From: Terriglobus tenax
GTDB lineage: Bacteria > Acidobacteriota > Terriglobia > Terriglobales > Acidobacteriaceae
Length of the DNA: 64,000 nt
Reading direction: 5' to 3'
NCBI RefSeq assembly: GCF_025685395.1
Contig: NZ_JAGSYA010000004.1
Location: forward strand, 1,860,001 to 1,924,000
Positions 1-64,000 of the stretch are shown piece after piece. The position numbers were made by a program, and so were the translations under genes. Each line of letters starts with the position of its first letter. Positions within the stretch are counted from its first letter, which is position 1. The notes below the pieces were generated by a model that searched no databases, was not told where the DNA came from, and was given only the letters and a program-made list of their open reading frames with translations.

Positions 1-118
1 AACAGGGCGTTTCGTATCCTGGGATTTCGCGGAAAATTTGCCGCGCGTACCCGGAAGAACGCATCAGGATTGAGCAGTACCCAAGATTCACACGAGGGAA
101 AGACAGGAGAACCAACTC

Positions 119-358
119 ATGGCAGACGTTTCAGAAAAGGTGAAATCAATCATTGTCGAGCAGCTTCAGGTGGATGAGGCCGAGGTAACCCCCGGTGCAA
201 GCTTCCAGGAAGACCTGGGCGCCGACTCGCTGGACGTGGTCGAGCTGGTGATGCAGTTTGAGGAAGCCTTCGACATCCAGATCCCGGATGAGGACGCCGA
301 GAAGATCAAGACCGTAAAGGACGCGATCGACTACATCGAGTCGCATTCGAAGAAGTAA
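119..358 (+). CDS. acpP: acyl carrier protein AcpP
   Basis: This 79-aa protein carries growing acyl chains on a phosphopantetheine arm during fatty-acid synthesis in the cytoplasm. The acidic helical fold and the prosthetic-group site [10 protein letters not shown] are visible, with Ser37 as the attachment serine. Its length matches the family. An AGGAG motif sits about 8 bases before the ATG. The next gene, fabF, starts 13 bases after the stop, so the two form the classic acpP-fabF pair. No odd features; identification is very secure. Confidence 0.98.
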
Positions 359-371
359 CCAAAGGAATCAC

Positions 372-1622
372 GTGGAAAAGCGTCGCGTCGTCGTAACAGG
401 CCTGGGTCTGATCTGCGGTGTTGGTAACTCCGCACCTGAGATCTGGGATGGACTGATGGCTGGCAAGAGCGGTATGGCGGAGATCACGGCCTTCCCCCTG
501 GAAGGCCATTCCGTCCGCTTTGCAGCCGAGGTCAAGAACTTCGATCCTCACCAGTTCATCGATAAGAAAGAGGCCCGCAAGATGGGCCGTTTCATCCACT
601 TTGCCATTGCCGCCGCACAGGAAGCGATGGACCAGAGTGGGCTGAAGGTCACGCCGGATAACGCCGAGATGGTTGGCGTGCATATCGGCTCCGGCATCGG
701 CGGTTTCGATGTCATCGAGCGCGAGCACACCAACCTGATGAACGGCGGTCCGCGCAAAATTTCGCCGTTCTTTATTCCCGCATCGATCGTGAACCTGGCC
801 GCCGGGCACGTCTCCATCCGCTTTGGCGCGAAGGGACCGAACGAAGCCACGGCCACGGCCTGCACCACCAGCGCCCATTCCATTGGCGACGCCTACCGCA
901 TTATTGAGCGGGGCGATGCCGATGCCATGATCGCTGGCGGCGCAGAAGCAGCTATCACGCCCATGGGCGTTGGCGGCTTTGCCGCGATGAAGGCTCTCTC
1001 CTCCCGCAACGACGATCCGCTGCATGCCTGCCGGCCCTGGGACAAGGACCGCGACGGCTTTGTGGTGGGCGAAGGCGCAGGCATTCTGATTCTGGAAGAG
1101 CTGGAGTTTGCCAAGGCGCGCGGTGCAAAGATTCTCGCTGAAATCGTCGGCTACGGCATGAGCTCCGACGCCTTCCACATGACCGGAATGGCACCGGAAG
1201 GCGAAGGCTGCTACCGCGCGATGAACAACGCTCTGAAGTCAGCCGGAGTGAAGCCCGAGCAGATCGATTACCTGAACGCCCACGCCACCAGTACACCGCT
1301 GGGTGACGCGCTGGAGTCCAAGGGCATCGAAAACCTGTTCGGCGAGCATGCCCTGAGCCACAAGCTGCAGGTCAGCTCCACCAAGTCGATGACCGGCCAC
1401 CTTCTGGGCGGCGCCGGCGGCCTGGAGGCAGGCATCACCATCATGGCGATGCAGCACAGCATCGCTCCGCCGACCATGAACCTGGAGAACGTGGACCCCG
1501 AGTGCAGGCTGAACTACACACCGGGCAAGCCGCAACCCCTGGAGATCAACTACGCCCTGTCGAACTCGTTCGGCTTCGGCGGAACCAATGGCTCGCTGGT
1601 CTTCAAGAAGTGGGTTGAGTAG
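372..1622 (+). CDS. fabF: 3-oxoacyl-ACP synthase II (FabF)
   Basis: FabF condenses malonyl-ACP with acyl-ACP to elongate fatty acids. The 416-aa length is standard. The catalytic triad of this thiolase-fold family is present: Cys164 in TACTTSAHS, His304 in NAHATSTPLGD and His343 in SMTGHLLGGAGG. The glycine-rich C-terminal NSFGFGGTNGSLVF is also typical. The start is a GTG preceded by AAAGGAA, 13 bases after acpP, so it is translated from the same transcript. A strong hairpin terminator follows the stop. Confidence 0.97.
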   Translation: MEKRRVVVTGLGLICGVGNSAPEIWDGLMAGKSGMAEITAFPLEGHSVRFAAEVKNFDPHQFIDKKEARKMGRFIHFAIAAAQEAMDQSGLKVTPDNAEMVGVHIGSGIGGFDVIEREHTNLMNGGPRKISPFFIPASIVNLAAGHVSIRFGAKGPNEATATACTTSAHSIGDAYRIIERGDADAMIAGGAEAAITPMGVGGFAAMKALSSRNDDPLHACRPWDKDRDGFVVGEGAGILILEELEFAKARGAKILAEIVGYGMSSDAFHMTGMAPEGEGCYRAMNNALKSAGVKPEQIDYLNAHATSTPLGDALESKGIENLFGEHALSHKLQVSSTKSMTGHLLGGAGGLEAGITIMAMQHSIAPPTMNLENVDPECRLNYTPGKPQPLEINYALSNSFGFGGTNGSLVFKKWVE

Positions 1623-1640
1623 TTTTTTTGAGAAACACGG

Positions 1641-1675
1641 AAAAGGCCGCGACCCTGTCGCGGCCTTTTTCTTTT
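1641..1675 (+). terminator. rho-independent terminator after fabF
   Basis: A 9-bp perfect stem (GGCCGCGAC/GTCGCGGCC) with a 3-base loop is followed by TTTTTCTTTT. It lies about 20 bases after the fabF stop and is followed by a convergent gene. Confidence 0.85.
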
Positions 1676-1746
1676 CCCCTCATAACATCTGTCATCCCAA
1701 CCGGAGGTGCTGCGCTTCGGGCAAAATAATGGCTCCTGCCTTGCAT

Positions 1747-2493
1747 TTAGCTGAACGCCGCCGCAAAGCCGACCTTCAGCAACGCGAACACGATGTACCA
1801 CGCGAAGACAGCGATCAGCCCCTTCTTCACGGACAGCTTTGCCACAATGCCACAGCCAATGCCCAGCGCGATGAATTGCCATATCTCGAAGATATCGAAC
1901 GAGGTCAGCAGGGCGTACAGGGCGCCCGTGTGCTGGTCCATGTAATAACCCGGGTTGGTGCCGACCGGATCCTGGAAGGTGAAGATCTCCGGTGGATCCG
2001 TAACCCAGAGCATCAGGGCCGCCAGCAGAAACTTCAGCATGCCAATCAGAAAGCTGTAGACCACCACCGCGAAGGTCTTCCCGAAGGTCGCCGTTCCGCC
2101 GAAGCCAAAGTTGAGCGTTCCCCAGAAAACGAGGGCATACAGGGATCCGAAGATGAGGTACACCACGGGAAAGCCGTACACCGTGACGCGCATGCCAATG
2201 ACCTGTTGCTTCTGGATGCTCGCCACCTGTTCGGCGGTCATGCTCTGCAGGCGCTCTTCCATCCGCGGATTGGCCTTGAGGGCGCTGTCCGCCAGCCCGT
2301 CATAGCCCACGCGCGTAGCCGCGCTGAAGGTAAAGAGGTAGGAGCCTGCAAACAGCAGAAGGATCGGCAGCAGCACATTGCGGCTGCGGGTCAGAATATC
2401 GGTAAAGGTCCTGGATGGCGCCGTGAAGGTATAAACAACTCGCTGGACTTGCGTGAGTCCGGTTTCGGTGGAGGGCACTGCAGCTTCGGTCAT
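1747..2493 (-). CDS. YIP1-like multi-pass membrane protein
   Basis: This 248-aa protein has about five hydrophobic segments (near residues 41-62, 101-120, 130-163, 194-218 and 222-245). The pattern of early VQRVVYTFTAPSRTF followed by membrane helices resembles the YIP1 family of bacterial integral membrane proteins, whose biochemical role is not settled. The start at 2493 was chosen because AAGGAGAG lies 7 bases upstream; a longer frame exists but lacks such a site. It diverges from ligA across about 90 bases. Family call is moderate; function unknown. Confidence 0.75.
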   Translation of the reverse strand: MTEAAVPSTETGLTQVQRVVYTFTAPSRTFTDILTRSRNVLLPILLLFAGSYLFTFSAATRVGYDGLADSALKANPRMEERLQSMTAEQVASIQKQQVIGMRVTVYGFPVVYLIFGSLYALVFWGTLNFGFGGTATFGKTFAVVVYSFLIGMLKFLLAALMLWVTDPPEIFTFQDPVGTNPGYYMDQHTGALYALLTSFDIFEIWQFIALGIGCGIVAKLSVKKGLIAVFAWYIVFALLKVGFAAAFS

Positions 2494-2529
2494 GGGTATG
2501 GCTCTCCTTGCGAACCGATTGTAGGGTGA

Positions 2530-4689
<2,160 letters not shown>

Positions 4690-4765
4690 CGCTTTGCAAG
4701 CAGATTCTTTCTCTCAGCTTGCGGAATGACACAGCAGAACAGCAGCCATCCTACTTGATCGTTTC

Positions 4766-6439
4766 TTAATGCGCGTCCAGCTCGATCTTGCCGACAATCT
4801 TCGGTGGCTTTTTGAGCAGCAGTACCAGCGGCAGCACGCAGGCCAGCACATACGCAAACAGCTTGTACTGGTCCATGTATGCCAGCAGCTCAGCCTGCCT
4901 CTGCAGCTGGTGATAGACCAGCGCAAGGCCCGCGTAGCTGGTGTCCGCCGATGCCCCGCCCACAGCTCCGCCAAGCGCGTGCGCAGCCTGGATAGCCGCT
5001 ACGTTGCTTCCCGTGATATTTGCCGCAAGATACGCCTGATGTGTCTGCGTCATCCGCTGCAGGAAGGTGCTGGAGATGGCGATGCCAATACTGCCGCCCT
5101 CATTGCGCACCAGAGCGTAGATGCCGGCCGCATTGCTGGTCTGGTCGCCCGGCAGGAAGCGGAACATGATGGTACTGAGCGGCACCGTCGTCAGGCCAAC
5201 GCCCATCACCTGCAGGATGCGAGGCCAGATCATGTCGCTCATGGATACTTCCAGGTTGCCATGCGCCAGCCACCACGTACCGAGTGTGATCATGGTGATG
5301 CCCATGGCGATCATGCGGCGCGCATCGCTTCCGCGGCTCAGCAGCCAGCCCACCAGCGGCACCTCCGCCATGGTCACCAGGCCGGCAGGTGACACGGCAA
5401 TGCCGGCCGTCGTCGCGTCGTAGCCCAGCATCTGCTGCATGAACTGCGGCAGCAGGAAGGTGGTTGCATACAGCGCTGTGTACAGTGCCAGCACAATGGT
5501 GCAGCAGATGGCGAAGTTACGTTCGCCCAGAAGACGCAGGTTCACCACGGGCTTGTCGACGTAGAGCTCCCACACGATGGCGCCCACCAGGCAGCCGACC
5601 GCGACAATACTGCTCCAGGTAATGAAGGTCGAGCCAAGCCAGTCGAGCTCCTGTCCCTTGTCCAGTACGATCTCCAACGCTCCCAGGCCAATGGAGATAA
5701 GCGCAAGACCGCCGAAGTCTACCTGCAGCGGCTTCCCCTTCTGCGCCTTGCGTGCAGCGATCAGGTGCGGCGGGTCATGCAGCACAATCCTCGTGAAGAA
5801 AGCGCAGGCCAGTCCGACGGGGATGTTGATGTAGAAGATCCAGCGCCAGGAGTAGTTATCGGTGATCCAGCCGCCGAGCGTAGGTCCAAGAACCGGGGCG
5901 CAAAGAATGGCGACCGTGTAGACCGCCATAGCCATGCCGCGTTTGTTGCCCGGAAAGGTATCGGCCAGGATGGCCTGCACGGAGGGCTGCAGGCCACCGC
6001 CAGCCAATCCCTGCAGAACACGGAAGGCAACCAGCATCCCCAGCGTGGGAGCCAATCCGCAGGCAGCAGAGAAAGCGGTAAACAGAATCACGGAGCCGAG
6101 ATAGAAGTTCCGCCGGCCCAGCACGGAAGAGATCCATCCGCTGATGGGCAGAATGATGGCGTTCGCCACCAGGTACGTCGTCAGCACCCAGGTGCTCTCA
6201 TCCTGCGAGGCGGAGAGCGAGCCGGCGATATGCGGCAGCGCCACATTCGCAATGGAGGTGTCGAGCACCTCCATGAAGGTGCCCATGGTCACCACCAGCG
6301 CAATAATCCACGGATTAAAGTACGGCATGCCCGATGCGGGCTTTTCTGCTTCGGTCTCAAGCGGGACGCCGGGTTCAAACCCGGGAGCGGAGGTGCTGAG
6401 CGATTCTTCGGCGTCGAGGATGGAAGACTGGCTGGTCAT
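4766..6439 (-). CDS. MFS drug exporter, DHA2 family (EmrB/QacA type)
   Basis: This 557-aa inner-membrane protein has about 14 predicted transmembrane segments, the hallmark of proton-driven DHA2 exporters. Typical motifs are visible: LDTSIANVALPHIAGSL in TM1, GWISSVLGRRNFYLGS after TM2 (motif A-like) and APVLGPTLGGWI in TM5 (motif C). Substrates are probably lipophilic drugs or metabolites. It diverges from a TetR gene, with a perfect inverted repeat 3 bases upstream of the start codon, so repression by that TetR is likely. No ribosome-binding site precedes this ATG; the message may be leaderless, or start at the later Met near residue 38. Confidence 0.9.
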   Translation of the reverse strand: MTSQSSILDAEESLSTSAPGFEPGVPLETEAEKPASGMPYFNPWIIALVVTMGTFMEVLDTSIANVALPHIAGSLSASQDESTWVLTTYLVANAIILPISGWISSVLGRRNFYLGSVILFTAFSAACGLAPTLGMLVAFRVLQGLAGGGLQPSVQAILADTFPGNKRGMAMAVYTVAILCAPVLGPTLGGWITDNYSWRWIFYINIPVGLACAFFTRIVLHDPPHLIAARKAQKGKPLQVDFGGLALISIGLGALEIVLDKGQELDWLGSTFITWSSIVAVGCLVGAIVWELYVDKPVVNLRLLGERNFAICCTIVLALYTALYATTFLLPQFMQQMLGYDATTAGIAVSPAGLVTMAEVPLVGWLLSRGSDARRMIAMGITMITLGTWWLAHGNLEVSMSDMIWPRILQVMGVGLTTVPLSTIMFRFLPGDQTSNAAGIYALVRNEGGSIGIAISSTFLQRMTQTHQAYLAANITGSNVAAIQAAHALGGAVGGASADTSYAGLALVYHQLQRQAELLAYMDQYKLFAYVLACVLPLVLLLKKPPKIVGKIELDAH

Positions 6440-6442
6440 AAA

Positions 6443-6460
6443 AATGACTGACTAGTCATT
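6443..6460. promoter_or_regulatory. probable TetR operator (perfect inverted repeat)
   Basis: AATGACT and AGTCATT form perfect 7-bp arms around GACT. Shifted by a few bases, TGACTAGTCA is itself a palindrome. The site sits between the divergent DHA2 exporter and tetR starts, where a repressor would block both promoters. Assignment to this TetR is inference from position and symmetry. Confidence 0.6.
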
Positions 6461-6508
6461 TGAGAGAAGAACCGCCATTCGGGATTCATTATGTTAGCTT
6501 GGCTTTGA

Positions 6509-7120
6509 GTGCCCGCTAAGCCTAAATCCCGTCGCCAGGTGCTGACCGACTTCCGGCGTTCAGAGATTCTTGACGCCGCCCTGAAACTCTTTGGCAAGAA
6601 AGGGTTTGCGGAAACACGCATGGACGACGTCGCAGAAAAGGCGAAGGTCGCCAAGGGCACCCTGTACCTCTACTTCTCCTCCAAGGAAGAGATCTATGAG
6701 GCCGCCATCTCGCAGGCCGCGCAGGAGCAGAAGGAGTCCATGCAGAGGGCGATGACCGGGGTCACAGGCACCGTCAACCGGTTGCGCGTCTTCCTGACCA
6801 CACGCATGAGCTTCTGGGCCACGCAGCCGAACCTTTACCGCATGCTGGTCACCATTGGCCGCGAACGCCGCCACCGCAAGCAGACACACGGCCTGCTGCA
6901 GACCACGGTCAAGGAACTGGTCGAGATTTTCGAGGACGGGGTGCGTGCCGGCGAGCTTCCAGCACGCGACTTTGAACCGGTCGGCTGGGCGCTGATGGAC
7001 CTGCTGCGCGGCATGAACGAACGCCGTATGTATGGCGAGGCCAACCATACGCCGGAGCAGGATACAGCGACCATCCTCTCCTTCGTACTGCCGGTCGTGG
7101 GCCTAAGCGATCAGGCGTAG
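6509..7120 (+). CDS. TetR/AcrR family transcriptional regulator
   Basis: This 203-aa protein has the TetR N-terminal helix-turn-helix (residues 14-60, ending AKVAKGTLYLYFSSKEEIYEAA) and an all-helical ligand domain. It most likely represses the divergent DHA2 exporter through the inverted repeat at 6443-6460, with a drug or metabolite as inducer. The start is GTG with no clear ribosome-binding site. Its last 10 bases overlap the end of the convergent cupin gene. Confidence 0.92.
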   Translation: MPAKPKSRRQVLTDFRRSEILDAALKLFGKKGFAETRMDDVAEKAKVAKGTLYLYFSSKEEIYEAAISQAAQEQKESMQRAMTGVTGTVNRLRVFLTTRMSFWATQPNLYRMLVTIGRERRHRKQTHGLLQTTVKELVEIFEDGVRAGELPARDFEPVGWALMDLLRGMNERRMYGEANHTPEQDTATILSFVLPVVGLSDQA

Positions 7121-7434
7121 TCTTCGCGATAGGGCGTGAAGACGTCCAGCACCTCGCTGGCCTCGAACGCACGAGCCTGGTGCATGGCATCTCCGGCGAC
7201 GATGATGCTGTCCCCTGCCTTCAGCGTGTGGTCACCGTCGGGGGTGGTCAGCACAATATGCCCGCTGATGACAAACACCATCTGCTGGTGCGGATGCGAA
7301 TGCGCGGCCCCCACCCAGCCCGGTTCCATGGTGTGGCGCACCAGCATCATCTCCGGCGTATAGCTCATCACCTGGCGGCGAAGCCCGGGCTCGGGCGTGG
7401 TCATATTGTCGTTATCGCGATGCGTGACGGACAT
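7111..7434 (-). CDS. cupin-domain protein
   Basis: A 107-aa single-domain cupin. The conserved metal-binding cluster appears as AAHSHPHQQMVFVISGHI, and the second cupin motif as LKAGDSIIVAGDAMHQARA. Small cupins bind a metal and act as dioxygenases, isomerases or ligand sensors; the substrate cannot be told. The stop lies inside the convergent tetR end. ddl follows 6 bases beyond its start, on the same strand upstream, so the two may be co-transcribed as ddl-cupin. Confidence 0.8.
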   Translation of the reverse strand: MSVTHRDNDNMTTPEPGLRRQVMSYTPEMMLVRHTMEPGWVGAAHSHPHQQMVFVISGHIVLTTPDGDHTLKAGDSIIVAGDAMHQARAFEASEVLDVFTPYREDYA

Positions 7435-7440
7435 AGGTTC

Positions 7441-8604
7441 TCACTTGCTGAAGCTGGTTTCGCGCTTTTCGGCATGGCGCTCAAGAGCAAACTGGATCAG
7501 GCGGTCGATCAGCTGGGAATACCCAATCCCACTGGCCTCCCACAGCTTTGGATACATGCTGATGCTGGTAAAGCCCGGCATGGTATTGATCTCGTTCAGA
7601 ACGATCTTCGGATTCCTGATCTTCTTTCCCTGTGCATCGTGCGTTGGCTCCATCAGGAAGTCCACGCGCGCCAAACCGCTGCAGTCGCAGGCACGGAAAG
7701 CGGCAATGGCCATTTCGCGAATCTGCTTCGCCTGCTTTGCCGTAATGTTGGCCGGAATCACCGGCTCGGAGGTGCTGGTGGCGTCGTACTTCGACGCGTA
7801 GTCGTAGAACTCGCGGTCGGGCACGATCTCTCCAACAACCGAGGCATCCGGCGCATCGTTGCCCAGCACAGCCACTTCCAGCTCCCGCGGCTTCACACCG
7901 GGGCCGCCAACGCCCTCTTCAATCACGATCTTGCGGTCGAAGCTGGCCGCCAGGTCCATGGCCGCCGCCAGGTCAGCACGCGACTTCACCTTGCTGATAC
8001 CCACCGACGAACCAAGGTTCGCAGGCTTCACAAAAACCGGGTACTGCAGCTTCTTCTCAATCAGGCGTGTGGCCTTTTTCGGATCAGCCGTCCACTCACT
8101 GCGCAGCAGGGTGACGTGCGGCGTCATGGGCAGCTGAGACGCCGCAAACATGCGCTTCATCGCGTCCTTGTCCATACCGGCCGACGAGCCCAGCACGCCG
8201 GAGCCGACATAAGCGATGTCCGCCAGCTCAAACAGTCCCTGGATGGTACCGTCCTCGCCAAAGGTGCCGTGCAGCACGGGGAAAACCACGTCGAGCGCAG
8301 GCGAAGCCGGCTCCGCCGCAGCAGCCAGAGCAAGCCCCTTGGCCTTCTTCGCGGGCTTAATCGCGGGCGATGGCGGAATGATGGCAACGGCAGGGACCGG
8401 CTCCTGCACCGGCAACTCCCCCACAAGCAGCGCCTGCGCATTGCCGGCCGTCAGCCACTGGCCTTGCTTGGTGATGCCGATGGGCACCACCTCGTACTTT
8501 TTCTTATCAATCGCCTTGAGAATCGAAGCGGCAGAGCGGAGCGAGACTTCATGCTCGCCACTGCGGCCACCGAAGAGAATGCCTACGCGAAGTTTCTTTG
8601 CCAT
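7441..8604 (-). CDS. ddl: D-alanine--D-alanine ligase
   Basis: Ddl joins two D-Ala residues for peptidoglycan synthesis. The N-terminal [15 protein letters not shown], the [19 protein letters not shown] loop and the C-terminal [19 protein letters not shown] are diagnostic of this ATP-grasp enzyme. At 387 aa it is longer than the usual 300-370; an Ala/Pro/Lys-rich insertion at about residues 66-103 accounts for the extra length. I chose the ATG at 8604 over the in-frame GTG one codon earlier. The cupin gene follows 6 bases after the stop. Confidence 0.95.
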
Positions 8605-8710
8605 CACGTATGAGGGTACGGCTTGGGAGAGGCGGAAAGGAAGTGCTCACGGATAGTCGTCTCAAAATGGCTAACGGTGGGTATCAGACGAATAGCAGAT
8701 AGGGCATATT

Positions 8711-9049
8711 ATGACCTACCTGTGCTACCCTTCCTCTGTGACCGGCAAACACCTGCTGAGAAAGACGGTCGATGAGGAAGCTCCTATTCGCTGCGCCGCT
8801 GGCCGAGGCCTGCTGCGCGAAGAGGTATGGGAGAACGCCAAGGGCGAGGTTGTCCGTTATAACCTCGCGTTTATTCAGCATGTGCTGTGCGTGAAAGATA
8901 ACGGGCGCGTGTTGGGCTATGACAACGCTCATGGCAAGCATCATCGACATCAGTGCGGATTCGTGTCCGACTTTGTGTTCGCAGGCTACGAAGCGCTTGT
9001 TCTGCAATTTGCAGAACAGGTCGAGGTATTGCGGAGGAAAAAGCGATGA
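8711..9049 (+). CDS. TumE-type toxin (DUF6516-like)
   Basis: This 112-aa protein matches my memory of TumE/DUF6516 toxins: a VVRYNLAFI strand, then GRVLGYDNAHGKHHRHQCG and a C-terminal FAGYEALVLQFAEQVEVL helix. Its stop overlaps the next ORF by the ATGA arrangement typical of toxin-antitoxin pairs. The toxic mechanism of this family is not well settled. The start is uncertain: a TATTAT box runs into the ATG at 8711, and a GTG at 8738 gives a better family N-terminus (VTGKHLLRKTV). The pair sits in an accessory islet between ddl and asnS. Confidence 0.7.
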   Translation: MTYLCYPSSVTGKHLLRKTVDEEAPIRCAAGRGLLREEVWENAKGEVVRYNLAFIQHVLCVKDNGRVLGYDNAHGKHHRHQCGFVSDFVFAGYEALVLQFAEQVEVLRRKKR

Positions 9050-9414
9050 ACCTTGAGATTCGATCTGACGGCTTTGAAGGCTTTACAAAGCGGGCGCTGG
9101 CACGCGCAAAGAAGCTCGACGCTGGGGAAAAAATTCAACCTTCGTTCGGCATCACCTTCGAATCAGCTCGCGAGATGCTTCAGCTGCTGACGGTGGAACG
9201 CACGCGACTTCTGGAGACCGTGCGTACGAAGCATCTTTCGATGAGCGCGCTTGCGGTCCTTCTGAAGCGCGACCCGAAGTCAGTCCGGCGCGACGTGAAA
9301 AAGCTGGAAGAGTATGGAATCGTCCGCCTCCGGGAGCAGATTAATCCGGGGCATGGGCGGGTGAAGATTGTGGAGCCGGTGGCGAAGAAGGTGGAACTGC
9401 GGGCTAGCTTTTAG
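9046..9414 (+). CDS. HVO_A0114-type HTH antitoxin/regulator
   Basis: A 122-aa MarR-like winged-helix protein. The segment TFESAREMLQLLTVERTRLLETVRT and the helix-turn-helix LSMSALAVLLKRDPKSVRRDVKKLEEYGIV match the HVO_A0114 family, which often partners TumE-like or related toxins. GGAGG lies 7 bases before the ATG, and the start overlaps the toxin stop (ATGA), giving translational coupling. As an antitoxin it would bind the toxin and its own promoter; this is known for analogous pairs and inferred here. Confidence 0.75.
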   Translation: MNLEIRSDGFEGFTKRALARAKKLDAGEKIQPSFGITFESAREMLQLLTVERTRLLETVRTKHLSMSALAVLLKRDPKSVRRDVKKLEEYGIVRLREQINPGHGRVKIVEPVAKKVELRASF

Positions 9415-9488
9415 GTGTCCTCACCCCATATTCGGCTGCTGATAGTTACTACATATGTGGGACTAATATGATTCAGAGGTTCCTTGCC

Positions 9489-9722
9489 ATGAGGACAAGC
9501 AAACGAGACAATCGCTCCAACCAGCAGATTCCGCAGAATGGCGAACTTTACGATGTTGATGATTTTCGGCTTGCACTCCATGAGCTGAACAAGCTTGGTT
9601 ACGAGCTTACCTCCACCCATACCCACGGAAACGTGCATCGCCTGAATGTTACCTGCAATAAGACAAAGAATCGATTCGTCATGGAGTGTATCGGACACAA
9701 AGAGTGGCCGGAAACTTTATAA
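9489..9722 (+). CDS. hypothetical protein in accessory islet
   Basis: I do not recognise this roughly 77-aa protein. It begins basic and polar (RTSKRDNRSNQQ), then has a compact fold-like segment (DVDDFRLALHELNKLGYEL) and a short C-terminal region with two cysteines. I chose the ATG at 9489, which has an AGG about 9 bases upstream; an ATG at 9468 would add 7 residues. It lies just after the toxin-antitoxin pair, so it may belong to the same horizontally acquired islet. It could also be non-coding. Confidence 0.4.
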   Translation: MRTSKRDNRSNQQIPQNGELYDVDDFRLALHELNKLGYELTSTHTHGNVHRLNVTCNKTKNRFVMECIGHKEWPETL

Positions 9723-9767
9723 ATCAGTGTGGGCCTTACAAGGTAACCCAGCGCAAGTACCCGTTTC

Positions 9768-11090
9768 TTACGGATAAATCCGATTCAGCGTGCGTGCAAA
9801 CGGAATGGTCTCCCGAACATGATCCAGACCGCAGACCCACGCCACTACGCGCTCAATTCCCATGCCGAAGCCTGCGTGGGGTACTGAGCCGTACTTGCGG
9901 AGGTCGAGGTACCACTGGAAGGCTTCGAGCGGGAGTTCGTGGGCTTCGATGCGGCTCTTCAGTAGCTCGTAGGATGAGACGCGCTGGCTGCCGCCGATGA
10001 TCTCGCCGTAGCCTTCGGGAGCGAGGACATCCAGACACAGAGCTTTGGTCGGGTCCTTGGGGTCGGGCTCCATGTAGAAGGCTTTTACCGCCGCAGGGTA
10101 ACGATGCACCATCACCGGCCGGTCGAACTGGTTGCTGATGTAGGTCTCGTCGGGTGAGCCGAAGTCGTCGCCGTATGTGTGCGGGTTCTCGATCAACCCC
10201 TTCGCATAGGCATCTTCTAACATTGCGTGGGCTTCGTCGTAGCTGATCTTGGGGAACGGAGCCTGGATCGCTTCGAGCTTTGCGACGTCCTTGTTCAGCA
10301 CCTTCAAATCAGCCTGGTGGCCTTCCAGAACGCGCTTCACAATGTGCGAGACGAAGTTCTCAGCCAGCTCCATCAGGCCGTCGAGCTCCAGGTAGGCAAC
10401 CTCCGGTTCGATCATCCAGAACTCGGTCAGGTGGCGGCGGGTCTTCGACTTCTCCGCGCGGAAGGTCGGCCCGAAGCTGTAGACCTTGCCCAAGGCAAGA
10501 GCAGTCGCCTCGATGTAAAGCTGGCCCGACTGCGTGAGGTAGGCCTTCTCCTGGTCGAAGTAATCCATCTCAAACAGCTCGCTCGTTCCCTCGCAGGCGT
10601 TCGGCGTCAGGATAGGCGGATCGGTGCGCGTGAAGCCGTTGGTATCGAAGTACTCCTGCGCGGCGCGCATGATGGTGGCGCGAATGCGCAGAATGGCCGA
10701 CTGCCGCGGCGTGCGGATCCACAGATGGCGGTGCTCCATCAGGAAGTCGACGCCATGCTCTTTCAGCGAGATGGGGAAGGGCGTCTCTTCGGGGATCTTG
10801 TGAATGACCTCGATGTTCTCGACGTCGAGCTCGAAGCCGGAGGGCGCGCGTTCGTCGCGGCGTACCTTGCCGGTCACAATGACCGAGCTCTCCAGCGTCA
10901 GATCCTTGATCGTCTCGAAGACCTGCTCTGGAACCGCAGCCTTGGGAACAATGCCCTGGATGGTGCCGGTGCCATCGCGGAAGATGGGAAACAGCAGCTT
11001 GCCGCTCTTGCGGATGTTGTAGAGCCACCCACGCAGGGTGACGGACTGGCCTTCAAACTGGCCCAGGGACGCGATGGTTGCCAACTGCAT
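9768..11090 (-). CDS. asnS: asparaginyl-tRNA synthetase
   Basis: This 440-aa class II synthetase charges tRNA-Asn. The N-terminal OB-fold anticodon domain ([20 protein letters not shown]) is followed by the class II core: motif 2 [19 protein letters not shown] and motif 3 [24 protein letters not shown] and [11 protein letters not shown] are characteristic of AsnRS rather than AspRS. I set the start at the internal ATG ([10 protein letters not shown]), since the longer frame adds 17 non-conserved residues. Only one copy is seen; no neighbour suggests a special role. Confidence 0.95.
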
Positions 11091-11197
11091 AACGCTGTTT
11101 ATTCTACGTCCGAAGCCGCCGTTGCAGGCGGTGGCGTGCAACGGCCCTGTCTCCGGACCAGTCCCGCGAAGGAACCGGCCCGGACAGGTTTTGTCAG

Positions 11198-11569
11198 TCA
11201 GCCAGCGAGCGGCGGTGTGCCGCCGTCGATGAAGGTGTAGAAGATGACCACGCGCCCGTCGCGTTCTTCCACAACATCTGTGCCGGTGTACCGGAAGGGC
11301 TCACCCGGAAGCCCGCTGCCCCAGCGACAGATGCCGACAGTGTGCATCGTGTGGATCTCGCCGACGACCGTGTAACGCAAGTCGGGGATGCGCTTGCGAA
11401 TCTCTGACGCTGCGGCGTTGATGACGGCAATGCCCACCAGCCGGCCGCCCGGGTGAATCCACACGCAGTCTTCGGTGTAGGCCTCGCGCATCATGGCCTC
11501 GCGCTTTACCGGATCGAGCTCAATGAAGATCTGGTCGAAGTTGTAGCGCATCAGTTCGGCAACAGTCAT
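11198..11569 (-). CDS. SnoaL-like / NTF2-fold protein
   Basis: This 123-aa protein resembles the SnoaL-like NTF2 fold: helical start ([34 protein letters not shown]), then a beta-rich body ending [16 protein letters not shown]. The family contains isomerases, hydrolases and binding proteins of about 110-140 aa, so the reaction is unknown. It follows the SDR gene by 12 bases on the same strand, so both are probably one transcript and perhaps act on the same small molecule. Confidence 0.7.
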
Positions 11570-11581
11570 CTTTTCTCCCTG

Positions 11582-12334
11582 CTAGACCTGTACCGAACCG
11601 CCATCGACAAACAGTTCAATACCGGCGATGTAGCTGGCATCGCTGGAGGCGAGGAAGACGGCCGCCTTGGCAATCTCTTCCGGCTCACCCACGCGGCCCA
11701 GCGGCACGGTGGAGGCAAGCTGTGCATACAGCGCCTTCTTCTGCTCCTCGTTCTGCGCCAGTCCGCTCAGCCCTGGGGTATCGATAGGGCCGGGGCTGAC
11801 AACGTTGACGCGGATCTTCCGTTCCTTCAAGTCGTTGGTCCAGCCGCGCGCAAAGGAGCGCACCGCCGCCTTGCTGGCCGAGTACACGCTGAAGCTGGGA
11901 ACGCCCTGCACGGAGACGATGGAGGCATTCAGCACAATCGCACCGCCGTCGGGAATCAGCGGCAGCGCCTTCTGCACGGTGAAAAGAACACCCTTCACAT
12001 TCGTGTCGAAGGTGGAGTCAAACTGCTCTTCCGTGATCTGTCCCAGCGGAGCGAACGAACCTCCCCCGGCGTTGACGAAGAGCACATCCAGACGGCCCTT
12101 CTCCTGCTGAATCTGCGCATAGAGCGTGTCCAGATCGGCAAGTTTCGAGGCATCCGCCTGAACGCCCTTTGCCTGCGCTCCTAGCGCCTGCACTGCGCTG
12201 TCAAGCTCCGCCTGGCGGCGGCCTGTGATGTAGACGAACGCACCTTCGCGAATGAATTGCTTTGCGGTTGCAAATCCGATTCCCGAGCTGCCGCCCGTAA
12301 CGAGTGCGATTTTTCCTTCAAGCTTTCCGGCCAT
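11582..12334 (-). CDS. short-chain dehydrogenase/reductase
   Basis: A classical SDR of about 250 aa. The NAD(P)-binding [15 protein letters not shown], the NAGGGSF strand, and the [11 protein letters not shown] active site with the Tyr/Lys pair are visible, plus the C-terminal [18 protein letters not shown]. Start 12334 was chosen because AGGAGG lies 5 bases upstream. It is followed by the SnoaL-like gene and diverges from an AraC regulator, which probably controls both. The substrate is unknown. Confidence 0.9.
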
Positions 12335-12385
12335 TTTTCCTCCTGGCATGTCTTTCACCATAGGCAGAAAAACCGCGTAAAGCTT

Positions 12386-12412
12386 GTACGAAACGGCTGT
12401 TATAGTACGAAA
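12386..12412. promoter_or_regulatory. direct repeats, possible AraC binding sites
   Basis: GTACGAAA occurs at 12386-12393 and again at 12405-12412, 19 bases apart start to start, about two helical turns. They lie between the divergent SDR and AraC-type genes. AraC-family proteins often bind such tandem half-sites. A TATAGT box overlaps the second copy. The link is positional inference. Confidence 0.5.
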
Positions 12413-12440
12413 ATGCTATCTGCGTGAAAGGGGGTGCGGA

Positions 12441-13328
12441 ATGCAAGCCTCAGACGGGACAGACAAGTTTGCGTTCCGCTCCCCGCACGGCATGAAGGCA
12501 GCACGTGGAAGCCTGCGAAAGGTCGCCGGCATCGATGTTCGCCACCTGCAGCACTTCAACAACCCGGGCCGCGCCTGGCACGATCTGTCAGGCCCGCAGG
12601 ATACCCTAACCGTTGTGCTCGCGGAGATTGGCGGCCGGTGCGAGGCGCGCGAAAACCTGCGCCGCTCCGTCGCTCTCCATCAGCAGCGGCCTCATCACAT
12701 CAGCTTTGTTCCGGCCGAGATGCGGACCTGGGGCTATGCGGAAAACATCGAGTCGGTACGCGAGCTTCGGTTGAGCTTCGACAGCAAATCGCTGGCGAAT
12801 TTGCTCGGACCTGACCTGGCCCCGGCGAGAACGCAGATACCTGACCTGATGTTTCAGGATAAGCGCGCCGTCGACTGCGCCCGCCTGCTGGCCGCCGCAT
12901 GCGACGCCGGCGAGCAAAGCCCGCGTTTGTATGGAGAGGGGCTCGTGCTTGCCCTTCTGAGCCTCTGCTTTCAGAGTCCGCCGCGAAAGCAAGGCTCCGG
13001 CCTTTCCGCATTGCAGCTCCGCCAGGTGCTCGACTTCCTGCACCAGCATCTGGATGCAGCCCTTTCGCTCTCCGAACTGGCGCGGCTGGTCGACCTGTCC
13101 CCGTCGCAGTTTGCGCGACAGTTCAAGGCGGCGACGGGCGTATCTCCGCATCGTTATCAGCTCAATACCCGGATCGGCAAAGCGCAGGAGCTATTGCTGG
13201 TACAAGGCGAAAGCCTTTCCATGGTAGCGGCGGCGACCGGTTTTGTAGACCAGAGCCACTTTACGCGGACCTTCAAGCGAGTGACCGGAGCTACGCCCCA
13301 CGCGTGGCTGCGCGACCGAAACTCCTGA
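12441..13328 (+). CDS. AraC family transcriptional regulator
   Basis: This protein of about 295 aa has a variable N-terminal domain and a C-terminal double helix-turn-helix (about residues 195-290). The HTH signature LSELARLVDLSPSQFARQFKAATGVSPHRYQL and the second FVDQSHFTRTFKRVTGATPHAWL are classic. Start 12441 has a GGGGTG stretch just upstream. It diverges from the SDR/SnoaL pair across 106 bases that contain direct repeats, so it likely activates that pair in response to an unknown ligand. Confidence 0.92.
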   Translation: MQASDGTDKFAFRSPHGMKAARGSLRKVAGIDVRHLQHFNNPGRAWHDLSGPQDTLTVVLAEIGGRCEARENLRRSVALHQQRPHHISFVPAEMRTWGYAENIESVRELRLSFDSKSLANLLGPDLAPARTQIPDLMFQDKRAVDCARLLAAACDAGEQSPRLYGEGLVLALLSLCFQSPPRKQGSGLSALQLRQVLDFLHQHLDAALSLSELARLVDLSPSQFARQFKAATGVSPHRYQLNTRIGKAQELLLVQGESLSMVAAATGFVDQSHFTRTFKRVTGATPHAWLRDRNS

Positions 13329-13349
13329 CAACTTCAGCGGCTTTGTCGC

Positions 13350-14177
13350 TTACGCGCCCAACAGCTTCCAGGCGGCCGTTGCCTTCTTCTCGACGGAGTC
13401 GGCTGTCTCCTGCAGGTCGTGGGCAATCTCCAGCGCGCCCATCGGCGGCTGAGGCAGGCCGGCGATCAGTTCCGAAACCTTCTTCCAGTCGATCGTGCCG
13501 CTGCCGGGCCACAGGTGCTCATCCTTCATACCGTGGTTGTCATGCAGGTGCACTTCCTTGATGCGTGCGGCCAGCAGGCCAAAGGCTTCTTCCACACCGT
13601 TCGCTCCGCGCAGGTTCAGGTGGCCTATATCCGCGCAGACGTTCACCGTGCTGAAGTGGCCCACGGTCAGAATCTCCAGAAGATGTTCAGGACTGGTAAC
13701 GTCGTTGTCCAGCGTTTCAATCAGTGTCTTGATGCCGAGCGGACCGGCAAAAGCCTTGATGTGTTCAATCGCTGTCAGCGAATGCTCCAGTGCACGTGGA
13801 GACCACAGGTCCCCCTTCTGCCCCAGGTGCAGCACCATGGCTTCAAAGGGAACATAGTCCGCGGCTTCAAGCGCGCGCTTGATCTCGTCCATCGCCTCAA
13901 TGCGTTTAGACTTGTCCGGATCAATCAGGTTGACCGTCTGCGACAGGTCGCGCGACCAGAAGGCGCGGTCGTGCAGCGGCTGGTGCAGGGTGGCAACAAC
14001 GTTGTTGGAACGGAACCAGCTGGCAATCTCGCGGGTAGCGGCTTGGTCGGTGTAATCGAAGTGATGGCGCGCCGCAAAAACTTCAATGGCCTGAGCTCCC
14101 CCGGCCACAAGGGTATCCAGCAGGCCCGGGTGCAGCCGCTGTTCCAGAAAAACGTGCGTAGAAATGGCCCGTAGCAT
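13350..14177 (-). CDS. sugar phosphate isomerase/epimerase (AP endonuclease 2 fold)
   Basis: This 275-aa protein fits the xylose-isomerase-like TIM barrel family. Candidate metal ligands appear in IETLDNDVTSPEHLLEIL, CADIGHLNLRGA and KEVHLHDNHGMKDEHLWPGSG. Family members act on sugars, sugar phosphates or inositol derivatives; the exact substrate cannot be read. It converges with the AraC gene and diverges from an SGNH hydrolase. There is no operon partner. Confidence 0.8.
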   Translation of the reverse strand: MLRAISTHVFLEQRLHPGLLDTLVAGGAQAIEVFAARHHFDYTDQAATREIASWFRSNNVVATLHQPLHDRAFWSRDLSQTVNLIDPDKSKRIEAMDEIKRALEAADYVPFEAMVLHLGQKGDLWSPRALEHSLTAIEHIKAFAGPLGIKTLIETLDNDVTSPEHLLEILTVGHFSTVNVCADIGHLNLRGANGVEEAFGLLAARIKEVHLHDNHGMKDEHLWPGSGTIDWKKVSELIAGLPQPPMGALEIAHDLQETADSVEKKATAAWKLLGA

Positions 14178-14303
14178 CCCAACATTTGACGATAGACACT
14201 CCCCCTTGGGTGCGAAAGTGGTTTGTTTGGTTCACGATTCGTCAGGTAACGCACATGACGTAACTTTGGCGTGTTTGAATGGAGGACCGTGGAGGGTTCT
14301 GCG

Positions 14304-15146
14304 ATGCGTGGTTTTGTAATGCTTCCTGTAGCAATGTGTGCGGCGCTGGCATGGGGCCAGGCCCCAAAGGAACAGAGTCCGGTTCCAGAACAGCAGGTGG
14401 TAAAACCTGCAGAGGCAGCCGCTCCGGCCCAGCCCGTCACCGTGCCGCTGCAGAAGATGCCGCCGGTGCCGGGGCAGATCTCCACACCGACAGAGCGCAC
14501 CATCGCCGGCCTGCAGGCGCGCGTTCTGGACTTTGCACAGCTCAGCCGCTACCGCGAAGACAACGACAAGCTGGCGCCGCCTGCACCCGGAGAGAAGCGC
14601 GTGGTCTTCTACGGCGACTCCATTACCGACGGCTGGGGACGCCGCACCGGCAAGTTCTTCCCCGGCAAACCGTGGATCAACCGCGGCATCAGCGGACAGA
14701 CCACGCAGCAGATGCTCATCCGCTTTCAGCAGGATGTCGTTCACCTGAAGCCAACCGCCGTGGTCATCCTGGCCGGAACCAATGACGTTGCGGGCAACAC
14801 TGGCCCCGAAAACCTGCAGATGATCCAGGACAACATTGCCAGCATGGTGGCCATTGCCAAGGCCAACGGTATCCGCGTGGTGCTGGCCAGCACGTTGCCG
14901 GCAAAAAAATTCCTCTGGAACCCCGACGTCCAGCCAGCGGAGACCATCAAGACACTGAACCAGTGGATGGAGCAGTATTGCGCGAAGGAGAAACTCGTAT
15001 TCCTGAACTACTACCCCGCCCTTGTGGACTCAGAAGGCGGCATGAAGGAAGAGCTGGCAACAGACAAGACCGTCCACCCGAACGATGCGGGCTACGCGAT
15101 CATGGAGCCCCTTGCCGCTGCAGCGGTGGAAAAAGCGCTCAAGTAA
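14304..15146 (+). CDS. secreted SGNH/GDSL hydrolase
   Basis: A 280-aa protein with a signal peptide (MRGFVMLPVAMCAALAWGQA). The SGNH blocks are clear: YGDSITDGW with nucleophile Ser106, NRGISGQT, LAGTNDVA and the VHPNDAGYAIM Asp/His pair. Such enzymes deacetylate or de-esterify polysaccharides and esters. Start 14304 has GGAGG 8 bases upstream; the longer frame is not supported. A Pro/Ala-rich linker follows the signal peptide. It ends next to an inverted-repeat element and converges with ggt. Confidence 0.85.
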   Translation: MRGFVMLPVAMCAALAWGQAPKEQSPVPEQQVVKPAEAAAPAQPVTVPLQKMPPVPGQISTPTERTIAGLQARVLDFAQLSRYREDNDKLAPPAPGEKRVVFYGDSITDGWGRRTGKFFPGKPWINRGISGQTTQQMLIRFQQDVVHLKPTAVVILAGTNDVAGNTGPENLQMIQDNIASMVAIAKANGIRVVLASTLPAKKFLWNPDVQPAETIKTLNQWMEQYCAKEKLVFLNYYPALVDSEGGMKEELATDKTVHPNDAGYAIMEPLAAAAVEKALK

Positions 15147-15147
15147 G

Positions 15148-15304
15148 ACAGTTGTTAGTTGTTAGTTGGCACCCTAACGGAGGGAACCAATTCCCCCGCT
15201 TCGCCGCGTAACGACACCAGGAAAAGCACAATTCAGCAAGCAAAAGGGATGTGGCCACCATTCCTGGTCGCCACATCCCTCTCTGACTAACAACTCACAA
15301 CTGT
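15148..15304. repeat. 157-bp element with 19-bp inverted ends, enclosing a hairpin
   Basis: The ends ACAGTTGTTAGTTGTTAGT and ACTAACAACTCACAACTGT match as an inverted repeat with one mismatch. The interior holds a long terminator-like stem at 15246-15279. It fills the gap between convergent genes and resembles a small non-autonomous element. Transposition is not shown. Confidence 0.5.
15246..15279. terminator. bidirectional hairpin terminator candidate
   Basis: GGGATGTGGCCACC pairs with GGTCGCCACATCCC (one mismatch) across a short loop. It sits between the convergent SGNH hydrolase and ggt genes. No long T-run follows, so termination is plausible but not certain. Confidence 0.5.
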
Positions 15305-15308
15305 TTCT

Positions 15309-17069
15309 TCAGTATCCTGCTGCCTTGCCAAAGTCCTTGCGGTTGTCGTGCCCACCCAGCAACTCGCCAGTCTTCGGATCAACCGCGATCAGTTCGCTGT
15401 CGCCCCACACGCCGGGGTTCTTTTCGTCGAACTCGCCCGACCGCTTGATCTTGTAGCCCATCGCCTTCAACTGCTCGGCCACATCCTGTGGGAACTTCTT
15501 CTCGACGCTCAACTCATCCGGCAGATACTGGTGGTGGAAGCGCGGAGCATCTGCCGCCTGCTGCACATTCAGGCCATTGTCGAAGATCGAGATCAGGTCG
15601 TTGGCAACAGTCGAGATAATCGTCGGTCCGCCCGGCGAGCCCAGCACAAAGCGCACCTTCCCCTTGCCGTACCAGTGGTTCTTTGTAGTGACAATGGTCG
15701 GCGTCATGGCCGAGAGTGGACGCTTGCCCGGAGCAATCGCATTCGCCGGGCCCTGAATCAACCCAAAGCCATTTGGCACGCCCATCTTCGAAGCGAAGTC
15801 ATCCATCTCGTCATTCAGCAGGAAACCCAGACCCTCCACCGTCACGGACGATCCGAAGAGAAAGTTCAGCGTGTAGGTGTTGGAGACAGCCATGCCATCG
15901 CTATCCATGGTCGAAAAGTGCGTCGTCTCCATGTGGTCCTTCACGGGAGGAACCTGCGGAGGAGGAGGCATGAAGCCCGCGGGCCGTTCCAGACCTGCCG
16001 ATGGTGTCGCCTTGCCCGGAGTAATGGTCTTGCGCCATGCAGCGGCATACTTCGGGTTGGCCATCTCCTTCAGAGGCATCTTCATGAAGTCCGGATCGCC
16101 CAGGTAGTCGCCACGGTCCATGAAGGCACGGCGATAGGCCTCGGTAATCAGGTTCACCTGCCCGGGGCTGCGGTCGCCGCCGAACTTTGTCAGGTCATAG
16201 CCGGAGAGGATGTTCAGCGACTCCATCAGCACAATGCCGCCGGAGCTTGGCGGGGGAGCCGTGATGATGTGATAGCCGTGGTAGTCGCCTTCAATGGGCT
16301 TGCGGTCTTTCGCCTCATACGCCGCCAGGTCTGCAGCGGTGATATTGCCGCCGTTCTTTGCCTCAAAGTCCGCGATCTGCTGGGCCATCTTGCCCTTATA
16401 GAACTCGGTCGGGTCGGCGGCGATGCGCTTCAGCGTGGCGGCAAGCTCCGGCTGCTTGAAAACCTCGCCCGCCTTGTAATAGTCGCCATTGCGCTGGAAG
16501 ATGCGGTGCGACTCCGGAAACTTGGCCATGTTGGCGCTGTGCAGCGAACCAACCTCCCCGGCGGAGAGCGTATAGCCCTCTTCCGCAAAGCGGATCGCTG
16601 GAGCCATGACCTTTGCCAGCCCCAGCTTGCCGAAGTGCTGCTCGGCGTAAGCAAGACCCGCCACCGTGCCGGGAACGCCACTGGCTTTCATGCCGGTCAT
16701 CGACATCCGCGGGATGATGTTGCCCTTCTCGTCCAGGTACATGTTGGCGCTGGCCGCGGCCGGAGCTTTCTCGCGATAGTCAATGAAATGCGTTTTGCCA
16801 TGCTTATCGCGGATGAGCATAAAGCCGCCACCGCCAATGTTGCCCGCCTGCGGATATACCACCGCCAGGGCGAAGCCCACGGCCACGGCCGCATCCACGG
16901 CATTGCCGCCCTGCTTCAACATTTCCAGGCCAGCGTCGGAGGCATCATGGTGAATGCTGACCACCATGCCATGTTTGGCGCGTACCGGCTCCGGCGACTG
17001 GGCCACCGATTCAAACGGCGCAACAAGGGAAAACAGAGACACGGCTGCAGCTAGAGGCCTACGAATCAT
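15309..17069 (-). CDS. ggt: gamma-glutamyltransferase
   Basis: This 586-aa periplasmic enzyme cleaves glutathione and other gamma-glutamyl compounds. It has a signal peptide (MIRRPLAAAVSLFSLVAPFESVAQ) and the KHGMVVSIHHDASDAGLEMLKQGGNAVDAAVA start of the family. The autocleavage and catalytic threonine lies in ETTHFSTMDSDGMAVSNTYT. Conserved LGSPGGPTIIS and the large/small subunit arrangement are present. The length matches E. coli Ggt. It stands alone, convergent with the SGNH hydrolase. Confidence 0.95.
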   Translation of the reverse strand: MIRRPLAAAVSLFSLVAPFESVAQSPEPVRAKHGMVVSIHHDASDAGLEMLKQGGNAVDAAVAVGFALAVVYPQAGNIGGGGFMLIRDKHGKTHFIDYREKAPAAASANMYLDEKGNIIPRMSMTGMKASGVPGTVAGLAYAEQHFGKLGLAKVMAPAIRFAEEGYTLSAGEVGSLHSANMAKFPESHRIFQRNGDYYKAGEVFKQPELAATLKRIAADPTEFYKGKMAQQIADFEAKNGGNITAADLAAYEAKDRKPIEGDYHGYHIITAPPPSSGGIVLMESLNILSGYDLTKFGGDRSPGQVNLITEAYRRAFMDRGDYLGDPDFMKMPLKEMANPKYAAAWRKTITPGKATPSAGLERPAGFMPPPPQVPPVKDHMETTHFSTMDSDGMAVSNTYTLNFLFGSSVTVEGLGFLLNDEMDDFASKMGVPNGFGLIQGPANAIAPGKRPLSAMTPTIVTTKNHWYGKGKVRFVLGSPGGPTIISTVANDLISIFDNGLNVQQAADAPRFHHQYLPDELSVEKKFPQDVAEQLKAMGYKIKRSGEFDEKNPGVWGDSELIAVDPKTGELLGGHDNRKDFGKAAGY

Positions 17070-17204
17070 GGATACGTCTTCTTTCAGAAGTAATGATCGG
17101 GGGTAAATTCAGAATACCCTTTGCTCCGGCCAACGTCCTACTTGCGTACCCGGATAACCTCCGCATGACGGCGCTATGGCCGATATGCAAGCATTAGGAC
17201 TGCA

Positions 17205-18518
17205 ATGTCAGACTCTTCGCAACGGCGGAGCTCGGCCGCCAGCGCTTTTCGATCGCGAAACTTCCGCTTTTATCAGGCCGCACGCCTGCTCGGCATCCTT
17301 GGCGCAGAAGCGCAGACCATCGCCGTGGCCTGGCAGGTCTACCAGATCACGCACAAAGCCATCGACCTTGGCTACACCGGCCTCGCGCTGTTCTTGCCGG
17401 GCATCTTCTTCGCCCTGGTGGCCGGCCACGTGGCCGACCGCTACGACCGCCGCAACGTCATCCGCATCTGCTACATCCTGCAGGCAGTCTGTACCACGGC
17501 ACTGTTGTGGGTCGCACTCACCGGCACCAGGAACGTGCTGTTTATCTACGCGGTGCTCTTCCTCATCGGCACCGGCCGCGCCTTCAGCGGCCCCGCCAGC
17601 TCCGCTCTGGTGCCGCAGCTTGTTCCCAAGGATGATTTCTTCAATGCCGTCACCTGGGGCGCTACCTTCTTCCAGATTGCCAATGCGGCAGGCCCCGCAC
17701 TCGGCGGCATCCTGTTCACCCTGCCACTGACGGGCACCCTGGCGCCTATGCGTGGAGCGCCGATTGTCTACTGCTTCACGATCATCGGTCTGCTGTCCTT
17801 CGTTGTCCTCATCAGCATGGTCAAGCCGCAGGGAGCTCCTGCCGGTCCCAAGAACATCAGCCTGAAGACCGTACTCGCCGGGCTGGACTACCTCTGGTGC
17901 AAAAAGCTGCTGCTCGGCTCTATCTCATTGGACCTGTTCGCCGTGCTTCTGGGTGGCGCCGTCTCGCTGATGCCGATCTTTGCCGAGGAGATTCTGCACG
18001 CCGGCCCCGCCGGCCTGGGCATGCTGCGCGCCGCGCCCTCCGTAGGAGCCCTCACCATCTCCCTTCTGCTGACCGTACGGCCCATCCGCCACAGTGCGGG
18101 TAAAAAGATGCTGAGCTGCGTGGCCATCTACGGTGTAGCCACCATTGTCTTCGGCCTGTCCAAATCGTTATGGCTCTCCCTGGCCGCGCTTGCCGTCGTC
18201 GGCGCCAGCGACATGGTCAGCGTGGTCGTACGCTCATCCCTGCTGCAAATGGCCACACCACCCGAGATGCGCGGACGCGTCAGCGCCGTGAACTGGCTCT
18301 TCCTTGGAGCATCGAATGAGTTCGGCGAATTCGAGTCGGGCGTTACGGCACAGTGGCTGGGAGCCGTGCGCGCGGTGGTGATAGGCGGTGTCCTCTCCCT
18401 CACCGTCACCGGCCTGTGGAGCGTCCTGTTCAAGCCGCTGCGCGATGTTGACCAGTTGAGCGCCGAAGAATTGCTGCCCGTCCACGAACTCCAGGCATCT
18501 TCTGAACCGGTAGAGTAA
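17205..18518 (+). CDS. MFS transporter, EntS-like (MFS_3)
   Basis: This 437-aa inner-membrane protein has about 12 transmembrane segments. The N-terminal FRNFRFYQAARLLGILGAEAQTIAVAWQVYQIT and GHVADRYDRRNVIRI motif resemble the EntS-like MFS_3 exporters, and the middle segment RGRVSAVNWLFLGASNEFGEFESG fits that family as well. The substrate, perhaps a siderophore or drug, is unknown. A 245-aa tethered protein follows 11 bases after the stop, so they are probably co-transcribed. Confidence 0.82.
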   Translation: MSDSSQRRSSAASAFRSRNFRFYQAARLLGILGAEAQTIAVAWQVYQITHKAIDLGYTGLALFLPGIFFALVAGHVADRYDRRNVIRICYILQAVCTTALLWVALTGTRNVLFIYAVLFLIGTGRAFSGPASSALVPQLVPKDDFFNAVTWGATFFQIANAAGPALGGILFTLPLTGTLAPMRGAPIVYCFTIIGLLSFVVLISMVKPQGAPAGPKNISLKTVLAGLDYLWCKKLLLGSISLDLFAVLLGGAVSLMPIFAEEILHAGPAGLGMLRAAPSVGALTISLLLTVRPIRHSAGKKMLSCVAIYGVATIVFGLSKSLWLSLAALAVVGASDMVSVVVRSSLLQMATPPEMRGRVSAVNWLFLGASNEFGEFESGVTAQWLGAVRAVVIGGVLSLTVTGLWSVLFKPLRDVDQLSAEELLPVHELQASSEPVE

Positions 18519-18529
18519 TCTTTTTTGAA

Positions 18530-19267
18530 ATGGAAAACGGGAAGAAGATTGCCCTCGGCTGTACCCTCGTCGTCGTCCTCGCGGTAGGTGGACGGCTCGG
18601 CATGATCGCCTACCAACGCCACCAGGCTGCAACGGAGACCACGGAGAAGCCCACCTTCGAGTGGAAGCTGACGGACGACGACATGGTGCACCTGAAGCAC
18701 CTTTACCCCAGTTCCATGAAGGACGCCAGGGACCTGGTCGGCAAACGGGTCTGGGTCTCCGCCGGTGGGCAGATGCAGTACTTCCCTGCTGCCGGAAAAT
18801 CAGTCCAGTGGAAGCCCGCAGGCACGTTGCTGGGCGCCGAGCCTATGGACATCAAGGACGTGATCACAGCCCGTCCCCCGGCCAGCCTGAAGACACTCCG
18901 TATTCCCGAGGGCAGCTCAGCCATCATGGCCATCTTCACCAGGCCGGAAGAGAAGGCCCAGTACGCCGCCACCGTTGGCTATATCGAGAACGGACAGTAC
19001 ACCTTCTACCTGGACGAGATGTTCTTCTACGACGACCCCCGCACGCTCTACAAGCACTGGGGAACCGACAACTGGACCGCCATCGACAAACACGAGCCAA
19101 AAATGGGCATGAGCGAAAACATGATGATGATGGCGCTGGGTCAGGTGAGCAAGAGCGGCAGCACCAAAAAGGGCGACCGCACCGTGCACTACTTCAACCT
19201 CGGCAAGCCCTATGACGTGACATTTGTGAACGACAAGGCTGTGAAGATTGAGGCAGTCAAAGAGTAG
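18530..19267 (+). CDS. hypothetical membrane-anchored protein
   Basis: I do not recognise this 245-aa protein. It has one N-terminal hydrophobic segment (KKIALGCTLVVVLAVGGRLGMIAY), then an exposed region of about 220 aa that is probably periplasmic. The body is soluble with no domain I can name; it has a cluster of five Met residues (SENMMMMALG). It follows the MFS exporter by 11 bases and is likely part of the same transcript. A single weak ribosome-binding site is seen. Confidence 0.7.
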   Translation: MENGKKIALGCTLVVVLAVGGRLGMIAYQRHQAATETTEKPTFEWKLTDDDMVHLKHLYPSSMKDARDLVGKRVWVSAGGQMQYFPAAGKSVQWKPAGTLLGAEPMDIKDVITARPPASLKTLRIPEGSSAIMAIFTRPEEKAQYAATVGYIENGQYTFYLDEMFFYDDPRTLYKHWGTDNWTAIDKHEPKMGMSENMMMMALGQVSKSGSTKKGDRTVHYFNLGKPYDVTFVNDKAVKIEAVKE

Positions 19268-19332
19268 TTGCGGGTTAAGCGGTGCGAGTTGTGTGTTGAC
19301 CGGCGTTGCTGCAACGCCAGGCTTTCTGCACC

Positions 19333-19732
19333 ATGGCCAAATCATTTCGTGAGCTCGCTGTTTGGCAGAAATCGATCGCTCTCGCACAAGCAATCTATCA
19401 ACGGACCGAGACCTTTCCCAGGAAAGAAATCTACGGTCAGCGCACAGATGCGGCGAAGTCTTGTCTCCATCGCCAGCAATATATCGGAAGGGTCAGCGCG
19501 AGCGACGAGAAAGGACTTCCGTCAGTTTGTACTGATTGCTCGTGGTTCTAATTTCGAATTGCAAACCCAGCTTGAAATCGTAAAGCGGGTTGGGATGGCT
19601 GAGGAGAAACAACTGCTTCCCTTGGAACGAATGACAGACGACGTCTCACGTATGCTGGCTGGCCTGGCGCAGTATCTTGCGGCGCCGGCAAACCCACAAC
19701 ACGCAACACAGACCACAGAACTGCGCGACTAG
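19333..19732 (+). pseudogene. four-helix-bundle protein (S23/Avd-like), frameshifted
   Basis: Two overlapping frames together spell a typical four-helix-bundle protein: MAKSFRELAVWQKSIALAQ and PRKEIYG in one frame, then AQMRRSLVSIASNISEGSARATRKDF and GSNFELQTQLEIVKRVG in the next. The join is at about 19438-19442, where two bases appear to be missing. Such proteins are encoded in 23S intervening sequences or near diversity-generating elements, or stand alone; their role is poorly known. Sequencing error is an alternative to true decay. Its last 4 bases overlap the tolC-like gene. Confidence 0.75.
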
Positions 19733-21213
19733 CGTCCCAGATAACTCTTATACTGCGTCTCCACCACACCCGTATTCCGGGCAAGCTGCAGTTTGGCCTG
19801 GTTGAACTGGAAGTTTGCCGTCACATATTGTGACTGCGCCGCGGCCAGTTGCGCTTCCGCCTGGATCACCGGAAGGTTGTCGTCCACGCCCGCCTGGTAG
19901 CGGTCAATGGTGTCCTTCAGAGCCTGCGAAGCCAGGTCAACATTCGATCCCGCAACCTTCACACGCTCCGAGGTCGAGTTCACATCCAGCATCGCCGAAC
20001 GCAGTTGCTGGTCGATGCCGACACGCAGGTCAGAGATCTGGTTGCGCAACGACTCCAGTTGCGCGTCCGCAATCCGGCGGTCTCCACGGAAGCGGGACTC
20101 GGCAAAGATGGGGACATCCAGCTTGGCCATGGCCGCAAACGTGCCGTGATACATGCCGCTGTAGATGGAGTCAGCCAGGTAGCCGCCGGTAACGCCATAG
20201 TTGCCCTGGAAGCTGAGCGCGGGCAGACGCTGGTAAGTAATGGCGCGGCGCTCCAGTTCGTAGACATGAAGCTGCGACTGCAGGCGGAGAAAATCCTTAC
20301 GGCGCTGGTAAGCAAGCGCCTTGGCATCCGGCAAAGACATCTGCGACAGCTCGGAGTATGGAACCACGTCGCTCAGCTCAATGGCCTGGTCGGCGGGCAG
20401 GCCAATCAGCCGGTTGAGCGCGATCTTGTCCTTGGCCAGCGCATTCTCGGCGCTGATCAGCGCCTGCTGCTGCTGCTGGAACTGCGACTGCGCGCGAAGC
20501 ACATCCAGATTGGTACCTACACCGGCGTCATGCTGCGCGCGTGCCTGCCGCAGCACCTCTTCTTCCTGCTTCAGCAGAGACCTGTTGTTCGCGACATTGG
20601 CGGCATCGGCCAGAATGCCCAGGTAGGTCGTGCCTACCTGCAGAACTACCTCTCCGCGCACGGACGCGGTGTTCAGCGCGGCCACCTGCTGCTGCGACTT
20701 GGAGGCACGGTAGACCTCGATCGCCGGCATATTGAACAAATACTGTTGCAGATTGACCTGCGCGGTGACCGTATCGACCTTCACCAGGCTGGGAATCGAG
20801 TCTGCCGGGATGCCGAAAGCATCCAGAAGCCCCGCCGCTTTGCTGGGGCTGAAGCCCATGGCCGCCAGGCTGATCTTCGCACGGCTGGCCGTGCTGGAGA
20901 CCGACATGTTCGGCGTAATGGCCTGCAGGGCGGTGCCCACCTGGCCGTGCAGCGACCGCTGCTGCTGGCGGGCGACCACCAGCTGCAGATTGTTCTCCAT
21001 GCCGAGTTCGATGGCCTCATCGAGCGAAAGACGCCGCACATCCGGGGTTGACACACCGATGGGAACACCCGCAAAGGTCGTCTGAGCGGCCGAGGGGGCG
21101 TCCGGAAGGTTAGAAATCGGCGGAAACTGCGTTGCGCTCTGCCCGATGGCCAGTGTGGCCGCCAGCGGCAGGGCAGAAATTACCGATCGAAGGGCACGTG
21201 TGCGTCGAGTCAT
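19729..21213 (-). CDS. TolC-family outer membrane efflux protein
   Basis: This 494-aa protein has a signal peptide (to about residue 25) and the two repeated helical stretches of the outer-membrane efflux family (LSLDEAIELGMENNLQLVVARQQ..., and the later LDVNSTSERVKVAGSNVDLASQALKDTIDRYQAGVDD). It would form the outer-membrane channel of a tripartite exporter or type I secretion system. No adaptor or pump gene lies beside it, so its partner is elsewhere. It diverges from the DsbA-like gene. Confidence 0.9.
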   Translation of the reverse strand: MTRRTRALRSVISALPLAATLAIGQSATQFPPISNLPDAPSAAQTTFAGVPIGVSTPDVRRLSLDEAIELGMENNLQLVVARQQQRSLHGQVGTALQAITPNMSVSSTASRAKISLAAMGFSPSKAAGLLDAFGIPADSIPSLVKVDTVTAQVNLQQYLFNMPAIEVYRASKSQQQVAALNTASVRGEVVLQVGTTYLGILADAANVANNRSLLKQEEEVLRQARAQHDAGVGTNLDVLRAQSQFQQQQQALISAENALAKDKIALNRLIGLPADQAIELSDVVPYSELSQMSLPDAKALAYQRRKDFLRLQSQLHVYELERRAITYQRLPALSFQGNYGVTGGYLADSIYSGMYHGTFAAMAKLDVPIFAESRFRGDRRIADAQLESLRNQISDLRVGIDQQLRSAMLDVNSTSERVKVAGSNVDLASQALKDTIDRYQAGVDDNLPVIQAEAQLAAAQSQYVTANFQFNQAKLQLARNTGVVETQYKSYLGR

Positions 21214-21339
21214 CTTCAGGCGTTCGTCTGTTGTTAGATTGTCGCCGCACGGAAGCGGTTGCGCAAAATTCTCCCACCCGGGAAATTGGGTAAAATCAGC
21301 TTGCTCGCCCCGGTAGCCCGGCGACGTCCTTTAACTCAT

Positions 21340-22002
21340 ATGATGCGCACGCCCAGACTTCTGCTCGCCCTCGCTCTTACCGCCGCCTCCATGCCCGCGG
21401 TCGCCCAGTTTGTCGGCGGCCAGGCCCCGACCACAACCTTCAAGGACACCTCCATGCTGAAGCCTCCGGCTGGCGCCAAAGTGGCCATCTGGGAGTTCGT
21501 GGACCTGGAGTGTCCCGCCTGCTCCCGCGCTTACCCCCTGGTACATGAGCTGGGCATGAAGTACGGCGTTCCGGTGGTCCAGAAGGACTTTCCGCTGGGC
21601 GGAGCCCATATCTGGAGCTTTGACGCGGCCGTTTACGCCCGCTACATGCAGGACAAGCTGCCCAACGGCAAAAATCTCGCCGACCAGTACCGCGGCGCAG
21701 TTTTCGCCAACCAGACCATGATCGCCAGCAAGGACGACCTGCTGCGGGCCACCCAGAAGTTTATGGCTGACCGCAAGCTGCAGCTGCCCTTCGTCGTTGA
21801 CCCGCAGGGCGAGCTGGCCAATGAGGTCAAGGCTGACCGTGCCCTGGGCGACCGGATCGGCATCAACCAGACCCCGACCATCTGGATCGTGACCGACAAG
21901 GCATTCCAGCAGATCTCGGACTTTGACCAGATCGAGCCCGCCATCCAGTCCGCCAAGGCCCAGACCAGCGGACCGGAAGTCAAAAAGGCCGCAAAGAAGT
22001 AA
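21340..22002 (+). CDS. DsbA-like thioredoxin-fold protein
   Basis: This 220-aa protein has a signal peptide (MMRTPRLLLALALTAASMPAVAQ) and a DsbA/thioredoxin domain. The redox pair is Cys58 and Cys61 in DLECPACSRAYP, and a cis-Pro loop is visible as INQTPTIWI. It likely shuffles or forms disulfides in the periplasm. The start was moved to the tandem ATG (21340), since the longer frame precedes the signal peptide. A bidirectional terminator follows. Confidence 0.88.
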   Translation: MMRTPRLLLALALTAASMPAVAQFVGGQAPTTTFKDTSMLKPPAGAKVAIWEFVDLECPACSRAYPLVHELGMKYGVPVVQKDFPLGGAHIWSFDAAVYARYMQDKLPNGKNLADQYRGAVFANQTMIASKDDLLRATQKFMADRKLQLPFVVDPQGELANEVKADRALGDRIGINQTPTIWIVTDKAFQQISDFDQIEPAIQSAKAQTSGPEVKKAAKK

Positions 22003-22025
22003 ACCTGCGCTGCACGGAATAAGAG

Positions 22026-22050
22026 AAGGCCGCCCATGGGCGGCCTTTCC
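22026..22050. terminator. bidirectional hairpin terminator
   Basis: AAGGCCGCCC and GGGCGGCCTT form a perfect 10-bp stem around ATG-type centre bases, with T/A-rich flanks. It separates the convergent DsbA-like and APC permease genes. Confidence 0.75.
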
Positions 22051-22064
22051 TCTTGTGAGCATCT

Positions 22065-24029
22065 CTAGTCTGCCGGGGCAACCAGCACGCCACGCCGCTG
22101 TGCACCGGCCGGGGGACGCGACATTCTGCTTTCCGTGAGCAGGTCTTCCTGGTCGCTCTTTTCCACGTACCACGGCACGTTGATGACCATCATGCGCTTG
22201 GTGCCCCGCAGAAAAAGCAGCGCCTTAAGGATGGCCGAACGCTGGTTGTGCAGGATGTGGTGATACCACCGGCGTTCCACCAGCTCCGGAACAACAACGG
22301 CAATCAGGCTGTCCGGGTTCTGCCGCTCCACCTCGAAAACGAACTTCAGGATAGGGTGGACAACAAAGCGATAGGGAGAATGCACGTTGGTCAGCGTCGG
22401 TGCAGGTACACCGGCCTTCCGCGCAGGCTCTTCCACCATCTCCTTCCACTGGTTTTCCAGCATGCAGTGGCTTCCCGTGCCTCCCACATGGACGGCGCGC
22501 ACATCGGAAGATAACCGCATGGCGAACGAAAGCGCCTTGCGCGAAACACGGCTCCAGCGATCGACCGGAAGAATCACAATCGGCTCTTCCGTAGAACGCA
22601 CCGTCAGCGGTGCATGCGTGGTGATGCTCTTCGCAACATGGTGATAGTGCCTGCGGATAGCGACCATCCCTACGTAAAGCGTGGGGATCAGCAGCAGCGT
22701 GATCCATGCACCATCGGTAAACTTGGCCACCAGCACAATCAGAACGGTCGTTCCCGTAGCGACGGCTCCAATAGCGTTCACGCTCGCCATGCCAAACTTG
22801 CCGCGCCTCCACCAGTGCACCACCATCCCCGCCTGCGAAAGCGTAAAAGCCAGGAAGGCTCCCACGGCGAAAAGCGGAATCAGCTTGTCGGTAATGCCGC
22901 CGAATGCCGTCAGCAGAGCTCCGGCAAAAACCGTGAGAGCGACAATGCCGTGCGTGTAAACCAGGCGGCGGCCGCGCACGCCAAAGACAGAGGGCAGAAA
23001 CCGGTCCAGCGCCATCACGCGGCACAGGCGAGGAAAGTCAGCGTAGGAGGTATTGGCCGACAGGCAGAGCACCAGCGTGATGCTGCACATCGTGAAGTAG
23101 TAAAACAATCCGCGCCCCGCAACAGCGCTCAGCAACAGCGAAAGCACGCTCTGGTACCCCGGAGCTCCAGGGTCGGTCGCAGTCACGCCATACGCATGAA
23201 CAAGCCACGCCAGCCCCGCAAGCAGCGCCACCAGGATGCCGATGATGATGCTCAGCGACTTTTTGGCCTGGGTGGAAGCCGGGCGGCGGAAAGCCGTGAC
23301 ACCGTTGCTGACAGCCTCAACCCCCGTCATCGCCGTACAGCCGCTGGCAAAGGCTTTGAGCAGCAGCCAGATTCCCGGCAGTGCCAGCGCAGCAGCCGGG
23401 GGTACAGGAAGAGCCACCACAGGCGAGGGGTGTCCGTGCGAAGCAAGGATCTTCCACGCTCCGGCGGCAATCAGCGCTGTCAGGGCGAAGACGAACCAGT
23501 AGGTAGGAAGAATAAAAGCAACGCCCGTATCCTTGACGCCGCGCAAGTTCAGAAAGGCCAGCAGGAAAAGGATGCCAAGGCACAGCGCAACCGTATGCGC
23601 CTGTAACGCAGGAAACGCGGAGACGATCGCGCCAACACCCGCGGCAATACCCACGGCCACATTGAGAATGTAGTCAATCATCAACGCAGCACCGGCGAGC
23701 AGGCCGGAGGTCGCACCAAGATTCGCCCCGGCAACCGTGTAGGAGCCGCCACCGCCAGGGTACGCATCAATGGTCTGCCTGTAAGAGAAGAACACGATGG
23801 TGAGCAGCAGAATGACCACTGCGGTAATGGGAATCAAATACGAGCTTCCGGAAAGCCCCAGCGGAATCAGCAGCGTCAACGCTGCCTCCGGACCATAGGC
23901 GGCGGAACTCAGGGCATCCAGCCCGAAGACCGCTACCCCTGTTTTTGCTGAGATGGTTTGCCCGTGTTCTTCTTCGGTCGCCAGGGCCGAACCTACAACC
24001 TTATCGAGAATCGACATATCTGTGTCCAC
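22065..24029 (-). CDS. APC-family permease with C-terminal cytoplasmic domain
   Basis: This 654-aa protein has about 12 transmembrane segments in the first 480 residues, typical of the amino acid-polyamine-organocation family (ISAKTGVAVFGLDALSSAAYGPEAALTLL start, YPGGGGSYTVAGANLG). A C-terminal soluble region of about 170 aa follows and is unusual for simple permeases; proteins of this build act in amino acid or potassium transport. The GTG at 24029 has GGGAG just upstream; an ATG at 24017 is an alternative. It follows the 66-aa membrane protein gene, probably in one transcript. Confidence 0.8.
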   Translation of the reverse strand: MDTDMSILDKVVGSALATEEEHGQTISAKTGVAVFGLDALSSAAYGPEAALTLLIPLGLSGSSYLIPITAVVILLLTIVFFSYRQTIDAYPGGGGSYTVAGANLGATSGLLAGAALMIDYILNVAVGIAAGVGAIVSAFPALQAHTVALCLGILFLLAFLNLRGVKDTGVAFILPTYWFVFALTALIAAGAWKILASHGHPSPVVALPVPPAAALALPGIWLLLKAFASGCTAMTGVEAVSNGVTAFRRPASTQAKKSLSIIIGILVALLAGLAWLVHAYGVTATDPGAPGYQSVLSLLLSAVAGRGLFYYFTMCSITLVLCLSANTSYADFPRLCRVMALDRFLPSVFGVRGRRLVYTHGIVALTVFAGALLTAFGGITDKLIPLFAVGAFLAFTLSQAGMVVHWWRRGKFGMASVNAIGAVATGTTVLIVLVAKFTDGAWITLLLIPTLYVGMVAIRRHYHHVAKSITTHAPLTVRSTEEPIVILPVDRWSRVSRKALSFAMRLSSDVRAVHVGGTGSHCMLENQWKEMVEEPARKAGVPAPTLTNVHSPYRFVVHPILKFVFEVERQNPDSLIAVVVPELVERRWYHHILHNQRSAILKALLFLRGTKRMMVINVPWYVEKSDQEDLLTESRMSRPPAGAQRRGVLVAPAD

Positions 24030-24050
24030 GCTCTCCCGTAGATAGCGTTC

Positions 24051-24251
24051 CTACCACGTGTGTTTTCGCAGGAAATCAAACAGGGTGAGAAGGAGGATGC
24101 AGCCCGTAAAGGTCAGCAGGAAAGCCACGATAAAGGTCCAGCGGTCATCGTCCTTCGCCGGGGTTTCTGGCTTGCTGGATTTCTGCCGGGCTCCTGCAAA
24201 CATCAGATAGATGCGCCGCCCGGTACCTGTTTTCACAATCGGCGACTTCAT
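24051..24251 (-). CDS. small single-pass membrane protein
   Basis: A 66-aa protein with one C-terminal hydrophobic helix (WTFIVAFLLTFTGCILLLTLFDFL). GGAGG lies 6 bases upstream of the ATG, which argues for real translation. It precedes the APC permease by about 20 bases on the same strand, so it may be an accessory or regulatory subunit of that permease. No family recognised. Confidence 0.6.
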   Translation of the reverse strand: MKSPIVKTGTGRRIYLMFAGARQKSSKPETPAKDDDRWTFIVAFLLTFTGCILLLTLFDFLRKHTW

Positions 24252-24341
24252 GTCTCCCTCCGTCCCGAATGCCTCAGGTTTAATTCTCGGACGGAAAGTG
24301 TAAGAAGAGCATAAAGACGTTCTTCACTGGACCAGCCGAAT

Positions 24342-27206
24342 TTAGGCGATCTCTGAGCCGATACGGATGCAGTCGCGGCCATCATCCTTGGCCCGGTAGA
24401 GAGCGGCATCCGCAATCTGGATAACACGCTCGCGTGTCATGCCGGCTTTGGCCTCGGCTACGCCAAAGCTGCAGGTCACCCAGATGCTTTGGCCCACAAC
24501 GCTATAGGGATCCTGGTTGATGACGCGGCGCAGGCCCTCCAGCCGTTCCGCCGTCTGGTTCAGCTTCAGCCCCGGGAAGATCATCAACAACTCCTCTCCT
24601 CCGAAGCGGCCAATGAAATCATAGGGACGCACCCAGCCCTGGATGCGTCCCGTTACCGTGCGCAGCACCTCATCCCCCGCCAGATGACCGTAGCTGTCGT
24701 TGATGCGTTTGAAGTAGTCCAGGTCCGCCAGCACAATGGTCAGCGACTCTCCGCTGCGGTGGGCAAGCTCCAGTTCGCGATCCAGGATGTCGAGGATGGT
24801 GTGCCGGTTCCATAAACGGGTCAGGCCGTCGCGCTCTGCCTTCTCGCGCAACTCTTCGCGGGCCGCAATCAGCTCGGCCTTTTCCTTGTGCAGTTCCTCG
24901 GTGCGTATCGCCACCATGCGCTCCAACGCGTGCTGGCTGCGACGCAGTTGCGCGGTGCGCCACCGCCACAGCGCAACGGCCAGCAGAACCACCAGCAGAC
25001 CGGCCACAGCATACGCCCATGGCCTGCGCCACCACGGCGGCCGCACCGTAATGTCAAAGCCAACCGGAGCCGACCGGACCCCATGCCCCAGGTTCTCCGC
25101 GACAAACTCGAAGTGATACGTTCCCGGCGGCAGTCCCACGAAGCGTGCGGACCTCTCGTACGTGCTTTGCCACTCATCCGAAAGCCCCACAAGCCGGTAG
25201 GTGAATCGCAGATTGTAGGGCGATGGATCCTCATCCACCCGGAAGCCGACCTCCAGCGCTCCGCCCTGCCCGGTAAGCGTCTGCTGGCTGTCAGGATGGA
25301 CGGGTTTTCCGGCAAAGGTAACCGAGCGCAGCCTTGCATGGAGCGACTTCTCCACAAACAGCTTTTCCGGCTTCAGAAAGTGCGTAATGCCGCGGCTGGT
25401 GCCCACCCACACGCTGCCATCCGCGTCAGCCAGAAAGGCATACACGTCAGTGTCATTCGCGATGAGACCATCCTCTTCCGTAATGTGCAGCCAGTTGTGA
25501 CCGTTGAAGATATCGAGCCCCTGGTCGGTACCAAACCAGATCCAGCCTCGCGTGTCGTGCGACAGGATGTAGTGTGTGCGCAGATAGCTGGAGGGCGTAA
25601 CGATGTGCTGCTCATCGGTGAGCTGGCCATCTTTCAATTGAAAGCGGCGCAGAAAGCCGGCAAACGAACTTGCCCACAGCCTCTGCTGCGGATCGATGGT
25701 GGAGACGAACGATCCCTCTATAAGCGGATTGGGGCTCTGCGCGACCAGGCTCCATGTCCCGTCCGCCGTGCGCCGCAGAAGTCCCTTCGCCGTCGCAAAC
25801 CAGAGATTCCCTTCCGCATCCTCATTGCCGCCATACACGCTCTCAGATTCGCGGGGGATCAGGGCCTCTTTCTGCATCTTGCCGGTCGCAATGTCTACCC
25901 GGTACACCCCGCCCCATGTGGAGAGCCACAGGTTCCCATGGTGGTCCGGAAACATGCTGGTGATGTGCGGAACATCCCTGGCCTGCACCACCAACTCGCC
26001 ATCGTTGCGGAACCGCAGCAGCCCGCCCACCGAAGTACCGGCCCATACCGTACCGTCCTCGGTCGTGACCAGCGAACGCGTCTGCTGTGCATTGCTTCCG
26101 CGATAGCTCTTCACCACCAGGCCATCCTGCAGCACATCAATCCCGGCGACACCGCCAATCCAGACGCGGTTCCGGTGATCGCGCGTTACGGAGTAGATCA
26201 GGTTGCTGGCCAGCCCCGTTGCCCGCGTCCAGTGCTCGGTCTGCCCATAGCCAACCCAGCGCATCACACCAATAGCCGAGCGGCCGATCCATACCGATCC
26301 GTTCCGGTCCTCGCGTACAAAACTGACCGGATAACCGGTGTACTGGCCGGGACGATAGTTCGTCCAACGGCTTCCGTCCCAGCTGGCGACCTCATCCCCC
26401 TGGAAGGTCAGGATGTGCCCGTCCCGGTCCTCCACCAGGGATGCGTCCGGGACGTCCTGCTGCAGCAGCAGCGCATCCGGGTTGTCCCGTAACTCAAAGC
26501 GTGTACCGGTCAGTACGGCCGTCCGCTGCTGGCCTCGCGCCCAGATCACACCGTGGCGATCTTTCAGAAATGCCGACCAGTCGTCCGGTGGAAGATCTCC
26601 CCAGACCGTAACTTTTCCCTGCAGAATGCGGCAGATCTTCCGGTCGCACCCACCCCACAGTGTTCCGTCGCGGTCTTTCACCAGGCTGGTCAGCTTTGCA
26701 GCCTCCGGATGCGCGCGCAACTCCGCTTCCGTCAGATACGGCTTCTGAATCCACTGTCCTGCACGATATTGCACATGCAGGATGTGGTCATCGACCAGCA
26801 GCATTGCCTCCGCTTCGCCCATCGGAACAATGGCCTGTACATGCGCCTTGTCCAGCGAAAGAAACGCGCCAGGACGGCCATATTTCACAGTCCAACCCGT
26901 TTTGATCCACATCTTGCCATCCGAATCGATCTTCAGGCCGAAGATCTGGTCATCGCCAAAGGCCTTATCGGCGAACTCCTCCAGGCTATGTCCGTCAAAG
27001 CGGTACAGCGCATGGGATGTGCAGAACCATAGGGTCCCATCGGGATCCTGTTCCATGCAGAAGACCGCCGGATCTTTCAAACCGGCAGCCTGGTCATAAA
27101 CCTGAAAAGAGTATTCCTGCCCCACAGCCATCGCGCAGAACAACGCGACCGGAAGCAGACCAATACCGGTTCGCCACCGCAGGAGACATTTCAGCAGCGC
27201 AATCAC
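24342..27206 (-). CDS. beta-propeller/Y_Y_Y sensor diguanylate cyclase
   Basis: This 954-aa protein makes c-di-GMP under control of an external sensor. After a signal anchor (to about residue 30), residues 35-620 hold 'two-component regulator' propeller blades with repeated GTLWFCTSHALYRFDG-like units. A Y_Y_Y domain (about 640-715) is followed by a transmembrane helix (AYAVAGLLVVLLAVALW), a coiled coil and a GGDEF domain. The active site is GGEEL (869-873) and the inhibitory I-site RxxD is R860-D863. This propeller-Y_Y_Y front end is better known from glycan-sensing hybrid histidine kinases. It diverges from a GH95 fucosidase, so a glycan signal is plausible. Confidence 0.92.
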   Translation of the reverse strand: MIALLKCLLRWRTGIGLLPVALFCAMAVGQEYSFQVYDQAAGLKDPAVFCMEQDPDGTLWFCTSHALYRFDGHSLEEFADKAFGDDQIFGLKIDSDGKMWIKTGWTVKYGRPGAFLSLDKAHVQAIVPMGEAEAMLLVDDHILHVQYRAGQWIQKPYLTEAELRAHPEAAKLTSLVKDRDGTLWGGCDRKICRILQGKVTVWGDLPPDDWSAFLKDRHGVIWARGQQRTAVLTGTRFELRDNPDALLLQQDVPDASLVEDRDGHILTFQGDEVASWDGSRWTNYRPGQYTGYPVSFVREDRNGSVWIGRSAIGVMRWVGYGQTEHWTRATGLASNLIYSVTRDHRNRVWIGGVAGIDVLQDGLVVKSYRGSNAQQTRSLVTTEDGTVWAGTSVGGLLRFRNDGELVVQARDVPHITSMFPDHHGNLWLSTWGGVYRVDIATGKMQKEALIPRESESVYGGNEDAEGNLWFATAKGLLRRTADGTWSLVAQSPNPLIEGSFVSTIDPQQRLWASSFAGFLRRFQLKDGQLTDEQHIVTPSSYLRTHYILSHDTRGWIWFGTDQGLDIFNGHNWLHITEEDGLIANDTDVYAFLADADGSVWVGTSRGITHFLKPEKLFVEKSLHARLRSVTFAGKPVHPDSQQTLTGQGGALEVGFRVDEDPSPYNLRFTYRLVGLSDEWQSTYERSARFVGLPPGTYHFEFVAENLGHGVRSAPVGFDITVRPPWWRRPWAYAVAGLLVVLLAVALWRWRTAQLRRSQHALERMVAIRTEELHKEKAELIAAREELREKAERDGLTRLWNRHTILDILDRELELAHRSGESLTIVLADLDYFKRINDSYGHLAGDEVLRTVTGRIQGWVRPYDFIGRFGGEELLMIFPGLKLNQTAERLEGLRRVINQDPYSVVGQSIWVTCSFGVAEAKAGMTRERVIQIADAALYRAKDDGRDCIRIGSEIA

Positions 27207-27346
27207 AATCGAAGCAATTCCCGAATCATCAAATCATCGCACGCTGGAAGCTAATCTTCGTCCGCTTTGATCAACATCTCCCCGGTCGCAACCTGTTTTG
27301 GGCATACAACGGTGCCCTGCATTTGATAAAGTTTCCCCGAGCATTT

Positions 27347-27374
27347 TTGACAGGTAGAAATAGTTTTTTACAGA
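27347..27374 (+). promoter_or_regulatory. possible sigma70-type promoter for GH95
   Basis: TTGACA at 27347 is followed after 16 bases by TACAGA. This is a perfect -35 with a weak -10, about 95 bases before the GH95 start. Unproven. Confidence 0.3.
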
Positions 27375-27467
27375 TAGCGCAGACATCGATTCCTCTCTTC
27401 TGCAAAAACAGCTCTGACTTCGAAAAGGACACCGAACTCCCTGCCCCCGGGCGGAAGAGCCCACATT

Positions 27468-29966
27468 ATGTACAGACCTCGAAATAAATTTCTGTCTGCC
27501 ACTGCGAGTCTCACTCTCCTGTTTGCCGGCTCAGCGCTTCCCGCCCAGCAGGCAAGTGAAGATACCCTGTGGTATCGACAGCCGGCTCCCATCTGGGATC
27601 ACGCCTTGCCGGTGGGAAACGGCCGGCTGGGTGCCATGATCTTTGGCGGAGCGAATAACCTGCCCAACAACGGCGATTTGCAGGACGCCGCAAAGAACGC
27701 CGAGTTGATCAACGGCAGCCACACCTCTGGCACCGACGAGCACATTCAGCTCAACGAGTCCTCCCTCTGGCAAGGCAGCCGCACCGACCGCCTGAACCCC
27801 AAAGCGCATGACGCCTTCCCGAAGATTCGTCAGCTTCTGCTCGACTCCAAAGGGCTCGACGGCGCAAAGATCACCGAAGCTGAAAAGCTGGCGCAGGAGA
27901 GCCTCATCGGCATCCCGAAGGGCATGCCCGGCTACAGCACGCTGGGCGACCTGTACCTGCGCTCGGAATCGAAAGCCCCGGTCACGGACTATCGCCGTGA
28001 GCTGAACCTGCGCACCGGCGTAGCGAAGGTGAGCTACACGCAGAACGGCGTGCATTACACCCGTGAGGTCTTCGCCTCCCTCCCCGGACAGGTAATCGTG
28101 ATTCGCCTGAAAGCAGACAGGAAGGGTGCTCTGAACTTCAACGCCAGCATGGACCGCCCCGCCGACTTCAGCGTGAAGACACGCGGCGAAAACCTGCTGG
28201 TACTTCGCGAAGGTCCATCTCACAAAGACCAGATACGGTTTGCCGGGGAGCTTCTGGCACTGCCCCAGGGCGGCAGCGTGCATGCAGAGAATGCACAGCT
28301 TGTCGTCCGCAACGCCAACTCGGTCACACTGCTGGTTGCCGCAGCCACAGACTTCAAAGGTGGACCCTTCGCCGGAGGCGACCCGGAAGCACGGTGCAAT
28401 CAGGTGCTGGAGGAAACTCGCACGCAGAGTGTGCCGCAGCTCATGGCCGCGCACGAGGCTGTTTACCAGCCGATCTACAACCGCATGTCGCTGCACCTTG
28501 CGACCAGCAACACGGCGGCACTCTCTCTGCCGACAGACGAACGCGTGAAGCGCGTGAGCGAAGGCGCGGATGATGTGGCGCTGCAGGAGCTCTACTTCAG
28601 GTTCGCGCGCTACCTGCTTATCAGCTCCTCTCGCCCTGACGGCCTGCCCGCAAACCTGCAGGGTATCTGGGCGGCGGGTATCAGCAATCCCTGGGGATCC
28701 AAGTGGACCATCAACATCAACACGGAGATGAACTACTGGCTCGCTGAGCCAGCAGGACTCTCCGAGACCACGTTGCCGCTGATCAACCTGGTCGATATGG
28801 TGCGCACCCCGGCAAGCGGCACCGGCATGAAGGTGGCACAGAACTACTACGGCGCTCGCGGCTTCGTCATCCACCACAACACTGACCTGTGGGGCGATGC
28901 GGAACCCATTGACGGCTACCAGTACGGCGTGTGGCCCGTGGGAGGCGCATGGCTGGCGCTGCATGCGTGGGAACACTACGCCTTCACGCTGGACCGCAAC
29001 TTCCTGTCGGCGCGCGCATGGCCTATCCTGCATGACGCTTCGCTGTTCTTCCTCGACTATCTGACTCCCGATGGCGAAGGGCACCTGGTCACCGGGCCAT
29101 CGCTCTCGCCGGAGAACAAGTACAACCTGTCTGACGGCACACCGCACTCGCTGACCATGGCGCCCACCATGGACATCGAGATTATCCGCGAGCTGTTCAC
29201 ACGCACGCTCGACACCGGCCGCATCCTCGGCCAGGACAATCCCTTTCTGAAACAGGTAGAAGACGCCCGCGCCAAGCTGCCGCCGTTCAAGGTAGGAAAG
29301 CTGGGCAATCTGCAGGAGTGGCAGCTTGATTATGAAGACAGCGCTCCGGGCCATCGCCACATCTCGCACCTGTGGGCACTCTTTCCAGGAACGCAGATCT
29401 CACTGCAGCACACGCCGGAGCTAGCGCAGGCCGCACGCACCTCCCTGCAGCGCCGCCTGGACAACGGCGGCGGACAGACCGGATGGTCACGTGCCTGGGT
29501 AGTCAACTACTGGGACCATCTGCATGACGGCAAGCAGGCCTATGACAGCATGCAGGTGCTCTTCCGCCAGTCCACCTTTCCTAACCTGATGGACACCCAT
29601 CCACCGGGCGTCTTCCAGATTGACGGCAACCTTGGCGCAGCCAACGGCATGCTGGAAGCCCTGGTGCAGTCGCGCTGGATGGACGATGGAGCAGAGATCG
29701 AACTGCTGCCCGCGCTGCCCACGCAGTGGACAGAAGGCAATCTGCAGGGCGTGCATCTGCGCGGAGGTGCCGTTGCAGACATCACCTGGAAGACTGGCAA
29801 GGTCACGTCCATGAGTCTGCTCTCTGCGCACGGCAGCACCCTTCACCTGCTGTTGCCCGCAGGCCAAAGCATTGCCGGCGTCACCGCCTCTGACCGATCG
29901 AAGGTCGGCGCCGATGGCAAGCTCACGCTCAAACCCGGAGTGACCTACAAGGTCACCTTCCGCTAA
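27468..29966 (+). CDS. GH95 alpha-L-fucosidase
   Basis: This 832-aa secreted enzyme has a signal peptide (to about residue 28) and the GH95 layout: an N-terminal beta domain opening WYRQPAPIWDHALPVGNGRLGAMIFGG, a helical barrel with NPWGSKWTININTEMNYWLAEPAGL, VWPVGGAWLALHAWEHY and YEDSAPGHRHISHLWALFPG, and a C-terminal beta domain. GH95 removes alpha-L-fucose or alpha-L-galactose from glycans such as xyloglucan or fucosylated polymers. It diverges from the propeller diguanylate cyclase. A strong terminator follows. Confidence 0.93.
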   Translation: MYRPRNKFLSATASLTLLFAGSALPAQQASEDTLWYRQPAPIWDHALPVGNGRLGAMIFGGANNLPNNGDLQDAAKNAELINGSHTSGTDEHIQLNESSLWQGSRTDRLNPKAHDAFPKIRQLLLDSKGLDGAKITEAEKLAQESLIGIPKGMPGYSTLGDLYLRSESKAPVTDYRRELNLRTGVAKVSYTQNGVHYTREVFASLPGQVIVIRLKADRKGALNFNASMDRPADFSVKTRGENLLVLREGPSHKDQIRFAGELLALPQGGSVHAENAQLVVRNANSVTLLVAAATDFKGGPFAGGDPEARCNQVLEETRTQSVPQLMAAHEAVYQPIYNRMSLHLATSNTAALSLPTDERVKRVSEGADDVALQELYFRFARYLLISSSRPDGLPANLQGIWAAGISNPWGSKWTININTEMNYWLAEPAGLSETTLPLINLVDMVRTPASGTGMKVAQNYYGARGFVIHHNTDLWGDAEPIDGYQYGVWPVGGAWLALHAWEHYAFTLDRNFLSARAWPILHDASLFFLDYLTPDGEGHLVTGPSLSPENKYNLSDGTPHSLTMAPTMDIEIIRELFTRTLDTGRILGQDNPFLKQVEDARAKLPPFKVGKLGNLQEWQLDYEDSAPGHRHISHLWALFPGTQISLQHTPELAQAARTSLQRRLDNGGGQTGWSRAWVVNYWDHLHDGKQAYDSMQVLFRQSTFPNLMDTHPPGVFQIDGNLGAANGMLEALVQSRWMDDGAEIELLPALPTQWTEGNLQGVHLRGGAVADITWKTGKVTSMSLLSAHGSTLHLLLPAGQSIAGVTASDRSKVGADGKLTLKPGVTYKVTFR

Positions 29967-29981
29967 ACAATTACACGAACC

Positions 29982-30011
29982 AAAGGGCACGGCTGCGGCT
30001 GTGCCCTTTTA
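29982..30011 (+). terminator. rho-independent terminator after GH95
   Basis: AAAGGGCAC pairs with GTGCCCTTT across a 10-base loop, followed by TTTTAC. It lies 16 bases past the GH95 stop and separates it from a convergent gene. Confidence 0.8.
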
Positions 30012-30017
30012 CTTTGC

Positions 30018-30920
30018 TCACAGCCCAAAGGGCCACACACGTTGCACGGTCCCGAAGAGCACGTCTTTGCGCTCGTCTGTGTTCAGGAAGGTCAGCGCGT
30101 CACGATAGAGCGCGAGGCGTTGTTCGTAGCCGGCAAGCTCCGTCTTGATGGGCCAGTCCGTTCCACCCATGATGCGTTGCGAGCCAAAGGCATCGCATAC
30201 GCGGGCCACCAGGGCGAAGGTATCGCGGAACGGATACGCCTGCCGCGACAGCGACCACAGGTGCGTGATCTTCACAAAGACCCGCGGATAGCGAGCCAGC
30301 GCCAACAGTTGTGCCTGCCCTTTCTCATCGTCAATCGCGCAGTCGGCCATGTGATCGATCACTACCGTGAGCTCGGGATGCCGCTCGATCAGCGGTTGCA
30401 CATCGGCAAGTCGTGATGCAGGAATCAGTAGCGTCATCGGCACGCGAAGTTCCTCGCAGCGCTTCCACAACGCAGCCATCCGGGCACCGCGAATCCAGTC
30501 GCCGGAGGCATCCGCTGCCGGACTGAGCCGCACGCCCCGGCAGCCCTGCTCCGTCCAATGGCTCAGTTGGTCGGCAGCATCAGGATCTTCGGGATTCACA
30601 CGGCACACACCGGCAAACATCTTCGGATATCGCCGCAGGCAGTCGACCAGATACCGGTTGTCCCACTTGTAATGGATCACCTGGATAAGCACCGTGCGCG
30701 CAACGTGGTTCTGCTCCATGCGACGCACCAGCGTTTCCACGGATGCGTCCAGACCAGCCGGAACATTGGCTCCCCCGGCAAACGGGAATGCTACACCGTT
30801 GGCCCACACGTGGACATGCGCGTCGATCGTAAGCGGCCGCGAGACCACGGGCCGTGCATGGGCATAACCCGCGGCCGCCATGGCGGCTGTTGTCAAAAAG
30901 TCACGACGGCTGTAAACCAC
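30018..30920 (-). CDS. amidohydrolase-2 family protein, Tat-exported
   Basis: This 300-aa protein starts with a twin-arginine signal (SRRDFLTTAAMAAAGYAHA). The body is a TIM barrel of the amidohydrolase_2 type, with IDAHVHVW near the N-terminus and VVIDHMADC, GGTDWPIK later. Relatives hydrolyse lactones or decarboxylate aromatic acids; some act on sugar lactones such as fuconolactone, which would fit its place beside GH95. That link is inference. It converges with GH95. Confidence 0.82.
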   Translation of the reverse strand: MVYSRRDFLTTAAMAAAGYAHARPVVSRPLTIDAHVHVWANGVAFPFAGGANVPAGLDASVETLVRRMEQNHVARTVLIQVIHYKWDNRYLVDCLRRYPKMFAGVCRVNPEDPDAADQLSHWTEQGCRGVRLSPAADASGDWIRGARMAALWKRCEELRVPMTLLIPASRLADVQPLIERHPELTVVIDHMADCAIDDEKGQAQLLALARYPRVFVKITHLWSLSRQAYPFRDTFALVARVCDAFGSQRIMGGTDWPIKTELAGYEQRLALYRDALTFLNTDERKDVLFGTVQRVWPFGL

Positions 30921-30955
30921 GGACCAACACCTTTCTGAGGCACAGCCAGCGTAGC

Positions 30956-31111
30956 TTATCCGTGCTTGAAGTATTGAATCTCCCGTTCATGTTTCTCCGC
31001 AGCCTCACGGCTCGCAAAGGTGCCCAGGTTCTTCCGCTTGCCGGTCTTCTTATCGGCATGACGGCTATAGATGCGAAACTCTCCGGATTTCAGTTTGCGA
31101 ATCATGCGCAT
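30956..31111 (-). CDS. 51-aa conserved basic protein
   Basis: Translating the minus strand gives a 51-aa ORF: MRMIRKLKSGEFRIYSRHAD at the start, then KTGKRKNLGTFASREAAEKH and a short tail ending FKHG. This short, basic pattern is one I recall as a widespread small protein of unknown function, often annotated hypothetical. A start at the second Met (31105) is possible. No clear ribosome-binding site is seen. The function is unknown. Confidence 0.6.
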   Translation of the reverse strand: MRMIRKLKSGEFRIYSRHADKKTGKRKNLGTFASREAAEKHEREIQYFKHG

Positions 31112-31153
31112 TAAGATGCGGCCAACCAATGACGGGAAGTCCTGCTCGTAGCT

Positions 31154-32026
31154 TCATGACGAATGATTAAGGATCTTCATAATCGTTGCCGCCGGGCTAA
31201 CCGGATTCTCCATGCTCAGTAACTGATCTGTTCGAAGCCGCACAGCCTCTATCCATTCCGGATGCGGAAGAATATAGAACCGCTCGTCCCCGATCGCTTC
31301 AAAGACCACATCCGCCACCCGCCCTGGCGACATTGCGCGGTCGAGCAACGTCTTGAAAGCCGCGAGACCCGCTTCCCTCTCCGTGGTCTTCTCCACTGAC
31401 GCATTGCGAAGCTCCTCGGGACGGGCACGTTCAATCTCTCCGATGTTGGTGCGGACCATCCCTGGGCAAAGTACAGATGCTCTCACCAGCGACTTCCTCT
31501 GCTGCAGTGCAAGATACAGACTCTCAGACAACGCGACCACGGCATGCTTGGTCACAGCATACGGACCGGATCCACTACCAGCAACTAACCCCGCCGCGGA
31601 AGCAGTGTTGATGATGTGGCACTCCACATTCTGCGCCATCATAAGCGGAGTGAAGACCTTCACTCCGTGAATTGCGCCCCACAGGTTGACGCCAACAACC
31701 CACTCCCAATCATTCCAGGTCGCCTCCCACGGAGCGCCTCCCGCGGCCACTCCCGCGTTGTTACACAGCAGATGCACCGCGCCGAAGACATCGAAGGCAC
31801 GATGTGCCAAGGCTTCCATGTCGCCGCGTTTTGACACATCGGTTCTCAGCGCCAGCACCGTGCCACCAGCAGCCTTCAGTTCCGCCTCCGTCATGGCCAG
31901 CTCCGCCTCACCAATATCTGCAAGGACAACCTTCATCCCCTCCTGCACGCACCGCTCTGCCATGCCTTTGCCGATACCGCTGGCCGCGCCGGTAATCACG
32001 GCAACTTTGCCTTTGAAATCCCGCAT
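31154..32026 (-). CDS. short-chain dehydrogenase/reductase
   Basis: A 290-aa SDR. Cofactor motif ITGAASGIGKGMAERC, NNAGVAAGGAPW strand and the YAVTKHAVVALSES active site with Tyr/Lys are present. The C-terminal extension (ILPHPEWIEAVRLRTDQLLSMENP) matches a subfamily of about 280-290 aa. Start 32026 has GGAGG 5 bases upstream. The substrate is unknown. A terminator follows on the other side, before the SGNH gene. Confidence 0.9.
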   Translation of the reverse strand: MRDFKGKVAVITGAASGIGKGMAERCVQEGMKVVLADIGEAELAMTEAELKAAGGTVLALRTDVSKRGDMEALAHRAFDVFGAVHLLCNNAGVAAGGAPWEATWNDWEWVVGVNLWGAIHGVKVFTPLMMAQNVECHIINTASAAGLVAGSGSGPYAVTKHAVVALSESLYLALQQRKSLVRASVLCPGMVRTNIGEIERARPEELRNASVEKTTEREAGLAAFKTLLDRAMSPGRVADVVFEAIGDERFYILPHPEWIEAVRLRTDQLLSMENPVSPAATIMKILNHSS

Positions 32027-32132
32027 GTTTCCTCCACGAAGCTGGCTTGACGCCAGGTGGACCACAGTAGCCGTCGCACAGGAAGAAAAACAGCCTGTTT
32101 CTTATCCAAACCGCTTGCTATCCTGAAAATAG

Positions 32133-32166
32133 AAAAGCGCCCGGGATGCTCCCCGGGCGCTTTTAT
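32133..32166. terminator. bidirectional hairpin terminator
   Basis: AAAAGCGCCCGGG and CCCGGGCGCTTTT form a perfect long stem with a T-run following on the plus strand and an A-run before it. It lies just downstream of the minus-strand SGNH gene. Confidence 0.75.
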
Positions 32167-32180
32167 TTTTTTGTCTACAG

Positions 32181-33380
32181 CTACTTGGCGAACAACGACA
32201 GATCAATCGAATCCGCCATCGCCTTCATGCCGCCATCCGTCGGATGAAGGTTGTCGCCGCTGTCATACGCCGCCGCAAACGAGGCCGGCTTGGCCGGGTC
32301 GCGTGTCGCCTTGTCAAAATCAATCACGCCATCGAACTCCCCGCTGGAGCGAATCCAGTTGTTCAGCGCAGCGCGTACCTGCTCGCCCGCGGGAGAAGCG
32401 TACTTCGCCGTCATGTACGGCGTCAGCGTCGCACCGATGACCTTGATGTGGTTGGCATGCGCACGCGTAATCAGCAGACGGTCCGCGGCAATCAGTTCCT
32501 CTACCGAAACACGGTCATACGCATTGGCCGGGTCATAGGCGTGGCCAATATCGTTGATGCCTTCCAGCAGCACGATGTACTTCACATTCGCCAGCTCCAG
32601 CACATCGCGATCAAACCGCGCCAGCGCGCTGGGACCGGTCACATCATGCAGAATACGGTTGCCGCCGATACCGACATTCATCACACCCACCGTCGCCGTG
32701 GCCGGGTTCGCCACCAGCCGCTTCGCCAGCAGATCGGGCCAACGCTGGTTGGTGTCCGCTGTGCTCTTGGAGCCATCGGTAATGCTGTCTCCAAAAGCGA
32801 CAATCGCTCCACGCGAAGGCGAGGACACTGCGACCGACTTCAGATAGCGAAAGCTCGTCAGCTTCGTCGCATCCGTCAACGAGAGAGCCGTGGCCTGGTT
32901 GCCCGCGGCAAGATAGTTCACCGCATTCGCAAAATTATGCTGCGAGACAAAGGTCATGGGCTGCGACGGCACAAACAGGCTCACAGCCACATCGTTCATC
33001 GCCGGAAAGACGAGATGCACCGGGTCGCTCCATACAAACTTCCCCGGTGGGATAACAACGTTTGCCTGCCCGTTGAACAGCAGCGGAACCGGAGCAGCAA
33101 CCGTATCGGCGCTCTGTCGCAACGCGATGCTGGCCGCGCCAACAGTCAACGGTTCTAACCCAAACTCGTTAGTCAGTTGCACGCTCACCGTATCTGTCGA
33201 ACCCAGCGAGACGTGCACGATGTTTCGAATCGTCAGGTCCCTGGCCTCCGCCGGCTTTGCCAGCACCTGCACCGGAGCCGTCGCCCAGCTTCCCGTCATT
33301 CCCGCCGGGGTCTGTGCCTTCACCGCGGCAGGCCCCACCAACAAACACATCGCAATCATCCAACGCCCAACACGCATCAT
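32181..33380 (-). CDS. secreted SGNH/GDSL hydrolase
   Basis: A 399-aa protein with a signal peptide (MMRVGRWMIAMCLLVGPAAVKA). An N-terminal beta domain precedes the SGNH domain, with FGDSITDGS, the GIGGN block, LEGINDIGH and the DNLHPTDGG Asp/His pair. This architecture occurs in secreted polysaccharide esterases. Start 33380 has AGGAG 5 bases upstream. It is a paralogue in fold, not in detail, of the enzyme at 14304. Confidence 0.85.
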   Translation of the reverse strand: MMRVGRWMIAMCLLVGPAAVKAQTPAGMTGSWATAPVQVLAKPAEARDLTIRNIVHVSLGSTDTVSVQLTNEFGLEPLTVGAASIALRQSADTVAAPVPLLFNGQANVVIPPGKFVWSDPVHLVFPAMNDVAVSLFVPSQPMTFVSQHNFANAVNYLAAGNQATALSLTDATKLTSFRYLKSVAVSSPSRGAIVAFGDSITDGSKSTADTNQRWPDLLAKRLVANPATATVGVMNVGIGGNRILHDVTGPSALARFDRDVLELANVKYIVLLEGINDIGHAYDPANAYDRVSVEELIAADRLLITRAHANHIKVIGATLTPYMTAKYASPAGEQVRAALNNWIRSSGEFDGVIDFDKATRDPAKPASFAAAYDSGDNLHPTDGGMKAMADSIDLSLFAK

Positions 33381-33487
33381 GCTTTCTCCTGTCAACGGAT
33401 CAAAGGCCAGAACGTAACGATGGTGCCAGATGGAAAGCAACACAGGCAAGCCACGAATCTCCGCGTCACGCTGCTATAACCAAGAGC

Positions 33488-34744
33488 ATGAAGATGTGGA
33501 AGACTTTGCCGGGTGCGGCGCTGGCCGCATGGATCATCAGCACACCCCTGATGGCGCAGGCCACCCGTCCACGCCCCGTGGCGGTCTCACATGCGGGAAA
33601 AACACCCACGGGCCCAACCGCCGTGATGGACACCTCCATGGGCCGCATCGCATGCACGCTCTACGCCACCCAGGCGCCGGAACTGACGGCGAACTTCATT
33701 GCCCTTGCCCAGGGGACACAGGACTGGAAGAACCCTGCGACCGGCGCAGTGGAGCACGGCAAACCCTTCTACGATGGCACGGCGATCTTCGGACTGACGG
33801 CTGCCATCTCTGCCGGTGACCGCATCGGCGGCGGCAAGGGCGTCGCGGGCGATCCGCTTGCCGTCAAGAAAGCGAAGAGCCTTACCTTCGATCGTCCCGG
33901 CCGGCTGGCCATGTCGATCCGTGAAGGCAAGATCAGCCGCTCCATGTTCTTCATCACTGACCACGCCAATGCCGAGATGGATGAAGGCAACCGGGGCGCC
34001 ATCTTCGGCCAGTGCGACGGCGATGCCGCCGGCACAGTCACCAGCATCACGCATCTGCTGGTCGCTACCGACAACCACCCCTCAAAGCCGGTGGCCATCA
34101 ACAAAATCACCATCGTGCCGCCGGGCGAACCGTTGCCATCCGTCGCGCCCAATGTTGACCTTGCCACTGTCGTACCTCAGCCCACTCCCATGCCGGGCAA
34201 CTTCATTCCTCCGCCGGACCCAACAGGCCGCACGGCTCTGATCGACACCTCCATGGGCCAGCTCACGTGCCGCCTGTTTGAGAAGGAAGCGCCCATCGCT
34301 ACCGGTGTCTTCATCGGGTTGGCTACGGGCACAAAAGACTGGACCATGCCGCACACCAAACGCGTGATGCACGGTAAGCCGTTTTACGACGGCCTGCTGT
34401 TCAACCGCGTTCTGCCCGACTTCATGATCCAGAACCAGAACTACCCCGGCGGCTCTACCGGCGGTGGCGAGATCGGTCTGGCCTACGATATCGAAAGCGC
34501 TCCCGGCCTCAGCTTCGACCGCCCCGGCCGCCTGGCCATGGCCAACGCAGGCCCCAATACCAACGACAGTTCCTTCTTCATTACCGAGCAGCCGCGCAGC
34601 GCACTCGACAACAAGTTCACCATCTTCGGCCAGTGTGATGAGGCATCAGTGAAGATCGTCTCCGCCATTGCCCGCGTCCCACGCAACGCGCATAACCGGC
34701 CAGACACTCCAGTCGTCATCCGCAGGATCACGATTGCAAAATAG
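33488..34744 (+). CDS. tandem cyclophilin-type peptidyl-prolyl isomerase
   Basis: This 418-aa exported protein has a signal peptide (MKMWKTLPGAALAAWIISTPLMAQ) and two cyclophilin domains (about 36-205 and 235-418), joined by a Pro-rich linker. Domain 2 has the family core: FYDGLLFNRVLPDFMIQNQN, SFFITEQPR and IFGQCDEASV. Domain 1 keeps SMFFITDHAN and IFGQCDGDA but replaces the catalytic FxRV/QGGD stretch with AIFGLTAAISAGD. It would assist folding in the periplasm. Start 33488 opens the signal peptide; the longer frame does not. Confidence 0.88.
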   Translation: MKMWKTLPGAALAAWIISTPLMAQATRPRPVAVSHAGKTPTGPTAVMDTSMGRIACTLYATQAPELTANFIALAQGTQDWKNPATGAVEHGKPFYDGTAIFGLTAAISAGDRIGGGKGVAGDPLAVKKAKSLTFDRPGRLAMSIREGKISRSMFFITDHANAEMDEGNRGAIFGQCDGDAAGTVTSITHLLVATDNHPSKPVAINKITIVPPGEPLPSVAPNVDLATVVPQPTPMPGNFIPPPDPTGRTALIDTSMGQLTCRLFEKEAPIATGVFIGLATGTKDWTMPHTKRVMHGKPFYDGLLFNRVLPDFMIQNQNYPGGSTGGGEIGLAYDIESAPGLSFDRPGRLAMANAGPNTNDSSFFITEQPRSALDNKFTIFGQCDEASVKIVSAIARVPRNAHNRPDTPVVIRRITIAK

Positions 34745-35599
34745 CTAGTCGAAGATCACCGTCTTGTTGGCGTAGTACAGAATCCTGTGCTCCAGGTGCC
34801 AGCGCACCGCGCGCGACAGCACAATGCGCTCCAGGTCGCGCCCCTTGCGGATCAAATCCGGAATCGTATCGCCCTGCGTTACGCGCGCAACATCCTGCTC
34901 AATGATGGGCCCCTCGTCCAGGTCGCTGGTCACGTAGTGGCTGGTCGCGCCAATCAGCTTCACACCGCGATGAAAGGCCGCATGGTACGGCCTGGCCCCA
35001 ATAAACGCAGGTAAGAAGGAGTGGTGCACATTGATGATGCGCGACGGCCACTTCGCCACAAACTCTTCTGACAGAATCTGCATGTAGCGGGCCAGTACCA
35101 CCAGGTCGATCCGGTGCTCTTCGAGCAGGCGCTGCTGCTCCGCCTCCACCTCGACCTTGTTGCCGTTAGCAACCGGCAGATACACAAACGGAACACCATA
35201 AAACCCTGCCAGCTTCTCGCCCTCCGCATGATTGCCAATCACCAGCGCAATCTCGCAGGCAAGCTCGCCAGCCTGGTACCGCTGCAACAGATCCGCCAGG
35301 CAATGCAGATGTTGCGAGACAAAGAGACACACCCGCAGCTTCGCGTCACTCTCGGCAAGCTGCCAGCGCATCTGGTACTCATCGGCAAGCGTGCGAAACC
35401 GCTCTGCGAAGACACGCCGATGCAGCAACTCCGGTGCACACTCAAACTCAATCCGCATGAAGAAACGCGCCAGCTCGGCGTCCTGGTGCTGGCCGGCATG
35501 AAGAATGTTCGCGTCATACTCCGAGACGAGAAAGTTCATAATGGCCGCTACCAGGCCTTTGCGGTCAGGGCATTCGAGAAGAAGAACTGCTTTGGTCAT
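34745..35599 (-). CDS. purU: formyltetrahydrofolate deformylase
   Basis: PurU releases formate from 10-formyl-THF. The 284-aa protein has an N-terminal ACT-like regulatory domain (residues 1-85) and a formyltransferase-like domain. The NVHHSFLPAFIGARPYHAAFHRG segment with the catalytic Asn/His and the YVTSDLDEGPIIEQDV Asp are clear. Length is typical. It abuts the stop of the tandem cyclophilin gene, convergent, and overlaps no other real gene. Confidence 0.94.
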   Translation of the reverse strand: MTKAVLLLECPDRKGLVAAIMNFLVSEYDANILHAGQHQDAELARFFMRIEFECAPELLHRRVFAERFRTLADEYQMRWQLAESDAKLRVCLFVSQHLHCLADLLQRYQAGELACEIALVIGNHAEGEKLAGFYGVPFVYLPVANGNKVEVEAEQQRLLEEHRIDLVVLARYMQILSEEFVAKWPSRIINVHHSFLPAFIGARPYHAAFHRGVKLIGATSHYVTSDLDEGPIIEQDVARVTQGDTIPDLIRKGRDLERIVLSRAVRWHLEHRILYYANKTVIFD

Positions 35600-35680
35600 G
35601 GTTCAGGGCTTAAGGTAGCAGATGCATCACAAGCAGATATCGGACATCACCTGCGAGTGCGCACCCAGTACAATTCCGCC

Positions 35681-36079
35681 ATGCCAATCCCTCCGGCAAT
35701 CCAGGAATACAACAATTCGCGGACCGCAGAAGACAAGGCCATCTGCAACAGGCTTTCGAAGATCATTCACCGCAACCTGCCCGAGGCCGAAAGCAAAATC
35801 TGGCACGCCCACCCGGTGTGGTTCCTCGACGGCAACCCCATCACCGGTTACGACAAGCTGAAAGACAGCGTCCGGCTCATGTTCTGGAGCGGCGCCAGCT
35901 TCGGTGTTGCGGAGTTGCAGCCAGGCACCGGTAAGTTCAAAGATGCCTCCATCCGCTACACCAGCGCGAAGCAGATTGACGAGCAGGCGCTGACAGAATG
36001 GCTGGCAAAATCGCGCGAGATACAGTGGGACTACAAAAATATTGTGAAGCGAAAAGGAAAACTGGAACGTTTGAAATGA
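35681..36079 (+). CDS. DUF1801/YdhG-like protein
   Basis: A 132-aa protein with the YdhG-like pattern: YNNSRTAEDKAICNRLSKIIHRNLPEAESKIWHAHPVWFLDGNPITGY, then LMFWSGASF. Family members are small proteins of unsettled function, some iron-binding or frataxin-like. The start ATG is at 35681; upstream frame is a shadow of purU. Its stop overlaps the next gene start by the ATGA arrangement. Confidence 0.72.
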   Translation: MPIPPAIQEYNNSRTAEDKAICNRLSKIIHRNLPEAESKIWHAHPVWFLDGNPITGYDKLKDSVRLMFWSGASFGVAELQPGTGKFKDASIRYTSAKQIDEQALTEWLAKSREIQWDYKNIVKRKGKLERLK

Positions 36080-37005
36080 ACCTCATGAATCGCTTATCAC
36101 TGCAAGCCATGCGTGCAACGCTATCTCTTCTTGCCCTGTTAACAGCTTCATCCCTCGCCTCCGCCCAGGACGATACAACGCTGCGGCAGTCCTTTGAGGG
36201 CAGACCGGTCGTCGTAAAGATCGACATGCCCGGCACTCAGGAAGGCGTGGAGATCCAGCCGGCAGCGGAGATCCCTTTGGACATCCGCAAACTCGCCAAC
36301 TCGATCAAGCGGTATGGCATAGCCATTCACCAGGGCGATCAGGTCATGATCACGAAGGTGCTCGTAAAGGGCGACCATATTGAGTTCCAGTTAGCCGGCG
36401 GTGGTTTCGGCGTCATGGCGGACACCTCGGCCCTGTCCTCGGCGTATCCCACAGCGCCGCTCCGCTACGAGTCCTCCCGCGAACGGGAACTTCAGGACCA
36501 GATCCGCAACGAGAAAGACCGCTACCGCCGCGACCGTCTGCAGGATGATCTTGATCGCATGCGCCGCCAGCGCGAGCGGGACAATACCGCCATCACCGCC
36601 CAGAACGCCATCATGACCCAGCAGCGAAACACCCGCGAGGCGGAACTTCGCCTGAAGGGCGGCAGCCGCTTCAACATCAAATATCCAAAAGGAATTCCCG
36701 AAGGCGCAGCAACTCCTGAAGGCATCCGCAAGGCGCTGGCAGAGTACGTCGACTTCAACACCCAGACCCAATCAGCAATCCAGAATGTACCGGAACCACC
36801 TCCGGCGAACGACGCTGTTGCCCAGTTGCAGATGGGCCAGACCATCGCCCAGGTAGAAGCCCTGCTAGGCCCGGCGGAGCTCGCCAGCCAGAAACAGGAA
36901 GGCTCCATCACCGTAATGACGCGGGAATACTCCGTGGCAAACGGACGTCACGTAAGTGCACAGTTTGTCAGCGGAGTTCTAACCAGCTTTACGGTAAAGC
37001 CGTAA
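36076..37005 (+). CDS. hypothetical secreted protein
   Basis: A 309-aa protein with a signal peptide (SLQAMRATLSLLALLTASSLASAQ). The middle has a charged, coiled-coil stretch (RERELQDQIRNEKDRYRRDRLQDDLDRMRRQRERD). The C-terminus (MGQTIAQVEALLGPAELASQKQEGSITVMTREYSVANGR) resembles a BamE/SmpA-like fold. Its ATG overlaps the previous stop, so it is coupled to the YdhG-like gene. Function unknown; envelope location likely. Confidence 0.7.
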   Translation: MNLMNRLSLQAMRATLSLLALLTASSLASAQDDTTLRQSFEGRPVVVKIDMPGTQEGVEIQPAAEIPLDIRKLANSIKRYGIAIHQGDQVMITKVLVKGDHIEFQLAGGGFGVMADTSALSSAYPTAPLRYESSRERELQDQIRNEKDRYRRDRLQDDLDRMRRQRERDNTAITAQNAIMTQQRNTREAELRLKGGSRFNIKYPKGIPEGAATPEGIRKALAEYVDFNTQTQSAIQNVPEPPPANDAVAQLQMGQTIAQVEALLGPAELASQKQEGSITVMTREYSVANGRHVSAQFVSGVLTSFTVKP

Positions 37006-37011
37006 CGATTA

Positions 37012-37056
37012 GAACCGGGTAAGGGCATCATGAAGACTGCCCTCGCCCGGTTCCCT
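37012..37056 (+). terminator. hairpin terminator
   Basis: GAACCGGG...AAGGGCA pairs with TGCCCT...CCCGGTTC across a small loop, followed by CCTTTCTTC. It lies 6 bases after the gene stop, before the convergent beta-helix gene. Confidence 0.7.
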
Positions 37057-37064
37057 TTCTTCAC

Positions 37065-38996
37065 TTACTGGTAAGCGCCCATGGAAGGCGTGCTTCCGCG
37101 CTGTGTTCCAACAATGTCCACCGGCGAAGTCTTAGCCGAGGTTCCGGCATCCTTTCCGGCGGAGCTGGACTGCAGAGCGAAGTTGGTCGTGGAGACAAAC
37201 GACGGAGCCGATGTCACCGGCGCCGAATCCCACGCAGGCGCCGCACCGGCTCCGTACCACAGGTTATGCGAGCCCGTAACGTTGGTGCTGCCGGACTCGA
37301 TATAAGGTTGTGACGCGCCCGGCTGAACGCAGATGTTGTTTGTCAGGTTCAGCCCCGCACCGGCATACACCACGCCAAAGCAGCCATTCTGGTTGCCTGT
37401 AACATAGCCCCCGGCATCCACGACGGTGTTGTTGTAGACCTGCACGGTACCGCTGGTGGCAGCGCGAGGGTCAGAGTTGATGGCGATGCCGGCTTCATTG
37501 GCAACACCATATGGGTTCGTAGCGATGGCCGTGTGTGTCACCACGTTGTTGTATACCTCCACCGTGCCCTGCGAAGGATCGACCGTCGCCATGCCGATAC
37601 CATCGCAGTAGCCGCCCGTGATGACGTTGTCATGCACGTGAAGGTCATACAGGTTGCCACCCGAAGATGCGTGGAACATCAGGCTGCGGCAATACCCCTT
37701 GAAGTTCTGACCGATGGAGTTCCAGCCAACATCCGCATGGTTCACGCCGGTGGAGAAGTACACCGCGTGATAGGTTTTATCCACGTTGCCGCCCGTGTCA
37801 TGCACGTTGTTGCCCTGGAAGGCCCACGTGTCCGCCGCACTTCCGGTTTCACCCAGGATGCAGGCGGTTCCACCCAGACCGCTGGGCGGCGCCGGGCACG
37901 AAAGGCTGTTGTTGATAATGCGGATGTTGCCCGCCTCCGCATCGATAGCCGATACCTGGCCGACGATGTTGAGGTTGGCAAGTGTAATGTTCTTGCCCCA
38001 TCCATGCACACCATAGGAAATGCTGGTGCTGCCCACGTTGACAGTCCCGCCCGGATAACCAACGATCGACAGCTGGCTGGTCGGCGACGATCCACCGATA
38101 TCCGTTGAGATGGCGGACTTGTATCCACGACCATCATCAAAGCTCACGTCCGTTCCGGGCATCAGGTAGATCACCGTATTCTGCGAAGGCGACGCGTTGT
38201 CATGCGACGTTGCCAGGTTGAACGCAGCACGCCAGCTCTTGAACGGCTGCGCAAAGGTTCCGGGGTTGGTGTCAGCGCCATTCGGCGAAACGAAGAGAAT
38301 CGTGGTCGGCGTAACGGTGAACGGAGCTCCATTCGAAGGCAGACCATTCACATTCACGACGATCTGACCGGTTGTCGCCGACGGCCCCAGCTGCGCAATG
38401 ATCATGGTGTCACTCCACGAGCAAAGGCTGCAGTTGGTCACCAGTGGACCGCCCAACGAAAGAGAGCTCGATCCCTGCGACGCGCCGAAGTGATTGCCGA
38501 AGATGCGGACATACACTCCATTGCCGGTGTCGCCACCCGTGCCGGAACCGACGTTCAGATCCGTGAAGTTGATATGCGGCGCACCGGGAGTCGTACTTCC
38601 GGAAGAAGGTGTTGTCGTGGGAGGAGTCGTTGGTGTAGTTGGTGTGGTTGGCGCAGCCGTAACCGTAATGCTTGCAGAAGCTGTCTTCGTAGTGGACCCA
38701 TTGCGGGCCACCAGGCTGTAGCTGGTGGATTGCTGCGGAGCGACCACCGTCGATCCGGAGACGGCGACCGCCGCGCCGTTGAGAGTAACCGCAGTCGCAC
38801 CCGAAGTGCTCCACCTAAGTGTGGACTGCTGCCCTGCTGTGATAGAGGCCGGCGAAGCACTGACGGACGCCGATAAAGAAGAAGTGGTGGAAGAGCCCTT
38901 ATGACCGCGCCGATACTGTCCATGGGCAAACTGAGCCCCGGCCAGCAACGACACACTGCTCCCTAAAATCAGGAGACGAAGTATGGTGTTGTTCAA
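37065..38996 (-). CDS. secreted IPT/TIG plus beta-helix protein
   Basis: A 643-aa exported protein. It has a signal peptide (ILRLLILGSSVSLLAGAQFAHG), a bacterial Ig-like domain (about 43-115), a Thr/Pro-rich linker, an IPT/TIG domain (about 150-230) and a right-handed beta-helix from about 240 onward (repeated GNVHDTGGN, VHDNVITGGYCDG, VYNNVVTH). This is the layout of secreted glycan-binding or polysaccharide lyase-like proteins, but no catalytic site is clear. The start is a TTG with AAGGGAG about 11 bases upstream. A sigma54-like element lies about 45 bases ahead. Confidence 0.78.
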   Translation of the reverse strand: MNNTILRLLILGSSVSLLAGAQFAHGQYRRGHKGSSTTSSLSASVSASPASITAGQQSTLRWSTSGATAVTLNGAAVAVSGSTVVAPQQSTSYSLVARNGSTTKTASASITVTAAPTTPTTPTTPPTTTPSSGSTTPGAPHINFTDLNVGSGTGGDTGNGVYVRIFGNHFGASQGSSSLSLGGPLVTNCSLCSWSDTMIIAQLGPSATTGQIVVNVNGLPSNGAPFTVTPTTILFVSPNGADTNPGTFAQPFKSWRAAFNLATSHDNASPSQNTVIYLMPGTDVSFDDGRGYKSAISTDIGGSSPTSQLSIVGYPGGTVNVGSTSISYGVHGWGKNITLANLNIVGQVSAIDAEAGNIRIINNSLSCPAPPSGLGGTACILGETGSAADTWAFQGNNVHDTGGNVDKTYHAVYFSTGVNHADVGWNSIGQNFKGYCRSLMFHASSGGNLYDLHVHDNVITGGYCDGIGMATVDPSQGTVEVYNNVVTHTAIATNPYGVANEAGIAINSDPRAATSGTVQVYNNTVVDAGGYVTGNQNGCFGVVYAGAGLNLTNNICVQPGASQPYIESGSTNVTGSHNLWYGAGAAPAWDSAPVTSAPSFVSTTNFALQSSSAGKDAGTSAKTSPVDIVGTQRGSTPSMGAYQ

Positions 38997-39037
38997 AATT
39001 ATGAAACTCCCTTGGGGTTGAAAGCTGCCAGGCAGAG

Positions 39038-39053
39038 TGCACGTCCCACGCCA
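39038..39053 (-). promoter_or_regulatory. sigma54-like -24/-12 element
   Basis: On the minus strand, TGGCGTGGGACGTGCA keeps the GG and GC of the -24/-12 consensus with 10 bases between. It would start transcription about 30 bases ahead of the beta-helix gene. Single match, so tentative. Confidence 0.35.
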
Positions 39054-39200
39054 ATCCGGCCCGGACTGAAAACAAAGCGCTTATTTCCCCAACGGAATTT
39101 ACTGCGGAAGAGATAGGAAAGAACTGCCTCAAACGGGATATTTCTTCCACTTGGCCAAAGAGTAGGCCTTTGTCGCAGATATTACAGAGCCCCATCAACC

Positions 39201-39233
39201 GGGTACCCCATATCTGCGCAGAAGATGTGGGGC
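39201..39233. repeat. palindromic intergenic repeat (GGGTGCCCC family)
   Basis: GGGTACCCCATATCT and AGATGTGGGG flank CTGCGCAG-type centre sequence. The same prefix and core recur at 53199-53229, and the prefix with other stems at 49501 and 58209. Confidence 0.55.
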
Positions 39234-39335
39234 ATCGCACAAAGCGCGATCTCTATCTCTCACGAAGAAAGACACACTCCTCCACATCCAGCAATAAACC
39301 AGCCAGATAAGTGGCACCCTGCTTTGTACTAATGC

Positions 39336-40385
39336 CTACTGAATCTGCACCAGTTCCCCATGTCCATGCGGAGCACCGGGGGAGGTCGTGCTCGTCTGCG
39401 GAGAGCGCCAGTGGTCGATGTAGCTGACCTGGTGCACGCAGCTGATGGTGCAGTTCGGGCTGCAGGTCTTCTCCGTCAGGAACTCGCGCTTCACATCTGC
39501 CGTGGTGTACTCGCGCAGCGGCTTGGCCGGGAAGCCGCGCTGCTGGCTGCAGTAATGCACCAGTCCGTTCTCGCAGACGTACAGGTAGCGCCCGCCGGCG
39601 CGGCAGCGCCAGTCGTTGGTCTGCCCGTTGGCAATAGCTTCCTGGAAGTGGTTGAAGCGTGAGTAGCTGCGGCGCGTCAGCTTGCGCACGGCGTCCCACA
39701 CGGAGCGTTCTTTTTCACCCAGCGGCTTCAGCTGGCCGTCGCCGTCGTGAATAATGCCGATCGTCGAGCTGAAACCCAGCCCCAGCGCGCGCGTTGAAAC
39801 CGTGTACGCGTCCTGCGGGTTGGCGATACCGCCGCCCACCACGGAGTTGATGTTCACGTGGAAGTCCGCATGCTCCGCCAGCCAGATCAGGCGCTGGTCC
39901 AGCACCTTCAGGCTCTTCTTGGAGACATCGTCCGGCATCACGTTGTCGATCGAGATCTGCATGTGGTCCAGCCCGGCCTTGTTCAGGCGCTGAATGCGCT
40001 CGGCGTTCAGCAGGTAGCCGTTGGTGATCATGCCGGCAATGGCACCGGTCTTGCGGATGCGCGCGATGATCTGGTCCAGCTCCGGGTGCAGCAGCGGCTC
40101 ACCACCGGAGATGGTGATGACCGACGTCCCCAGGCGTCCCAGGTCGTCGATACGGCGCAGCATTTCGTCCAGCGGCACCGGCTTCGAGTGGTCGTCATAC
40201 TCGTTGCAGTACGTGCATGCCAGGTTGCAGCGGCGCATCGGCACAATCTGCGCCATGTATGGGTGCCCGGTGGAGACAAGGGCGGAGGCAATGGAGCCGA
40301 GCTCGCGCAGGCGGCGCGTAGCAGCCTTCACGCGGCGGCGAAGCGGCATGGGGCGCGGATTGGTCTGGGTAGCGGGCTGCGACAT
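39336..40385 (-). CDS. radical SAM protein
   Basis: A 349-aa radical SAM enzyme. The cluster-binding CxxxCxxC is Cys53-Cys57-Cys60 in RRCNLACTYC, followed by ISGGEPLLHPELDQI (the GGEP SAM-binding motif). A C-terminal region with extra cysteines (WRCRAGGRYLYVCENGLVHYCSQ...CSPNCTISC) may bind a further iron-sulfur cluster, as in SPASM-type maturases. The substrate cannot be named; HpnH is excluded by N-terminus. Start 40385 has GGGAG upstream; longer frames are less likely. It diverges from a di-heme cytochrome. Confidence 0.85.
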   Translation of the reverse strand: MSQPATQTNPRPMPLRRRVKAATRRLRELGSIASALVSTGHPYMAQIVPMRRCNLACTYCNEYDDHSKPVPLDEMLRRIDDLGRLGTSVITISGGEPLLHPELDQIIARIRKTGAIAGMITNGYLLNAERIQRLNKAGLDHMQISIDNVMPDDVSKKSLKVLDQRLIWLAEHADFHVNINSVVGGGIANPQDAYTVSTRALGLGFSSTIGIIHDGDGQLKPLGEKERSVWDAVRKLTRRSYSRFNHFQEAIANGQTNDWRCRAGGRYLYVCENGLVHYCSQQRGFPAKPLREYTTADVKREFLTEKTCSPNCTISCVHQVSYIDHWRSPQTSTTSPGAPHGHGELVQIQ

Positions 40386-40521
40386 GACTCCCTTTATTCT
40401 ACCGCTCCCGCCCCATTCAGTGGGCCACGCCGCGCCCGGCGGTGGCATACTAGGATTCACCCATCCGTAATCTTTACCGGGCCCGTCTGAATCGTCTTGC
40501 CGTGTTTTTGAGGGAGCGCGC

Positions 40522-41961
40522 ATGCAGGGTTTTCTCCGCAGATTCCGCCGTCGTGGTGTAGCTATTGCCGCCGCAGCCGTTACTTTGCCCGTAGTTGCCC
40601 TTCTGGCGCAGGGCTATGGCGGCTCGCCCATCTGGTGGGAGGCCAACACCAACGAGAAAATGCCGCTGGCGGCGCTCTTCCGTGACAGCTCCGGCGACAT
40701 CCTGGTTTACAACCAGACCGGCGACATGGGCACCAACGGCCACCCGTTCTTCTCCAAACTAGGCAGCAATGGCCGCGCCTGCATCAGTTGCCACCAGCCC
40801 TCCGCCGCCATGAGCGTGAACCTGGAGCGGCTGAACGAGCGCTGGCAGCAGACCCGTGGCACCGACGCGGTCTTTGCCGCCGTGGACGGATCAAACTGCC
40901 CCAGCCTGCCGCAGCAGGAAAAGTCCTCACACTCCCTGTTGCTGGAGCACGGCCTCTTCCGCATCTATGAGGCCTGGCCAGCAGCGGGCGTAAAACCGGA
41001 GTTCACCATTGAGGTGATGCGCGACCCTACCGGCTGCAACACCGACGCGACCTACGGCCTGAAGTCCGCGCATCCCACCATCTCCGTCTACCGTCGACCG
41101 CGCATCGTGGGCAACTTCAAGTTCCTGTCCGCAGGAGCATTCACCGCCGACAGCCGCGCCACCACGCTGGAGCAGCAGGCATTGGACGCCATCCGGATGC
41201 ATGAACAGGGCAGCGGCAACATCGCCCCCGAAGACCTGCGGCAGATCGTCGAGTTTGAACAACAGGTCTATGTCGCGCAAAGCCGCGACGAACTGGGCGG
41301 CGACCTGACCGAGGTCGGCGGCCCGGAAGCTCTCGGCCCCTGGAACATGAGCCGCGCCAAAGCGGATGACCTGCACACGGTTGCCGACCGCAACCTGGCC
41401 CGCTTCCTTACCGTGCAGGACTGGCCAAACCACCATGCCCAGGGCGCCTCGCCGCGCGATGCCTTCCGCGAGTCCGTGCTTCGCGGCAGCCGCGTCTTCT
41501 CTGCGCGCACCTTCCACATTGGCGACACCGCCAACCTGGAGCACGTCGCCGGGCACAAGGCCGTGGACGGCACCTGCGCCACCTGCCACAGCGAGCGCTT
41601 TACCGGCGTCAGCAACCAGGGCGCATGGGCCGACATCGGCACCAGCATAAAGGGCTGGATCGGCGACCGGCCGGAACTGCCACTCTTCAAAATCACCTGC
41701 ACCACCGGCGCGGGACACCCGTACCTGGGCCGCGTCATCTACACCAACGACCCCGGGCGCGCCCTCGTCACCGGCAAGTGCGCCGACGTAGGATCGTTCG
41801 TCATGCAACAGCTTCGCGGCCTGCCCGCACGCGCGCCCTACTTCACCGCCGGCACCGCGAAGGATCTGCGCGAGGTCGTCGACTTCTACGACAAACGCTT
41901 CAGTGCCCACTTCTCCGAGCAGGAGAAGCAGGACCTGGTGAACTTTATGTCCGTACTCTAA
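40522..41961 (+). CDS. di-heme cytochrome c, peroxidase/MauG-like
   Basis: This 479-aa periplasmic protein has a signal peptide (about 1-30) and two heme c motifs: CISCH (Cys87, Cys90, His91) and CATCH (Cys352, Cys355, His356). Two hemes in a 400-500-aa body suit the bacterial di-heme cytochrome c peroxidase/MauG superfamily. Extra cysteines (NCPSLP, GCNTD, CTTGAGH, GKCADV) may form disulfides. GAGGGAG lies 5 bases ahead of the ATG. It is divergent from a radical SAM gene across 136 bases, which invites a shared cofactor role, but this is not shown. Confidence 0.82.
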   Translation: MQGFLRRFRRRGVAIAAAAVTLPVVALLAQGYGGSPIWWEANTNEKMPLAALFRDSSGDILVYNQTGDMGTNGHPFFSKLGSNGRACISCHQPSAAMSVNLERLNERWQQTRGTDAVFAAVDGSNCPSLPQQEKSSHSLLLEHGLFRIYEAWPAAGVKPEFTIEVMRDPTGCNTDATYGLKSAHPTISVYRRPRIVGNFKFLSAGAFTADSRATTLEQQALDAIRMHEQGSGNIAPEDLRQIVEFEQQVYVAQSRDELGGDLTEVGGPEALGPWNMSRAKADDLHTVADRNLARFLTVQDWPNHHAQGASPRDAFRESVLRGSRVFSARTFHIGDTANLEHVAGHKAVDGTCATCHSERFTGVSNQGAWADIGTSIKGWIGDRPELPLFKITCTTGAGHPYLGRVIYTNDPGRALVTGKCADVGSFVMQQLRGLPARAPYFTAGTAKDLREVVDFYDKRFSAHFSEQEKQDLVNFMSVL

Positions 41962-42038
41962 GGGGGCTTCAAAGAGGGTCTGTCCCCCTCGGCCGGAGCG
42001 CCTCGCGCGGAGTGGAGAAACCTGCATTTGGAACGCAG

Positions 42039-42066
42039 AAAGGGCCGCCAATCTGGGCGGCCCTTC
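42039..42066. terminator. hairpin terminator
   Basis: AAAGGGCCGCC and GGGCGGCCCTT form a strong stem around AATCT, followed by TCTCAC. It lies between the convergent cytochrome and PDZ genes. Confidence 0.7.
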
Positions 42067-42088
42067 TCACGTTTTTCTGACAGCCAAA

Positions 42089-43009
42089 CTACGGAACGAA
42101 CTGCATCAGTAGAGCGTGGCGGGGCTTTCCCTCCTCCACCTCACTCTTCTTCTTGTCGTCCATGTTCACGGTCAGCGTCTGTTCTTTCTTTTCGCGAAGA
42201 ATGGTCACCGCTACGGGCTTTGACTTCCCTTCGTGAAGGGCGCGCAGCCAGTCATTACGCGAGGTCACCACGGTGCCGTTCACCTTCAGCACCACGTCGC
42301 CCGCCTTCATGCCAGACCGTTCGGCGGCGCTGTTCGGCTCCACCGTGCGCACCAGCAGCCCCTTCCCATTGGGCGAGCCAAAGAACTCGGCCAGCTGGGG
42401 CTCCATCGGGTCCAGCGTGACGCCAATGCGCGGCATCCCCAGGATCACCGCGGGGTTGGGAAGAAATTTGTCGCCAAAGCGGGCCAGCGAACTCTCTTCG
42501 CGGCGCGAACCGGCCGGCTGGTCAAGCCCGGGATCCGGCACCACAAAGTGCTGGCTCCATGCCTTCCGTTCAATCTCTGAACGGTTGGCCAGCACAACAT
42601 GCATCGTCTGCTGCTGGCCATCGCGGCTGATCAGCAATGACAGCTTGCGGCCCGGCGTGGACTCATGCAGAGCGCGGCGCAGCTGGTCTTCGCTTTCAAT
42701 CGTCACGCCATCCATCTGCAGAATCACATCATGCTCACGCAGGCCGGCCTTGCAGGCGGGCCCGTCGTGATCCAGCATAACCACCTCTACGCCACGGTTG
42801 TCCTTCAGCCGCAGAGTGGAGACCTGGTCCTGCGAGATGTCATGAAAATCAACGCCCAGGTAGCCCTGTGCGCGAGCGCCGGAGACCAGCACCATACGCC
42901 ACCGCGGTCCTGCTCCGTCCTGTGCATGCGCCGCCGCACCGAGCCCGGCCACCAGGGCAAGAGCTGCAAGGGACAGCGGAGTTAACCGGTAAGCCAGCAA
43001 GTGCTTCAT
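42089..43009 (-). CDS. double-PDZ periplasmic protein
   Basis: A 306-aa protein with a signal peptide (KHLLAYRLTPLSLAALALVAGLGAAAHA) and two PDZ domains (about 42-130 and 195-275): GYLGVDFHDIS...GPACKAGLREHDVILQMDG, and RIGVTLDP...SAAERSGMKAGDVVLKVNG. No protease domain is attached. PDZ domains bind C-terminal peptides of envelope proteins. It lies 62 bases downstream of the anti-sigma gene on the same strand, which suggests a sensing or signalling role in the ECF locus. Start 43009 is the signal-peptide Met. Confidence 0.85.
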   Translation of the reverse strand: MKHLLAYRLTPLSLAALALVAGLGAAAHAQDGAGPRWRMVLVSGARAQGYLGVDFHDISQDQVSTLRLKDNRGVEVVMLDHDGPACKAGLREHDVILQMDGVTIESEDQLRRALHESTPGRKLSLLISRDGQQQTMHVVLANRSEIERKAWSQHFVVPDPGLDQPAGSRREESSLARFGDKFLPNPAVILGMPRIGVTLDPMEPQLAEFFGSPNGKGLLVRTVEPNSAAERSGMKAGDVVLKVNGTVVTSRNDWLRALHEGKSKPVAVTILREKKEQTLTVNMDDKKKSEVEEGKPRHALLMQFVP

Positions 43010-43071
43010 GGAAGTACGCGCTTCTTCTCTCCACCCATTCGACGATGATCTTAGCCTGCTTGTCATCGCCG

Positions 43072-44046
43072 TTACTGGATCTGACTTGCGCCCTCAAGGG
43101 CCGTCATGGATGCATTACGAATATACGGATTCTCGTCGGTCGTCGAAACCGTGTGCAGTACCTGGCGCACGGACGAGTCAGCCTGCACCGGCTCCAGCAT
43201 ACTGATGGCCTGCATCCGGACATCCGAGTCATGGTCGTTCATGATCGACTCCAGCACGGCATCGCGCACGCGCTGGTCGCTGACCAGGTAGCGCTCCAGG
43301 CCATGCAGCGCCTTCATGCGGACCTGCGAATCGCGGTCGTAGCGCAGGCTCACCAGCAGGGTGTCACGCACCGTCTGGCCGCGTTTGTCGCTGGGCTGAT
43401 CATCGTCATCGCAGATATGACCGGCCTTGCAGCCTTCCGCCAGCAGGGCAACCGACGAGTCGCGCACATCGTTGCTGATGCCGTTCTTCGCGCCCATCAG
43501 CAGAAGCTGCTTGATCTGCGGATCGTCCAGCGTTCCCTGCGCCGTCTCCGGCACAACGCGGTTGTAGTTCACCTGCACCAGCTTGGAGTCCGGCGTCTGC
43601 ACAATCGAACTGATATTGGCGATGGCGGAGTCGGCCGAATGCTGCATCAGCATGGCCGGTGGCTTCTGCTCATGCGCTGTCTGGTAGCGGCTAAGCGCCG
43701 TGCCGCCCAGAAAACCGGCGCCCACCAGCAGCGTTGCCAGCGCGGGAGCCGCGTGAACATGATGCAGGCTGCCCATCACCAGGCTGCGCAGCCGCGCCAG
43801 CAGACCCGGCTCAGGCTCGGAGTCCAACGCCTCGTCCAGCCGGACACGGGCCTGCGCCAGCAGGTTGGGCGAAGGCTCCGCCTGTTCCACCGCCGCCAGC
43901 TCATCCTGCATCGCTGTCAGCAATTCAAGCTCCTGCCGACAGGCTTCACAACCTGCCAGGTGCTCGTCCAATTCGGGAAGTTTGTCGTCTATTAGCTCGC
44001 CGTATGCGAGCAGGACGACCTCGAGTTGTGCCGTTTCGCACTTCAT
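43072..44046 (-). CDS. zinc anti-sigma factor with HEAT-like repeats
   Basis: A 324-aa membrane anti-sigma factor. Its N-terminal ZAS motif is His29-x3-Cys33-x2-Cys36 in DEHLAGCEAC, which holds the partner ECF sigma. A transmembrane helix lies near residues 98-114 (LATLLVGAGFLGGTALS). The C-terminal half has HEAT-like units, such as VRMKALHGLERYLVSD and VRMQAISMLEPVQADS, a rare output for this role. It sits 120 bases downstream of an ECF sigma and just upstream of the PDZ gene. Release of the sigma upon an envelope cue is inferred. Confidence 0.88.
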   Translation of the reverse strand: MKCETAQLEVVLLAYGELIDDKLPELDEHLAGCEACRQELELLTAMQDELAAVEQAEPSPNLLAQARVRLDEALDSEPEPGLLARLRSLVMGSLHHVHAAPALATLLVGAGFLGGTALSRYQTAHEQKPPAMLMQHSADSAIANISSIVQTPDSKLVQVNYNRVVPETAQGTLDDPQIKQLLLMGAKNGISNDVRDSSVALLAEGCKAGHICDDDDQPSDKRGQTVRDTLLVSLRYDRDSQVRMKALHGLERYLVSDQRVRDAVLESIMNDHDSDVRMQAISMLEPVQADSSVRQVLHTVSTTDENPYIRNASMTALEGASQIQ

Positions 44047-44081
44047 CGCGTGTCTCTGCCTCTAACCAGCCTCAAAAATGG

Positions 44082-44093
44082 GTACCGCGGTAC
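44082..44093. promoter_or_regulatory. 12-bp palindrome between sigma and anti-sigma genes
   Basis: GTACCGCGGTAC is perfectly self-complementary, 36 bases upstream of the anti-sigma start. A regulatory or processing role is a guess. Confidence 0.35.
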
Positions 44094-44166
44094 TGCTCTT
44101 TATCCAGCGGATCGTCGTGAATGGCTCTGCCCTGCGTCCGCTTGGGGTACTGCGAAAAAACTGTTT

Positions 44167-44922
44167 CTACGCCCGGAGTTCGGCCAGATTCGACCGCAGT
44201 TTCCGGGTAGCGCGGAAGAGCGTGTTCTTTGCCGTCTCTTCCGTGGTGTTCAACATCTCTCCAATCGTCCGGAGCTTCAAACCCTGGTAATGCTTCAGCT
44301 CAAAGACCATCCGCTCACGCGGCGTCAATTTGCCCAGCGCAGACATGATGCGCTCGCCCATGTCCTTGCGGTCCAGCTCGCGGGCCGGGTTCGCCATCGC
44401 GCGATCGTCGGAGATGTTGGCCATCAGGTCCATCTCCTCGCCGGCCGCATCCGTCACCGTCGCCGGATCTTCGCGGCGGCTCTTACGCCGGCGCAGCGCG
44501 TCCAGGCAAAGGTTCGTCGCAATGCGGTACAGCCAGGTGTAAAACGAGCTGTCGAAGCGGAAGTTATGGATGTGCCGGTAAGCCTTCAGGAAGGCTTCCT
44601 GGTGGACATCCTGTGCATCCTGCTCGTTGCCCAGCATGTGCAGCGCAAGCCGCAGCACCGCCTGGTCATACCGGCGCACCAGAAGGTCAAAGCTGGCACG
44701 GTCGCCTCGTTGCGCCGCGCGAATCAGCTCATCGTCTTCCGCGCGTTGCGCTGCGCGGGCATCCATCTGAGCCTGAGTCAGCCTGCCGCCGTTACGCGCT
44801 GCCCGGGTTGCCGCCGCTTTTGCCATCGCTGCGGAAGATTCTACCCGGCGGAGGCCAATGCTGGCTCCTACACCGTTCACCAAAGGTGAAATGACGTTCG
44901 CATCCAACGTTTCTGTCTGCAT
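44167..44922 (-). CDS. ECF RNA polymerase sigma factor
   Basis: This 251-aa protein has the ECF sigma2 region (DQAVLRLALHMLGNEQDAQDVHQEAFLKAYRH) and sigma4 helix-turn-helix (LTPRERMVFELKHYQGLKLRTIGEMLN). A long N-terminal extension of about 60 residues, basic and low in structure, precedes sigma2, which is unusual. It heads the sigma/anti-sigma/PDZ locus. A 16-bp perfect palindrome at 44930-44945 lies just upstream and contains the apparent ribosome-binding site. Confidence 0.92.
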   Translation of the reverse strand: MQTETLDANVISPLVNGVGASIGLRRVESSAAMAKAAATRAARNGGRLTQAQMDARAAQRAEDDELIRAAQRGDRASFDLLVRRYDQAVLRLALHMLGNEQDAQDVHQEAFLKAYRHIHNFRFDSSFYTWLYRIATNLCLDALRRRKSRREDPATVTDAAGEEMDLMANISDDRAMANPARELDRKDMGERIMSALGKLTPRERMVFELKHYQGLKLRTIGEMLNTTEETAKNTLFRATRKLRSNLAELRA

Positions 44923-44929
44923 CTGCCGT

Positions 44930-44945
44930 CTGACTCCGGAGTCAG
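44930..44945. promoter_or_regulatory. 16-bp palindrome at the ECF sigma start
   Basis: CTGACTCCGGAGTCAG is a perfect 16-bp palindrome, 7 bases upstream of the start. The GGAG inside it is the only near ribosome-binding site, so it could sequester translation or bind a regulator. Confidence 0.45.
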
Positions 44946-45005
44946 GAAATCAATCTCACTCTGATAGACCCCGCTCCCTTCAGAAGGTGAGCAAACCGCG
45001 AGGTT

Positions 45006-45043
45006 CGCATTGGCTTGCACCAATCATGGTGCAAGCCAATGCG
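45006..45043. repeat. perfect 16-bp inverted repeat hairpin
   Basis: CGCATTGGCTTGCACC and GGTGCAAGCCAATGCG form a perfect stem around AATCAT. It lies between the two minus-strand genes. There is no T-run, so it may act as a protein site or mRNA end, not a simple terminator. Confidence 0.6.
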
Positions 45044-45137
45044 GTTCCCAGACATCACAACAAACCCTGGCTCCAAAGAGACGGAATTTTTCCCTTTTGA
45101 ACGCCGGATCAACCGTTGATTTTGATGAATTGCAGGC

Positions 45138-47372
45138 TCAGGAAGCCATCAGCTCCGTACGAATCTTGCCGTTGAGCTTTTTGATCAGGTCAGCGACATC
45201 CTCCGGCGGCACCGGACGTGAGAACAGGTAACCCTGCCCGTAGCCGCAGTCCATCCGGATAAGCTGTGCCAGTTGTTGCTGGTTTTCAATGCCCTCGGCC
45301 AGCACGCGCATTCCCAGCGCCTTCCCCAGCGCCACAATCGACCGCGGCAGGCTCAGGCTTTCCTCAGTCTGGTCAATGCGCTGCACAAACGACCGGTCCA
45401 CCTTCAGGGCATCGAACGGAAAACGGTGCAGGTAGCTCAGCGAGGAGTAGCCTGTACCGAAGTCGTCCATGTCGATCCCGATGCCCAGCGCCTTGATCTC
45501 CCGGAAGAACTCGCCGGTGGTTTCGTCGCTGTTCAGCAGCAGGCTCTCCGTCACCTCCAGCCGCAGGTTATGCGGTGGCAGCCCTGCCGCCTGCAACTGA
45601 TCGCGGATAAAACCAATCAGGTTGCTGTCGCCAATCTGCTTGCCGGAGATGTTGACCGCGACATTCATCTCCTCGGTCAGGATGCCTTCCTGCCTCCACC
45701 GAGCCGACTGCTGAATCGCCTGGCTCAGTACGTTGAGCCCCAGCTCCCGGATCAGTCCCGTCTCCTCGGCCACGGGAATAAAGTCCGCCGGCGAAACCAT
45801 CCCGCGTACCGGATGCTTCCACCGCACCAGCGCCTCAAAGCCAACCACCTTGCCCGTACGCAGGACCACCTTGGGCTGGTAGTACAGGTGAATCTGGCCT
45901 TCTTCAATAGCCGTGCGAAGCTCCAGTTCCAGTTGCACCTTGCGAGCGGCCGATTCGCGCATATCCGGCAGAAAGAAAACGCTGGTCGCGCGTCCGGCGT
46001 TCTTGGCCTGGTACATCGCCAGGTCGGCATTCTCCAGCACAGTGCGCGCATCCTTTACGGTTGGATCGCTGAGCGCAATCCCGATACTGGCGGTCAGAAT
46101 CAGGGTTTGCTCGCCGCTGTAAACCGGTACCTGCAACGCCTCGCGCAGTTGCTCCACATAGGAAAAAACATTTGCCTCTTCCCCATACTCATTCAGGAAG
46201 ATGGCGAACTCATCACTACTCAGCCGCGCGGCGCAGCTATTGGAATGCGAGGACAGCCCCTGGCTGATCCGCCGGGCAATCTCCTCCAGCACCACATCGC
46301 CTTCCATGTGGCCCAGGCTGTCATTGATGCGCTTGAAGTGGTCCACATCCACGTACAGTACGGCGTAGGGGCCGCACTGCCTCCCCTGTTGATCCATACA
46401 TCCCTGCACCCGCTCAATGAAGGATGCACGGTTATACAGGCCGGTCAGCGGGTCCAGGGCACGAATGCGGGTGATATCGCGAAGTGCGCCCACCTTGCGC
46501 TGTGGCGCCCCCTTCGCGTCGGTCAGCACCAGCCCGCTGCATTCCATCCACCGCCATTCGCCGTCAGCGCGCAGATGACGGTACTCGCAGGAGAAATTCC
46601 GGTGCTGCTCCACCGCCTGGTTTAACTGGTCCAGCATCCGGCGGCGGTCTTCTGCATGGATATGCCGCAGGCAGTCCCGCAGACGCAGCGTATGCTCCTT
46701 CTCTTCAAAACCAAACATGGCGCTGCAGCGGGGCGAAAGATAGATGTCGCCCACACGACAATCCCAGTCCCATATCCCGTCCGATGTCGCGCGCGTAGCC
46801 AGCCGGTACCGCTCGCCCACAATGTCAATCTGCTTCTGCGCGGCTTCCAGTTGCAGAGCTGTCGTCCTCTGGTCAATCAGGTAGGAGGCTGCATTGGCCA
46901 GATGCTCCAGCAACTCCACTTCGCCCGGCGTCAGGTTCCGTACCTGCGGCGAGATAATGCAGAAGCTGCCCAGCCGTGTGCCATCCTTGGTCGTCAGCGG
47001 AGCGCTGGCATACAAACGAATATTCGGATCGCCCGTAACAAAAGGATTTGTCGCAAAACGCAGGTCCAGCCGCGCATCCGGCACAAGGGTAGGTCCTTCC
47101 GTCAGCAGCGAGTGCGCGCAAAAAGAAAGATCGCGCGAGGTTTCCCGCAGATCCAGCCCATGCACAGATTTGAAGAACTGGCGGTGCTCATCCACAAGAG
47201 AAATAAGGGCTACCGGGACGGAGAAGATCTTCACGGCCATGGCCGTCAGCTCATCAAAAGCCGACTCGGACGGAGTATCCAGAATGCAAAGTCCTCGCAG
47301 CACCGCGAGGCGCTCTTCCTCATTCCGCGGCAGGGCCGCTGGCATAGCTCCTGAGAGGTGCGACACGATCAT
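45138..47372 (-). CDS. GAF-PAS-GGDEF-EAL c-di-GMP protein
   Basis: A 744-aa protein with GAF (about 22-165), PAS (about 186-300), GGDEF (about 305-460) and EAL (about 480-735) domains. The cyclase motif is SSDEF (385-389), degenerate at the two glycines, while the EAL motif EALVRW (513) and DDFGTGYSSL are intact. It likely acts as a c-di-GMP phosphodiesterase, with a regulatory or non-catalytic GGDEF. No transmembrane helix is seen, so it is cytoplasmic. It lies upstream of the ECF sigma on the same strand, about 215 bases apart. Confidence 0.93.
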   Translation of the reverse strand: MIVSHLSGAMPAALPRNEEERLAVLRGLCILDTPSESAFDELTAMAVKIFSVPVALISLVDEHRQFFKSVHGLDLRETSRDLSFCAHSLLTEGPTLVPDARLDLRFATNPFVTGDPNIRLYASAPLTTKDGTRLGSFCIISPQVRNLTPGEVELLEHLANAASYLIDQRTTALQLEAAQKQIDIVGERYRLATRATSDGIWDWDCRVGDIYLSPRCSAMFGFEEKEHTLRLRDCLRHIHAEDRRRMLDQLNQAVEQHRNFSCEYRHLRADGEWRWMECSGLVLTDAKGAPQRKVGALRDITRIRALDPLTGLYNRASFIERVQGCMDQQGRQCGPYAVLYVDVDHFKRINDSLGHMEGDVVLEEIARRISQGLSSHSNSCAARLSSDEFAIFLNEYGEEANVFSYVEQLREALQVPVYSGEQTLILTASIGIALSDPTVKDARTVLENADLAMYQAKNAGRATSVFFLPDMRESAARKVQLELELRTAIEEGQIHLYYQPKVVLRTGKVVGFEALVRWKHPVRGMVSPADFIPVAEETGLIRELGLNVLSQAIQQSARWRQEGILTEEMNVAVNISGKQIGDSNLIGFIRDQLQAAGLPPHNLRLEVTESLLLNSDETTGEFFREIKALGIGIDMDDFGTGYSSLSYLHRFPFDALKVDRSFVQRIDQTEESLSLPRSIVALGKALGMRVLAEGIENQQQLAQLIRMDCGYGQGYLFSRPVPPEDVADLIKKLNGKIRTELMAS

Positions 47373-47508
47373 GCTCCACGTGAATAGATCTCTTGCACAA
47401 AGCGCCGAGAAGCCCGCTCGGTACCAGCACGTTACATGGTTCCCCCATGATTGTCTATGAATCTTTCCCCGCGCCTCGACCGTATAAAAACCCGGAACGG
47501 GGCTCCTA

Positions 47509-47817
47509 TCAGGCCCGGCGGTACGACACCAGCCACAACGTCAACAGGGCCAGCTCCACCGCAAACAACATCTCCATCAGGGTGAAGCTCGAAGCTGTAT
47601 TCGAAGCGAGCACCAGCACCCCCACCGCCAGCAGCACGGCGCACACCACCGCGAGCCGGCGTGCATAGGTGTGACGGAACCCGCGTACCTCGGCCTGCTG
47701 CGGCATCTGCGAGGCCATGCACACCGCGAAGTCCTGCGGCACAGCGACCTGTGGCGCATGGTCAAGGGCCTGCGTAATCCGCTGGTCAAGCTCGGTAGGA
47801 ACAAACTCCGGACTCAT
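47509..47817 (-). CDS. small membrane protein, possible anti-sigma partner
   Basis: A 102-aa protein with two C-terminal transmembrane helices (RLAVVCAVLLAVGVLVLAS and LMEMLFAVELALLTLWLVSY). Its N-terminal 55 residues are soluble. It overlaps the upstream ECF gene by 4 bases (ATGA), so it is translationally coupled. No zinc motif is seen. By position it may be the sigma's membrane regulator; family not recognised. Confidence 0.65.
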   Translation of the reverse strand: MSPEFVPTELDQRITQALDHAPQVAVPQDFAVCMASQMPQQAEVRGFRHTYARRLAVVCAVLLAVGVLVLASNTASSFTLMEMLFAVELALLTLWLVSYRRA

Positions 47818-48431
47818 AGGCTCACCCTTTCCTGAATGCTAGCAGCACGCCCGGTGTGGGTCATCGCCTGCTCCACACGCTGCCTCAATCGCGTGCGTGC
47901 GCGGTGCAGATGCGTCCGCACCGTGTTGATCGGCAAACTCAACACCACCGCAATCTGCTCATAGGTCTGCTCTTCCTGGTGAAACATCGTGAGCACGGCA
48001 CGCTCCACCGGGCTTAGCGTCATCATCTGCTGCTGCACCAGCGACCAGAACTCGTTATCCAGCAGTTGCCGCTCGGCCCCGCGATCATTTCCGGGCAGCC
48101 GTTCTTCCATCGGCAAATCGCTCTCATCTTCCTTCGACGAAAGTGACAGCAGCGGGTCATCCACCCTGCGGCGGCGCTTCCATTCATCCTGCGCCACATT
48201 CACCGTAATACGGTACAGATAGGTCGACAACATCGCCTCTCCGCGAAAGCTCGGCAGAGCGCGGTAAAGCCGCAGAAAGACCTCCTGCGCCAGGTCTTCC
48301 AGATTCTCCCGCCGGTTCACCAGGCGCGCCAGCGTGCGAAAGACCTGCTGCTGGTGTTCCTGAACCATCTGCTCGAATTGGGCTGCCGTCTGCAAAGCGG
48401 GTAAGACTGCGATTGTCTCCGAAAGTTTCAT
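47814..48431 (-). CDS. ECF RNA polymerase sigma factor
   Basis: A sigma factor of about 205 aa with sigma2 (FRTLARLVNRRENLEDLAQEVFLRLYRAL) and sigma4 (LSPVERAVLTMFHQEEQTYEQIAVVLSLPINTVRTHLHRARTRLRQ). It is coupled to a small membrane protein. The ATG at 48431 was preferred to a GTG at 48440. An 11-bp inverted repeat (48421-48451) spans the start codon. It diverges from a DUF6249-like membrane protein gene. Confidence 0.92.
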   Translation of the reverse strand: MKLSETIAVLPALQTAAQFEQMVQEHQQQVFRTLARLVNRRENLEDLAQEVFLRLYRALPSFRGEAMLSTYLYRITVNVAQDEWKRRRRVDDPLLSLSSKEDESDLPMEERLPGNDRGAERQLLDNEFWSLVQQQMMTLSPVERAVLTMFHQEEQTYEQIAVVLSLPINTVRTHLHRARTRLRQRVEQAMTHTGRAASIQERVSL

Positions 48432-48451
48432 GCCATACACATGAAACTTTC
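48421..48451. promoter_or_regulatory. inverted repeat across the ECF sigma start
   Basis: GAAAGTTTCAT and ATGAAACTTTC form perfect 11-bp arms with a 9-base gap, and one arm contains the start codon. It could be an operator shared with the divergent gene, or an mRNA hairpin that hides the start. Confidence 0.5.
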
Positions 48452-48501
48452 ACGGCAAAGCTCAGTCCTACGCCCGCAGAACAGTACGGAGGTTTTCTCG
48501 C

Positions 48502-48930
48502 ATGATCTTCAGCCCGTTTATCGTCCCCGTCGCTCTCTTCACCATGATCGCCGTCCTCGGTGTGGCCGGCATCATCTCCGGCTACCAGGAAAAACGGCTC
48601 AAAGTAGAACAGCGCATCGCTGCCCTGCAGCGCGGCATTCCGCTGGACCAGGTGGAGAAGGTCTTCGGCGCCGCCGAACGCGCCGAGGTCAACGGAGACC
48701 CGATGACCCGTCTCAACAACATCCGCCTCACCGCTCTCATCCTCATCTGCGGCGGCGCGGGCGTCATCATCACCTGCTTTCTGCTGACCATCATCCTTCG
48801 CTACCGCCAGATCCTGGCAGGTTCCGCGGGAGGCCTGATCCCTATCGCCATCGGCGTCGGCTTCTGGCTCGACTACAAGATCCAGGTGCGCGAGATGGAG
48901 CGCCTGGGTCTTGTCGTCAGCGAAGAGTAA
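48502..48930 (+). CDS. DUF6249-like membrane protein
   Basis: A 142-aa protein with an N-terminal TM (IVPVALFTMIAVLGVAGIISG), then a soluble QRGIPLDQVEKVFG segment and two more hydrophobic stretches (LTALILICGGAGVIITCFLLTIIL, GGLIPIAIGVGFWLDY). The pattern fits DUF6249, a membrane family of unknown role. It diverges from the ECF sigma locus and precedes a carbonic anhydrase by 14 bases, so these two are probably co-transcribed. SD: AGGTTTTC is weak. Confidence 0.7.
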   Translation: MIFSPFIVPVALFTMIAVLGVAGIISGYQEKRLKVEQRIAALQRGIPLDQVEKVFGAAERAEVNGDPMTRLNNIRLTALILICGGAGVIITCFLLTIILRYRQILAGSAGGLIPIAIGVGFWLDYKIQVREMERLGLVVSEE

Positions 48931-48944
48931 GTAGAATCATCCCC

Positions 48945-49460
48945 ATGATTCGCTCCTACCAGGGCAAGACGCCCCTCATTGGCCAGGGCTGCTACATTGA
49001 CCAGTCCGCACAGGTCATCGGCGATGTCGTCCTCGGCGACCAGTGCTCCGTCTGGATGAACGCCGTCATCCGCGGCGACGTCAACGCCATCCGCATCGCG
49101 GCCAAAAGCAATATCCAGGACTGCGCCGTGCTCCACGGCATGCGCTACGTTCACCCGGTCCACATCGGTGAAATGGTCACCATCGGCCACTCCGCCATTG
49201 CGCATGGGTGCACCATCGGCGACGCCGTCCTGGTCGGCATGCACGCCACCATCCTGAACGGAGCGAAGATCGGGGAAGGCTCCATCATCGCCGCAGGCGC
49301 TCTCATCCCCGAGGGCATGATCGTCCCACCGCGCTCCCTCGTCGCCGGCCTGCCCGGAAAAATCCGCCGCCAGCTCGACGACTCCGACCGCGAAAAAATC
49401 CTGATGTACGCCAATAACTACCTGGACTACACAAAGATCTACCTGGAAGAGGTTGGATAG
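48945..49460 (+). CDS. gamma-class carbonic anhydrase
   Basis: This 171-aa hexapeptide-repeat protein fits the gamma carbonic anhydrase/YrdA family, which forms trimers with zinc bound across subunits. Candidate ligands are His64, His82 and His87 (VLHGM, IGHSAIAHGC). Left-handed beta-helix repeats such as AQVIGDVVLGDQCSVWMNAVIRGD are clear. True carbonic anhydrase activity is not certain for all members. It follows the DUF6249-like gene by 14 bases. Confidence 0.9.
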   Translation: MIRSYQGKTPLIGQGCYIDQSAQVIGDVVLGDQCSVWMNAVIRGDVNAIRIAAKSNIQDCAVLHGMRYVHPVHIGEMVTIGHSAIAHGCTIGDAVLVGMHATILNGAKIGEGSIIAAGALIPEGMIVPPRSLVAGLPGKIRRQLDDSDREKILMYANNYLDYTKIYLEEVG

Positions 49461-49487
49461 ATGGATGGTGGGATAGTCCATCTATCC
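49455..49487. repeat. inverted repeat at the gamma-CA end
   Basis: GGATAGATGGA and TCCATCTATCC form perfect 11-bp arms with an 11-base loop, overlapping the carbonic anhydrase stop. It may terminate transcription toward the convergent DUF3050 gene. Confidence 0.5.
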
Positions 49488-49500
49488 ATCCCACAAACCC

Positions 49501-49530
49501 GGGTGCCCCGCCTCGCAACGCTAGGCGGGG
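49501..49530. repeat. GGGTGCCCC hairpin repeat
   Basis: GGGTGCCCCGCCT and AGGCGGGG form an 8-bp stem with a CGCAACGCT loop. It shares the GGGTGCCCC prefix with repeats at 53199 and 58209. Confidence 0.55.
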
Positions 49531-49566
49531 TCGAGCGATCAGTCTCTCACCAACAAAACCATCCAA

Positions 49567-50343
49567 CTACAACAGCGAGTTCCACAACGCCAGCCGCGCC
49601 CGCAGCGCCGTCTCCGCCGCCTCTGTCGCCTGCTGCCACTTCACCGGATCGTTGCCGCACAGGTTCGACACCATCTTCAGCGCCATCGGACCATGCTCCC
49701 CGCCATCCACCTCAATATGGCGGTTCAGATACCACAGGAAGGTCTCAAGCTTCGGCTGTAACTCCGGCGCAAGCCTGTCCAGAAATCCCTGGAACATATC
49801 CGGAATCAGGTCTTCACGGCCAAAGGTAAACGCCGCCGCGATGATGTGCAGATCGCCCTGCTCAATCAGCGAAAAGGTATGACGCACAAAGGTGGCCGCG
49901 CCCAGCGGCGCATTGGCTGTAATCAACGCCGGCCGCACATGGCTGCCACCACGCAGCTCTTCTACAAAGCGATCGATCGACTCCGTCGGCGCACCCGCCG
50001 AACGCATGGCCAGCAGATACAGCTCAAAGTGCGACACATGCTGGTGCGCATACATATCGCTCTCTTCCCCCAGCACAATCTGGTTCACCAGGTGACGCGC
50101 CACCGGATCCGCCGAAGGCAGCCACGGCACATCCACGCAGGTCAGGCCGCGCTGCAACGCCTTCAGCAACGACATGAAATCCCACACCGCATACACATGC
50201 GTCTGCATGAAGCGGTACAGGTCCTCCATCGTGCGGAAGGAAGAAAACAAGGGGTGCTGCGCCAACTCATCATGCAGCGGCTGAATCCGCTGCTGAAGCT
50301 GCGCCAACGGCTCCATGGCCAGGTCTACGGTCAAAGTGCTCAC
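49567..50343 (-). CDS. DUF3050 protein (heme-oxygenase-like fold)
   Basis: A 258-aa protein that fits DUF3050, with long helices such as LHDELAQHPLFSSFRTMEDLYRFMQTHVYAVWDFMSLLK and GEESDMYAHQHVSHFELYL. The conserved His/Glu residues in helical positions (QTHVYAVWDF, EESD, HVSHFE) suggest a metal site of heme-oxygenase-like type, but the reaction is unknown. The start is GTG; an ATG at residue 10 is possible. It stands between hairpin repeats. Confidence 0.8.
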   Translation of the reverse strand: MSTLTVDLAMEPLAQLQQRIQPLHDELAQHPLFSSFRTMEDLYRFMQTHVYAVWDFMSLLKALQRGLTCVDVPWLPSADPVARHLVNQIVLGEESDMYAHQHVSHFELYLLAMRSAGAPTESIDRFVEELRGGSHVRPALITANAPLGAATFVRHTFSLIEQGDLHIIAAAFTFGREDLIPDMFQGFLDRLAPELQPKLETFLWYLNRHIEVDGGEHGPMALKMVSNLCGNDPVKWQQATEAAETALRARLALWNSLL

Positions 50344-50422
50344 GCATTAAGAATCGCACGCGCCCAGCAAAGACGCATGTGTCCCACGACACAGGATTGT
50401 CCTTCCACTGAAATCGTTGCCT

Positions 50423-50455
50423 CATTCTTTGCGCGGCCGTATCGCGCAAAGAATG
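50423..50455. repeat. palindromic intergenic repeat
   Basis: CATTCTTTGCGC and GCGCAAAGAATG form perfect 12-bp arms around GGCCGTATC. A similar CTTTG...CAAAGAATGG stem lies at 52610-52646. Neither has a clear T-run. Confidence 0.55.
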
Positions 50456-50517
50456 GTGTCTCCGGCGGTCATAATCGTCGGGGTGGAGCGTGGGATATCG
50501 AGCGAAGCGAGACCGCT

Positions 50518-51198
50518 TTACCCCTTCTTCTCCGCCACCTTCAACGCCTCGTCCACCACCTTACGCGCCCGCTTCTCGCGGCTCTCCGGCGTCTGGTAAT
50601 AGAAGATGCCCAGCAGATGCCCGCGCCTCTGCACCGGCGTCATCTGCTTCCATCCCTTCTCTGCCATCGGATTCTCACGGAACAGCATCAGCAGGATCGG
50701 CGGCGTATCGCGCTCGCCCTCCATGGCCAGCATCATGCGCTCTACCATCTGCTCCGTACGCTTCTTCAGCGTCTCCGGCGACTTCACCTCGGCGAACGTG
50801 CGCGCAATGTCATGCTTCGTCGAGTCAGAGAACTCGTCATAGAACTTCTTCAGCGCGCGATCTTTCTTCAGATACGGAGCCAGCGAGGCCGGCACGCCGA
50901 AATCGCGCTCTTCCAGGTCAGGCTCCATCGTGACGGTCACCACGGAGCCCACCGTGGCCTTCGCGCCCTTCTGCATCGTCTTGTTCACCAGCAGAAAGAA
51001 CCCGCCGCCACCCGTCTTCGGAAACAACGAGCTGCGAAAGGCGAAGCCATTCACATCGCCCCGCACCCTCAGCCGCCTGCGCTCGCTCCACGCCTTCGCC
51101 GGATCAAACGGAAGATACACCACCACCCACCCCAGGTTTCCCTGCAGGTGTTCGAGCGTCGCCTTGAAGCTCCTCGGTTTGTTCTTCGCAGTCGCCAT
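50518..51198 (-). CDS. YdeI/OmpD-associated, DUF1905 protein
   Basis: About 226 aa. The N-terminal domain (SFKATLEHLQGNLGWVVVYLPFDPAKAW, VRGDVNGFAFRSSLFP) fits DUF1905. The C-terminal helical part (VPASLAPYLKKDRALKKFYDEFSDSTKHDIARTFAEVKSPETLKKRTEQMVERM) matches YdeI, which protects against peptides in Salmonella. Role here unknown. I prefer the start at 51198, because the TATAAT box reaches the upstream ATG at 51213. It follows the Hsp70-like gene. Confidence 0.75.
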   Translation of the reverse strand: MATAKNKPRSFKATLEHLQGNLGWVVVYLPFDPAKAWSERRRLRVRGDVNGFAFRSSLFPKTGGGGFFLLVNKTMQKGAKATVGSVVTVTMEPDLEERDFGVPASLAPYLKKDRALKKFYDEFSDSTKHDIARTFAEVKSPETLKKRTEQMVERMMLAMEGERDTPPILLMLFRENPMAEKGWKQMTPVQRRGHLLGIFYYQTPESREKRARKVVDEALKVAEKKG

Positions 51199-51211
51199 CG
51201 CGCTGCTGGCC

Positions 51212-51242
51212 ATTATAAGAACTTGTCTTTTTTGTTTGTCAT
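51212..51242 (-). promoter_or_regulatory. possible sigma70 promoter
   Basis: On the minus strand, ATGACA and TATAAT are 19 bases apart, just upstream of the YdeI-like gene. A good -10 with a wide spacer, so tentative. Confidence 0.35.
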
Positions 51243-51276
51243 TCTGCCGGGTGCCCCACCCATCTCTTTTGCACTG

Positions 51277-52572
51277 CTACGCGCTCAGCGACAATCCATA
51301 CGCCACCGACGTGAACTCATTGCCCGTCCGCAGTTTCCCCTCACCAATCATCCGATGGAAGATCGTGCGCACCGCCGGCACAAAACTGGTACCGCCCGTC
51401 AGAAATACGCGATCAATCTGGTGCGGCTGCACACCGGTCTCATCCAGCAGCTTCTGCACCGTACGCTCAATCGCCTGCAGTTCGTCCGCAATCCAGCCTT
51501 CGAACTCGGCGCGTGTCACCATCGCACGCAACTCCAGGTCATCATCGCGGAAGTAGAACTCGGCGGCCTCCGTCAAGGACAACTGCACCTTTGTCCGCTG
51601 CACCGCCTGGTGCAACTGGTAGCCCAGGTCACGCTCAATCAGCGTAATCAGGGACGTGATCTTCTCCGGCTCCAGGGCCGACTTCTCCGCACGGCCCAGA
51701 ATCTCCATCACGTTGCGCGTGCGCAGAAACGAAAGGTAGTGCCAGCGCTCCAGGTTCGCGTAGATCCAGTTGGGCACCGCCGGCAGCAGCTTATTCAGGC
51801 TGCGCGCCAGCGTCTCCGCACCCAGCGCGGGAGAGACCAGCTTGCGCACGATCTTCGCGTCAAATGCATCGCCCGCCAGCCCCAGGCCAGAGGTCCCCAG
51901 CATTGACTTCCCCCGGTCCTCCTGGTTGCGGAAGCTCGGCCCCACATGCAGCAGCGAAAAATCCGATGTACCGCCGCCGAAGTCGCCAATCAGGATCAGC
52001 TCATCCCGCTCCAGTGACGCCTCATAGCTGTATGCCGCGCCGATCGGCTCCAACTGGAAGCGGATATCCTCATAGCCCGCAATCTGAAAAGCCTGCCGCA
52101 GCCGCGACTCGGCGTAGGCATCGTCTTCTTCTGAATCCGACCCGACGAAACGCACCGGCCGGCCCGCCGTTACGCTGCGAATCTCGTGACCAAACTGCTT
52201 CTCCGCGGCCACACGTACATCCGTCAGAATGCGCGCAATCAGGTCTTCCAGCGTATAGCGCCGCCCAAAGACCTCCGTGCCGGTCAACGTCTTCGACGGC
52301 AGGTACGACTTCAGCGACTGGATCAGCCGCCCCTGCGTGCCCACCGAATCATGGTCGGCGGCAAGGTAACGTTCAATTCCGGCAGGCCCCGTGTAGGAAT
52401 GCACCACCGGACGGTTCTTCTCCCGCGCCTGCTCCAGGTATAGCAATGACCGGTACGACGGCGTCTCACCGGCCTGCGCGGCAAAGTGTGCCAGGGTTAC
52501 CTGGCCCCCTTCAGCACGTGCGATGGAGGTGTTGGTCGTGCCGAAGTCGATGCCAATACGAGAAGAACGCAT
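51277..52572 (-). CDS. Hsp70-family ATPase-like protein
   Basis: This 431-aa protein has the Hsp70/actin ATPase fold only: phosphate-1 SRIGIDFGTTNTSIA, phosphate-2 LIGDFGGGTSDFSLL, and the GGTSFVPAVRTIFHRM adenosine motif. The substrate-binding domain of DnaK is absent, which matches YegD-type proteins. There is no DnaJ or GrpE gene nearby. It may act as a stand-alone ATP-dependent factor. The start at 52572 removes a short, non-conserved lead. Confidence 0.82.
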   Translation of the reverse strand: MRSSRIGIDFGTTNTSIARAEGGQVTLAHFAAQAGETPSYRSLLYLEQAREKNRPVVHSYTGPAGIERYLAADHDSVGTQGRLIQSLKSYLPSKTLTGTEVFGRRYTLEDLIARILTDVRVAAEKQFGHEIRSVTAGRPVRFVGSDSEEDDAYAESRLRQAFQIAGYEDIRFQLEPIGAAYSYEASLERDELILIGDFGGGTSDFSLLHVGPSFRNQEDRGKSMLGTSGLGLAGDAFDAKIVRKLVSPALGAETLARSLNKLLPAVPNWIYANLERWHYLSFLRTRNVMEILGRAEKSALEPEKITSLITLIERDLGYQLHQAVQRTKVQLSLTEAAEFYFRDDDLELRAMVTRAEFEGWIADELQAIERTVQKLLDETGVQPHQIDRVFLTGGTSFVPAVRTIFHRMIGEGKLRTGNEFTSVAYGLSLSA

Positions 52573-52609
52573 CCGACCATTATTTCGCAAATTCGGGATG
52601 AAGAGTTAC

Positions 52610-52646
52610 GTTGCCCCACCCTTTGCTACGCAAAGAATGGGGCAAC
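52610..52646. repeat. palindromic intergenic repeat
   Basis: GTTGCCCCA and TGGGGCAAC flank CTTTGCTACGCAAAGAA, itself a stem. A perfect 9-bp outer arm encloses a smaller stem. It resembles the hairpin at 50423. Confidence 0.55.
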
Positions 52647-52659
52647 AAAATACCGAACT

Positions 52660-53145
52660 CTACCCCTTCAGCCCCGCCACCAGCTTCTCCATGTGAGCCA
52701 CATGATGCAGGTCATGCCCCGCAATCGTCTGCAACTGCACGAAGAACGGCATCAATCCACGCTCCGGGTGCGATGCCGGCCTCTGTTTCTGCTCCTCGGT
52801 CACCGTCGAAAGCAGTTTCAAATTCCACGCGCGAAACGCCTCATAAAACGCCACCGACGTCGCATAGTCATACGCCGCATAGTGCTCCGCCCACTTGTCC
52901 TGATCAAAGGGCTCCAGCGTGGGGTTATCGACCGCCAGCGTCTGGCGCAGCCGCCATCCAAAAGCCAGCTCGCAGTCGGCCAGGTGCGCGAAGATCTCGC
53001 GGATGCTCCATTTGCCCGGCGCAGGCGGCGTGTTAAGCTGCTCCGCGCTCAGCCCCACAACCAGGGCCTTCAGCTTTGCCGGTGTCGCAGGTAGCACAGT
53101 AAGAGGATCGGTGTCCCCAAGGGTCGCAAGATAAGGGTTGGCCAT
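52660..53145 (-). CDS. DinB family protein
   Basis: A 161-aa four-helix protein of the DinB/YfiT type. Conserved features include KWSIREIFAHLADCELAFGWRLRQTL and the C-terminal AGHDLHHVAHMEKL; these helices usually place three His ligands for a metal. Family members include thiol transferases such as bacillithiol S-transferase. Function here is not established. A 136-bp inverted-repeat element lies just upstream. Confidence 0.82.
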   Translation of the reverse strand: MANPYLATLGDTDPLTVLPATPAKLKALVVGLSAEQLNTPPAPGKWSIREIFAHLADCELAFGWRLRQTLAVDNPTLEPFDQDKWAEHYAAYDYATSVAFYEAFRAWNLKLLSTVTEEQKQRPASHPERGLMPFFVQLQTIAGHDLHHVAHMEKLVAGLKG

Positions 53146-53164
53146 GCACGGAGGATAGATGGCT

Positions 53165-53300
53165 GGAGGGCTCGTTGGCTAGATGACTGGCAACGAACGG
53201 GTGCCCCGTACCTGCGCAGCAGATGCGGGCAGGCTGGGGATAGCAAGCGTCACGCTTTTGTCTTTACCAGCCAACCAGTCATCTAGCCAAGCAGCCCTCC
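53165..53300. repeat. 136-bp MITE-like element with 26-bp inverted ends
   Basis: GGAGGGCT-cgt-TGGCTAGATGACTGG at one end pairs with CCAGTCATCTAGCCA-agc-AGCCCTCC at the other: 23 of 26 positions match. The 84-bp interior holds the GGGTGCCCC core at 53199-53229. No coding capacity is seen, and no clear target duplication. It sits in the divergent space between dinB-like and GT-C genes. Confidence 0.65.
53199..53229. repeat. GGGTGCCCC core repeat inside the MITE-like element
   Basis: GGGTGCCCCGTACCTGCGCA and the following GCAGATGCGGG share prefix and CTGCGCAG.AGATG core with the repeat at 39201-39233. Confidence 0.55.
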
Positions 53301-53318
53301 CACTGGTTCAATAAAGCC

Positions 53319-54593
53319 ATGGCAACCAACACCGGCAGTGAGCAAGCACCCATCCGTCTGCCGTGGAAGATCTTCTGGATCGGACTCATCGTCCGCATCC
53401 TCTATATGACGCTGGCCCACACCTACCGCATCCGCTTGTTTGAGGATCACTTCCAGTTCGGATGGGAGGCAGGCCGCGTCGCCCGCGCCCTGGTCAACGG
53501 TTACGGCTATGCCGACCCCTTCCAGGGACACACCGGCCCCACTGCCTGGCTGCCGCCCCTCTATACGCTGATGATCGCGGCCTGCTTCAAGCTCTTCGGT
53601 ATCTACACGCCGCTCAGCGCCTGGACCGTCCTGGCGCTCAACTCTGTCTTCTCCGCGCTGACAGCGCTGGCCGTCTACGAGATCGCTTACCGCTGCTTCA
53701 ATCCCAAAGTCGCCCTCTGGTCCGGATGGCTCTGGGCGCTTTACCCCGCTGCCCTGCAGTTCGCCGTCAAGTGGATCTGGGAGATGAGCCTGACCTGCTG
53801 CCTCTTCACCTGGATCTTCCTCCTCGCCCTCCGTATGCGCGATGAAGGCGGCGGCACCTGGCGGCAATGGAGCCTCTTTGGAGCACTTGGTGGCCTGCTG
53901 GCTCTCAACAACGCCACCCCCACCGTCTTCCTGCCAGTCGCCGCTCTGTGGGTCTTCTGGGGAGCTCCGGAATGCCGGCTGCAAACCCTGCGCCGCGCCA
54001 TCGTCTCAGGCCTGATCGCAGGCGCACTTCTCGCCCCCTGGGTTCTCCGCAACTACCGCGTGATGCACGCCTTCATCCCCATCCGCAGCAACTTCGGAGC
54101 AGAGAACTACATGGGCAACTCGCCCTGGTCGGTTGGATTTCCCTGGGGCACCACCGTCCCGCTCGAAAACACCCGCATCCTCGACGAGTACCGCACCAAG
54201 GGTGAGGTCCAGTGGTCCAGGGAACGTGGCGACATCGCCAGCGAGTGGATACGAACCCACCGGGCACGCTTCTGGAAGCTGACCGCCCTGCGCGCCTACA
54301 TGTTCTGGGCCGGCGTGCCGCAACCCCTCATCCCGCACAAGGAATACGTGGAATACGGCCGCGAGATCAACTTCGCCTTCGGTACCGCCGCCGGGCTGCT
54401 CGGCCTTCTTCTGGCCATCCGTCAAAAACGAAAAGCCGCCTGGCTCATGGCCGCCGCCTTCCTCCTGCTGCCGCTGCCCTACTACATGGTCACCGTGCAG
54501 GCTCGCTTCCGCCACGTGCTGGAGCCGCTGATCATGATCCTGGCCGTCAACCTCTTCCAAAGCGCGGAGAAACGGACCAGTAAAGCCACTTAG
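53319..54593 (+). CDS. GT-C fold membrane glycosyltransferase-like protein
   Basis: This 424-aa protein has about 10 hydrophobic segments. The N-terminal FEDHFQFGWEAGRVARALVNGYGYADPFQGHTGPTAWLPPLYTLMIA motif, with conserved acidic and Pro residues, resembles the GT-C (ArnT/PMT-like) family that uses lipid-linked sugar donors. It may glycosylate proteins or envelope polymers. The donor is unknown. The ATG at 53319 follows the inverted-repeat element. Confidence 0.78.
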   Translation: MATNTGSEQAPIRLPWKIFWIGLIVRILYMTLAHTYRIRLFEDHFQFGWEAGRVARALVNGYGYADPFQGHTGPTAWLPPLYTLMIAACFKLFGIYTPLSAWTVLALNSVFSALTALAVYEIAYRCFNPKVALWSGWLWALYPAALQFAVKWIWEMSLTCCLFTWIFLLALRMRDEGGGTWRQWSLFGALGGLLALNNATPTVFLPVAALWVFWGAPECRLQTLRRAIVSGLIAGALLAPWVLRNYRVMHAFIPIRSNFGAENYMGNSPWSVGFPWGTTVPLENTRILDEYRTKGEVQWSRERGDIASEWIRTHRARFWKLTALRAYMFWAGVPQPLIPHKEYVEYGREINFAFGTAAGLLGLLLAIRQKRKAAWLMAAAFLLLPLPYYMVTVQARFRHVLEPLIMILAVNLFQSAEKRTSKAT

Positions 54594-54668
54594 CTGTTGC
54601 CGCTCCGGCTTTTTTGCTTGTCAGCTCGTCGCCGCAGGCGGAGGGACTCCATTCGCATTTCCCGTCAG

Positions 54669-54689
54669 GGCACGGCTTCGAGCCGTGCC
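54669..54689. repeat. short hairpin repeat
   Basis: GGCACGGCT and AGCCGTGCC form a perfect 9-bp stem with a TCG loop, followed by A-rich DNA. I recall similar short hairpins in Acidobacteriaceae genomes, but this was not searched. Confidence 0.5.
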
Positions 54690-54785
54690 ACAAAAATTCC
54701 CTAAGGAAAAACCAGCGCAGGCCTCGAACGGGAGCGAAAGAGATTCATTGCACCAAAACCAGTGCACCCTCTCCTTAACGCAGAA

Positions 54786-54814
54786 CACCCGGCAAGCTAC
54801 GCGCTCACCGGGTG
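54786..54814 (-). terminator. weak hairpin after rpmB
   Basis: CACCCGG and CCGGGTG form a 7-bp stem about 25 bases downstream of the rpmB stop, with no clear T-run. Confidence 0.35.
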
Positions 54815-54837
54815 CCCTGAAACTACGTTAGGAAGGC

Positions 54838-55026
54838 TTACGCCTTGACGATCTTGCCGGCCTTGATGCAGCCGGTGCAAACGCGGACGCGCTTGCTGGC
54901 GCCGTTGACAACAGCCTTCACCTGCTGCAGATTCACGTTCCAGCGACGGCGGGTAACGTTGTGCGCGTGCGAAATATTGTTGCCGAACTGCGGTCCCTTG
55001 CCGCAAAGCTCACAGGTCTGTGCCAT
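54838..55026 (-). CDS. rpmB: 50S ribosomal protein L28
   Basis: A 62-aa L28 with the zinc-type four cysteines (Cys5, Cys8, Cys50, Cys53) in TCELCGKGP and VCTGCIKAGK. The N-terminal NNISHAHNVTRRRWNVNL is diagnostic. The reading frame extends upstream as an antisense shadow of the next gene; the true start is the ATG at 55026. It stands alone, as is common. Confidence 0.96.
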   Translation of the reverse strand: MAQTCELCGKGPQFGNNISHAHNVTRRRWNVNLQQVKAVVNGASKRVRVCTGCIKAGKIVKA

Positions 55027-55272
55027 GACAAAATCTCCGACTCGTCTTCGGTTGTGCCGAGAATGACGATGAATTTGGATCGGACAGTGGGACCGGGCCA
55101 TGTATCCCGATCGCTTTAGGCTTACCGCGCACCATCCTCGCCCCAAAAGGCACGACGACGCAACGGGCTTGCTGCCGAAGTTAAAGAATACCGCACTTTT
55201 GCCCGCCGGGCAATCGCAGGACAGACCAACCCGCCACACCTTATGCTGGTGCGGAACAAAAAGGGGTGCCGA

Positions 55273-56322
55273 ATGCGAGCTCTCATGCTGGCCGAGTACG
55301 AAAACCTGCAGGTTATTGACATGCCCGTACCGCCCGTCGCCGGCGACGAAGTCCTGATCCAGGTGGCCGCCTGCGGCATCTGCGGCTCCGACGTCCACGG
55401 CTACGACGGCGGCTCCGGCCGCCGCATTCCCCCCATCGTCATGGGGCACGAAGCCGCGGGTGTCATCGCCGCCGTCGGCAGCCAGGTCCAGGGCTACCAG
55501 CCCGGCGACCGCGTCACCTTCGACTCCACCGTCTACTGCGGCCAGTGCGACTTCTGCCGCCGGGGCGAGGTCAACCTCTGCGACAACCGCCAGGTCATGG
55601 GCGTCTCCTGCGGCGACTACCGCCGCCACGGAGCTTTCGCCGAGTTCGTCGCCGTCCCCGCCCGCATCCTCTACAAACTGCCCTCCGGCTTCCCCTTTGA
55701 AGAAGCCGCCATGCTGGAGGCGGTCGCCGTCGCCCTGCACGGCGTTCGCGTCTCCCAGCTCAAGCCCGGAGACTCCGCACTGGTCATCGGAGCCGGCATG
55801 ATCGGCCTGCTGACCGCACAGGCCGCACGCGCCGCAGGAGCACGCTCCGTCACCATCGCCGACGTGGACGCCGCACGCCTGCAGATGGCCGTCGACGTCG
55901 GCATCCCGGACACCCTGCACCTCTCCGGCAACGACCTTGTCGCCGAAATCCTGCGCCGCACCCACAACGTCGGTGTAGACGTCGTCCTCGAAGCCGTGGG
56001 CCGCGCCGAGACCGTCGTCGCCTCCATCGAATGCGTTCGCCGCGGTGGCACCGTCGGCCTCATCGGCAACATCCAGCCCGAGGTTCCCCTTCCCCTGCAG
56101 CGTGTTGTCACCCGCGAGGTGCGCCTGCAGGGCTCCTGCGCCTCCGCCGGCGAGTACGCCGACGCCATCCGCCTGATGAGCGAAGGAGCCATCACCGTCA
56201 AACCCCTGATCACCGCCGTCAGCAGCCTGGAAGAGGCCGCCGGTTGGTTCAGCCGCCTCCACGCCCGCGAGGCAGGCCTGCTGAAAGTCGTCGTCGCCCC
56301 CAACAAGGAGAAGTCGCGTTGA
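55273..56322 (+). CDS. zinc-dependent MDR alcohol dehydrogenase
   Basis: This 349-aa medium-chain dehydrogenase likely oxidises a sugar alcohol or similar polyol. The catalytic zinc ligands are Cys37 in CGSD and His59-Glu60 in GHEAAGV; the structural zinc cysteines are C89, C92, C95 and C103. The Rossmann ALVIGAGMIGLLTAQAARAAGA is clear. Start 55273 has GGGGTG upstream. Its stop overlaps the SDR start (TTGA), so the pair is coupled and probably acts on one pathway. Confidence 0.9.
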   Translation: MRALMLAEYENLQVIDMPVPPVAGDEVLIQVAACGICGSDVHGYDGGSGRRIPPIVMGHEAAGVIAAVGSQVQGYQPGDRVTFDSTVYCGQCDFCRRGEVNLCDNRQVMGVSCGDYRRHGAFAEFVAVPARILYKLPSGFPFEEAAMLEAVAVALHGVRVSQLKPGDSALVIGAGMIGLLTAQAARAAGARSVTIADVDAARLQMAVDVGIPDTLHLSGNDLVAEILRRTHNVGVDVVLEAVGRAETVVASIECVRRGGTVGLIGNIQPEVPLPLQRVVTREVRLQGSCASAGEYADAIRLMSEGAITVKPLITAVSSLEEAAGWFSRLHAREAGLLKVVVAPNKEKSR

Positions 56323-57107
56323 GCCATAATTTTTTCGATCTCACCGGCCAGGTTGCCGTCGTCACCGGAGCCTCCCGTGGCCTGGGCCAGTACTTCTCCC
56401 GCGCACTGGGACGTGCCGGGGCAAAGCTGGTCGTCACCAGCCGCAAGGCAGGCGACTGCGACGCCTTCCTGGAAGAGCTCTCAGGTCTCGACATTGAAGC
56501 CAAAGCCCTCACCCTCGACGTCCGCGACGAGAAGAGCATCGCTGCCTTCGGCCCCGCCGCCGAAGCCGCCTTCGGCAAGGTCGACATCCTGGTGAACAAC
56601 GCCGGCTGCAACATCCGCAAGCCCGCGCTTGACGTCACCTGGGAGGACTGGAACACCATCCTCGAAACCAACCTGCGCGGCCCCTTCTTCGTCGCGCAAA
56701 CCATCGCCCGCGGCATGATCACACGCAACTACGGCCGCATCATCAACGTAGGCTCGGTCACCAGCGTTCGCGGTTCCGCCGGTCTGGGGCCCTACGGAGC
56801 CAGCCGCGGCGGCATCAAGCAACTCACCATGAGCCTGGCCGATGACTGGGGACCGCACGGCATCACCGTCAACGTCCTCGCCCCCGGCTGGTTCAAAACC
56901 AGCCAGAACCGCGTGATGTATGAAGATGCGGGCTGGGTGGAATACCTGGTCGAACGCATCCCCATGAAGCGCCCCGGCGCACCCAACGACCTGGACGGAG
57001 CCGTCGTCTTCCTGGCCAGCGAAGCCTCACGCTACGTCACCGGACAAACCATCCTGATTGACGGCGGCATCTCCATCGGCGCAACCCGCGCCCTGGTAAA
57101 AAAGTAG
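56319..57107 (+). CDS. SDR oxidoreductase with YxxxR active site
   Basis: A 262-aa SDR starting at a TTG that overlaps the MDR stop by 4 bases, with AAGGAG 8 bases upstream. The TGASRGLGQYFSRALG and NNAGCNIRKPAL motifs fit gluconate 5-dehydrogenase-like SDRs. The catalytic segment is YGASRGGIKQL, with Arg where Lys is usual. Members of this subfamily act on sugar acids or related ketones; partner role with the MDR is inferred. Confidence 0.85.
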   Translation: MSHNFFDLTGQVAVVTGASRGLGQYFSRALGRAGAKLVVTSRKAGDCDAFLEELSGLDIEAKALTLDVRDEKSIAAFGPAAEAAFGKVDILVNNAGCNIRKPALDVTWEDWNTILETNLRGPFFVAQTIARGMITRNYGRIINVGSVTSVRGSAGLGPYGASRGGIKQLTMSLADDWGPHGITVNVLAPGWFKTSQNRVMYEDAGWVEYLVERIPMKRPGAPNDLDGAVVFLASEASRYVTGQTILIDGGISIGATRALVKK

Positions 57108-57178
57108 CTGCTGCCCGTGTCATCCTTCGTAACGCGAAGGACGAAGGTGCTTTTATCACCACTCTGCCTGCTTGTTGC

Positions 57179-58015
57179 TTACCGCTGCGCCAGGGTATCC
57201 GGAGGCTGCTGCTTCAGTTCCGTGGCAGCCTGCTGCAAGGTCGTGCCGCTGGGCGTCATCCTGAAGCCGGATTTAACCTCGTCCTCCTGCTCGGAAATCG
57301 ACTTGAACAGGAGCGCCTTGCCGTCGATGTGGATGTGGGTCTCAACAATGATCCACTTCCCGGGGCTGATCTCACGGCGTTCCACCGAAAAGGTTCCTCC
57401 CTTGCGCATACGGCCAAACAGACCCCATCCGAAGGTGACATCGTTGACCAGCGTCCCGCGCATCAGCTTCATGCGGTGCTGCTCTTTATCGACGACAATC
57501 TCACCTGCCATGGCCGCAAAGACGCGGGCCTCCATGGAAGGCGGCGTGAAGTTAGGATTGGGCTGGAAGGCAAGCGTCGTCGTGTCGGGCGTCTCCGACT
57601 TCACCGACCAGTAGAAGGCATCCGGCATCATGCGTAGCATGTCTTCGGCGCGCTTATCGTCTTCTCTGCCGTTCTTGCGCTGCTTCTCCTGCTCACTGGG
57701 GCTGGAGACGAAATCGGAGATCTTCTTATCTTCCTGCGCCAGCTCCGCGGCATTCAGAGTTTTACCGCTGGCACGGATCTTCTTCTTCACAGCGCCGCCA
57801 TCGGTCTCAATCACGTAGAACAGAAAGTCTTCGCCGGGCTTCTGGTAGTGCGAGCGGTACTGCCAGCGGGTGTGGTCATTGCGGTTGGCCTCCAACTCCG
57901 TCTGCATGACGTTGCGGGCCAGACTCTGTGCGGCGGTGTCCTGCGGTTGTGCAAAGACAGGTAGGGCGAAAGCTACAAATGCAACCGGTACGACAATCCA
58001 TCGGGCAGCCATCAT
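57179..58015 (-). CDS. hypothetical exported protein
   Basis: A 278-aa protein with a signal peptide (AARWIVVPVAFVAFALPVFAQ). The body has repeated structural motifs (HTRWQYRSHYQKPGEDFLFYVIETDG, GGTFSVERREISPGKWIIVETHIHIDGKALLFKS) reminiscent of LolA-like outer-membrane carrier proteins, but I cannot place it firmly. I chose the tandem ATG at 58015, which follows AAGGAG by 10 bases. A palindrome lies 57 bases upstream. Confidence 0.72.
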   Translation of the reverse strand: MMAARWIVVPVAFVAFALPVFAQPQDTAAQSLARNVMQTELEANRNDHTRWQYRSHYQKPGEDFLFYVIETDGGAVKKKIRASGKTLNAAELAQEDKKISDFVSSPSEQEKQRKNGREDDKRAEDMLRMMPDAFYWSVKSETPDTTTLAFQPNPNFTPPSMEARVFAAMAGEIVVDKEQHRMKLMRGTLVNDVTFGWGLFGRMRKGGTFSVERREISPGKWIIVETHIHIDGKALLFKSISEQEDEVKSGFRMTPSGTTLQQAATELKQQPPDTLAQR

Positions 58016-58071
58016 GACGTCAGGGCTCCTTCGTAATCTTGCTGACCCGGTTGGATGCACCTTTGTCGCGC

Positions 58072-58098
58072 ACGGTTTACAAGGGATTTGTAAACCGT
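58072..58098. promoter_or_regulatory. palindrome upstream of hypothetical gene
   Basis: ACGGTTTAC and GTAAACCGT form perfect 9-bp arms with AAGGGATTT between. It could be an operator for the exported protein gene. Unproven. Confidence 0.4.
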
Positions 58099-58208
58099 TG
58101 ATTCGGAAGGTCTGGATGATGGGATAAATGGATGGTTCGATGGCCAAAGATGCCCACCCATCCGCGGCGCATATGGATAGGGCACCCAGGCCCGTGACCC
58201 ACGGATCC

Positions 58209-58239
58209 GGGTGCCCCACTCACGCTCAGCGTGAGTGGG
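58209..58239. repeat. GGGTGCCCC hairpin repeat
   Basis: GGGTGCCCCACTCACGCT runs into the perfect 12-bp stem CCCACTCACGCT/AGCGTGAGTGGG with a one-base loop. Prefix shared with 49501 and 53199. Confidence 0.6.
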
Positions 58240-58246
58240 AATCGTG

Positions 58247-59482
58247 TCAGGCGATCACGGCCAGCTTGGCGCGCTTGCCCAGGCGCACCGGAATCCGCGC
58301 AGGAAGCTCGGGCACAGTCAATGCGGTTTCCTTGTGAACATTGCCGTCGATGCGCACTGCGCCTTCGGCCAGCTTGCGGGTCGCTTCACCGGCTGAGGCA
58401 GCAAGGCCCAGTGCCACCAGCAGCTTCTGCACGCGCACGGTGTTCTCGCCCAACGTAATCTCCGCAAACGAAACCGCCACCTCTTCCAGATCATCAGCAA
58501 CCGCCTTCTGCTGGAAGGTCTTGGCCCAGTTCTCCTCCGCCTGCTGCGCCTCGGCCTCGGAGTGGAAGCCGGTAGTGATGGTGCGAGCCAGGTTCTTCTT
58601 GGCCTGCATCGGGTGCAGGGCTCCGCTGGCAACGTCGGCGCGCATCTGGTCAATGGCGCTCTGCGGCAGGTCAGTCAGGAAGACCCAGTAGCGCCACATC
58701 AGCTCGTCACTGACCGACATCAGCTTGCCATACATTTCGCCTGCGGGCTCGGTGATGCCGATGAAGTTGCCCAGCGATTTCGACATCTTCTGCACACCAT
58801 CCAGGCCTTCCAGAATGGGCGTCATCAGGATAATCTGTGGTGCCTGGCCATGGGTGCGCTGCAGGTCGCGGCCGCGCATCAGATTGAACTTCTGGTCCGT
58901 TCCGCCCAGTTCCACATCGCACTTCAGCGCAACCGAGTCATAGCCCTGTGCCATGGGATACAGCAGCTCATGCACATGGATCGGCTGTTCTTCCTGGAAA
59001 CGCTTGTGGAAGTCCTCGCGCTCCAGCATCTGCGAGACGGTGAACTGCGCCGTCAGCTTGATGATGCCGGCATAGCCCAGCTGGTCGAGCCACTCGGAGT
59101 TGTAGCGGACCTCGGTCTTTTCGGGGTCCAGGATCTTGAAGACCTGTTCCTTGTAGGTCTCGGCGTTCGCGTCGATCTCTTCGCGTGTGAGCGGCTTGCG
59201 GGTCTGGTTCTTACCGGTGGGATCGCCGATCAGGGCGGTGGAGTCGCCGATAAGAAAGATGACCGTATGACCCAGCGTCTGGAAGTGCTTGAGCTTGCGC
59301 ATGAGCACGGTGTGGCCCAGGTGCAGGTCCGGCGCCGTGGGGTCAAAGCCCGCCTTGATGCGCATGGGCACACCGGTGGCGATTGATTTCTCAATGCGCT
59401 TGGTCAGGTCTTCAAGGGGCAGAATTTCGGCAGCGCCCTTGGTGATGAGATCGAGCTGTTCTTGCAAAGACGGAAAGGTCAT
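58247..59482 (-). CDS. tyrS: tyrosyl-tRNA synthetase
   Basis: A 411-aa class I synthetase. The HIGH-type motif is HLGHTVL and the KMSKS motif is [11 protein letters not shown]-terminal S4 domain ([28 protein letters not shown]) binds tRNA. The start at 59482 removes 34 residues of low similarity. Lone gene, convergent with none; a MmcQ-like gene diverges. Confidence 0.95.
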
Positions 59483-59547
59483 GGCTAGGCACCTACAAGT
59501 ATAGAAGGCGGCAGACATTGTCAGTAGCCCGGTGGGATACTGCCGCC

Positions 59548-59922
59548 ATGGACGCCGAAAGCACACGCCGATTCCTGAAGTCACTGCCGCACGTAAAGGA
59601 AACGCGGCAGTGGGGCGACAACCTGGTCTTCTGGGTTGGCGATAAGACCACCGGTGGCAAGATGTTCGCCCTCATCAACCTGGACGATGAGTCCCGCCTG
59701 GGCCGGCAGCCGGTAGTCTTCAGCTTCGCCGCCGATCCGGAACAGTTCCACGAACTGCTGGAGATAGAAGGCGTTCTGCCCGCACCCTACCTGGCACGGG
59801 CAAAGTGGGTGGCGCTGGCGGAGTGGAACATCTTCCGCAAGGCAGAGCTGGAAGAGCTTCTGCGCCAGGCGCACACACGTGTCTTCCAGAAGCTGCCGAA
59901 GAAGGTGAAGGCGGCACTCTAA
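59548..59922 (+). CDS. MmcQ/YjbR-like DNA-binding protein
   Basis: About 124 aa. The pattern [32 protein letters not shown]..., then [17 protein letters not shown] fits the MmcQ/YjbR family of small proteins with a CyaY-like fold. DNA binding is known for some. It overlaps the convergent copper ATPase by 4 bases at the stop. Start 59548 follows a weak signal. Confidence 0.8.
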
Positions 59923-62348
59923 AGCTTCGCCGCCCGCAGCCGCAGTGCATTCGCAATCACAGAGACCGAGCTGAAGCTCATGGCAGCAGCCGCGATCATG
60001 GGGCTAAGCACGATGCCGAAGAGGGGATACAGCACGCCGGCGGCGACCGGAACCCCCAGCGCGTTGTAGACGAAGGCAAAGAAGAGATTCTGCTTGATGT
60101 TGCTCATCGTCGCCTCGCTCAGGCGGCGTGCGCGCAGAATGCCGCTGAGGTCGCCCTTCAGCAGCGTGACGCCCGCCGTCTGCATGGCAACATCGGCGCC
60201 GGTGCCCATTGCAATGCCGACATCGGCCCTGGCCAGGGCAATAGCATCGTTGACACCATCCCCAGCCATGGCGACCACGTGGCCCTCACTCTGCAGCCTC
60301 TCAATAGCCTCGCGCTTGCCTGTTGGCAGTACCTCGGCAATCACCGTGTCGATGCCAAGCTGACCGGCTACGGCTTCGGCCGTGGCGCGGCTGTCGCCAG
60401 TCAGCATAACGATTGCGAGGCCTTCGTTGCGAAGCTGTTTGAGTGCATCTACCGCTGTGGCCTTAATGGGGTCGGCGACAGCAAGGATGCCCGCGAAGGT
60501 GTTGTCCTGCGCCAGAAAGATCGCTGTCTGGCCCAGGCGGCGCATGCCATCCGCAGCGCCGGCATACGGCGCAGTGTCGATGCCAAGCTCCTGCATCAGC
60601 GCCGTATTGCCCAAAGCGATTGCATGGCTTTCAATCTGCCCGCGAACCCCTTTGCCGGTAATGGAAGTGAAGGCCGTTACCGGTAGCAGAGCGATGTTTC
60701 GTTCTTTGGCTGCACCGACGATGGCGGCGGCCAGTGGGTGTTCGCTGGCGTTTTCAAGACTGGCGGCAAGCTGCAGCGCACGGGCTTCGTCGTTGGCCTG
60801 GATAGCGACTAGCTTCGGCTTGCCTTCGGTCAGCGTGCCGGTCTTGTCCAGAACAAGCGTGTCGACCTTGCCGAAGCGTTCCAACGCCTCGGCATTGCGG
60901 AACAGCACACCCATATGCGCGGCCTTGCCACTGGCTACCATGATGGACATCGGCGTGGCCAGGCCCAGAGCGCAGGGGCAGGCAATCATGACGACGGAGA
61001 CAGCCGCGACCAACGCATGTGCCAGCCGTGGTTGTGGCCCTACCGTCGCCCACAACACCGCTGCAAGAATCGCCGCGAAGACGACGGCAGGAACAAAGTA
61101 GCCTGCAACCTTGTCCGCAAGCCGTTGAATGGGAGCGCGGCTGCGCTGCGCCTCGGCCACCATCTGCACAATCTGCGCCAGCAGGCTGTCGCGGCCCACA
61201 CGCTCGGCGCGAAGGACAAGGGTTCCCGTGCCATTGAGCGTAGCTCCGGTCACGCGATCACCCGCGTGTTTTTCAACCGGCAGAGGTTCCCCCGTCATCA
61301 TCGATTCGTCGACCGAGCTTGCACCTTCCGTAACGATGCCGTCAGCGGGAATCTTCTCTCCGGGACGCACGCGCAACAGGTCGCCTGCGTGGACCAGGTC
61401 AAGCGGCACATCCTCTTCCGTTCCGTCGGCCTTGATACGCCGCGCGGACTTCGCCGCAAGCCCCAGCAGGCTGCGGATGGCCTGCCCCGTGCGGGCGCGG
61501 GCCTTCAGCTCCATCACCTGGCCCAGCAGCACCAGCACCACGATCACAGCAGCCGCCTCAAAGTACACAGGCGGCTGTCCCATCTCGTCGCGGAAAGTAG
61601 CCGGGAAGAGTCCGGGGGCAATCATCGCGGCCACACTCGTGCCGTAGGCCACCGCCACACCCAGCCCGATGAGCGTGAACATATTCAGGTTGCGCGTGCG
61701 GACAGACTGCACGGCGCGCTCAAAGAACGGCCATCCGGCCCACAGAACAACAGGCGTCGCAAGCGCCATCTCCAGCCAGTGCAGGGTGCTGCTACCGATG
61801 AGATGTTCCAGCCACATGCCACTCATCGCGGCGACGAAAACCGGCGCGGTCAGCAGGGCAGAGATCCAGAGGCGGCGGCGAAAGTCGGTAAGCTCAGGGT
61901 TCTCCTGCTCCTCAACCTCGACTGTGCGTGGCTCCAGCGCCATACCGCACTTCGGGCAATTCCCGGGATGGTCGCTGACCACCTCCGGATGCATGGGGCA
62001 GGTGTACTCCACGCGCGTCAGGGACGGAGGAGCGGCAGGCTCCAATGCCATGCCACACTTCGGGCAGGTGCCGGGCCCTTTCTGGCGAACCTCGGGGTCC
62101 ATGGGACAGGTGTATTCGGCCTGCATCTCCGCTGCGGTAGGTGGAGTTGCGGGCCTGGGGTTCAGATATTTTTCCGGATCGCCGGTAAACTTCGTCGCGC
62201 AGCCCTGGCAGCAGAAGTAGTACATCTTGCCGCTGTATTCGGCCTTCGCTTTTGCCGTGGCGGGGTCCACCATCATGCCGCAGACAGGGTCTTTCTGCGC
62301 GGGCTGGCTGACGATGTGGAAGGGCGAAGGCTTCGTACCGGTATCCAT
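59919..62348 (-). CDS. copper-type P1B ATPase with YHS and double HMBD
   Basis: An 809-aa metal exporter. N-terminal YHS domain (about 18-64, [10 protein letters not shown]...[10 protein letters not shown]) is followed by two heavy-metal-binding units (79-104 and 115-140: CPMDPEV...[10 protein letters not shown], and CPMHPEV...). The P-type core has CPC in TM6 ([11 protein letters not shown]), [15 protein letters not shown] and the Cu-type TM7/8 residues ([15 protein letters not shown]). It likely exports Cu+ and could take other soft metals. Its 3' end overlaps the convergent MmcQ-like gene. Confidence 0.94.
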
Positions 62349-62405
62349 CTGGTTCTCCCCTGACTATGCAGATGTTGCGAAGTGAAGTGAGGATGCACTC
62401 GCGGT

Positions 62406-63026
62406 TTAACGCGGCTTCTGCATCTGGTGTTCCAGGTGGCATTTCACGGTGGGCCACTCGTGCGGAAGAATGCTGTAGACCACGGTGTCGCGCACGGTGC
62501 CGTTATGGGCAATCGTGTGGCTGCGCAGAACGCCATCCAGCTTTGCGCCAAGGCGCTCAATCGCGCGGCGGCTCTGGTGGTTCATAAAGTGCGTGCGGAA
62601 CTCCACCGCAATGCAGTTCCACTGCTCAAAAGCAAGCTGCAGCAGAAGGTACTTGGCCTCAGTGTTCAGGCCGGTGCGCTGCACGCTTTTGGCATACCAG
62701 GTAGAGCCGATCTCCACGCGGTTGGCAATATAGTCAAGGTTCATGAAGGTGGTCATGCCCACGGCGCGACCGGTTGCCTCAGAAAAGACGGTGAACGGCA
62801 GCATCAGTCCGCGTTCCAGCAGGACCAGGCGGCGGTTGATCTCAGCGGCCATCCTCTCCGGCTCAGGAACGCTCGTGTACCACAGCTTCCACAACTCGCC
62901 GTCTTTGGCGGCGGCGACCAGGTCGTCCAGGTGATCCTTCGCAAGCGGCACAAGCGTGACGTGCCTGCCGGTGAGGCGCACCTTCAGGAAGTCGTTGGCG
63001 GAGGGAACGTGAGGGCTGTCTTCCAT
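62406..63026 (-). CDS. GNAT family N-acetyltransferase
   Basis: A protein of about 206 aa with GNAT features: RHVTLVPLAKDHLDDL, YAKSVQRTGLNTEAKYLLLQLAFEQWNCIAVEFRTHFMNHQSRRAIERLGAKLDGVLR, where the NxxSRRAIERLGF-like motif is the RimJ/L type. It likely acetylates a protein N-terminus or small amine with acetyl-CoA. Start 63026 was chosen over a longer frame. The next gene diverges. Confidence 0.85.
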   Translation of the reverse strand: MEDSPHVPSANDFLKVRLTGRHVTLVPLAKDHLDDLVAAAKDGELWKLWYTSVPEPERMAAEINRRLVLLERGLMLPFTVFSEATGRAVGMTTFMNLDYIANRVEIGSTWYAKSVQRTGLNTEAKYLLLQLAFEQWNCIAVEFRTHFMNHQSRRAIERLGAKLDGVLRSHTIAHNGTVRDTVVYSILPHEWPTVKCHLEHQMQKPR

Positions 63027-63093
63027 GCCTATGAGTGTATGCGCGTGCGTGTCGATTGTTGTATTGCGCGCGTGGTAGAGTCCTCCCTGCCCG

Positions 63094-64000
63094 ATGAGCG
63101 CGCGCGTCAGCAATCCTGAATCCTACCGTTGGACGATCGGCATTCTGCTGGGCGTCGGTGTGCTGGTCAACTACTTTGACCGCGTGAACCTGTCGGTCTC
63201 GCACGATGCCCTGGTGCAGAGCTTCGGCATCACCCCTGCGGTCTTCGGCCAGCTCTCGGCTGCCTACTCCTGGACATACGCGGCCTGCCAGCTTCCCACC
63301 GGCGTCGTGCTGGACGCCTTCGGTGTACGCAAGGTCTCGCTCTATTCCATCGCCATCTGGGGCATCGCCTCCATCGCCGCGGCCTTCGCGCCGGGCGTCC
63401 TGCTGTTCTTCCTGGCGCGGCTGCTGTTAGGAATTGGCGAAGCTCCCACCTTTCCGGCAAATGCCAAGGCCGTGGGTGCATGGTTCCCGCAACACGAGCG
63501 GTCGCTCGCAACGGCGATCTTTGACAGTGCCGCGAAGCTGGCAAACGCCGTGGGTGTGCCTCTGCTCGGGCTGTTGCTGTTGCGCGTGGGCTGGCGGATG
63601 TCGTTTGGCTTTACGGCCATGCTCAGCTTTGCGTACCTCGGCCTGTTCGCCCTGCTGTACCGCGAGCCGGACCGCTTTTCCCTGCGTGATGTCGTGCATT
63701 CCGGGGGCAAGACAGAGGATGCAGCAGCGATGCTCGCTCCGCCGATTCCGCTGGCGCGGCTGATGCGCGAACGCAAAGTAATCGGCCTGGCCATTGGTTC
63801 CGGAGCCTACAACTACGTTTTCTACCTGCTGCTGACCTGGCTTCCAACCTATCTCGCCCAGACGCTGCACATCACGCTGCGTCAAAGCTTTCTGTTCACC
63901 GCCGCGCCGTGGCTCGTGGCCACGGTGTGCGACTTCTTCCTCGGCGGAGTTCTGGTGGACCTGCTCATCCGGCGTGGCCGGAATGCCAGCAACGTACGGC
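63094..64000 (+). CDS. MFS transporter, ACS family (partial, runs off window)
   Basis: Reading from the ATG at 63094 gives an open frame of 302 codons with no stop to the window edge. Transmembrane segments and motif A (DRVNLSVS...GVLVNYFD, then LDAFGVRKVS) match the anion:cation symporter type of MFS carrier that brings in sugar acids or organic anions. At 302 residues it is about two thirds complete. It is not flagged as broken; it simply exceeds the window. Confidence 0.85.
   Translation, partial: MSARVSNPESYRWTIGILLGVGVLVNYFDRVNLSVSHDALVQSFGITPAVFGQLSAAYSWTYAACQLPTGVVLDAFGVRKVSLYSIAIWGIASIAAAFAPGVLLFFLARLLLGIGEAPTFPANAKAVGAWFPQHERSLATAIFDSAAKLANAVGVPLLGLLLLRVGWRMSFGFTAMLSFAYLGLFALLYREPDRFSLRDVVHSGGKTEDAAAMLAPPIPLARLMRERKVIGLAIGSGAYNYVFYLLLTWLPTYLAQTLHITLRQSFLFTAAPWLVATVCDFFLGGVLVDLLIRRGRNASNVR

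What the first reader, a model, noticed from the sequence alone, without database searches (positions are those of the whole stretch)
42089..44922. ECF sigma, HEAT-repeat anti-sigma and double-PDZ protein as one signalling locus
Seen: an ECF sigma, then a ZAS anti-sigma (His29/Cys33/Cys36, one transmembrane helix), then a double-PDZ exported protein, all on the minus strand. The anti-sigma C-terminal half looks like HEAT repeats, not the usual RskA-like or RseA-like sensory part. Known: ZAS anti-sigmas hold ECF sigmas until proteolysis. Inferred: the HEAT repeats and PDZ protein together read an envelope ligand, which would be an uncommon route.
Basis: partly seen in the sequence, partly recalled or inferred. 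Interest (0 to 1): 0.55.

Follow-up and report, generated by a model that had tools for sequence, protein, structure and literature searches.

The report
Self-regulating sigma switch with HEAT anti-sigma
A soil bacterium related to Terriglobus carries a small gene set, kept together across its family, in which a transcription factor is probably held at the membrane by a protein whose outer half is a coil of HEAT repeats, next to an exported double-PDZ protein; it looks like a self-regulating envelope-stress switch of an unusual build.

Summary
In detail: on the minus strand lie an ECF sigma (44167-44922), a one-TM zinc-motif anti-sigma (43072-44046) and an exported double-PDZ protein (42089-43009). 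HEAT repeats are confirmed by Pfam and an AlphaFold model.

Sigma lies upstream in 77 of 77 informative Acidobacteriaceae loci and PDZ downstream in 76 of 76. One complete genome (G035) has the PDZ gene elsewhere.

New findings:
(1) An ECF-type promoter, GCT[ACT]AC-N16-[CGT]GTC[CT]A, precedes sigma in 44 of 81 representatives (shuffles 0.035). In this genome it occurs three times, only here between genes. This implies autoregulation.
(2) Elsewhere in the phylum the usual arrangement is sigma, HEAT anti-sigma, Toastrack (DUF4097) protein.
(3) In the window's clade Toastrack is gone and a periplasmic Cys pair (C206/C212) appears in the HEAT domain, on one branch.
(4) The anti-sigma there ends in near-invariant Ile-Gln.

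Best reading: an autoregulated envelope-stress module. Ligand, proteolysis and HEAT-PDZ contact are inferred. New variant of a known kind; the main ECF classification paper was not held, so priority is uncertain.

The parts
44965..44992 (-). Predicted ECF-type promoter of the operon: GCTCACC (-35 box, 44986-44992), 15 bases, GGTCTA (-10 box, 44965-44970)
   Evidence: Conserved motif in 44 of 81 PDZ-positive representatives, shuffle mean 0.035; place and letters checked; 42 bases before the sigma ATG
44167..44922 (-). ECF sigma factor, 251 aa; about 60 residues precede the conserved part, so the start codon is not certain
   Evidence: Sigma70_r2 and r4_2; sigma70-ECF superfamily model passes its cut-off
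43072..44046 (-). Anti-sigma factor, 324 aa: zinc-motif domain, TM segment, linker, sheet, HEAT domain
43891..44046 (-). Zinc-motif anti-sigma domain, residues 1-52 (Cys3, His29, Cys33, Cys36)
   Evidence: Motif residues checked, invariant in A1; helices in the model
43687..43749 (-). Predicted TM segment, residues about 100-120
   Evidence: Hydropathy maximum 1.6 at residue 100; helix 101-124 in the model at low confidence
43531..43617 (-). Three-strand sheet ahead of the HEAT repeats, residues 144-172
   Evidence: AlphaFold model, pLDDT about 90-94
43084..43521 (-). HEAT-repeat domain, residues 176-321 (eight helices)
   Evidence: Pfam HEAT_2, model, structure matches over 141-324
43411..43431 (-). 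C-x5-C loop (Cys206, Cys212) inside the HEAT domain, specific to the clade without linked Toastrack
   Evidence: 110 of 111 loci of that type, 0 of 49 with Toastrack; coordinates
43075..43080 (-). C-terminal Ile-Gln of the anti-sigma, near-invariant in the clade
   Evidence: Gln in 61 of 64 and Ile in 52 of 64 representatives
42089..43009 (-). Exported double-PDZ protein without protease domain, 306 aa
42590..42865 (-). First PDZ domain, residues 49-140
   Evidence: Model, Pfam, coordinates
42164..42424 (-). Second PDZ domain, residues 196-282
   Evidence: Model, Pfam, coordinates

Best explanation
An autoregulated ECF sigma / membrane anti-sigma envelope-stress module. Shown by sequence: the gene order sigma, HEAT anti-sigma, PDZ; a conserved ECF-type promoter before the sigma gene; an N-terminal zinc-motif domain, one TM segment, then a C-terminal HEAT domain; a double-PDZ protein with a signal-like start and no protease domain. 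Inferred: the N-terminal domain holds sigma at the membrane; the HEAT domain lies in the periplasm and is the input surface; the PDZ protein (together with Toastrack in the arrangement found elsewhere) is a periplasmic partner that binds exposed protein ends, or the anti-sigma tail itself, and sets how easily the anti-sigma is released or cut, with RseP-type intramembrane proteolysis as the likeliest release. Freed sigma mainly raises its own operon, so the HEAT and PDZ proteins are both feedback parts and a main output.
For: Domains. Gene order: sigma in 77 of 77 and PDZ in 76 of 76 informative named loci; a PDZ gene upstream, as internal control, in 1 of 54. Promoter: 44 of 81 PDZ-positive representatives, dinucleotide-shuffle mean 0.035 and maximum 2, and almost only at one spacing. 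The same pattern occurs three times in the window genome (reversed control 16); the other two copies lie inside genes. N-in topology: more K+R in the 15 residues before the TM than after it in 76 of 109 representatives, equal in 18. An RseP homologue is present (306.5 bits, cut-off 147.55). A Toastrack-like gene follows the HEAT anti-sigma in 27 of 28 loci from other families; 29 of 36 such proteins match PF13349 at E<=0.001.
Against: No experiment. No direct sign of HEAT-PDZ contact. A PDZ gene was found in only 5 of 28 loci of other families and lies elsewhere in G035, where no good promoter copy was seen before it. The window's own TM has 2 K+R on either side, so its topology rests on the family. 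The promoter is assigned to this sigma by position and conservation only; 37 of 81 representatives lack an exact match. A wider regulon with weaker sites cannot be excluded.
Confidence: 0.55

Rival explanations
1. The PDZ protein is only an output (a periplasmic chaperone or scaffold made on demand) and takes no part in sensing; the HEAT domain alone, or with unlinked partners, receives the signal.
For: The promoter sits before the whole set; a PDZ gene was found in only 5 of 28 HEAT anti-sigma loci of other families; in G035 it is unlinked.
Against: Very tight linkage in the family (76 of 76), and the conserved anti-sigma C-terminus in PDZ-bearing lineages would be unexplained.
Confidence: 0.28
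2. In this clade the HEAT domain is a periplasmic redox sensor: Cys206 and Cys212 form a disulfide whose reduction or oxidation frees sigma.
For: The pair is kept in 110 of 111 loci of this type and is mostly the only cysteine content after the TM.
Against: A structural disulfide would look the same; gain and Toastrack loss are one event on the tree, and L185 lost Toastrack without the pair.
Confidence: 0.1
3. The C-terminal HEAT domain is cytoplasmic (TM reversed, or not a TM), and the module reads an internal signal.
For: Most HEAT proteins known to me are cytoplasmic (recalled); the window's TM is only moderately hydrophobic (1.6) with balanced flanks.
Against: The hydrophobic segment reaches 1.2 or more in 105 of 109 representatives, and the charge bias favours N-in in 76 of 109; sigma binding needs the N-terminus inside.
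Confidence: 0.06
4. Chance neighbours without a common function.
For: None found beyond G035.
Against: 76 of 76 and 77 of 77 linkage with 1 of 54 in the control direction.
Confidence: 0.01

Closest known systems
E. coli RpoE-RseA-RseB with DegS and RseP
   Same: ECF sigma, one-TM anti-sigma, a second periplasmic protein made with it (RseB), PDZ-based sensing of protein ends in DegS, an RseP protease in the genome (PMC8103513, passages).
   Different: Anti-sigma outer half is HEAT; the PDZ protein has no protease domain; zinc motif present here.
Class I (ASDI/ZAS) anti-sigma factors such as RsrA, ChrR, RsiW
   Same: N-terminal Hx3Cx2C domain; weak similarity to an RsrA model (21.5 bits, cut-off 62.5).
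   Different: HEAT domain as C-terminal half; a term search of the class I survey found no HEAT-repeat or Acidobacteria mention (PMC7406223, passages).
Toastrack (DUF4097) proteins of Lia and PSP envelope-stress responses
   Same: In relatives a Toastrack-like gene is part of the cluster.
   Different: Absent from the window's cluster; coupled here to an ECF/HEAT anti-sigma pair instead of LiaRS or PspC (PMC11237479, passages).
HEAT / alphaRep repeat proteins
   Same: Fold of residues 176-321.
   Different: Fused behind a TM segment and an anti-sigma domain.

Membership tests
ECF sigma factors | Only sigma2 and sigma4 domains | tested here: met
   Sigma70_r2 and Sigma70_r4_2/r4 matches, no other sigma region listed
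ECF sigma factors | Assignment to a numbered ECF group | not testable with these tools
   ECF classification not held; of the 25 best NCBIfam models shown, no equivalog passes its cut-off
Class I (ASDI/ZAS) anti-sigma factors | Hx3Cx2C motif in an N-terminal helical domain, encoded beside an ECF sigma | tested here: met
   H29, C33, C36, invariant in A1; zf-HC2 below cut-off in the window protein but matched by 70 of 76 in A3
Class I (ASDI/ZAS) anti-sigma factors | Binds and inhibits the cognate sigma | not tested
   Needs an experiment or a complex model
HEAT-repeat proteins | Tandem antiparallel helix pairs matching HEAT profiles | tested here: met
   HEAT_2 37.4 bits over cut-off 27.7; eight helices
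RskA- or RseA-type anti-sigma C-terminal domains | Match to those Pfam families (names recalled) | tested here: not met
   No such family among Pfam matches at E<=0.1
HtrA/DegS proteases | Trypsin-like protease domain ahead of PDZ | tested here: not met
   Pfam shows PDZ-type domains only; DegP/DegS models match only over their PDZ parts and below cut-off
Toastrack (DUF4097) envelope-stress clusters | Toastrack protein in the cluster | tested here: not met
   None between anti-sigma and PDZ in the window; two DUF4097 loci elsewhere in the genome

The most novel reading that the evidence does not exclude
The periplasmic HEAT domain is a new kind of anti-sigma sensor whose partner was swapped during evolution. 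In the arrangement seen across the phylum it is read together with a Toastrack beta-helix. In the clade that holds the window, a disulfide-capable loop (C206/C212) took over, and the anti-sigma's conserved Ile-Gln C-terminus is captured by the operon's own double-PDZ protein, so that competing protein ends or reduction of the loop frees sigma.
Probability: 0.15. Interest if true: 0.68.

Novelty: new variant of a known kind. Interest (0 to 1): 0.5.

Why it matters
Acidobacteriota are abundant in soils, and I found little on their envelope-stress sigma factors in the papers I could search. This module was found in all 18 congeners and 16 of 18 other genomes of the family examined, has a readable promoter whose only copy between genes in this genome is its own, and its partners changed once on the tree. 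That makes a general question testable with few genes: how membrane anti-sigma factors exchange their periplasmic sensors. It also links Toastrack proteins, known from Lia and PSP responses, to ECF signalling through a HEAT anti-sigma.

Tried and rejected
Chance neighbours: rejected. PDZ downstream in 76 of 76 against 1 of 54 upstream; four other ECF/anti-sigma loci of the family (L050-L053) show no PDZ match (L050 is short).

DegS/HtrA-type protease: rejected for the PDZ protein; Pfam finds PDZ-type domains only, and DegP/DegS models cover only their PDZ parts, below cut-off.

Cys pair as an adaptive replacement for Toastrack: not established. Loss and gain fall on one branch, and L185 has no Toastrack and no Cys pair.

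PDZ-bound C-terminal tail: endings [ILVMF][QDEYF] occur in 61 of 64 Cys-clade, 14 of 21 other PDZ-positive, 0 of 17 PDZ-lacking and 3 of 7 undetermined representatives. The sequences are related, Gln is not a usual PDZ ligand end (recalled), and G035 keeps the tail with an unlinked PDZ gene.

Wider regulon: GCTCACC-N15..17-GTCTA gives 2 hits in the window genome, GCTYAC-N16..17-SGTCTA 1, and the family pattern gives 3 against 16 for the reversed control; the two extra ones lie inside ORFs; the extra one was not placed. In 51 genomes GCTYAC-N16-SGTCTA gives 30 hits, 11 of them just upstream of this operon (positions compared by eye). No other recurrent target was sought by orthology. In G035 a relaxed pattern gives 10 hits against 44 for the reversed control. 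The sigma-70 and terminator scans were at chance level.

Structure comparison: all Foldseek E-values were above 0.001 (best 2.2e-3, an alphaRep), and Z 12-14 lies in the range the tool warns about for repeats, so HEAT rests on sequence and model together.

Literature: the searches returned no paper; one search returned one, PMC3174227, whose passages show HEAT only in a COG list; some searches returned listings in which I saw no HEAT anti-sigma, showing only 10 of 396 papers. The ECF reclassification paper (10.1093/nar/gkaa1229) was not held, so this group may already be listed there.

Rows dropped: promoter and tail counts use representatives under 80% identity, 109 of 165 anti-sigmas over 280 aa, 106 of them with enough upstream sequence. 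Loci cut by contig ends were left out of the informative counts. The sigma tree used 74 of 108 rows, the Cys clade thinned at random, by a quick search with several long branches. In one search L201 counts as having no Toastrack because its match overlaps the anti-sigma's end.

Full report
Observation. The sigma ORF is a clear ECF sigma with about 60 residues before the conserved part; among the 25 best NCBIfam models shown, no equivalog passes its cut-off, while the ECF superfamily model does. The anti-sigma has Cys3, His29, Cys33 and Cys36, all invariant in alignment A1 of 36 sequences. The gaps are 120 bases from sigma to anti-sigma and 62 from anti-sigma to the PDZ start at 43009.

HEAT domain. 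HEAT_2 passes its Pfam cut-off, and 76 of 76 members of A3 match it at E<=0.01. AlphaFold on A3 gives mean pLDDT 86: helices for the N-terminal domain, a TM helix at 101-124, a weak linker (125-138 under 50), three strands at 144-172 and eight helices at 176-321, mostly at 90-98; the loop near 211-220 is weaker at 67. The best solved-structure matches are artificial HEAT (alphaRep) and related repeat proteins over residues 141-324, with no Foldseek E-value under 0.001.

PDZ protein. Two confident PDZ domains; the N-terminus, the linker and the C-terminal tail are weak. No protease domain was found.

Distribution. In 61 genomes (own plus 60 relatives), all 18 congeners and 16 of 18 other genomes of the family match at E 2.3e-42 or better; G020 has only a zinc-domain match and G023 none. 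In the other 24 genomes (same order or class) 10 match at 1e-5 or better. A profile search of 395 genomes of the phylum matched 321 at 1e-5, but many listed rows cover only the zinc domain and the list is cut; rows of about 275 or more of 310 positions occur in at least 14 families other than the window's. The search for related loci gave 80 named loci, the best 80 of 119; the nearest named strain is Terriglobus albidus at 86%. The search did not reach outside the phylum.

Gene order. Of the 80 loci, those with enough flank show sigma upstream in 77 of 77 and PDZ downstream in 76 of 76; a PDZ gene upstream was seen in 1 of 54. In other genera of the family and other families of the class a Toastrack-like gene lies between anti-sigma and PDZ. 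In 28 loci from other families Toastrack is present in 27 and PDZ in 5, some loci being cut short. Of 36 Toastrack-like proteins 29 match PF13349 at E<=0.001 and 7 do not. The window genome has DUF4097 proteins elsewhere but not here. Exception: in G035 no PDZ lies within 5 kb of the anti-sigma, and a 49% identical PDZ protein lies about 0.3 Mb away.

Trade of parts. A C-x5-C pair in the HEAT domain (window C206/C212) is present in 110 of 111 anti-sigmas followed by PDZ without Toastrack, and in 0 of 49 followed by Toastrack; among representatives 62 of 63 and 0 of 42. On a sigma tree of 74 rows the Cys clade is one branch (SH-aLRT 99), next to a Toastrack-bearing row; Toastrack presence needs two changes, the second being L185, which lacks the pair. 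So the association rests on one event. That the Toastrack arrangement is the older one follows from its spread, not from a rooted test.

Promoter. A two-box count before the sigma gene found GCTCA/GTCTA pairs in 20 of 81 against at most 4 in three letter shuffles. The form GCT[ACT]AC-N16-[CGT]GTC[CT]A is present in 44 of 81 PDZ-positive and 4 of 25 other representatives; dinucleotide shuffles give 0.035 and 0.01 on average. It was refined on the same sequences, so the shuffles understate chance somewhat. At N17 there are 6, at N20 1, at other spacings from 10 to 23 none. The window copy is at 44965-44992. In the window genome the same pattern occurs 3 times against 16 for the reversed control; the two others lie inside ORFs of at least 330 codons. 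ECF systems are described as mostly positively autoregulated, with CGT in the -10 box (PMC8103513, passages).

C-terminus. In 64 Cys-clade representatives the last residue is Gln in 61 and the one before is Ile in 52, while positions -3 to -7 vary. This may be a functional free end or a structural cap.

Mechanism. Shown: domain content, gene order, promoter conservation. Inferred: sigma sequestration by the zinc-motif domain (known for class I anti-sigmas; PMC7406223, passages), periplasmic placement of HEAT, release by proteolysis with the RseP homologue, the PDZ role, and the ligand. The closest functional parallel is E. coli RpoE-RseA-RseB-DegS, where a PDZ domain senses protein ends and a separate periplasmic protein binds RseA (PMC8103513). 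The review of PSP and Lia systems mentions an operonically linked sigma factor near Toastrack genes; a term search of its main text found no mention of anti-sigma factors or Acidobacteriota (PMC11237479, passages). It argues that Toastrack is intracellular, whereas most of the proteins here begin with signal-peptide-like stretches (by eye), an open conflict.

Verdict. The locus is real, conserved and probably autoregulated; the ligand-reading claim is open. It is a new variant of ECF/class I anti-sigma signalling, as far as the held literature shows.

Noticed in passing
47509-48440 (-): A second ECF sigma (47814-48440) followed by an overlapping small protein (47509-47817) of anti-sigma size with no clear Pfam match, about 2.6 kb upstream of the sigma studied here.
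   Followed up: no
45006-45043: A perfect inverted repeat (17-base arms, CGCATTGGCTTGCACCA, 4-base loop) sits just upstream of the -35 box. A 16-base arm pattern is found only here in the window genome and not in two congeners.
   Followed up: partly
39336-40523 (-): A radical SAM protein gene beyond the PDZ gene is found downstream in 25 of 62 named loci with enough flank, and a similar-looking gene stays beside the PDZ gene in G035 where the operon is split.
   Followed up: partly
45138-47372 (-): GAF-PAS-GGDEF-EAL protein upstream of the sigma gene; found in 1 of 55 named loci, so it is unlikely to belong to the module.
   Followed up: yes
40522-41961 (+): Cytochrome c / MauG-like protein (weak Pfam matches) on the opposite strand after the PDZ gene; found in 2 of 62 named loci.
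   Followed up: yes
L191 (G194), L213 (G148): In L191 the anti-sigma frame runs on to 679 residues; in L213 the anti-sigma matches in two separate pieces, as if the gene were broken.
   Followed up: no
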